From Synergistaceae bacterium (GTDB lineage Bacteria > Synergistota > Synergistia > Synergistales > Synergistaceae): 32,580 nucleotides of DNA. Both the position numbers and the translations under genes were made by a program. The stretch is from contig JAISZL010000059.1 in assembly GCA_031269245.1 (NCBI GenBank), positions 1 through 32,580 of the forward strand, in the 5' to 3' direction. Shown here piece after piece: positions 1 through 32,580 of this stretch (positions within the stretch are counted from its first letter, which is position 1; each line of letters begins with the position of its first letter). The notes under the pieces were generated by a model, which saw only the letters and a program-made list of their open reading frames with translations, was not told the DNA's origin and did no database searches.

Positions 1-300
1 ACGTGGGGAGGAAAGAAATATATTATAGAAGAGAAGGCAGGGGAGCAGAAACTTTTCAGGAGGGGGGCGGCAATATCGGTACTCAAGCTAATGGATGGGA
101 AACTGGCGGCGCAATATGAGGATGAAATTTTTGATATAAAGGAAAAATCTGAAAGTAGCAATAAGAAGGAAGAGAAGGAAAGAAGTGATAAGAAAGAATT
201 TAAGAAAACTTATAAACCAGCCCCAGATCAGCCATGGCGGAAGTACAAAATACATCCGACAGTGTCAGGAAAATCTTCAGTCTCGGATGTTTTGAATTGA
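1..300 (+). CDS. Transposase, C-terminal part (5' end outside window)
   Basis: The frame is open from the first base of the window and ends with TGA at 298-300, so this is the last ~99 residues of a larger protein. The tail is very rich in Lys, Glu and Ser and ends with the motif PAPDQPWRKYK. From family memory, a PAPDxPWR motif close to the C-terminus is typical of integrase-type insertion-sequence transposases (ISNCY/IS481-like). The region is AT-rich and is followed by two copies of TGCACTTT about 25 bp apart, which may belong to the element's terminus. The family cannot be fixed without the upstream DDE domain. An internal ATG at 91 exists but is not the real start. Confidence 0.6.
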   Translation, partial: TWGGKKYIIEEKAGEQKLFRRGAAISVLKLMDGKLAAQYEDEIFDIKEKSESSNKKEEKERSDKKEFKKTYKPAPDQPWRKYKIHPTVSGKSSVSDVLN

Positions 301-341
301 GTTTTAATTTTGCACTTTGAAATAATAGGATGAAATGCACT

Positions 342-857
342 TTAATGGAGTAGAGGGAATGCGACATTTTCCCTGTCCCATTTCCCCCCTTTTACCATGA
401 CATTTTCCCTGTCCCTTGACACTAACATTTTCGGCATCTCGCCGACAACGCAATAGCAGGCGTTATATCCTCTTTCCTCAAGCTCCTTTGCAAGTTTTCT
501 CAGACTTTTATTTGTCCACAAAAACGTTGTCATCGGATTGCCTTTTGTGTGAGCCGATACCAATTCCTCAAGCGCTGACAATATCCCTAATTGTTTCTCC
601 CAAACCGGTTTGCGGCCTCCGCCGGGTTTGCGGCTTCTGCCTTCGCTCATAATCTTACCGGGACTGTCAAGCTCTTTCAATCCCCACGTTAGCGTTTGAC
701 ACGACATTCCTGATAGGCAGCTGATTAGGCTTATTCCGCCATATCCGATTGATTTTGCTTCCGCGGGTAAATACCTACGGCTCTGATATTCATTCAGCGT
801 TGGCAACACTGCCTCTATACGATTTCGTATCGCGATTACATCTACTTTTTTCTTCAT
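342..857 (-). pseudogene. ISAzo13-type transposase, N-terminal fragment
   Basis: 171 codons from an ATG at 857. The N-terminal two thirds match the ISAzo13-family pattern as I know it: RRYLPAEAKSIGYGGISLIS, then GMSCQTLTWGLKEL, then GGGRKPVWEKQLGILSALEEL and WTNKSLRKLAKELEERGY. Family members run to about 400 residues and carry the DDE catalytic domain after this point. Here the similarity ends after CYCVVGEM, and the rest is translated from a short repeated sequence (363-415), so the catalytic domain is missing. Upstream of the start, TTGACA then 17 bp then TAGACA could be the element's own promoter. The insertion appears to have cut the 3' end of the SDH-like gene at about 895. It is a dead relic; family assignment is by motif memory. 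Confidence 0.75.
363..415. repeat. Direct repeat pair, 17 bp
   Basis: The sequence GACATTTTCCCTGTCCC occurs at 363-379 and again, identically, at 399-415, a period of 36 bp. It sits exactly where the ISAzo13 transposase similarity stops. Repeated short sites of this kind are common at insertion-sequence ends, for example multiple transposase-binding sites. The element they belong to is not identified. Confidence 0.6.
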
Positions 858-898
858 TCAGCATGTCTAGTATTGTTTTAATTACTTGTCAAGTTTAT

Positions 899-1087
899 TT
901 ATAAACAATTCCTTAATACATTAGCAGAAAGACCAGGAATATACGGCGTGACTTGCACGGCGTAAATAATAGTATCATTTTTGGTGTAGTCGTGCAACTC
1001 AGACAGAAATTCGCGACGAATAATATCCTGCCCAGTCTGTTTATACTGTGCAATACGATTTATTATTTCATTTCTATTGGCCGTCAG
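899..1087 (-). pseudogene. SDH/ClpP-like serine protease, N-terminal stub (CTG start)
   Basis: 62 codons, too short for routine ORF calling. It begins at CTG (1087) six bases after a perfect AAGGAGG Shine-Dalgarno, with no ATG, GTG or TTG at that spacing. The peptide contains DIIRREFLSELHDYTKNDTI, which resembles the conserved N-terminus of the SDH/ClpP-class serine protease family (RRKYLKxLxxYTxRxTIIY); this is family memory and not checked. Intact members are about 250-300 residues and carry the catalytic Ser/Lys domain downstream, absent here because the gene runs into the ISAzo13 fragment. It overlaps the preceding ORF by 14 bp, so it was probably the fourth gene of the restriction-modification operon. 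The CTG may be a mutated ATG. Confidence 0.5.
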
Positions 1088-1313
1088 TTCCGTCCTCCTT
1101 AATACTTACAGCTACTGTCACGGGGAGCACGTTTCCAAAATAAGCGTAACACTCTTTAATATGGTTAAAAATCAAGGGGTTTGTTTTCTTGAAGTTTTCA
1201 AGGATTTCATTCTTTTCCGTCTCTAATAAAACAGTTTCGTTTGCCATAACAGTACTTCCATTACAATAATATGCTTCTTGTGCGTTTTCACTTGGCAATT
1301 GAATTTTCCTCAT
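1074..1313 (-). CDS. Small protein of unknown function in the RM operon
   Basis: 79 codons from ATG 1313 (an in-frame TTG at 1319 is the alternative). It overlaps the end of the methyltransferase gene by 26 bp and the beginning of the SDH-like stub by 14 bp, so it is read as part of one translationally coupled operon. The protein is soluble-looking and acidic, with a helical middle (ETEKNEILENFKKTNPLIFN) and a hydrophobic C-terminal strand (VLPVTVAVSI). I do not recognise a domain. Its base composition is AT-rich like the rest of the island. A control (C) protein is unlikely because no helix-turn-helix can be seen. Confidence 0.5.
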   Translation of the reverse strand: MRKIQLPSENAQEAYYCNGSTVMANETVLLETEKNEILENFKKTNPLIFNHIKECYAYFGNVLPVTVAVSIKEDGTDGQ

Positions 1314-2220
1314 AGTCAATTTCTAATTGCAGCATTTTCCGCGAATATTTATCTTTGACTCCTTTAAGGAATTTTCCCACAGCATCAGGATGATTTTTCA
1401 GGAACCATTCTATATGATTCTCAACGTATTCTTTTCTCACAACATTGTCGTTTAAGTCATTTGGTACCCGCTCCATTCTCTCATCAATACTGTCAAATCC
1501 GTGAAACGAGCGTTCCAATCTTTCTTTGATTAGAGAAATGTATTGTTCGTTAATTTCAATTCCTACACCCCGTCTATTTGTTTGTTGGCAAACTCGTAGA
1601 GACGTTCCAGAACCACAAAAGGGATCAAGAACTAAATCATTTTCATCAGAAGAAGCTAAAATCATTCGTTCAAATAGCGCTTCTGGTTTCTGTGTAGGAT
1701 GGTTTTGACGATTAGTTTGACAATAGTGGACGTGAGAAAACTCCCAAACATTACCAGGATTTGCGCCCCGCATATTATTTATGCTACGGTAATATTTCTG
1801 TGGTATCCTAATTGCGTCAAGGTTGAATTTGAATTTATTATTTTTAACAAACATCAAAATGTCATCGTGCCTTGGACTAAAACCTTTTTTTTTGCCAATA
1901 CCTTGTGTATAATTCCACGTAATCCAAGAATTGAATATAAATTCCAGATCTTTTTCTAATATTGCGTATATATACGAAATATAGCGCACTCCCATAAATA
2001 AGTATATTGTGCCAGTCGGCTTCAACACTCGTTTTGCTTCATTAAGCCATTTACGTGAAAAAGACAAATACTCATCATGTTTTAAGTTATCGTTGTTATT
2101 ACCGTAATCTTTAGAAAGATTATATGGCGGATCAGTCGCTATTAAATCAACCGTCTCGGATTTCATATTACCGAGAACATCAAGACAATCGCCTAAGATG
2201 ATTTCTATTCTTTTATCCAT
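1288..2220 (-). CDS. DNA adenine-N6 methyltransferase, beta class (HpaI-like)
   Basis: 310 residues. Catalytic motif IV DPPY is at 30-33, followed by N34. The SAM-binding motif DPFCGSGT is at 199-206, and HPTQKPEALFERMILAS lies just before it. Catalytic motif before SAM motif defines the beta class of N6-adenine methyltransferases. The central stretch with SPRHDDILMF and NNMRGANPGNVWEFSHVHYC is the target-recognition part, and from memory it resembles M.HpaI (GTTAAC). A tail of about 60 residues follows the usual core. The gene overlaps the end of the nuclease gene by 16 bp (2205-2220). It protects host DNA from that nuclease. Class is certain from motifs; HpaI specificity is inferred. Confidence 0.88.
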   Translation of the reverse strand: MDKRIEIILGDCLDVLGNMKSETVDLIATDPPYNLSKDYGNNNDNLKHDEYLSFSRKWLNEAKRVLKPTGTIYLFMGVRYISYIYAILEKDLEFIFNSWITWNYTQGIGKKKGFSPRHDDILMFVKNNKFKFNLDAIRIPQKYYRSINNMRGANPGNVWEFSHVHYCQTNRQNHPTQKPEALFERMILASSDENDLVLDPFCGSGTSLRVCQQTNRRGVGIEINEQYISLIKERLERSFHGFDSIDERMERVPNDLNDNVVRKEYVENHIEWFLKNHPDAVGKFLKGVKDKYSRKMLQLEIDYEENSIAK

Positions 2221-2969
2221 TTGTTTTTCACCGCTTCCCTATACCAATCATCAATTGTACGGCGTGATGAATTAAGATATTTTTTATCCAAAAGCTGGCA
2301 AAATTCCCAAGTTGTTCTGTATTCATATTCTACATAATGAATATCTTTGATCTGAATCTGTCCAGTACCTAATGCCGGATTATAATTTATATCCACTTCG
2401 GAGATATATTTCAAATCGTAGGCATTATACCTTACAATTTCCATAATACCATCTATAAGTTTGGTTTGTGGATTTTTCCCAGAATAAACTTTGTGTTTTA
2501 ACGAAAGGATAATAAACATAAAATCAGGATCTTCAATATATGCGGAACGAATTCTACTGAACGACGTAATATTGGGTCCTTTACCGGAACTCTCAATATC
2601 TTCGGCGGTTGCTTTTGCGTCAACATTTGCTGTTATCGTTGAATTGCTCTTTTTAAATTGGAGTAAAACATCTGCCATATCAAGGCGTGGTCTTGATTCC
2701 ACATTAACCAAGTGATAAACATTATCAACATTGTCTCTTATGTCATGAAAAATTTCAAAAGCCCACGCCTCAATAATTGGACCAGCAATTTTGTTTATAT
2801 TCTCCATTGGCAAACCTAATTTTAAATTAGTATTTAAAATTATTTTATTATTCCCTTTTGCGATTGCATCACGGATAATGGACTCTATAGCCTCTACTAC
2901 AAAATGAGAATCATCTTGATATGATTCGTTTTCCTTTGGTATTTTAAAACGAAAACCATTATATTCCAT
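2205..2969 (-). CDS. Type II restriction endonuclease, HpaI-like
   Basis: 254 residues from ATG 2969, chosen because a GAGGG Shine-Dalgarno lies six bases upstream; the in-frame ATG at 2975 abuts that site. The layout fits a PD-(D/E)xK nuclease: D100, then D117-A-K119 in NVDAKA. GLPMENINKIAGPIIEAWAF and NPALGTGQIQIKDIHYVEYE match my memory of R.HpaI, which is also about 254 residues, so the expected target is GTTAAC. This is unverified recall. It is the first gene of the operon, with the methyltransferase immediately downstream and overlapping. The gene is clearly more AT-rich than the chromosome beyond 3.7 kb, suggesting horizontal transfer. Confidence 0.8.
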   Translation of the reverse strand: MEYNGFRFKIPKENESYQDDSHFVVEAIESIIRDAIAKGNNKIILNTNLKLGLPMENINKIAGPIIEAWAFEIFHDIRDNVDNVYHLVNVESRPRLDMADVLLQFKKSNSTITANVDAKATAEDIESSGKGPNITSFSRIRSAYIEDPDFMFIILSLKHKVYSGKNPQTKLIDGIMEIVRYNAYDLKYISEVDINYNPALGTGQIQIKDIHYVEYEYRTTWEFCQLLDKKYLNSSRRTIDDWYREAVKNKWIKE

Positions 2970-3196
2970 AATCATCCCTCAACAATAAAACAGTCATACC
3001 CTAAAATTCGTTCGGGTTGGAGTAAGAAGCACTCTGAATTCCCCTCTGCATACTACCACGATATCAAACGTGAGACAATCAGTACCTGATGAAGTAATCT
3101 AACCGGCTCCATCCCCTGTTTCTCTCCAATCGTTCGACCTGACTCCGGGAATCAGCGATGTTTTGGATACGCCCACTGTCGCTTGTTATCTCTGAA

Positions 3197-3264
3197 GCAT
3201 CTCGCCGACAACGCAATAACAGGTGTTATATTCTCTTTCCGCAAGCTTCTTTGCAAGTTTTCTC
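3197..3264 (-). mobile_element. ISAzo13 transposase relic, 68 bp
   Basis: By eye, 63 of 68 bases match 434-501 without gaps, in the same orientation. Translated on the minus strand it reads KLAKKLAEREYNTCYCVVGEM, the same segment as in the larger ISAzo13 fragment, and then meets a stop. Both copies lose similarity at the same base (before GCATCTCGCC on the plus strand). With the larger fragment it brackets the restriction-modification island as a direct repeat. Confidence 0.8.
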
Positions 3265-3552
3265 TAACAGGAAAATTTCTTCCTGAACCTTAAGTTGTTG
3301 ACATTGGTTTCCTTTCTGTCGATGGTGACACTTGGCGGCAAATTATCCTCGGCTTCTTGCCTGTTCATGTCTTCAACGACTTTTTTGAAATGCGCGACTG
3401 GGTCAGGGTATTCTTTTTCCAAGGCATCCAGATATCCCGGCGATTTTATAGTTTTTGTCCTCGACTGGCCGGTTTGAGCGTCCCTGAACCCATGAGCGAT
3501 GGACAGATATTTTCCGCCCTTTGACAGATCCGACTTTTAAATGAACTACCAT
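3264..3552 (-). pseudogene. IS1634-type transposase, frameshifted N-terminal fragment
   Basis: Starting at ATG 3552 the frame reads MVVHLKVGSVKGR. It must then shift by one base in the T-run at 3510-3513 (AAAA on the coding strand) to continue KYLSIAHGFRDAQTGQSRTK, then SPGYLDALEKEYPDPVAHFK, then KVVEDMNRQEAEDN. That second segment matches the N-terminal pattern of IS1634/IS4-type transposases (KTIxSLGYLDELEKxYxDPIAHF) as I know it. It ends at TAG 3264-3266, about 95 codons in, with no catalytic domain. Truncated and frameshifted, so a relic. Confidence 0.65.
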
Positions 3553-3683
3553 CCCTCCCTTGGAATTGATAGGTAACAGAGATATTACAGTATACATCGC
3601 CAAATATCACAACTAATATTAATCATAAACCTGACAAAATTTTCCTCCCTGAGGTTTTGCGCCACATTAGCGCACTAATTTGA

Positions 3684-3713
3684 TTAACATGAAGTATTTT
3701 TTTGGTGTATAAT
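3684..3713 (+). promoter_or_regulatory. Sigma-70-type promoter for the kinase gene
   Basis: -35 TTAACA (3684-3689), 18-bp spacer, -10 TATAAT (3708-3713), about 60 bp before the kinase start. A small dyad TGCGC-n7-GCGCA (about 3657-3674) lies just upstream and could be an operator. Seen in sequence; function inferred. Confidence 0.6.
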
Positions 3714-3772
3714 TACGTAGTAAATTAAAATGTAAAATAACTATAGTCCCCGTAGTTAGGGTGATATTATTC

Positions 3773-6364
3773 GTGTCGATAAAAATGAAAGCGGCCTTCA
3801 TCATCATCTCCATCGTGACCTTGATCACCGTATCCAGCTCCGGGCTCGGCATGTATCTCAGCCGGACGAGCCTGGTGGCCGCCACTGCGGACGACATGAC
3901 GGTGATCAGCAAAATCGCGGTCAAGATGGTATCCTCCAGCATATACCTATTGAAGGCGGAGGCCGACACGATAGCCGCGGAGTGCCTCGTCGCCGCGGTG
4001 CGCGGCGCCGAGTCCCAGGGTTCGTCGTCCGGCGATCTGCACGGATTGCTTCGGGAGGAGACACTGAAGCGCGGATATCTTGCCTTGACGATCATGGATT
4101 CAAAGGGCGTCGTCACATCCTATGGCTCCCCCGCCCCGTCCGACGAGTTCGTCCGAAACCCCTACGCCCGGCGCGCGGCCATCGGGGAGCGGGTGGTCTC
4201 CTCGACGGAAACCGCCGAAGACGGCAGCCGCGTCATCCACGTCTGCGTCCCGATGGGGTCGCGCATCCTGGTCGCCACGCTTCCCGGCACGTATTTCAAC
4301 GGCGTCGTCTCCGAGTTCAGGATATGGAAATCGGGGAACATCTTCATCGTTGACCGCGGCGGATTCATGATCTCCAACTATAGAACACAGCTCGTCACAA
4401 ACCGGTTCAGTTTCATCGAAGAGGGCAAAAGGCCGGGCGCAAACACGGACGACAGGGCGCGGGGCGAGTTCTTCAGCTCGCTCGTCCGGGGTGCGCCGGG
4501 CGTTGGTGTCTACAACTACGAGGGCAGCAACCGCGTCTGCGCCTACTCGCCCGTCAGCGGGTCCGACGGGTGGACGCTCGGCGTCGTGGCCATTATAGAT
4601 GAGAGCCCCTACGCGCGGATTCGCTATTTCCTGCTGCTTTCGGGAGCTATATTTCTCGTGTTCGGGATCTTGGCCGCTTTTTTCTCGGCAAGCGCCATCG
4701 AGAGGCCTTTCCAGCAAATCGAGGAGCAGAACGCGTCCCTGGCCGCGCTCAAGGAGATAGCCGAGGAAGCCAGCCGGGCAAAGAGCGACTTCCTGGCCAA
4801 CATGTCCCACGAGATGCGCACACCGATGAACGCCGTCATCGGAATGACGAGCATTGCCAAAACCTCCAGCGACCTCGAAAAAAAGGATTACTGCCTGCAA
4901 AAGATAGAGGACGCCTCCACGCACCTTCTGGGCGTCATCAACGACATCCTGGATATGTCGAAGATAGAGGCGAATAAATTCGAACTCTCCTCCGAGCGCT
5001 TCAACTTCGAAAAGATGCTTCAGAAGGCGGCGGCCATACTCAACTTCCGCGTCGAGGAAAAACGCCTGCGCTTCACAGTGCAAATTGACCACAATATACC
5101 ACCGGAGCTGATCGGGGACGACCAGAGAATCACGCAAGTCGTCACGAATCTCCTGTCAAACGCCGTGAAGTTCACGCCTCAAGAGGGCAAGATCCGCATG
5201 GAGGCCAAATTCCTGGGGGAGGAAGACGGCCTGTGCACCGTTCGTGTCAGTGTGGCCGACACCGGAATAGGCATCAGCGCGGAGCAGCAGTCGAGGCTTT
5301 TCACGTCCTTCCAGCAGGTGGACGGCGGCACGTCGCGCAAATTCGGCGGCACCGGTCTGGGCCTCGCCATATCCAAACGCATCGTCGAGATGATGGGCGG
5401 CAGGATATGGATCGACTCGGAACAGGACGGGGGCTCCACGTTCAGCTTTACCGTAAAACTCGAAAGACCTCCGGCGGAACCCGTCCGTCCCTCGAACGAG
5501 AGAGCGCGGCCGGGAAACACGCGGCTGCTCGTCGTGGACGGCGACCGCGACATCCGGGCCTGCCTCGGCGAAATGACCCGGGAGCTGGGTTTTGCCTGCG
5601 ACACCGCGGAGAACGGCACACAAGCCCTCGCCATGATTGAGCGAAACGGCCCATACGATATTTGCTTTCTGGACTGGAAGAACTCCAGCATGGACGGCAT
5701 GGAGCTCGCGCGCCGCGTCAGAGCGGACCGAGCGAGGAGCCGCGTCGTCGCCATGATCCCCGCCGCGGAGTGGGCCGCCGTTGAAACGGAGGCGCTGGAG
5801 TCCGGGATCGCCAAATTCATCTCCAAGCCGATTTTCCCCTCCGTTATAGTGGACTGCGTCAACGAAAGCTTGTGCGCGCAAAATCTCCCCACGCCGGAGG
5901 AGGGACCTCAGACCGAAACGGATCGGTTCGAGGGGAAGCGGTTGCTCCTGGCCGAGGACGTGGAGATCAACCAGGAGATCGTTTTTTCGCTTTTGGAGCC
6001 GACGCGGATGGAAATAGACTGCGCGGGAAACGGAGCGGAGGCCGTTCGTTTATTCGCCGAATCTCCCGAAAGATATGATATGATTTTCATGGACGTGCAG
6101 ATGCCTGAAATGGATGGATATGAGGCTACAAACCACATCCGCTCCTTCGACAATCCGTGGGCGAAGGAGATCCCGATCGTCGCCATGACGGCGAACGTAT
6201 TCCGTGAGGATGTCGAAAGATGCCTCGCGGCGGGGATGAACGGGCACATAGGCAAGCCGCTCGACATCGAGGAACTGATGTCCGTGTTGCGCAGATACCT
6301 GGCTGACCGAGCCCCGCGCGTGAGAGCCCCAGAACCTCAGGGCTCAGTCCAGCGGGCGTCCTGA
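3773..6364 (+). CDS. Hybrid sensor histidine kinase (dCache-HisKA-HATPase-REC-REC)
   Basis: 863 residues from GTG 3773, which has AGGGTGA eight bases upstream; GTG 3761 and ATG 3785 are alternatives. Domain order: a transmembrane helix near the N-terminus, an extracytoplasmic double-Cache-like sensor (about 30-280), a second helix (RYFLLLSGAIFLVFGILAAF), then HisKA with the phospho-accepting His346 in MSHEMRTPMNAVIGM. HATPase_c follows with the N-box (RITQVVTNLLSNAVKF), ADTGIGIS and GGTGLGLAIS. The first receiver has Asp634 (FLDW) and ISKP but lacks the usual Thr/Ser switch residue (VVAMIPA). The second is canonical (Asp774 in FMDVQMPEMDG, AMTAN, GKP). There is no HPt domain, so a separate phosphotransfer protein is expected. 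A periplasmic binding protein is encoded 61 bp downstream, suggesting a shared sensory task. Confidence 0.93.
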   Translation: MSIKMKAAFIIISIVTLITVSSSGLGMYLSRTSLVAATADDMTVISKIAVKMVSSSIYLLKAEADTIAAECLVAAVRGAESQGSSSGDLHGLLREETLKRGYLALTIMDSKGVVTSYGSPAPSDEFVRNPYARRAAIGERVVSSTETAEDGSRVIHVCVPMGSRILVATLPGTYFNGVVSEFRIWKSGNIFIVDRGGFMISNYRTQLVTNRFSFIEEGKRPGANTDDRARGEFFSSLVRGAPGVGVYNYEGSNRVCAYSPVSGSDGWTLGVVAIIDESPYARIRYFLLLSGAIFLVFGILAAFFSASAIERPFQQIEEQNASLAALKEIAEEASRAKSDFLANMSHEMRTPMNAVIGMTSIAKTSSDLEKKDYCLQKIEDASTHLLGVINDILDMSKIEANKFELSSERFNFEKMLQKAAAILNFRVEEKRLRFTVQIDHNIPPELIGDDQRITQVVTNLLSNAVKFTPQEGKIRMEAKFLGEEDGLCTVRVSVADTGIGISAEQQSRLFTSFQQVDGGTSRKFGGTGLGLAISKRIVEMMGGRIWIDSEQDGGSTFSFTVKLERPPAEPVRPSNERARPGNTRLLVVDGDRDIRACLGEMTRELGFACDTAENGTQALAMIERNGPYDICFLDWKNSSMDGMELARRVRADRARSRVVAMIPAAEWAAVETEALESGIAKFISKPIFPSVIVDCVNESLCAQNLPTPEEGPQTETDRFEGKRLLLAEDVEINQEIVFSLLEPTRMEIDCAGNGAEAVRLFAESPERYDMIFMDVQMPEMDGYEATNHIRSFDNPWAKEIPIVAMTANVFREDVERCLAAGMNGHIGKPLDIEELMSVLRRYLADRAPRVRAPEPQGSVQRAS

Positions 6365-6425
6365 GAGCGCTGATTGTAAATGGCCGACACAACAGCAATG
6401 GAAATGGAACAGGAGGGATGAGTCT

Positions 6426-7502
6426 GTGCGAAAGAGCGTTTTTGTCATGATGGCACTTGCCGCTGTCATCGCCGGGGGAACCGCCGTTTTTTTCTCGTTC
6501 AGCGGAAGGACGCCAGGCGGTCAGACCTCAGTTCTGACCGCCGCACCGGAGACGAGCGGTAGGATCACGATCCACTTCATCCCCAAGAACGTGGGGAACC
6601 CCTACTTCGAGGCGTTGAGCACCGGTTTTTACGACGCGATCGCCGAGTTGGGCGAGGAGAATTTCAAATACGTCTACGCCGGCCCGGAGGCTGCTCAGGC
6701 CGACAATCAGATCGAATTTGTGAGAAACGCCATTCAGGACGAAGCCGACGCGATATTCATCGCCTCGAACTCCAACACCGCACTCAACCCCGTCTTTGAC
6801 GAAGCCCGCGCGGCTGGGATTCGCGTGTACATCATCAACCAGGACATACCCGGCAGCGAGGAGCACCGGGACGCGGCGATAATGCCTGTGAACTTCGACA
6901 AGATAGGCAGCACGCAGATAGACCTGCTGGGCAAGCAGATCGGTTACGAGGGAAGGTTTGCCATTTTGTCCGCCACAGTGGACGCCCCTGACCAAAACAC
7001 GTGGGTCGGCCTCATGAAAGACGAGCTGGAGAGCGACCCGAAATATGAGAAGATGGAGCTCCTGGAGGTCGTCTACGGTGACGACCAGGCGGAGAAGTCC
7101 GCCTTGGAGACAAGGGCGCTTCTGTCGAAATATCCCGATATAAAGGGCATCATCTGCCCGACGGCGGTGGGCCTCCCTGCGGCATGCCAGGTGGTCAGGG
7201 AGAGCGGCCTGGCCGGCAAGGTCAAGGTCACGGGGCTGGGACTCCCCTCCGAAATGGCGGAATTCGTCCTGGACGGGACATGCGAGGGCTTTCAGCTCTG
7301 GAATCCGCCGTATGAGGGATATATGGGCGTTTACATGGTGTGGGCCGAGAAGAAGGATGGTTTCGTCCCCAATCCCGGCGCTAAATTCACGGCCAGAAAG
7401 CTGGGCGAGTACACAATCCAGTCCGACGGGCAGATATTGACCCTCGAGGACCCCATGCTCTACGACAGGTCCAATATCGAAAAATACTCCGTGCTGTTTT
7501 GA
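6426..7502 (+). CDS. Periplasmic sugar/AI-2-type binding protein (RhaS/LsrB/LuxP class), orphan
   Basis: 358 residues from GTG 6426; AGGAGGG at 6411-6417 is eight bases upstream. An N-terminal hydrophobic segment (VFVMMALAAVIAGGTAVFF) gives export or anchoring; there is no lipobox cysteine. The fold is a type I periplasmic binding protein of the Peripla_BP_4 (RbsB) kind: ITIHFIPKNVGNPYFEALS, YAGPEAAQADNQIEFV, DAIFIASNSN. The pattern of NPYFEAL followed by a YxGP motif is closest, in my judgement, to rhamnose- and AI-2-binding proteins. No permease or ATPase gene lies beside it. Its only partner is the hybrid kinase upstream on the same strand, so it may present a bound sugar signal to that kinase as LuxP does to LuxQ. 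A transporter encoded elsewhere is the alternative. Confidence 0.85.
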   Translation: MRKSVFVMMALAAVIAGGTAVFFSFSGRTPGGQTSVLTAAPETSGRITIHFIPKNVGNPYFEALSTGFYDAIAELGEENFKYVYAGPEAAQADNQIEFVRNAIQDEADAIFIASNSNTALNPVFDEARAAGIRVYIINQDIPGSEEHRDAAIMPVNFDKIGSTQIDLLGKQIGYEGRFAILSATVDAPDQNTWVGLMKDELESDPKYEKMELLEVVYGDDQAEKSALETRALLSKYPDIKGIICPTAVGLPAACQVVRESGLAGKVKVTGLGLPSEMAEFVLDGTCEGFQLWNPPYEGYMGVYMVWAEKKDGFVPNPGAKFTARKLGEYTIQSDGQILTLEDPMLYDRSNIEKYSVLF

Positions 7503-7778
7503 CGACGCAGGGTTCCGCCCCATACCCGATTGAACTCAGGCTCCATAACGGACAGCATATCCAATAGCTCGGTCGGGGGAAACGAGTATGTCGGCGGGCT
7601 GGTGGGAGACAACAGAGGCAGGGTGACGTCAGGGGCCGCGAACGGAAGCGTCGTGGGAAAAGGCCGGTACGTCGATACGCTCGTCGGGCGCGGGGAAGAC
7701 GGTTCGGTCACAAACAGCATGGGGAACGCAAGGGTTTTGAAGGAAGAGCGGACGGGTTTGGGAGATAGAATGTCCTGA
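7503..7778 (+). pseudogene. GLUG-repeat surface protein remnant
   Basis: An open stretch continuing in the same frame after the TGA of the binding-protein gene. It encodes two GLUG-like units: NEYVGGLVGDNRG followed by VTSGAANGSVVG, then RYVDTLVGRGEDG followed by VTNSMGNARV. GLUG motifs (YVGGLVGxNxG...NxxATGxV) occur in tandem in large secreted adhesins. Here only about two units remain, the first candidate start (TTG 7530) has no Shine-Dalgarno, and there is no signal peptide. It is best read as a leftover of a degraded adhesin gene. Continuity with the upstream frame is probably accidental. Confidence 0.6.
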
Positions 7779-7910
7779 ATTTCAGTTTACGCGGTTTCCC
7801 GGTCATTTGCGATGCCGCGCGTCGCGTTCTCATGCCCTGAATCACCCCGGCGCGTTCCCTGCCGGGTGCGGGCGGCGCCTGCGGCCTACGTCCTGGACTA
7901 CTTTAAAAAT

Positions 7911-7939
7911 TTGACATCTTTTGAAACGAGTGGTAATAT
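7911..7939 (+). promoter_or_regulatory. Near-consensus sigma-70 promoter of the por operon
   Basis: TTGACA (7911-7916), 17-bp spacer, TAATAT (7934-7939). The predicted transcript starts near 7946, about 24 bases before the leader ORF. This is one of the strongest promoters visible in the window. A hairpin CACCCCGGC/GCCGGGTG (about 7846-7871) lies upstream. Confidence 0.8.
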
Positions 7940-7969
7940 CAAAGAGATTTCGGGAGAGGGAGGATCGTC

Positions 7970-8053
7970 ATGTCAATCAGGCACAGCAGGGCACAGCAGG
8001 GCATAATAATAATTATTGGCAGCGCGGCTCCCCCTCGCGGGATCGGCGTTTAG
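7970..8053 (+). CDS. Leader peptide with Ile5 run (por operon attenuator)
   Basis: 27 codons, ATG 7970 to TAG 8051. It has a strong Shine-Dalgarno AGGGAGG (7957-7963) at six-base spacing and lies directly downstream of a near-consensus promoter. The peptide begins MSIRHSRAQQG, then five consecutive isoleucines (codons ATA ATA ATA ATT ATT, 8003-8017), then GSAAPPRGIGV; 7 of 27 residues are Ile. Its stop precedes an intrinsic terminator and a competing hairpin. This is the classical arrangement of an amino-acid leader peptide (as in ilv, leu and his leaders). Ribosome stalling at the Ile codons should prevent termination and allow por transcription. Small, so codon statistics cannot prove it; the positions of all elements together make it convincing. 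Confidence 0.72.
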   Translation: MSIRHSRAQQGIIIIIGSAAPPRGIGV

Positions 8054-8083
8054 CGCCGTTTACAGAGCGAGCGGATTGGAGCC
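8026..8083 (+). promoter_or_regulatory. Candidate antiterminator pairing
   Basis: GGCTCC (8026-8031) can pair with GGAGCC (8078-8083), and CTCGC (8034-8038) with GCGAG (8067-8071). The inner loop holds a small hairpin CGGCG/CGCCG (8044-8058) around the leader stop codon. This pairing uses the left arm of the terminator and therefore excludes it. A ribosome held at the first Ile codon would leave 8026-8038 free; a ribosome at the stop would cover part of it. Read by eye, no folding energy computed. Confidence 0.55.
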
Positions 8084-8113
8084 CTTCGAAGTGAGAGGGG
8101 CTCCAATTTTTTT
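8075..8113 (+). terminator. Intrinsic terminator inside the por leader (attenuator)
   Basis: A perfect 10-bp stem ATTGGAGCCC (8075-8084) / GGGCTCCAAT (8098-8107) with a 13-base loop, followed by a run of seven T (8107-8113). It stands between the promoter and the first structural gene (8151), so it must be conditional. Confidence 0.85.
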
Positions 8114-8150
8114 GTCTGATTCATAATTTTTCGAGGAGGGGAACAAATAT

Positions 8151-8735
8151 ATGGTTAGCGCAATGGACGGCACAATAGAGGTGCGGTGGCACGGAAGAGG
8201 AGGGCAGGGGGCGAAGAGCGCCTCGGCCGTCCTGGCCGAGGTTCTGTTCCACGAGGGCAAGTACGTGCAGAGCTTCCCGGAGTACGGGGCGGAGCGGCAG
8301 GGCGCGCCGATACGGGCGTACAACAGGGTGTCCAACAGGCCGATACGGCGCCGTTGCGGGGTCGAGAACCCCAACATAGTGGTGGTGGTGGACCCGACGA
8401 TGATCGAGAGCGCGAACCCCAGCGAGGGCTGCGCGGACGACGCTATATACCTCGTCAACACCGCGCTTGACGCCGGCGATCTTCGCCGCAGGCTCAAGAT
8501 ATCCGATTCGGCCAGGGTGCTGGCGGTCGACGCCACCAAGATAACGATAGAGGAGCTGGGGCAGAACAGGCCCAACGCGCCGATCCTGGGCGCCCTCTCC
8601 CGCGTATTCGCCGACGTCCCCGCCGAGGTTTTCGCGGACCACTTCACGAGGAAGATGAAATCCCTCCCGCCGAAAGCGCTCGAAGCGAACCGGCGGGCCA
8701 TCATGCGCGGCCGCGCGGAGGCGACGCTGGCATGA
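8151..8735 (+). CDS. porC: 2-oxoacid:ferredoxin oxidoreductase, gamma subunit
   Basis: 194 residues; ATG 8151 is preceded by GAGGAGGGG. The family signature RWHGRGGQGAKSASAVLAE is near the N-terminus, then SFPEYGAERQGAPIRAYNR, and NIVVVVDPTMIES. This is the gamma domain that in POR/VOR enzymes helps bind CoA. With the delta, alpha and beta subunits it forms the enzyme that oxidatively decarboxylates a 2-oxoacid to acyl-CoA, CO2 and reduced ferredoxin, or runs in reverse. The sequence resembles pyruvate-type (porG/porC) gammas, but 2-oxoisovalerate enzymes share very similar gammas, so substrate is open. First structural gene of the operon, after the Ile leader; its stop overlaps the next start (ATGA). 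Confidence 0.9.
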   Translation: MVSAMDGTIEVRWHGRGGQGAKSASAVLAEVLFHEGKYVQSFPEYGAERQGAPIRAYNRVSNRPIRRRCGVENPNIVVVVDPTMIESANPSEGCADDAIYLVNTALDAGDLRRRLKISDSARVLAVDATKITIEELGQNRPNAPILGALSRVFADVPAEVFADHFTRKMKSLPPKALEANRRAIMRGRAEATLA

Positions 8736-9130
8736 GCCGGGTCAAGGGGGGCGTGAGTTGGAGGAGAGTACCGCCTGGCACCATTTCGTTCGGCGCATCG
8801 GCGATGGAGGTCGAGACTGGGCTGTGGCGCAGCATGAGGCCGGTTCTGGACCGGGAGAAGTGCGTCTCCTGCCTCAAGTGCTGGGTCCAGTGCCCCGACG
8901 CGTCCGTAGTGGTTGACGAAAGCGCCCGCGTCGTAGGCATAAACGAGTACTTCTGCAAGGGTTGCGGCGTGTGCCGGGCCGTGTGCCCGGTCGGGGCGAT
9001 AACGATGCGCCCGGAGTCGGACTTCATTGAGTGCGGCGCGCCGGAATGCCGCGGCGAGGGTTCGCCGGATGAGGCGGGTACTCGTGTGCTCAAGCCTGGA
9101 ATGGTGGGTGAGTTGGTTGGATTGCGGTGA
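8732..9130 (+). CDS. porD: 2-oxoacid:ferredoxin oxidoreductase, delta subunit (2x[4Fe-4S])
   Basis: 132 residues, start ATG 8732 overlapping the gamma stop by four bases. It contains two ferredoxin-type cluster motifs: CVSCLKCWVQCPD and CKGCGVCRAVCPVGAI. The N-terminal WRRVPPGTISFGASA is typical of por delta subunits. It carries electrons from the thiamine-diphosphate site to external ferredoxin. The C-terminal ~25 residues after the second cluster (ECRGEGSPDEAGTR onward) look like a lineage extension; the family is usually about 100 residues. Confidence 0.92.
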   Translation: MSRVKGGVSWRRVPPGTISFGASAMEVETGLWRSMRPVLDREKCVSCLKCWVQCPDASVVVDESARVVGINEYFCKGCGVCRAVCPVGAITMRPESDFIECGAPECRGEGSPDEAGTRVLKPGMVGELVGLR

Positions 9131-9173
9131 CGAGCGCGCCGCGCCGGGCAGGGGCAGATGCGGGCGAATAGAG

Positions 9174-10340
9174 ATGACCTCCGGCAACCTGGCCTTCGCC
9201 GAGGCGATGAGGCAGATCAACCCTGACGTGGTCGCGGCGTACCCGATAACGCCGTCCACGGAGATACCGATGCGCTTCGCGGAGTACGTCGCCAACGGCG
9301 AGGTTGACACGAGATATGTAGCGGTCGAGAGCGAGCACTCGGCGATAACGGCCTGCGTGGGGGCCTCCGTGGCCGGAGGGCGGGTCATGACCGCGTCGTC
9401 GGCCAACGGGGTGGCCTTGATGCACGAAATTTTCCCGATAGCGGCCTCGTTCAGGGCGCCCATAGTGTTCGGGCTCGTCAACAGGAGCTTGGGAGCGCCG
9501 GTCAACATCCACTGCGACCACTCCGACAGTATGCCGGAGCGGGACTCTGGATGGGTGCAGATATACTGCGAGGACGCGCAGGAGGTGTACGACACCGTGA
9601 TGCTCTCCGTCCGCTTGGCCGAGCACCCCGACGTGCTGACCCCGGTGTTCGTCTGCCAAGACGGCTTCATAACGAGTCACTGCTACGAGCCGGTGGAGTT
9701 TCTCTCCGACGAGGCGGTGAGGAGTTTCGTGGGGGCGCGCGAACCGCGCTACCCCCTGCTTGACGTCGAGAACCCCGTGTCATACGGCTCTTTCACGATG
9801 TCCGAGTACTACTTCGAGATCAAGAGGAACCAGATAGAGGGGCTGAACCACGTACAGCGCGTTTACGGAAAACTTTCGAGCGAGTATTTCGCGCTCTCCG
9901 GGCGGGAGTATCCGGTGATCGACCGCTACATGTCGGACGATGCGGATTACGTGGCGGTGATAATGTCGTCGGCCGCCGGCGTCGTGAAGGACGTTGTGGA
10001 CGACCTGCGCGGGGACGGCGTCCGCGCCGGCTGCATACGGGTCAGGATGTACAGGCCGTTCCCGGCGATGGAGCTCAGGGAGGCGCTGCGCGGGAAGAAG
10101 TGCGTTGCCGTGCTCGACAGGAGCGCTTCCCCGGGCGGTACGGCGCCGCTCGCGGCCGAGGTCAAGTCCGCGCTCTACATGCAGCCGGACAGGACGCCGG
10201 TGTTCGACTACATCTTCGGCCTTGGCGGACGGGACTTCTTCCCCAGCGACGCCCTGCGCGTCTTTCAGGACATGATGGAATTCCGTTACGAGGACGGCGC
10301 GCGCTACATAGGGCTTTTGGAGGAGGATGATCAGGAATGA
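9174..10340 (+). CDS. porA: 2-oxoacid:ferredoxin oxidoreductase, alpha subunit
   Basis: 388 residues from ATG 9174 (MTSGNLAFAEAM), where homology begins. The frame is open further upstream but overlaps porD in unrelated sequence. Key motifs: VVAAYPITPSTEIP, VAVESEHSAITACVGASVAG, TASSANGVALMHEIFPIAA and CDHSDSMPERDSGWVQIY, then FVCQDGFITSH. C-terminal domain II includes DRSASPGGTAPLAAEVKSAL. Alpha forms the pyrimidine-binding half of the thiamine-diphosphate site with beta. The gap after porD is 43 bases with only a weak ribosome site. Substrate (pyruvate versus branched-chain 2-oxoacid) cannot be fixed by reading alone. Confidence 0.92.
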   Translation: MTSGNLAFAEAMRQINPDVVAAYPITPSTEIPMRFAEYVANGEVDTRYVAVESEHSAITACVGASVAGGRVMTASSANGVALMHEIFPIAASFRAPIVFGLVNRSLGAPVNIHCDHSDSMPERDSGWVQIYCEDAQEVYDTVMLSVRLAEHPDVLTPVFVCQDGFITSHCYEPVEFLSDEAVRSFVGAREPRYPLLDVENPVSYGSFTMSEYYFEIKRNQIEGLNHVQRVYGKLSSEYFALSGREYPVIDRYMSDDADYVAVIMSSAAGVVKDVVDDLRGDGVRAGCIRVRMYRPFPAMELREALRGKKCVAVLDRSASPGGTAPLAAEVKSALYMQPDRTPVFDYIFGLGGRDFFPSDALRVFQDMMEFRYEDGARYIGLLEEDDQE

Positions 10341-11293
10341 GCGGGGTTCGTCTCAAGGATCTTGCGGGCAGGAAAAACCCCCTCACCGAGGGGCATAGGA
10401 TGTGTCCCGGCTGCGGCTCGCCGACAGCGCTGAGGCAGGCCTTCATGGGGATTGATGACCCGGTGGTCGTTGTGGGCGCGACCGGCTGCATGGAGGTGTC
10501 TAGCACCGTGTATCCGTACAGCGCGTGGCGCGTCCCCTTCATGCACGTGGCGTTCGAGAACGCGGCGGCGGCCATCTCAGGGGTTGCGGCGGCCCACGAG
10601 GTACTCGCTCGGCGCGGCGCCGCGAGGAAAGATATAAAATTCGTCGCGTTCGGCGGCGACGGCGGGACGTACGACATCGGGCTCCAGGCGCTGTCGGGCG
10701 CGCTGGAGCGCGGGCACGACTTCACCTACATCTGTTACAACAACCAGGGCTACATGAACACCGGCGCGCAGAGGAGCGGCGCCACGCCCCGCGGCGCGAA
10801 CGCGACCACGTCGCCGGCCGGCAGGGTCCTCGGCGGCAAGCTCGAGCGCCCGAAGAACATGACCGAGATAGCGGCGGCCCACGATATCCCCTACGCGGCC
10901 CAGACTACGCTCCACAACCCCGCCGACCTGATCTCCAAGGTGCGGCGGGCCGTGGAGACGCCCGGCCCCGCGTTCGTGAACGTACTGACGCCGTGCGCCC
11001 TCTTCTGGAAGATAGAGCCGAGCGACCAGGTGAAGATCTGCTCCCTCGCCGCGGACACCAGATTCTGGCCCGTCTACGAGGTTATAGACGGCCGTCACGT
11101 CCTGTCGTACACGCCCAAGAACCCGAGGCCGCTGGAGGATTTTCTGCGGGCGCAGGGCCGCTACGCCCACCTCTTCAAGAAGGGGGAGGAGAGGGCCGAC
11201 CTGATAGCCCAGGCCCAGCGGGACGTAGACGAGGATTGGGAGAAGCTGCTTGGGAAGTGCTCGCGATCGGCTCTCACCTCAGCCTCTTCATAG
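10337..11293 (+). CDS. porB: 2-oxoacid:ferredoxin oxidoreductase, beta subunit (TPP-binding)
   Basis: 318 residues; start overlaps the alpha stop (ATGA). GHRMCPGCGSPTALRQAF and GATGCMEVSSTVYPYSAW supply cluster-binding cysteines. GDGGTYDIGLQAL (Asp108) with YNNQGYMNTGAQRSG is the thiamine-diphosphate/Mg motif. TPCALFWKI holds a further conserved Cys. It completes the heterotetramer encoded by porCDAB. The stop codon (11291-11293) lies 20 bases inside the 3' end of the opposing sdaA gene, so the two transcripts converge with no room for a terminator between them. Confidence 0.93.
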   Translation: MSGVRLKDLAGRKNPLTEGHRMCPGCGSPTALRQAFMGIDDPVVVVGATGCMEVSSTVYPYSAWRVPFMHVAFENAAAAISGVAAAHEVLARRGAARKDIKFVAFGGDGGTYDIGLQALSGALERGHDFTYICYNNQGYMNTGAQRSGATPRGANATTSPAGRVLGGKLERPKNMTEIAAAHDIPYAAQTTLHNPADLISKVRRAVETPGPAFVNVLTPCALFWKIEPSDQVKICSLAADTRFWPVYEVIDGRHVLSYTPKNPRPLEDFLRAQGRYAHLFKKGEERADLIAQAQRDVDEDWEKLLGKCSRSALTSASS

Positions 11294-12797
11294 CCAGGGC
11301 GGACGGGCAGAGCGACAGGCCGCCCAGCGATGTGCAGCGGAGTTCTGGGGGGAGCATTTTGCCGACCGCGTACACGGCGTCTATCGTCTCGTCCAGAGGG
11401 ATGCCGTTCTCGTAGCCGCACATCGCGAGAGCCGCGTTGACGAACGCGCCTCCGGCCGCGGACGCGTTGCGGGTGTGGCAGGGTATCTCCACTATGCCCT
11501 GCACGGGATCGCAGACTGATCCCATCGTGTTCTGGAACGATATCGCGGCGGCGTCGAGCGTCTGGCGCGCGGTTCCCCCCGCGGCCTCCACGCACGCGGC
11601 GGAGGCCATCGCCCCGCCGGCGCCTATCTCGACCTGGCAACCCGCGACCTCGGCGGCGAACGTCGCCCTCGCGTCGAGTATCAGGCCGACGGCGCCAGCC
11701 GCCCACAGTGCCATGCACGTCTCATCCTCCGACAGACCAAGCTCCTCCTCCAGCGTTATGACCACTCCTGGAAGGGTGCCGGCCGCCCCGCCGGTTGGCG
11801 CGGCGCAGACCACGTCCATGCCGCCGTTCGCGTGCATCACCGCCATCGCCCGCGCCGCCGCCCTGACGTTCATGCCCCAAAACGGGCTCGATTTGCCGAT
11901 TTCCCATATCTTGCCCGCCGTTGGGCGCAGCAGTTGCATCGATACGTCCAGCCGGCCGTCTAGCGCACGCTCGCAGGCGCGCTTCATCACGGCGTATCGG
12001 CGCTTCATCTCGTCCATGGCCTCCGCTCGCTCCATGCCGAGCAGGCGGCGTTCGTATTCGAGCGCCGCCTCTCCGATGGAGACGTGCCTCCCTTCCGCGC
12101 AGCGCAGCAACTCCGAGGCGCTCCCAAAGAGCGGCTCGCCGCGAAGCGGGAAGAAGACGGGGCGCGCCACGCGCGGGCGCAGACCCAGTTTTCTGAGGCC
12201 GTCCAGCGTCCCCACGTCAGGGGGCTCGCAACCCTGTGACACTAGAAGGCATCCGCCATCCAGCTCGAACGCCTCCAGCTTGCCGCGAGGGGCCAGGAGC
12301 CCTCTCGCTTCCTCGCGCTCCCATACGCAGTCCGCCATCACTACCCACGAGTCCCCCCGGAGGTCTACGCTCCTGCCGTCGACCTCCGATATCACTACCG
12401 ACCCGCCGCCTATGGACGCGCCGGTGACCGTGTGAGCCGAGCTGTCCCCGCTCATCTCGATGCGCACCCAGTTCGGATGGTTCGCCTCCGGGAACGAGCC
12501 GACGAAAAATCTCACGTCGCAGGAGGCGCGGCGAGCGGCCTCCCGCGCGTCGTGGAAATCGTCACCCAGCAGCGGAAGGTCCAGCAGCCCGGTTATGAAC
12601 GCCTTGTCGCTCCCCTGCTCCGCGTAGACCTTGCCATACGAGCCGTTCTCGTCGAAGCGGATCGACGCGCGGGGCGGCGTCCCCCCGAATATGTCGCGGG
12701 CCATGCGCCCTATATGGTAAGAGGCGGCGGTGTGGGAGCTGGAAGGACCCCTCATCACGGGGCCTAGTACGCCGTTGAACACGCTCGCGGTTTTCAT
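11274..12797 (-). CDS. sdaA: L-serine dehydratase, iron-sulfur dependent, single chain
   Basis: 507 residues from ATG 12797 (MKTASVFNGV), with GGAGG eleven bases upstream; the in-frame TTG 12815 overlaps that site. The N-terminal beta domain has GPSSSHTAASYHIGRMARDI and TVTGASIGGG. The C-terminal alpha domain has the cysteines expected to hold the [4Fe-4S] cluster (VVCAAPTGGAAGTLPG, ASAACVEAAGG, GSVCDPVQGIVEIPCHTRNA). It converts L-serine to pyruvate and ammonia, feeding the neighbouring 2-oxoacid oxidoreductase. No ACT domain is visible between the halves, as in the E. coli single-chain type. Two TATAAT-like boxes on the minus strand (12935-12940, 13014-13019) could be its -10 elements. Confidence 0.93.
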   Translation of the reverse strand: MKTASVFNGVLGPVMRGPSSSHTAASYHIGRMARDIFGGTPPRASIRFDENGSYGKVYAEQGSDKAFITGLLDLPLLGDDFHDAREAARRASCDVRFFVGSFPEANHPNWVRIEMSGDSSAHTVTGASIGGGSVVISEVDGRSVDLRGDSWVVMADCVWEREEARGLLAPRGKLEAFELDGGCLLVSQGCEPPDVGTLDGLRKLGLRPRVARPVFFPLRGEPLFGSASELLRCAEGRHVSIGEAALEYERRLLGMERAEAMDEMKRRYAVMKRACERALDGRLDVSMQLLRPTAGKIWEIGKSSPFWGMNVRAAARAMAVMHANGGMDVVCAAPTGGAAGTLPGVVITLEEELGLSEDETCMALWAAGAVGLILDARATFAAEVAGCQVEIGAGGAMASAACVEAAGGTARQTLDAAAISFQNTMGSVCDPVQGIVEIPCHTRNASAAGGAFVNAALAMCGYENGIPLDETIDAVYAVGKMLPPELRCTSLGGLSLCPSALAMKRLR

Positions 12798-13045
12798 CGT
12801 GGTATCATCCTCCAAAATTATGCGGTTCGACTGGCTGTTTCCCAGGGTTTGCTTATATCTCCGGCGCGTCGCGCGCTTGTCCCGCGCCCGTTCTCTCCGC
12901 GGTGACTCAGCGTTAGGCCAGCGTTCACCGCATTATTATAAAGCATATCGCGGGGCGGGCCCAGCCTCTACGCATATATTCGAATCATTATGAGTTGCCG
13001 CCTCGCGCCGAATATTATAAACTTGACCGCAAGCCGGACATAATT
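12798..13045. other. Intergenic region between divergent sdaA and proS
   Basis: No credible gene. Two minus-strand TATAAT boxes (12935-12940 and 13014-13019) face sdaA; neither has a good -35. No T-box motif ahead of proS. The remainder up to 13144 is a dispersed repeat described separately. Confidence 0.5.
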
Positions 13046-13144
13046 GATACCGATTCGCGATCAACGGGCTGTTTTTGATGCGGCTGAAGCGGTCCTTCAA
13101 ACCCGCTTTAACGCTTCACCCTTTAGGCCTTTGATTTCAAATTT
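13046..13144 (+). repeat. Dispersed repeat, copy 1
   Basis: One of three related copies (others at 18166-18249 and 24212-24310). Landmarks: TCGCGATCAA, GGGCTGTTTTTGATGCGGCT, TTCAAACC, ACGCTTCACCCTTTAGG, TTTGATTTCAAA. An internal dyad AAGCGG-n10-CCGCTT and the palindrome TTTGATTTCAAA could fold. It ends about 56 bases before the proS start and lies in the same orientation as proS. Confidence 0.85.
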
Positions 13145-13200
13145 GTATGAGATAATCAAGCCGGTAGTCGATCGAGACGACGGCTAATGGAGGAATGCAG

Positions 13201-14649
13201 GTGGCAAAGAATATCGCATCCAGGGAATCGAATTTTTCGCAGTGGTACCTCGACGTCATCAAGGCTGCCCAACTGGCCGACTACGCCCCGGTGCGCGGAT
13301 GCATGGTGGTCCGCCCCAACGGCTACGGGATATGGGAGAACATCCAGTCGGCCTTCGACAGGGCTTTCAAGGAGACCGGACACGTGAACGCGTACTTCCC
13401 GCTGCTCATACCGAACTCGTTCATGGAGCGTGAGGCGCAGCACGTGGAGGGTTTTGCCCCCGAGTGCGCGGTGGTCACGCACGCCGGCGGGGAGGAGCTG
13501 GAGGAGCCATACGTCATACGCCCGACCTCCGAGACCGTCATCGGCCACATGTACAGCCAGTGGGTGCAGTCGTGGCGCGACCTGCCTATACTCATCAATC
13601 AATGGTGCAGCGTCGTCCGGTGGGAGAAGCGCCCCAGGCTCTTCCTCCGCACCTCGGAGTTCCTATGGCAGGAGGGGCACACCGCCCACGCGACCCGCGA
13701 GGAGGCGATAGCCGAGACGTTCCGGATGCTGGACGTCTACCAGAGGATAATGAACGACCACCTCGCACTGCCCGTTCTTTACGGCGAGAAGTCCGAGAAC
13801 GAGCGCTTCCCCGGCGCCGACAACACGTACTCGTGCGAGGCCATGATGGGCGACAGAAAGGCGCTTCAGGCCGGGACCAGCCACTTCCTAGGGCAGAACT
13901 TCGCGCGCGCGTTCGACATATCGTTCCAGAACAGGAACGGCGAGACGGAATTCGCGTGGACAACGAGCTGGGGCGTGTCGACACGCCTGATCGGCGCCAT
14001 CATAATGACACACTCTGACGACGATGGGCTCGTCCTCCCCCCCAGGATCGCCCCGGTCAAGGCGGCCGTCATACCGATCTCGAAGGACGAGGACAGGATC
14101 AGGGACGCACTGGAGCCGGCGGCGGACGGCATCGCGCGCGGTCTGAACGAGACACTGGGCGGCGTCTGCGCTCAGGTGGACAGACAGTATCACATGCGCC
14201 CGGCCGACAGGTTCTTCACTCACCTCCAGCGCGGCGTGCCCATCCGCATCGAACTGGGGGAGAGGGAGCACGAGGAGCGCGCGGTGACCGTCGTCCGCAG
14301 GGACACCGCGGAGAGGGATCGGGTGCCGCTGGGCTCGCTGAACGACCACGTGAGGGCGCTGCTGGCGGATATCCAGAGGAACCTTTACGACAGGGCCAAG
14401 GCGTTTCGAGACGACAACACGCGGGAGGTGTCGTCGAGGACGGAGCTGAAGGAGTTCTTCGCCAAGGATTCGCGGGGCGGATTCGCAAAGGCGTGCTTCG
14501 CGGGGTCGTCCGACGACGAACGCGATATAAAGGACATAACGGGTGGGGCGACCATACGCTGTATGCCACTCGACGACGAGACGAGGGGCAAATGCATCTG
14601 CACCGGCGCGCCCGACGCCAGAAGAGCCATATTCGCGAAGGCGTATTGA
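13201..14649 (+). CDS. proS: Prolyl-tRNA synthetase, archaeal/eukaryal-type
   Basis: 482 residues from GTG 13201 (MAKNIASRESNFSQWYLDV), because GGAGG at 13189-13193 is at ideal spacing; the ATG at 13195 is only one base from it. Class II core: RPNGYGIWENIQ, YVIRPTSETVIGHMY, motif 2 RWEKRPRLFLRTSEFLWQEGHTAHAT, motif 3 SWGVSTRLIGAIIM. An anticodon-binding domain follows, with HMRPADRFFTHLQRGVPIRI. The C-terminal domain ends with FAKAY. Of the zinc cysteines of archaeal members only some remain (GKCICTG), as in many bacterial short-type enzymes. Charges tRNA-Pro. A strong bidirectional terminator follows. Confidence 0.95.
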   Translation: MAKNIASRESNFSQWYLDVIKAAQLADYAPVRGCMVVRPNGYGIWENIQSAFDRAFKETGHVNAYFPLLIPNSFMEREAQHVEGFAPECAVVTHAGGEELEEPYVIRPTSETVIGHMYSQWVQSWRDLPILINQWCSVVRWEKRPRLFLRTSEFLWQEGHTAHATREEAIAETFRMLDVYQRIMNDHLALPVLYGEKSENERFPGADNTYSCEAMMGDRKALQAGTSHFLGQNFARAFDISFQNRNGETEFAWTTSWGVSTRLIGAIIMTHSDDDGLVLPPRIAPVKAAVIPISKDEDRIRDALEPAADGIARGLNETLGGVCAQVDRQYHMRPADRFFTHLQRGVPIRIELGEREHEERAVTVVRRDTAERDRVPLGSLNDHVRALLADIQRNLYDRAKAFRDDNTREVSSRTELKEFFAKDSRGGFAKACFAGSSDDERDIKDITGGATIRCMPLDDETRGKCICTGAPDARRAIFAKAY

Positions 14650-14654
14650 TAAAA

Positions 14655-14693
14655 AAGGCAGGAGCGCGGGGCGGAGTCCCGCGCTCCTGCCTT
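14655..14693. terminator. Bidirectional intrinsic terminator
   Basis: 16-base arms AAGGCAGGAGCGCGGG (14655-14670) and CCCGCGCTCCTGCCTT (14678-14693) around a 7-base loop. A-rich on the left and TTTAT on the right, it serves both proS (+) and the convergent hydrogenase-like gene (-), whose stop codon begins at its edge. Confidence 0.9.
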
Positions 14694-16003
14694 TATCTCG
14701 GTTTCCTTAAAGTTTGCGGCTGTACGTCGGCGAGCGAGAGTATTTGGTTCGCCAGGGACGAGATGCCCTCCCTGAGTTTGAACACGCAATCCGTTATCTC
14801 GCCCTGCTCCCTCACAATGTCCTCCGCCATGGCCTTGCACGACGGTCTGCCGCAGGCTCCGCAGTCTATGTGAGGCAACTCGGCGAATATCGCCTTCATC
14901 TGCTTCATCCTGCTCATGGCCTCGAGGAGGTCCGACGAGAGGGGGAGCCTCTGCTTGGATTGGATGGAATTCCTGACCTTCCACAGCTTGGTGTTTTCGT
15001 ACATGACCGCGAGCTCCGCCGCGCGCTCGGGCGTCAGGTTCCACTCCGTCTCGATGTGCCTGTTTCTCAGATAGGCCAGGAAGCGCGACTCGGGGGCGGC
15101 GACGCCGCCAAAGCACCCGAGGTCGCATGTCCGGCACTCGACGAAGTCGACCCCGCGGAACCTGCCCAGCTCGATCTGCTGCAGCAGGTCCATCGTGTTG
15201 CGCAGGCCGGATACGGCCAGCACCGTGAGCTCGCGCGATGCGAACCTCGAGATGTGCTTGGTCTCGCCGCCGCGTATGGCCCACGTGGCGGACCTCCAGT
15301 TCGAGGGTACGGACTTGTCGAACTTCTCGACCTTGACGCCGGACGCCATGAGCGTGTGGACGACCTTTCTTATGGCCACTATGTGCTGGATGGGCGACGG
15401 CTCGCCGCCTATCGGGTCCCTGATGAGCGTTATCTTGGCGGGACAGGGCGCGAAGAGCGTCAGCGGCGCGTAGGACTTCGTCCTCGCGCGCCAGAGCTCG
15501 GCCGCTATCTCGAGAGGGTTCTCAACGGGTATAAGGCGGCTCAGAAGCTCTGGGAACTGGAGCTGTATCAGGCGTATGACCGAAGGGCAGTACGTGGATA
15601 TGAGGGGGAGCTGGTCCGAACTGCGGTTTTCGATCACGCGGGCGCTCGCGTAAGCGGAGAGGTCGAACGCGTCCTCCGCCTCGTCCGTCAGCAGGTCGAT
15701 TCCCCTCTCCATGAGAGCCCCTCTGGCGGCGTCGGGATACCAGAACGACCCGAACTGCGCGAAGAAGACGGGGTCGGGCACGGCCTCGACCAGCCCGTGC
15801 GCGTGGATCAGCTCCCAGTCGTCCTCGTCGAGCCCAAGCGCCTTGCGTGCGCAGGCTCTCAAACACTCGCCGCAGTCGACGCACAGGTCCTTTATTATGG
15901 TTATCGAACCGTTTATGACCCTGATCGCCTCCGTAGGACACGATTTGATGCAGTTCACGCAGCCGCGGCACGCGGAGTATGATATTTTGATGCTGTGAGC
16001 CAT
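14693..16003 (-). CDS. [FeFe]-hydrogenase-like iron-sulfur protein (sensory/HfsB-like)
   Basis: 436 residues; ATG 16003 follows AAGGAG. N-terminus: two [4Fe-4S] motifs, CRGCVNCIKSCPTEAI and CVDCGECLRACARKAL. The middle matches the hydrogenase large-subunit C-terminal domain: STYCPSVIRLIQLQFPE replaces the canonical TSCCPxW loop, APCPAKI corresponds to MPCxxK, and ECRTCDLGCFGG to the third H-cluster loop. C-terminus: an Fe-S domain CGACGRPSCKAMAEDI plus a later Cys. Such proteins (hydrogenase groups C/D, HfsB-like) are thought to sense H2 or redox state rather than catalyse bulk turnover. Many also have a PAS domain, absent here. It is the last gene of a three-gene minus-strand unit with an RsbW-like ATPase and a DRTGG protein. 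Confidence 0.8.
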   Translation of the reverse strand: MAHSIKISYSACRGCVNCIKSCPTEAIRVINGSITIIKDLCVDCGECLRACARKALGLDEDDWELIHAHGLVEAVPDPVFFAQFGSFWYPDAARGALMERGIDLLTDEAEDAFDLSAYASARVIENRSSDQLPLISTYCPSVIRLIQLQFPELLSRLIPVENPLEIAAELWRARTKSYAPLTLFAPCPAKITLIRDPIGGEPSPIQHIVAIRKVVHTLMASGVKVEKFDKSVPSNWRSATWAIRGGETKHISRFASRELTVLAVSGLRNTMDLLQQIELGRFRGVDFVECRTCDLGCFGGVAAPESRFLAYLRNRHIETEWNLTPERAAELAVMYENTKLWKVRNSIQSKQRLPLSSDLLEAMSRMKQMKAIFAELPHIDCGACGRPSCKAMAEDIVREQGEITDCVFKLREGISSLANQILSLADVQPQTLRKPR

Positions 16004-16037
16004 GTCCTCAACTCCTTGAAAAAGTTGAAAAAGGCTG

Positions 16038-16472
16038 TTACTGCCCGTGCTGGAAGTATATTACCGTCCTCACGGTGGTTCCGGCTCCCACCTCCGTGTC
16101 TATCTCGAAAATGTCGGCGTTGCGCTTTATGTTAGGCAGGCCCATGCCCGCGCCGAAACCCATCTCGCGGGCACGGTCGCCGGCCGTCGTGAAGCCCTCC
16201 TGTATGGCCAGCTCGACGTTCGGTATCCCAGGACCGCGGTCGACCGCCATGATCTCTACGCTCTCCTGGTCTATGTTGGCCGCTATCCTGCCCCCGCCGC
16301 CGTGGATCACGAGGTTCATCTCGGCCTCGTAGGTGATGATGGCGGCCCTGCGGCATATCGAACTGGAGAGCCCCAGCATCTTGAGGGTCTCCTTGACATT
16401 GTTCGACGCCGCCCCAGCTAACTGGTAGTCATCGGCGGCCACGTCATGCTCGATATGGATGGGCTCGCTCAT
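16038..16472 (-). CDS. Anti-sigma-factor-type ATP-binding protein (RsbW/SpoIIAB-like)
   Basis: 144 residues, ATG 16472, only three bases after the stop of the DRTGG gene, so probably translationally coupled. GHKL ATPase motifs: YEAEMNLVIHGGGG (N-box variant), VDRGPGIPN (G1) and GFGAGMGLPNIKRNAD (G2). The fold is that of serine-kinase anti-sigma factors. In anaerobic firmicutes and related phyla, small ATPases like this accompany hydrogenase-like Fe-S proteins and DRTGG proteins in hydrogenase operons (family memory). No sigma factor or anti-anti-sigma partner is encoded nearby, so its partner is unknown. Confidence 0.85.
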   Translation of the reverse strand: MSEPIHIEHDVAADDYQLAGAASNNVKETLKMLGLSSSICRRAAIITYEAEMNLVIHGGGGRIAANIDQESVEIMAVDRGPGIPNVELAIQEGFTTAGDRAREMGFGAGMGLPNIKRNADIFEIDTEVGAGTTVRTVIYFQHGQ

Positions 16473-16475
16473 CGC

Positions 16476-16841
16476 TCAATTCTCGCGCCGGACGTCGAAA
16501 CAGGGCTTGATGCCGGCGGCGTAGAGCATCCCGCACACCTGAAACATGCTCATCTGAGTGATTATCAACGGTATCCCCGAGTCGGACGCGAGGGTTATCG
16601 TGTCCTCCTGGGGCCTCTTGCCTCTGACGAACATGACTCCGGGGATGTCCAGCATCTGAGCCGTCCTGACGATCTGTATGTTCGTAAGCCCCGTTATGAG
16701 CATGGCTCCGGGCGAGCAGAAAGCCAGCACATCGCTCATGAGGTCGCACGAATACGCCTTGGGAACCTCTATCGCCGCCAGTTTGTCCTCCCCGCAAAGG
16801 GATGTCGCGCCTACTACACGTGCTATATCTTCAAGGGTCAA
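16476..16841 (-). CDS. DRTGG-domain protein
   Basis: 121 residues from TTG 16841; an AGGAGG Shine-Dalgarno (minus strand, 16850-16855) at eight-base spacing decides this start. The protein is a single DRTGG-type alpha/beta domain: EVPKAYSCDLMSDVLAFC, GAMLITGLTNIQIVRTAQML, GVMFVRGKRPQEDTITLA, GIPLIITQMSMFQVCGMLY. DRTGG domains occur beside CBS domains and in phosphotransacetylase-linked regulators and bind unknown ligands. First gene of the unit with the ATPase and hydrogenase-like protein, implying a shared sensing role. Confidence 0.8.
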   Translation of the reverse strand: MTLEDIARVVGATSLCGEDKLAAIEVPKAYSCDLMSDVLAFCSPGAMLITGLTNIQIVRTAQMLDIPGVMFVRGKRPQEDTITLASDSGIPLIITQMSMFQVCGMLYAAGIKPCFDVRREN

Positions 16842-16955
16842 TTGATTCGCCTCCTGGTATTGTTCGGGAAGTGGCGCGATCGTTCGAACGGCGGCCGGAA
16901 CGCCGCGTCGGCGGCGGTGAACCGGCCTTCTCGAACCCCGGCATCATGTCCCGCG

Positions 16956-18284
16956 CTATTCGACCGCGTCCGCGGAGAAAACCTCCACGCTCCCCGATGA
17001 TTCGTAATTCCTGTCCGCCACCCGCAGAACCCCAAACTTCCTCGACCTCGGCCTGTGGGTGCGCGGGTCTATCGATAGGGTCTCGTCCATCAACGGGATG
17101 TCCTTAGCCCTGCCCAGCTCCGACGCGATATCGGCACCCGCCGCCGCCGCCGCGGACGCGTAGGCCCCTATCGCCCACCTCCCCAGCGCGTAAGCCTTGG
17201 CCGCCGTCACCGGGTCGCCGGGTATCCTGTCGAAGTAGTCTCGGATTTTCAAGATTATATCACGCTTGCCCCTCTCGTTTCTCTCCAGCAGCACGTCCTT
17301 GTCGACCAACGCCATCCCCGCGGCGTCAAGGAGTATTTTTTGCCGGTCCCCGGAGTAGAAGACTGAGACCAGGGGGTCGCGCCGCGCGGAGCTTTGCCAT
17401 ATCGAGAGGGTTGCCATGGCGTCGAGCCAGCTCGTGAAAACCCGGTAGCCGCCCTTGATGGCGTCGTTCACCTGCGGCGTGAACTGGTCCTGCCTGTACG
17501 CCGCCAACGATAGGTCGAGCGCGTCAGCCCCGCCGGACCTGAGGAATCCCACGTTCAGTTCCGCGCCCCTGGCGAGCTTCTCCGAGAGGATGTCAGTTAT
17601 CACCGCCACCCTCCTCTCGGGGCGCTCGGCCGCGGCCGCCGAGGCCAGCGCGTTCGCGCGGGCATAGTAGGGGAGGTCGAGCGCAAACAGGTATTGATAC
17701 GGATGCCCGGTCTCCGGGTCGCGAATCTTCGCCTCCTCCCCTCCCGCGAGGAGCAGTGATGGGCCGCCGGACCCGCAGAGCTCCATGAGAGGTCGGTTGA
17801 TCTCGTCGCCGGCGAAGCTGACTATGACGTACACCTTCATAGCCCTCCACGTCGCGAGGCGGCGCGGCAGCTCGCCGGCGTCGGACAGGTCGGAGAACAT
17901 GAAGGTGATCTCCCGCCCCTTTATGGCGTCGCGCTGAACGGATATCTCTCGCTCCGCGGCGCGCATGGCGTACTTTATGGAGACGCCTGTGTCGCTCTCC
18001 CATCCCTCGGCGGGCTGAATCACCACTGCCGGCCACGCCCACCCCTCCCTGACGCCTAGCAGCGGGGCGTCCTCGTCCGCGGCGCGTACTTCGCCAGCGC
18101 GCGCCGCGATGATCGCGGCGGCGATGACCGCGATCGCGAGCGCCACGATGCGCGAGATCGGGCACGATGCCGATTCGCGATCAATGGGCTGTTTTCGATA
18201 TGGCCCCGCGGTCCTCCAAACCTGTTTTAACGCTTCACCCTTTTCAAATTGGCATGAATTTTTGTCCGTGTCATCTTTTCTCAT
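16956..18284 (-). CDS. Type I periplasmic binding protein-like, with repeat-derived N-terminal extension
   Basis: 442 residues; ATG 18284 has GGGAGGT about seven bases upstream, so this start is well supported. Residues ~45-70 form a signal sequence (ISRIVALAIAVIAAAIIAAR, then AGEVRAADED). The mature part resembles divergent LivJ-type binding proteins: VVIQPAEGWESDTGVSIKYA, KGREITFMFSDLSD, RVAVITDILSEKLARG, GGYRVFTSWLDAMATLSIW. The first ~40 residues before the signal sequence are encoded largely by dispersed-repeat copy 2, inserted in frame (GEALKQVWRTAGPYRKQPID). No permease or ATPase is adjacent; the DRTGG gene starts 115 bases downstream. Ligand unknown. Whether export still works with the extension is open. 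Confidence 0.72.
   Translation of the reverse strand: MRKDDTDKNSCQFEKGEALKQVWRTAGPYRKQPIDRESASCPISRIVALAIAVIAAAIIAARAGEVRAADEDAPLLGVREGWAWPAVVIQPAEGWESDTGVSIKYAMRAAEREISVQRDAIKGREITFMFSDLSDAGELPRRLATWRAMKVYVIVSFAGDEINRPLMELCGSGGPSLLLAGGEEAKIRDPETGHPYQYLFALDLPYYARANALASAAAAERPERRVAVITDILSEKLARGAELNVGFLRSGGADALDLSLAAYRQDQFTPQVNDAIKGGYRVFTSWLDAMATLSIWQSSARRDPLVSVFYSGDRQKILLDAAGMALVDKDVLLERNERGKRDIILKIRDYFDRIPGDPVTAAKAYALGRWAIGAYASAAAAAGADIASELGRAKDIPLMDETLSIDPRTHRPRSRKFGVLRVADRNYESSGSVEVFSADAVE
18166..18249 (+). repeat. Dispersed repeat, copy 2 (inside a gene)
   Basis: Aligned with copy 1: TCGCGATCAATGGGCTGTTTT, CGGTCCTCCAAACCTGT, TTTAACGCTTCACCCTTT, TCAAATT. By eye it carries one single-base gap and lacks a 12-base block (AGGCCTTTGATT) near the right end. 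It lies antisense within the 5' part of the binding-protein gene and keeps that frame open. Confidence 0.82.
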
Positions 18285-18361
18285 GGCCCGACCTCCCGTA
18301 CACGCGGTAAAAAAATGATATCACCAAATCGAATCCAGTCCAGCGGGGGAATGTCCATCAT

Positions 18362-18390
18362 AAAAAAGGACGCCCCCCAAGGAGGCGCCC
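18362..18390 (-). terminator. Intrinsic terminator after the lysine aminotransferase gene
   Basis: On the minus strand CGCCTCC-TTGG-GGGGGCG (one G-U pair), extended by GG/CC with a bulged T, is followed by six T. It lies about 50 bases past the stop of the gene at 18441. Confidence 0.75.
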
Positions 18391-18440
18391 TCGCTCGAAC
18401 ATTTTCCCACGGCGCGCCCGCGCCGGCCTGATTGGCCCGA

Positions 18441-19802
18441 TTATTTGAAGGTCAGCTTCGCCGCCTCGCGGGCCGTCTCGATGCCGCGCTCAAGGTCCGA
18501 TGTGGGGACGTTGAGCGCCGGGCGGAAGCGGACCGTGCGGGTCCCGCAGGGGAGTATGAGCATGTGTTTCTTCGCGCACTCCGCGAGGAACCTCGATCGC
18601 AGATCGGTGTCCCTGATGTCGAACGCGCACATCAGGCCCTTTCCCCTCACGTTGGAGATGAAGTCGGGGAACTCGCGCCGCAGCTCCTCCAGGCCCTTGA
18701 TGAGAGCCGGGCCCGCTGTGCCGGAGACGTAGTCCAGTATCCTCTCGTCGCGGTAAATCTCGAGGTACTTCGTCGAGCGCACCATGTCGGTCACCGTGCC
18801 GCCCCACGTCGAGTTTATCCTGCTCGAGACCTTGAAGCAGTTGTTCGGGACCTCGTCCACCTTCGGGCCGACCGCGATGCCGCATACCTGCGACTTTTTG
18901 CCGAACGCGTATATGTCAGGGGCGACGCCGTGATGCTGCCAGGCCCACATCTTGCCGGTGATGCCCATGCCGCACTGCACCTCGTCGAATATCAGCATCA
19001 TCTCGTGCTCGTCGCATATCTCCTTGAGCTTCTTCATGAACTCGGTGCGGAAGTGGTTGTCGCCGCCCTCGCCCTGAATGGTCTCCAGGACGATCGCGCA
19101 GTGCCCGTCCGGGTCGTCGGCCAGCGCCTTCGTGATCTGCTTCACGGCCTGCTCCTCCAGCCACTGGGTGATGTACAGGTTGTCCTCGAGGGGGAACGTG
19201 ATCTTGGGGTTGATGATCCGCGGCCAGTCGGTGAACTTGGCGAACCGCTGAAATTTGTTGAAATCGGCGGTGTTGGTCACGGAGAGGGTGTATCCGCCCC
19301 TGCCGTGGAACGCCTCGTTGAAGTGGATGATCTTGGTCCCCTTCGTCCCGGATATCGCCTCGCCGGGCGTCACCCTGCCCCTCTCCGCGAGCTTGTTCAC
19401 CTTCCAGTCCATGGCGACCTTGAACGCGTTCTCGACCGCAAGCGTGCCGTAGTCGACGAAGAAGAGGTGATGGAAGCCCTCCGGCACGGCTACCTCCGAG
19501 AACGTCTTGACGAATTCCCCCATCTCCAGAGTGTATATGTCGGAGTTGGCCACCTTGTTGATCGCCGCGCGGAATATCTTCTCCTTGAACGCGTCGCTGG
19601 TCAGCGCGTCATGATTCATCCCAAAGGGCGCCGACGCGAAAAACGTGTAGAAATCGAGCCAGTCGTCCCCGGTGCGAGCGTCTATGACATGGCTGCCCTT
19701 TGACTTTTCCATGTCAATGACGATATCATAACCGTCGCGGAGCATCCATTTTTCGATCGCCGGGAAAACTTCATCAGGAGTCACGCCAAACTTTGCCGTC
19801 AT
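18441..19802 (-). CDS. lat: L-lysine 6-aminotransferase (class III, PLP)
   Basis: 453 residues from ATG 19802 (MTAKFGVTPDEVFPAIEKW); GGGGGGT lies eight bases upstream. Class III aminotransferase: HLFFVDYGTLAVENAFKVAM, FHGRGGYTLS, LIFDEVQCGMGITGKMWAW, and the PLP lysine in AFGKKSQVCG (Lys302). The length and the FGKKxQVCG and GPHD-like N-terminal features match lysine-epsilon-aminotransferases such as mycobacterial Lat, distinct from ornithine or GABA enzymes. It moves the epsilon amino group of L-lysine to 2-oxoglutarate, giving aminoadipate semialdehyde and glutamate. Monocistronic: own promoter (19861-19889) with a dyad at the start site, and its own terminator. No ligand-binding regulator is adjacent. 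Confidence 0.92.
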   Translation of the reverse strand: MTAKFGVTPDEVFPAIEKWMLRDGYDIVIDMEKSKGSHVIDARTGDDWLDFYTFFASAPFGMNHDALTSDAFKEKIFRAAINKVANSDIYTLEMGEFVKTFSEVAVPEGFHHLFFVDYGTLAVENAFKVAMDWKVNKLAERGRVTPGEAISGTKGTKIIHFNEAFHGRGGYTLSVTNTADFNKFQRFAKFTDWPRIINPKITFPLEDNLYITQWLEEQAVKQITKALADDPDGHCAIVLETIQGEGGDNHFRTEFMKKLKEICDEHEMMLIFDEVQCGMGITGKMWAWQHHGVAPDIYAFGKKSQVCGIAVGPKVDEVPNNCFKVSSRINSTWGGTVTDMVRSTKYLEIYRDERILDYVSGTAGPALIKGLEELRREFPDFISNVRGKGLMCAFDIRDTDLRSRFLAECAKKHMLILPCGTRTVRFRPALNVPTSDLERGIETAREAAKLTFK

Positions 19803-19841
19803 ACTGATTACCCCCCAGATTTGATTGATATTGAAGTTATC

Positions 19842-19855
19842 TTGCGTTTGCGCAA
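19842..19855 (-). promoter_or_regulatory. Candidate operator at the lat transcription start
   Basis: Perfect dyad TTGCG-TTTG-CGCAA on the plus strand. It falls at about +1 to +13 relative to the predicted lat start, so a bound protein would block initiation. Inference from position only. Confidence 0.4.
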
Positions 19856-19860
19856 TTAAT

Positions 19861-19889
19861 ATTGTACTGAATAAACGAGGTGAGTTCAA
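19861..19889 (-). promoter_or_regulatory. Sigma-70-type promoter of lat
   Basis: Minus strand TTGAAC (19884-19889), 17-bp spacer, TACAAT (19861-19866). About 60 bases upstream of the lat start codon. Confidence 0.75.
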
Positions 19890-19922
19890 GTGCCGCGCGA
19901 AACAATCATAAAAGCAAAAAAC

Positions 19923-20378
19923 CTATTGTCCGATATACCCGTTGATTTCGGCGATGGAATGGAGAACGCCGCCATTCATTCCGGGGCACGATAATGAATA
20001 GCTGTTCCAGGTCCGTTCATTTTTCATGACTTCAGGCCAGAAGGGGAACGCGCGGCACTGCGCCGGCCTGACCGGATAAATTTTGCACCTCGCGCGCGTC
20101 CCCTCCCTGCGCAGAAAGACGCAATCGTAGTTCTCAATCTCGCGGAGCGAGAGGATACCGTACTTTCGCCACGTGTACCTCGCTCTGAACCCCGCGGTGT
20201 CCATCCCAAGGCAGCGTGCCATCCGCTCCTCCTCGACGGACGTGAACGCCACGGTACCGGGATCATTCCCGCAGCAACGGCCGCACCCGACGCAGGAAAA
20301 TCGGAGCCCCGCCGCGTACCACGGCGCGCGCGCCTCCCGCGCCGAATCACCGCACCGAAGGGGTATGTCCGCCGTCAC
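19923..20378 (-). CDS. YkgJ-family CxxCxxCC cysteine-cluster protein
   Basis: 151 residues from GTG 20378, whose GTGA overlaps the stop of lgt; GGAG is six bases upstream. Conserved cysteine pattern CVGCGRCCGNDPGTVAFT near residue 30, then CVFLRREGTRARCKIYPVRPAQCRAFPFW, a layout typical of the YkgJ (zinc/iron-chelating) family. Metal binding is expected; the biological role of the family is not established. Last gene of the rpmH-to-lgt string, tightly coupled to it. Confidence 0.85.
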   Translation of the reverse strand: MTADIPLRCGDSAREARAPWYAAGLRFSCVGCGRCCGNDPGTVAFTSVEEERMARCLGMDTAGFRARYTWRKYGILSLREIENYDCVFLRREGTRARCKIYPVRPAQCRAFPFWPEVMKNERTWNSYSLSCPGMNGGVLHSIAEINGYIGQ

Positions 20379-21142
20379 GCACGGCTCCTCGGCGGACGGC
20401 GCAGAGACCACAAGAGCCAAAACGCGCCGGCCGCCAAGGCGGCCCCGCCAGTGATCTGCCCGACCCTGAGACCAAAGATCCTGTCTCCCGCGCGCAGGAA
20501 GTCGAAGACGACGCGGTACAGCCCGTAGAGGATGCAGAACAGGGGCCACAGTATCGCGCCCCGCGGCGCCTGGGGGTTTCGCTGGATGCGCCTTTCGACG
20601 GCGAGCAGCGCCAAGCCGATCAGGAGCGCCGCCCCCGACTCGAACAATTGCGACGGGAAAACCCGCGCGCCTAGGTTGCCCGGGAACCTCACCCCAAAGA
20701 CGGAGTTGGTCGCGATCCCCTGGCAGCAGCCGTTCAAAAAACAGCCCCACCTTCCGACGAAGAGCATGAATGCGCACGGGACGGCCGCGGACTCCGCGAA
20801 ATCGTTGACGGACAGCCTGAGCCCGCGGATTTTATAAAGGCCGGCTAGACCTCCCCCGATAAAGCCGGGGCCGGACGACAGCCCGCTCTCCCAGAAGCGC
20901 AGTATGCGCTCCGGTGACTCCGCGTACCTCGTCCAGTTGTCGAGGTAGCCGCCCAGGGTGGCGCCTGCGAAGACGCCCCCGATTACCCAGACGAGGATAT
21001 CGGAGGCGTCGCTCGAGGAAATTCCATATAGACCGCTCGCCCTGCGCCTGGTCCACAGGACCATCACGCAGAGGGCGACTCCCCAGATCAGGTAGTAGCT
21101 GTCGGCTTCGAGAGGACCGATCGAAAAAAGCGCGGGCCTCAT
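20375..21142 (-). CDS. lgt: Prolipoprotein diacylglyceryl transferase
   Basis: 255 residues from ATG 21142 (MRPALFSIGPLEADSYYLIW), overlapping the jag stop as ATGA; the open frame extends much further upstream but only through jag. A multi-pass membrane protein with the Lgt signature region GGVFAGATLGGYLDNW, GLSSGPGFIGGGLAGL and FVGRWGCFLNGCCQGIATNSVFG, then YRVVFDFLRAGDR. It transfers a diacylglyceryl group from phosphatidylglycerol to the lipobox cysteine of prolipoproteins. The GCFLNGCCxG variant replaces GNFxNGE, as in several deep-branching phyla. Confidence 0.85.
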   Translation of the reverse strand: MRPALFSIGPLEADSYYLIWGVALCVMVLWTRRRASGLYGISSSDASDILVWVIGGVFAGATLGGYLDNWTRYAESPERILRFWESGLSSGPGFIGGGLAGLYKIRGLRLSVNDFAESAAVPCAFMLFVGRWGCFLNGCCQGIATNSVFGVRFPGNLGARVFPSQLFESGAALLIGLALLAVERRIQRNPQAPRGAILWPLFCILYGLYRVVFDFLRAGDRIFGLRVGQITGGAALAAGAFWLLWSLRRPPRSRA

Positions 21143-21843
21143 TCTCTCGGGCGGCGGCGTTTGCGGAAATTCCTGCGGCGATTGGAAGTTCCGCTCGGGT
21201 ATACGACTATCTTGCGGTTGGGCTCCTCGCCCTCCGACGAGGTGGAGATCTCGGAGTTGCCCTGAAGCGCCATGTGTATGATCCGGCGCTCCCAGCTCGA
21301 CATCGGCTCCAGCGTTATGGCGGAGCGCTTGTGGACCACCTCGCGGGCCACGGACTCGGCCAGCCTGACGAGGCTCTCCTCCCTGCGGACGCGATAGCCC
21401 CCGCAGTCGAAGCGTATCTTCGGCATTCCCTGGTCCGCGCGGTAAATGAGGTTCGTCAGAAACTCCAGCGCCTTGAGGGTCTCGCCGTGGCGTCCTATCA
21501 CGATGGCCGAGTCCTCTCCGTCGAGGTTGATGGTACACTCCTCGTCAAGCGTAGCGTCCAGGTCGAGCTCCGACTGACGCAGGATGGACCTCGCGAAATC
21601 CCTCGCCTGGAGGTACATCAGCGGTGTCTTGGTCTCGACTCTCAGCTTCATCTTCTTGCCCAGCAATCCGAAAAACCGCTTCTCCTCGTCCAGGACGGTG
21701 ACCGCCAGGTCGTCCTCCGACACGTTCCAGAGCGCGGCGGCGGTGGCCTTCGCCTGGTCTACGCTCGGCGCGTCAAGGATAATCGTCTCGACTGGCATTG
21801 CCTCAATCGCCGCAGCCCTTTCTCTTCCGCTAAGGCTGTCCAT
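21139..21843 (-). CDS. jag: Jag/KhpB RNA-binding protein (Jag-N, KH, R3H)
   Basis: 234 residues, ATG 21843 two bases after the yidC stop, Shine-Dalgarno GGAGG. N-terminal Jag domain (KRFFGLLGKKMKLRVETK), a KH domain with IVIGRHGETLKALEFLTNLI around residue 115, and an R3H domain (LVRLAESVAREVVHKRS, then MSSWERRIIHMALQ). The tail is basic (RRRNFRKRRRPRE). KhpB-type proteins bind mRNA, often with KhpA, and affect cell elongation. Position directly after yidC is the common bacterial order. Confidence 0.93.
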   Translation of the reverse strand: MDSLSGRERAAAIEAMPVETIILDAPSVDQAKATAAALWNVSEDDLAVTVLDEEKRFFGLLGKKMKLRVETKTPLMYLQARDFARSILRQSELDLDATLDEECTINLDGEDSAIVIGRHGETLKALEFLTNLIYRADQGMPKIRFDCGGYRVRREESLVRLAESVAREVVHKRSAITLEPMSSWERRIIHMALQGNSEISTSSEGEEPNRKIVVYPSGTSNRRRNFRKRRRPRE

Positions 21844-21845
21844 CG

Positions 21846-22760
21846 TTATTTCCTCCCCCCTTCGTCCTCGTCTTCTTCGTCCTCGTACTCATCCTCGTCG
21901 TCGTCCCAGTCCCAGTCCCAGTCATCTTCCTCGTCCTCCGGCGAGTGGGGCGCGGGCGCCGGCTGGCCGGGGACCGGCTTGTTCTTGTACAGGACAGGCT
22001 TGGTCTCTATCTCCTTCTTCGTGCGCTTCGCCGCGAACCACTGCTGAACTATACCTATCAGGGACGAGGTGCCCCAATATACCAGCACGCCGCCCGGAAG
22101 GCCGAGGCAGATGAACCCCATCATTATCGGCATCACGACGTTCATTGTGGCCATCTGGGGGTTGTTGGCGCTCCCGGAGAGCCTCTGTTGCAGCCACGTC
22201 ATGAAGATTATGGCGGCGGTCAGGATCAGGCCCGGCAGGTAGAAGCCCGCGTTGGCGAGCCCCTCCGGGTTTGAGGTCAGCCCGGTCCATACGTCGCCGA
22301 AGCCGGCCTTCACGCCCTCGGCGGTCTCGACGGACATGGCCGCGGCGAGGCTGTGGAGCACCGACCACTCCAGACGTATCCCGAAGAACATCGAATCCGC
22401 CACCTGATACCTCATCAGAGCCCCAAAGAGCAGGATCATCACCGGGAGCTGAACCAGTATCGGGAGACATCCCGACAGCGGGTTTACGTTGTTCTCCCTG
22501 TAAAGGCGCATCATCTCCTCGTTCAGCTTCGCCTTGTCGTTCCCGTACTTCTCCTGCAGAACCTTGAGCCGCGGCTGAAGTTTCTGCATCTTCCCCATGC
22601 TCACCATCTGCTTGTGGGTGAGCGGGTAGAGCAGGAGGCGAACCACTATTGTAAGCAATATTATAGCTAACCCGTAAGAGCCGGTGATTCTTTGAAGCAA
22701 TACGAGAATGTTCAACATGAAATCGCCGGCCCAAGCCCAAAGACCGCCCAAATTATTCAC
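21846..22760 (-). CDS. yidC: Membrane protein insertase YidC/Oxa1 with acidic C-terminal tail
   Basis: 304 residues from GTG 22760 (GTGA overlap with the yidD stop). Core of the YidC/Oxa1 family: AIILLTIVVRLLLYPLTHKQ, QEKYGNDKAKLNEEMMRLYR, NPLSGCLPILVQLPVMILLF, MGFICLGLPGGVLVYWGTSS. The conserved hydrophilic-groove Arg lies in the first helix. There is no large N-terminal periplasmic domain (short, OxaI-like form) and no lipobox. The C-terminus is unusual: after a Pro-rich linker (KPVPGQPAPAPHSPEDEEDD) come WDWDWDDDEDEYEDEEDEDE and GGRK, where most relatives have a basic ribosome-binding tail. Confidence 0.95.
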   Translation of the reverse strand: MNNLGGLWAWAGDFMLNILVLLQRITGSYGLAIILLTIVVRLLLYPLTHKQMVSMGKMQKLQPRLKVLQEKYGNDKAKLNEEMMRLYRENNVNPLSGCLPILVQLPVMILLFGALMRYQVADSMFFGIRLEWSVLHSLAAAMSVETAEGVKAGFGDVWTGLTSNPEGLANAGFYLPGLILTAAIIFMTWLQQRLSGSANNPQMATMNVVMPIMMGFICLGLPGGVLVYWGTSSLIGIVQQWFAAKRTKKEIETKPVLYKNKPVPGQPAPAPHSPEDEEDDWDWDWDDDEDEYEDEEDEDEGGRK

Positions 22761-23020
22761 CTTCCCCGAAACATTTTCCTTAAACGCGCCTTTTCAGGCA
22801 CCGGGTCGACACCGCCCGGATGCCAGGGCCCGCACCTCGCCAGGCGGCAAACCGTCAAAATCGTCCCCTTGACGAAACCGTGCCGCTCGTACGCATCCAA
22901 GGCGTACCGCGAGCACGTCGGATAGAACCTGCAGCTCTGGCCCAGCAGGGGGGATATGAACTTGCGGTATGCCTTTATGGATATTACGGCGACGGCGACG
23001 AGGGGGTTCTTTGACCGCAA
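22757..23020 (-). CDS. yidD: Membrane protein insertion efficiency factor YidD
   Basis: 87 residues from TTG 23020, the nearest start upstream of the conserved block. Family motif IKAYRKFISPLLGQSCRFYP, then TCSRYALDAYERHGFVKG and RCGPWHPGGVDPVP. It overlaps rnpA by 37 bases and yidC by 4. A small membrane-associated protein that assists YidC. The TTG start has only a weak ribosome site, consistent with coupling to rnpA translation. Confidence 0.9.
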   Translation of the reverse strand: MRSKNPLVAVAVISIKAYRKFISPLLGQSCRFYPTCSRYALDAYERHGFVKGTILTVCRLARCGPWHPGGVDPVPEKARLRKMFRGR

Positions 23021-23439
23021 GGCGCGTCCACCCGCCAACAGGCACCGTTCCACGAGTCGGCGAACAGACCGGCTCTCTCCATGGTGACAGCCGCGTCCCT
23101 GTAGATCGCGGCGGCGCTCTCCCCGAGGGCGCGCTCGCGGAGGGAGAGGACCAGCCACAATCCGTCCGCTAGCCACGGCATGAGTCTCCGCGTGGACTCC
23201 CGGAGCAGTCTGCGGCCATGCGCGCGCCCGACCGCGCCGGCTATCTTCTTGCCCACGGCGACGCCGACCCTGGTCGGTTCCCCGCTCCTTCGCATAAAAC
23301 AAATCCGCACCAACTCGCCCCTCAGCTGACGACCGGTGCGGAATACCTCGTCGAACTCCCACGATGATTTGAGGCGCATGGATGGGCGAAAACGAAAGGG
23401 GCGGGCGTCCATGTTCATCAGAGCACATGCCGCGCGCAT
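22984..23439 (-). CDS. rnpA: Ribonuclease P protein component
   Basis: 151 residues from ATG 23439, directly after the rpmH stop; ATG 23412 (MDARPFRFRPSMRL) is an alternative start closer to the family norm of about 115-120. Family features: FRFRPSMRLKSSWEFDEVFR, RVGVAVGKKIAGAVGRAHGR, RLLRESTRRLMPW. The usual RNR signature (RNRxKRRxRE) reads GRAHGRRLLRE here. The C-terminal ~25 residues (WRVDAPCGQRTPSSPSP) extend past the family end and overlap yidD. Protein partner of RNase P RNA in tRNA 5' maturation. Confidence 0.9.
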   Translation of the reverse strand: MRAACALMNMDARPFRFRPSMRLKSSWEFDEVFRTGRQLRGELVRICFMRRSGEPTRVGVAVGKKIAGAVGRAHGRRLLRESTRRLMPWLADGLWLVLSLRERALGESAAAIYRDAAVTMERAGLFADSWNGACWRVDAPCGQRTPSSPSP

Positions 23440-23574
23440 CTATACGGCAAGACGACGCCTGCCCTTCCGCCTGCGATCGCGCAATATTCTGCGGCCGCTT
23501 GGCGACGAGGAGCGAACGAGAAAGCCCATCCTGCGTTTCCTTCGAGTGTTGTGCGGCTGATAAGTCCTCTTCAT
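23440..23574 (-). CDS. rpmH: 50S ribosomal protein L34
   Basis: 44 residues: [20 protein letters not shown], then [20 protein letters not shown] and RLAV. This is a canonical L34, shorter than most ORF cut-offs. ATG 23574 is preceded by GGGGAGGTGG, and the stop is immediately followed by the rnpA ATG. A promoter lies at 23620-23648. First gene of the string down to ykgJ. Confidence 0.97.
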
Positions 23575-23619
23575 GCTCTACCACCTCCCCGAGCTTTTTA
23601 CTCACAAAAGAACCAAGGT

Positions 23620-23648
23620 ACTATATCACAGAAGCCAATCCCGAACAA
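23620..23648 (-). promoter_or_regulatory. Promoter of the rpmH-rnpA-yidDC-jag-lgt string
   Basis: Minus strand TTGTTC (23643-23648), 17-bp spacer, TATAGT (23620-23625), about 45 bases before the rpmH start. No DnaA boxes were seen in the 23575-23775 gap. Confidence 0.6.
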
Positions 23649-23775
23649 CTATTTTACGAAACGATTTGCCGGCCGATTTGCCGCCGCTCTCCCGGCGAGG
23701 CGCCGCTTATTGTAAAAATCCCTATATGCCCGAACCGGCGAGCGATGTATAATCTTAAATTGAGGTGAGATGTAG

Positions 23776-24213
23776 ATGCTGAGGATGGTTCGCGAAATTC
23801 GCCGTGAGTGCCGCGCGAGATCGCTGAAAATTTTCCCCGCGCTCGCGATGTTCGCCGTCGGCTTGTTCTTGTCGCTCACGCAGACGGCCGGCGCCGCGCA
23901 GAGTTCGACGCCGCCTCCGTACAGGCGGTCGGGCGTCATACCCGGGACGAGCCTGACGTACGAAAAGCTGTTCATCGGCGATAAGGGCGATGTCTCCATA
24001 GTCATATGCAACCCCGAGAGCCGGGGCGTGAACTTCTCGGCCAGGTTCACCTTCTACAGCGCCAAGGGGGAGTATCTCACCGGTTTCGCCGTAGAGGGGG
24101 TTTCTCTCGGTAACAGCAGGACGGGCTACGACCTCTCGCTCCCGGATCACAAAAAAATGAGGAGGGCGGCTTACATGAAGGTGCTAGGAAGGTCGGGGAT
24201 CTCCTTTGAGTGA
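23776..24213 (+). CDS. Secreted protein of unknown function
   Basis: 145 residues, ATG 23776 after an AGGTGA site; a TATAAT -10 box lies at 23748-23753. A basic N-terminus precedes a hydrophobic segment (IFPALAMFAVGLFLSLTQ) and TAGAAQSS, a likely signal-peptidase I site. The mature domain looks like a small beta-sandwich (YEKLFIGDKGDVSIVICNPE, FSARFTFYSAKGEYLTGFAV). I do not recognise a family. The stop codon abuts repeat copy 3. The next gene also encodes a small beta-rich envelope domain, so the two may be functionally linked. Confidence 0.7.
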   Translation: MLRMVREIRRECRARSLKIFPALAMFAVGLFLSLTQTAGAAQSSTPPPYRRSGVIPGTSLTYEKLFIGDKGDVSIVICNPESRGVNFSARFTFYSAKGEYLTGFAVEGVSLGNSRTGYDLSLPDHKKMRRAAYMKVLGRSGISFE

Positions 24214-24310
24214 TGCCAAGTCGCGATCAATAGGCTGTTTTTGATGCGGCTAAAGCGCATGTTCAAACCTGTCTTCAGCGCTTCGCCCTTTAGGCATTTG
24301 ATTTCAAATC
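24212..24310 (+). repeat. Dispersed repeat, copy 3
   Basis: Starts at the stop codon of the preceding gene. Landmarks shared with copy 1: TCGCGATCAA, AGGCTGTTTTTGATGCGGCT, TTCAAACCTGTCTTCAGCGC, CCCTTTAGGCATTTGATTTC. It contains the first in-frame start codons of the gene at 24244 and codes for its first ~22 residues. Confidence 0.85.
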
Positions 24311-24903
24311 ACCATGAAGAGGGCCCGGCGGCGGCCGGCCATGACGAACCTAGCCGGGACGAGGGCCGTCCCGGCGGGAGGGGCGGAGATGTCCGGTTCG
24401 CCGTCTATGGGCTCTTTTTCGGCGTTGGTTTTCTGCTGGGTTTCTTGGCCTGCTTAGGCTGCCTGAGCGTCAGGACAAGCACGGAGGTTCAGGTGCGCGC
24501 GCGGGCGAAAACGCCCGCCGCCGCGCCGGGCGCGGCGAAATCCGAGGCGGGCGGAGCGGTTCCGAAGCCGTCAGGCCGCGTCGCGAAGGAAAACGCCGCG
24601 TCAAGCGCCGAACTGGCGCGGGACATAGGGCTCGTCCTCGCCGAGGATGGGGTCGGCGAGGACGAGAACGGTTTTTTCATATCGGGAACCGTGCTGAACG
24701 ACTCGTCCCACGCGTTTGACGCGGTTCGCGTGACCTTCGATCTCTGCGACAAATCAGGAGAACCTTACGCGGAAGTCACGGACTTGCTCAAAGGGCGCAT
24801 GGAGCCCGGAGACCTCTGGGGGGTCACCATATACATACCTTACATGAATATGGATAAGTTCTCGTCGTACAGGCTCCAGAGCATAATGGGCGTCACATAC
24901 TGA
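24244..24903 (+). CDS. Membrane-anchored FxLYD-like domain protein
   Basis: 219 residues from ATG 24244 (or TTG 24241). Both starts lie inside repeat copy 3 and lack a good ribosome site, and no later in-frame start precedes the membrane helix. Residues ~50-75 form one transmembrane helix (FAVYGLFFGVGFLLGFLACL). A low-complexity Ala/Lys/Pro linker follows, and a C-terminal domain of about 90 residues (GFFISGTVLNDSSHAFDAVR, TFDLCDKSGEPYAEV, PGDLWGVTIYIPYMNMDKFS) resembles FxLYD beta-sandwich domains. An alternative frame begins at ATG 24314 (MKRARRRPAM) but does not encode the helix, so a frameshift or repeat capture at the 5' end is possible. Confidence 0.65.
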   Translation: MRLKRMFKPVFSASPFRHLISNHHEEGPAAAGHDEPSRDEGRPGGRGGDVRFAVYGLFFGVGFLLGFLACLGCLSVRTSTEVQVRARAKTPAAAPGAAKSEAGGAVPKPSGRVAKENAASSAELARDIGLVLAEDGVGEDENGFFISGTVLNDSSHAFDAVRVTFDLCDKSGEPYAEVTDLLKGRMEPGDLWGVTIYIPYMNMDKFSSYRLQSIMGVTY

Positions 24904-24919
24904 TACCGCGCTCGCACGG

Positions 24920-25555
24920 TCACCTGATGAAGTTGGTGAAGACCCTGCGCTCGCGCCTCGCCTCGTTTGGCGCGGGTATCATGCCCTTGCCGGCGTCTAT
25001 GATCTTGAGTAGCCACGCCATGGCCTGGGCGTTTTTGCGTATCGTCTGCAGCCCCTCCTCGTCGGACATGACCTCGCCCTTTTCCATCCCGTACGCCGCC
25101 ATCCAATACTGGCTCGGCGGCGTGATCGTCTCCGCCAGGTTCAGGAAATTCATGAGCTGGCTCGCCGTGTTGACGGCCCCGGCCCGTCTCGCTATCGCCA
25201 CGACCGTCCCCACCTTGTACCTGAAGTAGGACGAGCTGCTGAAGAACGCCCTGTCCAGGAAGCTCTTCATGTCGCCCGGAATTCCCGCGTAATACGCTGG
25301 CGCGCCGAGGATTATCCCGTCGGCAGTGCGCATACCGCGCACTGCGTGGACGAACGCGTCCTCCTTGAACGCGCACATGTGCTCCTCTGAGGTCCGGCAG
25401 TGTCCGCAGGCGGCGCAGCCGTGGAAAACCTGCCCGCCTATCTGTATTATCTCCGTCTCGATCCCGTCCTCGCGCAGAGAATCCGCCATGTGCGAGAGCG
25501 CCAGCGCGGTGTTGCCGTCCCTGTTCGGGCTTCCGTTGAGTGCCGCTACCTTCAT
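24920..25555 (-). CDS. Iron-sulfur flavoprotein (flavodoxin-like FMN reductase)
   Basis: 211 residues, ATG 25555 with GAGGAGG upstream. Flavodoxin-like fold: LNGSPNRDGNTALALSHMAD binds FMN phosphate, and GIILGAPAYYAGIPGDMKSF is the second FMN loop. The cysteine motif CAACGHC, seven residues, then Cys (from about residue 47) matches the compact C-x2-C-x2-C-x(4-7)-C cluster motif of the ISF family from methanogens and anaerobes, which reduce O2/H2O2 or act as electron carriers. Converges with the preceding gene (16-base gap). Confidence 0.88.
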   Translation of the reverse strand: MKVAALNGSPNRDGNTALALSHMADSLREDGIETEIIQIGGQVFHGCAACGHCRTSEEHMCAFKEDAFVHAVRGMRTADGIILGAPAYYAGIPGDMKSFLDRAFFSSSSYFRYKVGTVVAIARRAGAVNTASQLMNFLNLAETITPPSQYWMAAYGMEKGEVMSDEEGLQTIRKNAQAMAWLLKIIDAGKGMIPAPNEARRERRVFTNFIR

Positions 25556-25764
25556 GAACGCGTCGCCTCCTCTAAAGATGGTTTCAATGATACAGCAATG
25601 AGGGCCGATGTCAAAAGAATGAGATGAAGTGCCGATGCGGGCATAAAAATCTTAAAACCGCTAATTTGACCGACGAACTGAAACCGAGTGAGGGTTTTTA
25701 TCGATGATATGATCGTTTCCACACTCATTTGACGGCCGCGCGAAAAATTTCTCCGTCTGGATAA

Positions 25765-25793
25765 TAGGCAAAGAATTAATTATTTTGTATAAT
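25765..25793 (+). promoter_or_regulatory. Promoter of livKHMGF
   Basis: TAGGCA (25765-25770), 17-bp spacer, TATAAT (25788-25793), followed by AAGGAGGT before livK. No leader ORF or terminator lies between this promoter and livK. Confidence 0.6.
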
Positions 25794-25831
25794 GCGGTAA
25801 CCGTAAATTTAAAAAGGAGGTTGCGTGAGCA

Positions 25832-26989
25832 ATGAGGAGAATTTCAGCACTGGTTTTGGTCCTTGTTTTTTGTATCGGAGGTACCGCTTTGGCGGCCGCA
25901 AACGCCAAGGAACCGGTTATCAAGATAGGCGTGATAGCGCCTCTCACCGGAGGGGTGGCGGTGTATGGGACGGCCGCCAAGAACGGCACGGAGCTCTACA
26001 CGAAGATGTTCAACGCCGCGGGTGGGATTGGCGGCACCAAGATCGAGCTGGTGGTTTACGACGACAAGGGCGACCCGACTGAGGCGCTCAACGCCTACAA
26101 CAAGCTCGTTAACGCGGACCAGGTGGCAGCTATTATCGGCCCGGTGACGAGCGCGCCGACCTTTGGGGTCGCGGAGGCGTCGGCGGCCGACAACATACCG
26201 GGGATCACGGGCACCGCAACCCATCCCGACGTCACATCCTACGGCAAGCACTTCTTCCGCGCCTGCTTCGAGGATCCGTTCCAGGGCGGCACGATGGCCA
26301 AGTTCGCGTTCAACAAGCTGAACGCCAAGACGGCCGCCGTCATCTACAACGTCTCCGACGCCTATTCGACGGGGCTTTACAACGCGTTCGCCGTGAGCGC
26401 CGCCGAGGCTGGGCTCAAGATAGTGGGAGCGGAGAGCTACACGACCGACGACGTCGACTTCAACGCGCAGCTCACGCGCATAGCCGGCCTGGCGCCGGAC
26501 GTGCTTTTCATGCCGGATTACTACAACAGGGTGTACCTCATCTCCTCGCAGGCGAGGAAGGCCGGCATCAAGTCGACGTTTTTGGGCGCGGACGGTACGG
26601 ACGGAGTTCTGGAGATAGAGGGGGCCGACTACTCGGTGTTCGAGGGCCTTTATTTCGCCAACCACTACTTCAGCGACGACCCGTCGAAGCTCGTGCGGGA
26701 CTTCCGCAAGAATTACGAGGCCGAATACGGCACTACCCCCAACTCGTTCGCGTCCTTGGGCTACGACTCCGCCCTGATACTCTACGACGCGATAGCGAGG
26801 GCCGCGGCGGACGGCGTGGAGATCGGGGCGAACGCAAAGTCGTACCAGGCCATCATCGACAAGATGACGGCAACGGACCTCGACTGCGTGACCGGGCACA
26901 TCGTGTTCAAGGACAACAATCCGATAAAGGACGTCGCCATCATCAAGATCCAGGGCGGTAAGTACGGCTTCGAGGGTAAGTACAAGTAA
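25832..26989 (+). CDS. livK: Branched-chain amino acid binding protein (periplasmic)
   Basis: 385 residues, ATG 25832. Signal peptide MRRISALVLVLVFCIGGTAL with likely cleavage after AANA; the Cys is not in a lipobox. Type I binding protein of the LivJ/LivK family: IKIGVIAPLTGGVAVYGTAA, VVYDDKGDPTEALNAYNKLV, AAIIGPVTSAPTFGVAEA, TGTATHPDVTSYGKHFFRAC. It captures Leu/Ile/Val or related amino acids in the periplasm and delivers them to LivHMGF. A GC-rich hairpin in the 135-base gap to livH may stabilise this cistron. Confidence 0.93.
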   Translation: MRRISALVLVLVFCIGGTALAAANAKEPVIKIGVIAPLTGGVAVYGTAAKNGTELYTKMFNAAGGIGGTKIELVVYDDKGDPTEALNAYNKLVNADQVAAIIGPVTSAPTFGVAEASAADNIPGITGTATHPDVTSYGKHFFRACFEDPFQGGTMAKFAFNKLNAKTAAVIYNVSDAYSTGLYNAFAVSAAEAGLKIVGAESYTTDDVDFNAQLTRIAGLAPDVLFMPDYYNRVYLISSQARKAGIKSTFLGADGTDGVLEIEGADYSVFEGLYFANHYFSDDPSKLVRDFRKNYEAEYGTTPNSFASLGYDSALILYDAIARAAADGVEIGANAKSYQAIIDKMTATDLDCVTGHIVFKDNNPIKDVAIIKIQGGKYGFEGKYK

Positions 26990-27047
26990 GTCGGGGGCAG
27001 GGGCGCTCCGCATACGCCCGAAACATTCCCGACATGCACGCAAGGCA

Positions 27048-27081
27048 GGCGGCGGGCCGAGGGAACGCGGCGCCCGCCGCC
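27048..27081 (+). other. Intercistronic hairpin between livK and livH
   Basis: 10-bp perfect stem GGCGGCGGGC (27048-27057) / GCCCGCCGCC (27072-27081), 14-base loop, no T-run. A smaller GGGCG/CGCCC hairpin sits at 27001-27019. The position is typical of mRNA-stabilising or partial-termination structures that raise binding-protein levels over permease levels. Confidence 0.6.
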
Positions 27082-27124
27082 GATTGATTTCATCATTGAT
27101 AATCCCAACAAAGGACTGTTTGGC

Positions 27125-27997
27125 ATGACTCTCTTGTATCTGATGATAAACGGGCTTCAGATAGGAAGCATATACGCGCTTGTGGCGCTGGGCTACAGCA
27201 TGGTCTACGGCATAGTGAAGCTGGTCAACTTCGCGCACGGGGAGATCATCATGGTGGGGGCGTACAGCATGTGGTACGTCATGTCCCGCTTCTCGGTGCC
27301 GGCCTGGCTCGCGGCAGCGCTCTCGGTGGCGATATGCTCCGTCCTCGGCATGTTCATAGAAAAAATCGCGTACAAGCCGCTGCGCAACTCCGACAGGCTG
27401 TCGCTCTTGGTGACGGCGATCGGCGTGAGCCTGCTGCTGCAAAACCTGGCGCAGCTATTCTTCACCGCGAACCCGAGGATGTTCACCAACATATTCGCCG
27501 GGACCGTGACCATAGGCGAGCGCCAGTTTTCGAACGCCACTACCGTCACCATCGCCGTGTCGACGATAATCATGATCGGCCTGACGCTCCTGGTCAAGCG
27601 GACGAAGATCGGCAAGGCGATGCGAGCCGTCTCGGAGGACAAGGAGACCGCGACCCTCATGGGCATCAACGTAAACAACACCATATCGTTCACGTTCGCG
27701 CTCGGCTCGGGTCTGGCGGCGGTCGCGGCGGTGTTCTACTGTTGCTCTTACTCGCAGATACAGCCGACGATGGGCGGGATGCTGGGGCTCAAGGCCTTCG
27801 TCGCCGCCGTCCTGGGGGGGATAGGCTCCATCCCGGGAGCGATGATAGGCGGACTGTGCATCGGCATAGCAGAGAGCCTCACCAAGGGCTACATAAGTTC
27901 CAAACTCACCGACGCCGTCGTTTTCGGAATACTGATAGTCGTGCTGCTCATAAAGCCCTCCGGGATACTAGGCAGACGCCAGAACGAGAAAGTGTAG
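27125..27997 (+). CDS. livH: Branched-chain amino acid ABC transporter permease LivH
   Basis: 290 residues, ATG 27125 with AAAGGA upstream. Multi-pass inner-membrane permease: NGLQIGSIYALVALGYSMVY, GIVKLVNFAHGEIIMVGAY, MRAVSEDKETATLMGINVNN (the EAA-like loop that contacts the ATPases), GLKAFVAAVLGGIGSIPGAM. Pairs with LivM to form the translocation channel. Confidence 0.95.
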   Translation: MTLLYLMINGLQIGSIYALVALGYSMVYGIVKLVNFAHGEIIMVGAYSMWYVMSRFSVPAWLAAALSVAICSVLGMFIEKIAYKPLRNSDRLSLLVTAIGVSLLLQNLAQLFFTANPRMFTNIFAGTVTIGERQFSNATTVTIAVSTIIMIGLTLLVKRTKIGKAMRAVSEDKETATLMGINVNNTISFTFALGSGLAAVAAVFYCCSYSQIQPTMGGMLGLKAFVAAVLGGIGSIPGAMIGGLCIGIAESLTKGYISSKLTDAVVFGILIVVLLIKPSGILGRRQNEKV

Positions 27998-28006
27998 GTC
28001 CTTCGC

Positions 28007-29020
28007 ATGAGCGCCCTGTTCAAATCCAACCCATTCAGATACTCCCTCAACGCGGTTTCCGTCGCGGGGCTTTACGCCGTCATCATGTTTCTCATAGAAA
28101 CCGGGGTCTTGAATCGCTATCAGGCGTTGATGCTCATACCCATAGGCTTCAACATAATACTGGCGGTGAGCCTCAACCTGACCGCCGGCTTTCTGGGCCA
28201 GCTCCCACTCGGGCACGCGGGCTTCATGTCCGTCGGAGGGTACGCCGCGGCGCTCTTTTCGATGTCCGCCAGTCTGCCCACCAACGTGGAGCTTCCGCTG
28301 GCGCTCGCCGTGGGATGGATCGTCGCGGCAGCCTTCGGGCTCGTCATAGGGCTTCCCGCGCTTCGCCTGAAGGGGGATTACCTGGCGATAATAACGCTGG
28401 GGTTCGGCGAGATAATAAGGGTCATAATACTCAACCTCAAATTCACCGGGGGCGCTTACGGCCTCAAGGGCATCGGCAGGCAGACGACCGTCACGTGGGT
28501 GTACATCTGCGTGGTCATAACCCTGTTCATTATCGGCGCGCTGATAAAATCGCGGCACGGCCGGGCGATAATCTCCATACGGGAGGACGAGATAGCCGCC
28601 GAGGCGTCGGGCATACCCACCACCTACTACAAGGCGCTGGCCTTCACCGTGTCGGCCGGTTTCGCCGGGGTGGCCGGGGGGCTTTACGCGCACTACCTGA
28701 GCATAATGGACCCGTCGTCCTTCGGCTTCATGCGGTCGGCCGAGATACTTGTGATCGTGGTTTTAGGCGGCCTTGGCTCGATCTTCGGCTCCGTGGTGTC
28801 GGCCATAGCCCTGACGATCCTGCCGGAGGCGCTGAGGGGCTTTTCGGACTACCGCATGGTCATCTACTCCCTGCTCCTGGTGGCTGTCATGATCTTCAAG
28901 CCGTCCGGTCTGTGCGGCAGGTACGAGTTTTCGCTGGGCGACACGATAGACGGGCTCTGCTCCAGGATACGCGGCGCCCTGTCGGGGAAGGGGGGCGGCG
29001 GCGATGGCGGCGGTTCTTGA
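28007..29020 (+). CDS. livM: Branched-chain amino acid ABC transporter permease LivM
   Basis: 337 residues, ATG 28007, nine bases after livH. Family motifs: NIILAVSLNLTAGFLGQLPL, GHAGFMSVGGYAAALFSM, GLPALRLKGDYLAIITLGFG, ISIREDEIAAEASGIPTTYY (ATPase-contact loop), LVIVVLGGLGSIFGSVVSAI. The C-terminal tail ends in a Gly-rich stretch (GKGGGGDGGGS) that overlaps livG by 17 bases and is shaped by that gene's ribosome site. Confidence 0.95.
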   Translation: MSALFKSNPFRYSLNAVSVAGLYAVIMFLIETGVLNRYQALMLIPIGFNIILAVSLNLTAGFLGQLPLGHAGFMSVGGYAAALFSMSASLPTNVELPLALAVGWIVAAAFGLVIGLPALRLKGDYLAIITLGFGEIIRVIILNLKFTGGAYGLKGIGRQTTVTWVYICVVITLFIIGALIKSRHGRAIISIREDEIAAEASGIPTTYYKALAFTVSAGFAGVAGGLYAHYLSIMDPSSFGFMRSAEILVIVVLGGLGSIFGSVVSAIALTILPEALRGFSDYRMVIYSLLLVAVMIFKPSGLCGRYEFSLGDTIDGLCSRIRGALSGKGGGGDGGGS

Positions 29021-29792
29021 CGTCTCGAACCTGGGGATAAACTTCGGCGGCCTTCAGGCGCTGGACGACTTCAACATACAGGTGCGCAGCCGCGAGATAG
29101 TGGGGCTGATAGGTCCCAACGGCGCGGGTAAGACGACTGTGTTCAACCTGCTGACCAACGTCTACCACCCATCGAAGGGCGGCATATCGCTGACCGGGCG
29201 CAACACACTGGGGAAGGCCACGCACGAGGTCACAAAATACGGCATAGCCAGGACGTTCCAAAACATACGGCTCTTCAAGTCCCTCTCGGTCATCGACAAC
29301 GTGAGGATAGCCCTGCACAACAGCATGACCTACTCGCTGCTGGAGGCGTGCCTGCGCCTGCCGAAGTACTGGAGGCAGGAGGCGGCGGCAACGAAGTTCA
29401 GCCGCGAGCTGCTGGGCGTGTTCGGCATGGAGGCCGTGGCGGACGCCCCGGCCGGGAGCCTGCCCTACGGAGCCCAGCGCCGCCTGGAGATAGTGCGCGC
29501 CCTCGCCACGAACCCGAAGGTCCTGCTGCTTGACGAGCCGGCCGCCGGGATGAACCCGTCCGAGACCTCCGAGCTGATGGGCACCATACGCGGAGTAAGG
29601 GACAAGTTCGAGGTGGCGATAATTTTGATAGAGCACGACATGAGCCTCGTCATGGGCATCTGCGAGCGGATCATAGTCCTGAACTACGGGCTCATCATAG
29701 CTCAGGGAGAGCCCGACGAGATCAGGAACAACCCGCTGGTAGTCGAGGCGTACCTCGGGCAGCAGAGGGGGAGCAGCCCATGCTCGAGGTGA
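29004..29792 (+). CDS. livG: Branched-chain amino acid ABC transporter ATPase LivG
   Basis: 262 residues, overlapping livM. Walker A GPNGAGKTT near residue 40, Q-loop region ARTFQNIRLFKSLSVIDNVR, signature variant LPYGAQRRLEIVRAL (in place of LSGGQ, as in LivG), Walker B VLLLDEPAAGMNP, and the switch His in LIEHDM. One of the two nucleotide-binding subunits driving import. Confidence 0.95.
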   Translation: MAAVLDVSNLGINFGGLQALDDFNIQVRSREIVGLIGPNGAGKTTVFNLLTNVYHPSKGGISLTGRNTLGKATHEVTKYGIARTFQNIRLFKSLSVIDNVRIALHNSMTYSLLEACLRLPKYWRQEAAATKFSRELLGVFGMEAVADAPAGSLPYGAQRRLEIVRALATNPKVLLLDEPAAGMNPSETSELMGTIRGVRDKFEVAIILIEHDMSLVMGICERIIVLNYGLIIAQGEPDEIRNNPLVVEAYLGQQRGSSPCSR

Positions 29793-30481
29793 GGGACATC
29801 AACGTGTACTACGGCGCCATTCACGCCGTCAAGGGCGTCTCCTTCGAGGTCGCGCGGGGCGAGATAGTCACCCTGATCGGCGCCAACGGCGCGGGCAAGA
29901 GCACCATCCTCAAGACCGTCTCGGGCATCCTGCGGACTCAGGGCGGGTCGATAAGTTTCATGGGCGACGAGATAAGCTCTATCGACGCCTGCAAGCTCAC
30001 CCGCATGGGCCTCTCGCACGTCCCGGAGGGCCGGTGTGTCTTCCAGCAGCTCACGGTGGAGGAGAACCTGGAGATGGGCGGGTATCTGCGAAGCGCGGCT
30101 GAGAACAGGAGAAACATCGAGAGGGTGTACGACACGTTCCCCCGCATAAGGGAGAGGAAGCGCCAGATAGCGGGGACGCTGTCCGGGGGAGAGCAACAGA
30201 TGCTGGCCCTCGGGCGCTCGCTCATGTCGGCCCCCCGGCTCGTTATGATGGACGAGCCGTCGATGGGGCTCGCCCCGGTTCTGGTGCGGCAGATATTCGA
30301 TATAATAAAGGAGATGAACGACGCGGGAACGACCATACTCCTGGTCGAGCAGAACGCCAGGATGGCCCTCTCGATCGCCCACAGGGGATACGTCCTCGAG
30401 ACGGGCAGGATAGCGCTCTCCGCTGACGCGTCTGAGCTCCTCGACAACGACGACGTGAGGCGCGCGTACCTGGGAGGCTAG
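29780..30481 (+). CDS. livF: Branched-chain amino acid ABC transporter ATPase LivF
   Basis: 233 residues, overlapping livG by 13 bases. Walker A GANGAGKST, ABC signature LSGGEQQMLALGRSL, Walker B LVMMDEPSMGLAP, then LLVEQNARMAL where Gln replaces the switch His, typical of LivF. Last gene of livKHMGF; no intrinsic terminator with a T-run follows. Confidence 0.95.
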   Translation: MLEVRDINVYYGAIHAVKGVSFEVARGEIVTLIGANGAGKSTILKTVSGILRTQGGSISFMGDEISSIDACKLTRMGLSHVPEGRCVFQQLTVEENLEMGGYLRSAAENRRNIERVYDTFPRIRERKRQIAGTLSGGEQQMLALGRSLMSAPRLVMMDEPSMGLAPVLVRQIFDIIKEMNDAGTTILLVEQNARMALSIAHRGYVLETGRIALSADASELLDNDDVRRAYLGG

Positions 30482-30494
30482 ACGGAGCTCTTAA

Positions 30495-30537
30495 GGAAGC
30501 GCTTCCGGCTGTACGCGCCGGCGCCCGAGGAGGGCGC
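30495..30537. other. Inverted repeats between convergent livF and the desulfidase-like gene
   Basis: A perfect 12-bp palindrome GGAAGCGCTTCC (30495-30506) and a hairpin GCGCCC-GAGGA-GGGCGC (30521-30537). Neither has a T-run, so termination here would need Rho or be inefficient. Confidence 0.4.
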
Positions 30538-30579
30538 TTACGGCTCGGCCGGGGGCTCGCGTGAGCTTACGCTCCTCGT

Positions 30580-31917
30580 CTACGAACGAGCCGGCGGCGG
30601 CTTCCCCAGCATTATGTCCAGGATGAAATCGTCCGCCTTGGCAAGGCCCTCGGAGGCGATGTAGCCGATGTTCCTCAGCGTCGTCTCCGGGTCCTCGCCG
30701 GTAACGCCGTCGCCGGGCTGAAAGTTGACGCCGCGCATCGCCATGCGGTGGCCCAGGATAGCGGCCTGTACGCTGCTCGCTATCTTCGCGGCGCACGACG
30801 GCTTCGCGCCGTCGCACATTATGCCGGATATGTACGCGAGCGCGTTGCTCACGGCGTTGGCCGTCCGCTCGAAATTTCCCCCGCTCAGATACGTAATGCC
30901 GGCGGAGCTTCCGCACGCCGCGCAGACCACGCCGCAGTACGCCGAGAGACGCCCGACCATCGACTTTATGTGAATCGCCACGAGGTTGCTCATGCAGAGC
31001 GCGCGGTAAAGCTCCTCACGAGGGGATTTCAAATAGCGCGCGTAGACCCAGACGGGAGCGGTCACGGTTATGCCCTGATTGCCGCTCCCGGAGTTGATGA
31101 CCACAGCCATCGAGCAGCCGCTCATGCGGGCGTCGGAGCCGGCGGCAGCGTATGCGGCTGCCAGCCTCTCGACGTTCTCGGAGTCGGGAGGGCAGTTGAG
31201 CAGCGTGCGGCCTATCTCCGCGCCGTAGCGGTTGCTGAGGCCCTCCTCGCATATCGCGATGTTGTTTTTGATCTGCCTGTCGAGTAAACCGGCCACCAGG
31301 CCCAGATCGACGCTCGTCGCGAAATCGTAGATGCCGCGCAGGTCGAGGGGCGTGCCGACCCTGCCTCCCGGTGCCGTCTTGCCCGCGCCGCCGCCGCTCA
31401 TTATGGCCTCGCCGTTTTTCTCTATCGATATGACGTTGTCGTGCTTGCCCTTGATCTCCGCGCTCGCCCAGGCGCAAGCGGCGCCGTGGGCTATGGCCTT
31501 GATGTACAGGTTGTCGTCGCTCTCGGCGAGCGCCACGCTGCAGTATCCTTTCTCGGCGAGCTCGCGCACGCGCGGAACCAGCCCCTGGTCGAAGCCGGAC
31601 ATCACCTCCAGATGCTTGTCGGGGTCCCCGCCTATCGCGCCGGCGACCGCTGCCGCGAGTATCCCCTTGAGCCCGCCGAGGTTGGGCACTACGACGCTCT
31701 TCGCGTTCTTCAGCACATTGCGGCTGCAACGCACCTCGATTCGCTCCGGCTCCTCGCCGAGCGCGCGCCGCGCGACCGAGGCGGCATAGGCGATGGCTAT
31801 CGGCTCCGTGCACCCCTCGGAGAGGATCAGCTCGTCGTTCAGCAACGCCAGATACGCTTCCGCGCGGAGGCCGCCGTTCGCCCCCTCAGCCTCTTCGTCC
31901 TTCGCCGCGCCTGACAT
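30580..31917 (-). CDS. L-cysteine desulfidase-like (UPF0597 / serine dehydratase alpha-like) protein
   Basis: 445 residues from ATG 31917 (MSGAAKDEEAEG), chosen because AGGAGGG is about six bases upstream; the frame extends further without support. UPF0597 features: LILSEGCTEPIAIAYAASVA, VVPNLGGLKGILAAAVAGAI, MSGCSMAVVINSGSGNQGIT, GVVCAACGSSAGITYLSGG, ISGIMCDGAKPSCAAKI. The cysteines in SEGCTEP and MCDGAKPSC are the expected [4Fe-4S] ligands. Characterised relatives (MJ1025 type, E. coli CyuA/YhaM) split L-cysteine to sulfide, pyruvate and ammonia. Fits the amino-acid-degrading setting beside sdaA and lat; substrate not proven here. Confidence 0.88.
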   Translation of the reverse strand: MSGAAKDEEAEGANGGLRAEAYLALLNDELILSEGCTEPIAIAYAASVARRALGEEPERIEVRCSRNVLKNAKSVVVPNLGGLKGILAAAVAGAIGGDPDKHLEVMSGFDQGLVPRVRELAEKGYCSVALAESDDNLYIKAIAHGAACAWASAEIKGKHDNVISIEKNGEAIMSGGGAGKTAPGGRVGTPLDLRGIYDFATSVDLGLVAGLLDRQIKNNIAICEEGLSNRYGAEIGRTLLNCPPDSENVERLAAAYAAAGSDARMSGCSMAVVINSGSGNQGITVTAPVWVYARYLKSPREELYRALCMSNLVAIHIKSMVGRLSAYCGVVCAACGSSAGITYLSGGNFERTANAVSNALAYISGIMCDGAKPSCAAKIASSVQAAILGHRMAMRGVNFQPGDGVTGEDPETTLRNIGYIASEGLAKADDFILDIMLGKPPPARS

Positions 31918-31986
31918 GCGCGTCCCTCCTTCCAGGCCGGAGCGCGCACGTGCGCGGCTCGCGGCGGATTTGCCCCATGCGCTAAG

Positions 31987-32013
31987 TTTATATATTGCTT
32001 CAATCGCCGTCAA
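31987..32013 (-). promoter_or_regulatory. Candidate promoter of the desulfidase-like gene
   Basis: Minus strand TTGACG (32008-32013) with TATAAA (31987-31992) at a short 15-bp spacing; TAAACT at 17 bp is the alternative -10. About 70 bases before the chosen start codon. Confidence 0.4.
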
Positions 32014-32086
32014 GACACCAGAGCTCGCCTCAAATTATGGAGCTAGACGAGGAGGGATAACAGGGGCTTCCCTACCAAAGTACAAC

Positions 32087-32580
32087 TCATAAAACGCTTC
32101 TCTCTACAATCCATCTTTTGGACATTATCACGAACTTACGCGATTCTGGCCGTTTAGCAATTTCTACTTCCGTATCTGTCATCTCTCGAATTTTCGCGGC
32201 AAAAACTTCACCTGTATATCCTCCATTACACAATACTTTTTTCAATGCCGGCACTTTGTGAAAGCCAGGAGGCGAAAACATTTCAACTGTGCCATCCCTG
32301 TCACTCACGTTGGCGGTCATTACCAAAACCGCATATGGCAACCCAAGCACGTCTACAGCTATGTGTACTTTTATTCCAGAAGTTTTTCCCCGCATCGTAT
32401 CCTTTTTCTTCCTCTGTATCAGCGTTTTGTATACTTTTTGAATCAACAATCAACATACTTGGCTGTGGATTTCTGCCCGCTGTATATCTTTCTATATCTA
32501 CAAGCTTGGCAAGAATACAATCCAATACCGATTCCTCTTTTTCGTTTTTCTTTGTCCATATGCGATAGTAATAGTTTACA
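32087..32580 (-). pseudogene. IS5-type (IS427 group) transposase, frame-disrupted, 5' end outside window
   Basis: The first frame enters from beyond the window (VNYYYRIWTKKNEKEESVLD) and continues AGRNPQPSMLIVDSKSIQNA, then EEEKGYDAGK near 32395. The similarity then moves to another frame: TSGIKVHIAVDVLGLPYAVL, VMTANVSDRDGTVEMF, then PESRKFVIMSKRWIVERSVL. These blocks match the DDE domain of IS5/IS427 transposases (PSxxIVDSxS, GYDxGK, HIxVDxLG, RWxVER). The shift occurs in a run of A after GGGG, which could be programmed frameshifting or mutation. The protein stops right after RWIVER, where family members go on for 30-40 residues, so the element is probably a relic. Confidence 0.75.

Follow-up and report, generated by a model that had tools for sequence, protein, structure and literature searches.

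An isoleucine-codon leader with a predicted transcription attenuator precedes a 2-oxoacid:ferredoxin oxidoreductase operon in Synergistaceae

Enterobacterial attenuators consist of a promoter, a short open reading frame (ORF) with a run of regulatory codons, mutually exclusive antiterminator and terminator structures, a 5' protector pairing and a stop codon that disrupts the antiterminator. The leader described here, upstream of the porCDAB operon of a Synergistaceae bacterium, has the same layout as the enterobacterial trp, his, ilvGMEDA, ilvBN and leu attenuators. Contrary to these, it carries a pure isoleucine run and would control a ferredoxin-dependent 2-oxoacid oxidoreductase; moreover, the C-terminus of its peptide and its RNA scaffold are conserved in sequence and reused before other operons of Synergistota. 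The uORF attenuators of Corynebacterium ilvBNC and ilvB-II, as two reports describe them (PMC10272879, PMC11857589), likewise combine a branched-chain leader peptide with alternative hairpins. They belong to another phylum and, by these descriptions, control ilvBNC instead of a 2-oxoacid:ferredoxin oxidoreductase (POR). On the side of the enzyme, the function that we propose for porCDAB, feeding isoleucine synthesis, equals that of 2-oxobutyrate synthase (EC 1.2.7.2), which makes 2-oxobutanoate from propionyl-CoA, CO2 and reduced ferredoxin (Buchanan 1969, as quoted in PMC7476758). Whereas EC 1.2.7.2 has been defined by its activity, the present proposal points, from the regulation, to one particular operon of four genes. 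In a search of the open-licence literature, neither attenuators in Synergistota nor attenuation of a POR turned up. The attenuation mechanism itself is already known; what is new is its target, the enzyme direction that this target implies and a gene candidate for an activity on record since 1969.

Synergistaceae are bacteria of the gut and of digesters. The window, i.e., the whole stretch of 32,580 nucleotides that was analysed, is contig C4 of a 2.34-Mb metagenome-assembled genome in 98 contigs, 96.7% complete. The first-pass annotation had described, upstream of porC, a promoter, a 27-codon ORF with its Shine-Dalgarno sequence six bases ahead and five isoleucine codons, an intrinsic terminator before the first gene and an alternative pairing that destroys it; each of these elements is present at the place it gave (Table 1). 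The promoter scores 10/12 and has a TG preceding its -10 box, and 0.4 such sites are expected in shuffles of the region. The folding energy of the leader RNA lies 4.6 SD below that of dinucleotide shuffles. The terminator, a stem-loop at 8073-8109 with seven T at 8107-8113, sits between the leader ORF and porC. No Rfam element (T-box, riboswitch or other) was matched in the window at gathering thresholds; the best sub-threshold match is an unrelated sRNA, with an E-value of 0.07.

Table 1 Features of the por leader and operon in the window, and aromatic leaders of the same scaffold at other loci.
Feature	Position	Strand	Details
Sigma-70-type promoter TTGACA-N17-TAATAT	7911-7939	+	-35 TTGACA 7911-7916; -10 TAATAT 7934-7939
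Shine-Dalgarno AGGGAGG of leader ORF	7957-7963	+	six bases to ATG 7970
Leader peptide ORF	7970-8053	+	MSIRHSRAQQGIIIIIGSAAPPRGIGV*, predicted translation; 27 codons; stop codon 8051-8053
Regulatory Ile run	8003-8017	+	five codons, ATA ATA ATA ATT ATT
Antiterminator helix 1, 5' arm	8026-8031	+	GGCTCC; partner 8078-8083
Antiterminator helix 2, 5' arm	8034-8038	+	CTCGC; partner 8067-8071
Nested hairpin CGGCG-TTTAG-CGCCG	8044-8058	+	arms 8044-8048/8054-8058; loop contains leader stop codon
Antiterminator helix 2, 3' arm	8067-8071	+	GCGAG
Antiterminator helix 1, 3' arm (switch element)	8078-8083	+	GGAGCC; common to terminator 5' arm
Intrinsic terminator	8073-8113	+	stem 8073-8087/8095-8109; tract of seven T 8107-8113
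porC, gamma subunit of 2-oxoacid:ferredoxin oxidoreductase	8151-8735	+	TIGR02175 174.6 bits, above cut-off; PF01558
porD, ferredoxin-like delta subunit	8732-9130	+	TIGR02179 89.4 bits, above cut-off; 4-nt overlap with porC
porA, alpha subunit	9174-10340	+	NF040682 457 bits; PF01855, PF17147; start ATG 9174 inferred, listed ORF from 9027
porB, beta (thiamine-diphosphate) subunit	10337-11293	+	NF008819 329 bits; PF02775; 4-nt overlap with porA
PaaK leader	L077:1580-1666	+	
PaaK leader	L078:1489-1587		reverse-complement coordinates
PaaK leader	L080:1582-1686		reverse-complement coordinates
PaaK leaders	L149, L162, L163		

The operon encodes an enzyme of the four-subunit POR type, with gamma, delta, alpha and beta subunits all present together with their domains. 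PorA and PorB match nearly over their full length both a four-subunit pyruvate:ferredoxin oxidoreductase (PDB 9bt4; E-values 9.6e-83 and 2.9e-76, respectively) and an oxalate oxidoreductase (PDB 5c4i; 1.4e-56 and 1.5e-58); what sets the predicted enzyme of the window apart from these two is the isoleucine attenuator. Pyruvate-synthase models score higher than ketoisovalerate models for PorA (457 vs 322 bits), PorB (329 vs 267) and PorC (175 vs 131). A separate single-chain pyruvate:ferredoxin oxidoreductase (PFOR) occurs in the same genome (contig C98). Among the genes flanking porCDAB, there is no conserved neighbour that would supply an acyl-CoA or name the substrate.

Two other regions of the window can be noted. 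Genes of a LIV-type (branched-chain amino-acid) ABC transporter lie at 25832-30481 (+), where the covariance model described below finds no leader of the por kind. The stretch at 1288-2975 (-) is AT-rich (33-36% GC vs about 60%), codes for a DNA methylase, together with a weak match to a SwaI-like endonuclease, and is adjoined by a transposase fragment at 342-857; it is probably an acquired restriction-modification unit.

We sought porC in 61 related genomes and compared the regions upstream; those relatives retrieved with porC that bear a name belong to Synergistaceae. The leader layout is kept in 19 out of 19 Synergistaceae species with available upstream DNA, whose porC is 72-100% identical; a twentieth Synergistaceae locus (L020), cut at a contig end, is outside this count. 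Five porC orthologs of other families (L021-L025, 57-60% identity) have no such leader. Judging from this distribution, the element would therefore have arisen with the Synergistaceae operon or been acquired by it. TTGACA is found with exactly 17 nt of spacing to TANNNT in all 20 orthologous leaders scored, and the terminators of the orthologs range from -17.6 to -30.7 kcal/mol. The N-terminal part of the peptide is variable (mean identity 0.55). Every ortholog has four to six isoleucine codons, whose wobble bases drift (identity 0.45-0.91) while the residue is kept; the codons that follow the run are conserved, most wobble bases included, up to a C-terminus of the AAPPR type. Among the Synergistaceae porC orthologs, there is none in which the terminator persists and the isoleucine run is lost, a case that the first-pass annotation had named as refuting; this strongly supports its isoleucine attenuator over porCDAB.

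The 3' arm of the antiterminator is at the same time the 5' arm of the terminator, so that the two structures are mutually exclusive. We computed equilibrium folds of the orthologs in three assumed states. With a ribosome set on the isoleucine run, the antiterminator forms in 21 out of 21 orthologs, with six of six arm pairs and -26 to -33 kcal/mol; with the ribosome set at the stop codon, the terminator alone remains. Without any ribosome, the terminator has a predicted probability of 0.64-0.99 and the antiterminator one of 0.00; in 19 of 20 orthologs, the antiterminator's 5' arm is then paired with the Shine-Dalgarno region. The three predicted states match the classical logic, in which the operon is on only upon ribosome stalling.

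The switch would then operate as follows. With ample charged tRNA-Ile, the ribosome would reach the stop codon at 8051-8053, open the hairpin that surrounds it and cover the 5' arm of the antiterminator; with this arm covered, the terminator at 8073-8113 would form and porCDAB would be off. Under a shortage of charged tRNA-Ile, the ribosome would stall on the run at 8003-8017, leaving 8026-8038 to pair with 8067-8083; this would deprive the terminator of its 5' arm, allowing porCDAB to be transcribed. If the leader is left untranslated, the Shine-Dalgarno region would occupy the antiterminator arm and the terminator would win. Altogether, the region before porCDAB is best explained, with good confidence, as a ribosome-mediated transcription attenuator of the classical kind that responds specifically to isoleucine. 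Its anatomy, its conservation, its compensatory changes and the recurrence of its scaffold at ilv and leu genes can be read from the DNA, and from these we infer the switching.

The por leaders are so conserved in sequence that, taken by themselves, they covary only modestly: helix 2 swaps G-C/U-A and C-G/U-A in three species (L007, L009 and L014). In the same leaders, C/T at 8032 is coupled with G/A at 8039 (columns 28 and 35 of alignment A3), giving C-G, T-A and T-G but never C-A. Position 8039 is a first codon position (Gly/Arg); the coupling may reflect a further small hairpin within the antiterminator arm, or a mere difference between clades.

To look beyond these leaders, we built a covariance model from them and ran it over 188 Synergistota genomes; leaders outside the retrieved loci were sought by this model only. 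It gives strong matches in 27 Synergistaceae genomes, and weaker ones in other families before different genes. In an alignment of 32 leaders from several gene classes, 94.7% of cells pair and double-sided compensatory changes occur at 10 of the 16 antiterminator pairs, counts that lean toward the structure because the alignment was fitted to it. Double-changed cells number 28, against 4.9 in shuffles, and 0 out of 500 shuffles reach the observed value. Sliding the register destroys the signal, and no slid register comes close. Across the 32 leaders, double-sided changes affect all five pairs of helix 2, and the nested hairpin at 8044-8058 is paired in 97.5% of cells. Helix 1 shows A-U/G-C/C-G swaps between gene classes. 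Read directly, its arms are GGCUCC/GGAGCC, GGAUCC/GGAUCC, GGGUCC/GGACCC and GGUCCC/GGGACC, and those of helix 2 are CUCGC/GCGAG, CUGGU/ACCAG and CCGGU/ACCGG. In part of the rows of alignments A2-A4, MAFFT placed the GGRGCC arm out of register, and pair counts on these alignments therefore understate helix 1; direct folding gives six of six helix 1 pairs. The upstream comparison and the alternative folds, two of the checks that came with the first-pass annotation, both agree with its attenuator, the compensatory changes being found across gene classes.

The same scaffold occurs before other genes of Synergistota. Mixed Ile/Leu/Val leaders such as MRVNNISNVINVVVVIISSGSPEVTGA precede ilvN-ilvC-ilvB, and another, MKLIKNVVLQSLVSIIIVLIISSGSPPGVIGI, precedes leuCDBA. 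The genome of the window has its own Ile/Leu/Val leader, MRYVMGLMNVIILVLVLSRGSRPRSIGA, with a terminator before ilvN, the small subunit of acetolactate synthase (L119:3775-3861 (+), on contig C63). Two sister families (f5 and f6) have leaders with isoleucine runs only, AIIIITSAAPPRRTGA and AIIIIANAAPPRGNGA, before a serine/threonine dehydratase; Ile-rich dehydratase leaders are those of loci L072, L073, L074, L075, L076, L086 and L199. No isoleucine leader was found at ilvA in the Synergistaceae loci scanned. For the sibling leaders of ilvN-ilvC and leuCDBA, the controlled genes make the amino acids that are sensed, and for porCDAB the same would hold. With its scaffold also standing before ilv and leu genes, the por leader therefore joins a set of biosynthetic attenuators, whose sign is induction by shortage.

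Locus L075 (genome G040) contains two copies of the leader; the first lies 1.4 kb upstream and precedes no more than the beginning of the dehydratase reading frame. A second leader of the scaffold family (..AVIIIISSAVPLGIGD; L085:123-203 (-)) occurs in G175, close to the end of a contig.

Leaders with phenylalanine or tyrosine runs, SFFFFFTGAGPVRRTGA, FFFFTNVGPARRIDG and YSYYYPHTDPPRGIGA, precede genes for phenylacetate-CoA ligase (PaaK). Such aromatic leaders (FFFFF, FFFF, YYY and FSFTG types), with their terminators, stand directly before PaaK genes in several families of Synergistota, an arrangement suggesting that PaaK activates arylacetates there for the synthesis of aromatic amino acids, possibly with indolepyruvate oxidoreductase.

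An operon switched on when charged tRNA-Ile is short is most likely anabolic, as degradation would call for a switch of the opposite sign. The regulation thus argues that the POR most likely works in the reductive, CO2-fixing direction for isoleucine synthesis. The por run is isoleucine only, against the mixed Ile/Leu/Val runs of ilv leaders, and its product should therefore serve isoleucine alone. Because of this, and because the same switch is found elsewhere on a dehydratase of the 2-oxobutanoate type, we favour the carboxylation of propionyl-CoA to 2-oxobutanoate, which would enter the IlvBN-IlvC-IlvD route; on regulatory grounds, we consider this choice of substrate about as probable as all others together. 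It is also favoured by the presence of IlvC and IlvD, by the higher scores of the subunits with pyruvate-synthase models and by the separate single-chain PFOR, as well as by the lack of a canonical citramalate synthase and of dehydratase orthologs detailed below. The ferredoxin-dependent carboxylation of propionyl-CoA to 2-ketobutyrate is established in anaerobes (Buchanan 1969, as quoted in PMC7476758), and a formate-lyase route may explain some cases of 2-oxobutanoate synthesis activity (PMC7476758).

As for other sources of 2-oxobutanoate, a canonical citramalate synthase (CimA, TIGR00977) scores above cut-off in none of the 61 genomes. Threonine-deaminase homologs are widespread, with three strong matches in the genome of the window (the best at 334.7 bits, below cut-off); the POR would therefore add to the supply of 2-oxobutanoate and not provide it alone. 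A mutual exclusion of the leader-bearing POR with ilvA or cimA is not clean. Orthologs of the leader-bearing dehydratase (at least 50% identity) occur only in families f5, f6 and f8; Synergistaceae have none, their best homologs reaching at most 36%.

With the same isoleucine attenuator, the enzyme could instead carboxylate 2-methylbutyryl-CoA to 3-methyl-2-oxopentanoate, to be transaminated to isoleucine. This route has been invoked for isoleucine in anaerobes such as Methanobrevibacter ruminantium (PMC2812497), and an enzyme preferring the anteiso chain would also explain an isoleucine-specific leader. We nevertheless hold this substrate to be unlikely: ilvC and ilvD are present, so that the de novo path needs 2-oxobutanoate only, the por subunits are nearer to pyruvate synthases than to branched-chain enzymes, and one acting on branched chains ought to serve valine and leucine too, which the Ile-only run does not suggest. 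The first-pass annotation had proposed a reductive carboxylation from a branched acyl-CoA to Ile/Val. Its anabolic direction gains from the scaffold before ilvN-ilvC(-ilvB) and leuCDBA; the branched route could not be established and is the less likely part, given ilvC and ilvD, the Ile-only leader on the dehydratase and the contrast between the por run and the organism's own Ile/Leu/Val leader.

In anaerobes that ferment amino acids, 2-oxoacid:ferredoxin oxidoreductases usually count as catabolic, and the nearest named relative of this one is a pyruvate synthase. It could then be a catabolic or general pyruvate or 2-oxoacid oxidoreductase, its level merely tuned by the leader in general amino-acid starvation. 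This is quite improbable, as the operon would be on under isoleucine scarcity, opposite to the need of isoleucine degradation; besides, one amino acid is sensed, sibling leaders precede biosynthetic operons, and pyruvate oxidation is covered by the single-chain PFOR. Last, although shuffles of the region give terminator-like sites about once per kilobase, an ordinary terminator of the upstream region beside a chance ORF without regulation is ruled out for practical purposes by conservation in 19 species and covariation, since every species that has the operon retains a perfect -35 box with fixed spacing, an ORF with an isoleucine run and an antiterminator that compensates, and the terminator falls within the operon's own transcript.

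Returning to propionyl-CoA as the substrate, we tentatively propose, as a reading that may well fall short, that porCDAB is a dedicated, ferredoxin-dependent 2-oxobutanoate synthase (propionyl-CoA + CO2, leading to isoleucine), holding in Synergistaceae the isoleucine-controlled place that the threonine/serine dehydratase has in sister families. It would belong to a phylum-wide attenuator regulon including PaaK, an acyl-activating enzyme switched by aromatic codons, and the anaerobes of this phylum would thereby obtain amino acids through a starvation-controlled carboxylation of acyl- and aryl-CoAs.

Here, regulation would reveal direction: an enzyme class usually called catabolic appears to be wired as biosynthetic, via a single amino acid. 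If true, concrete genes could be assigned to the ferredoxin-dependent synthesis of 2-oxobutanoate, a long-known activity of debated identity. A conserved scaffold with interchangeable codon runs would also offer a cheap readout of metabolic roles across Synergistota.
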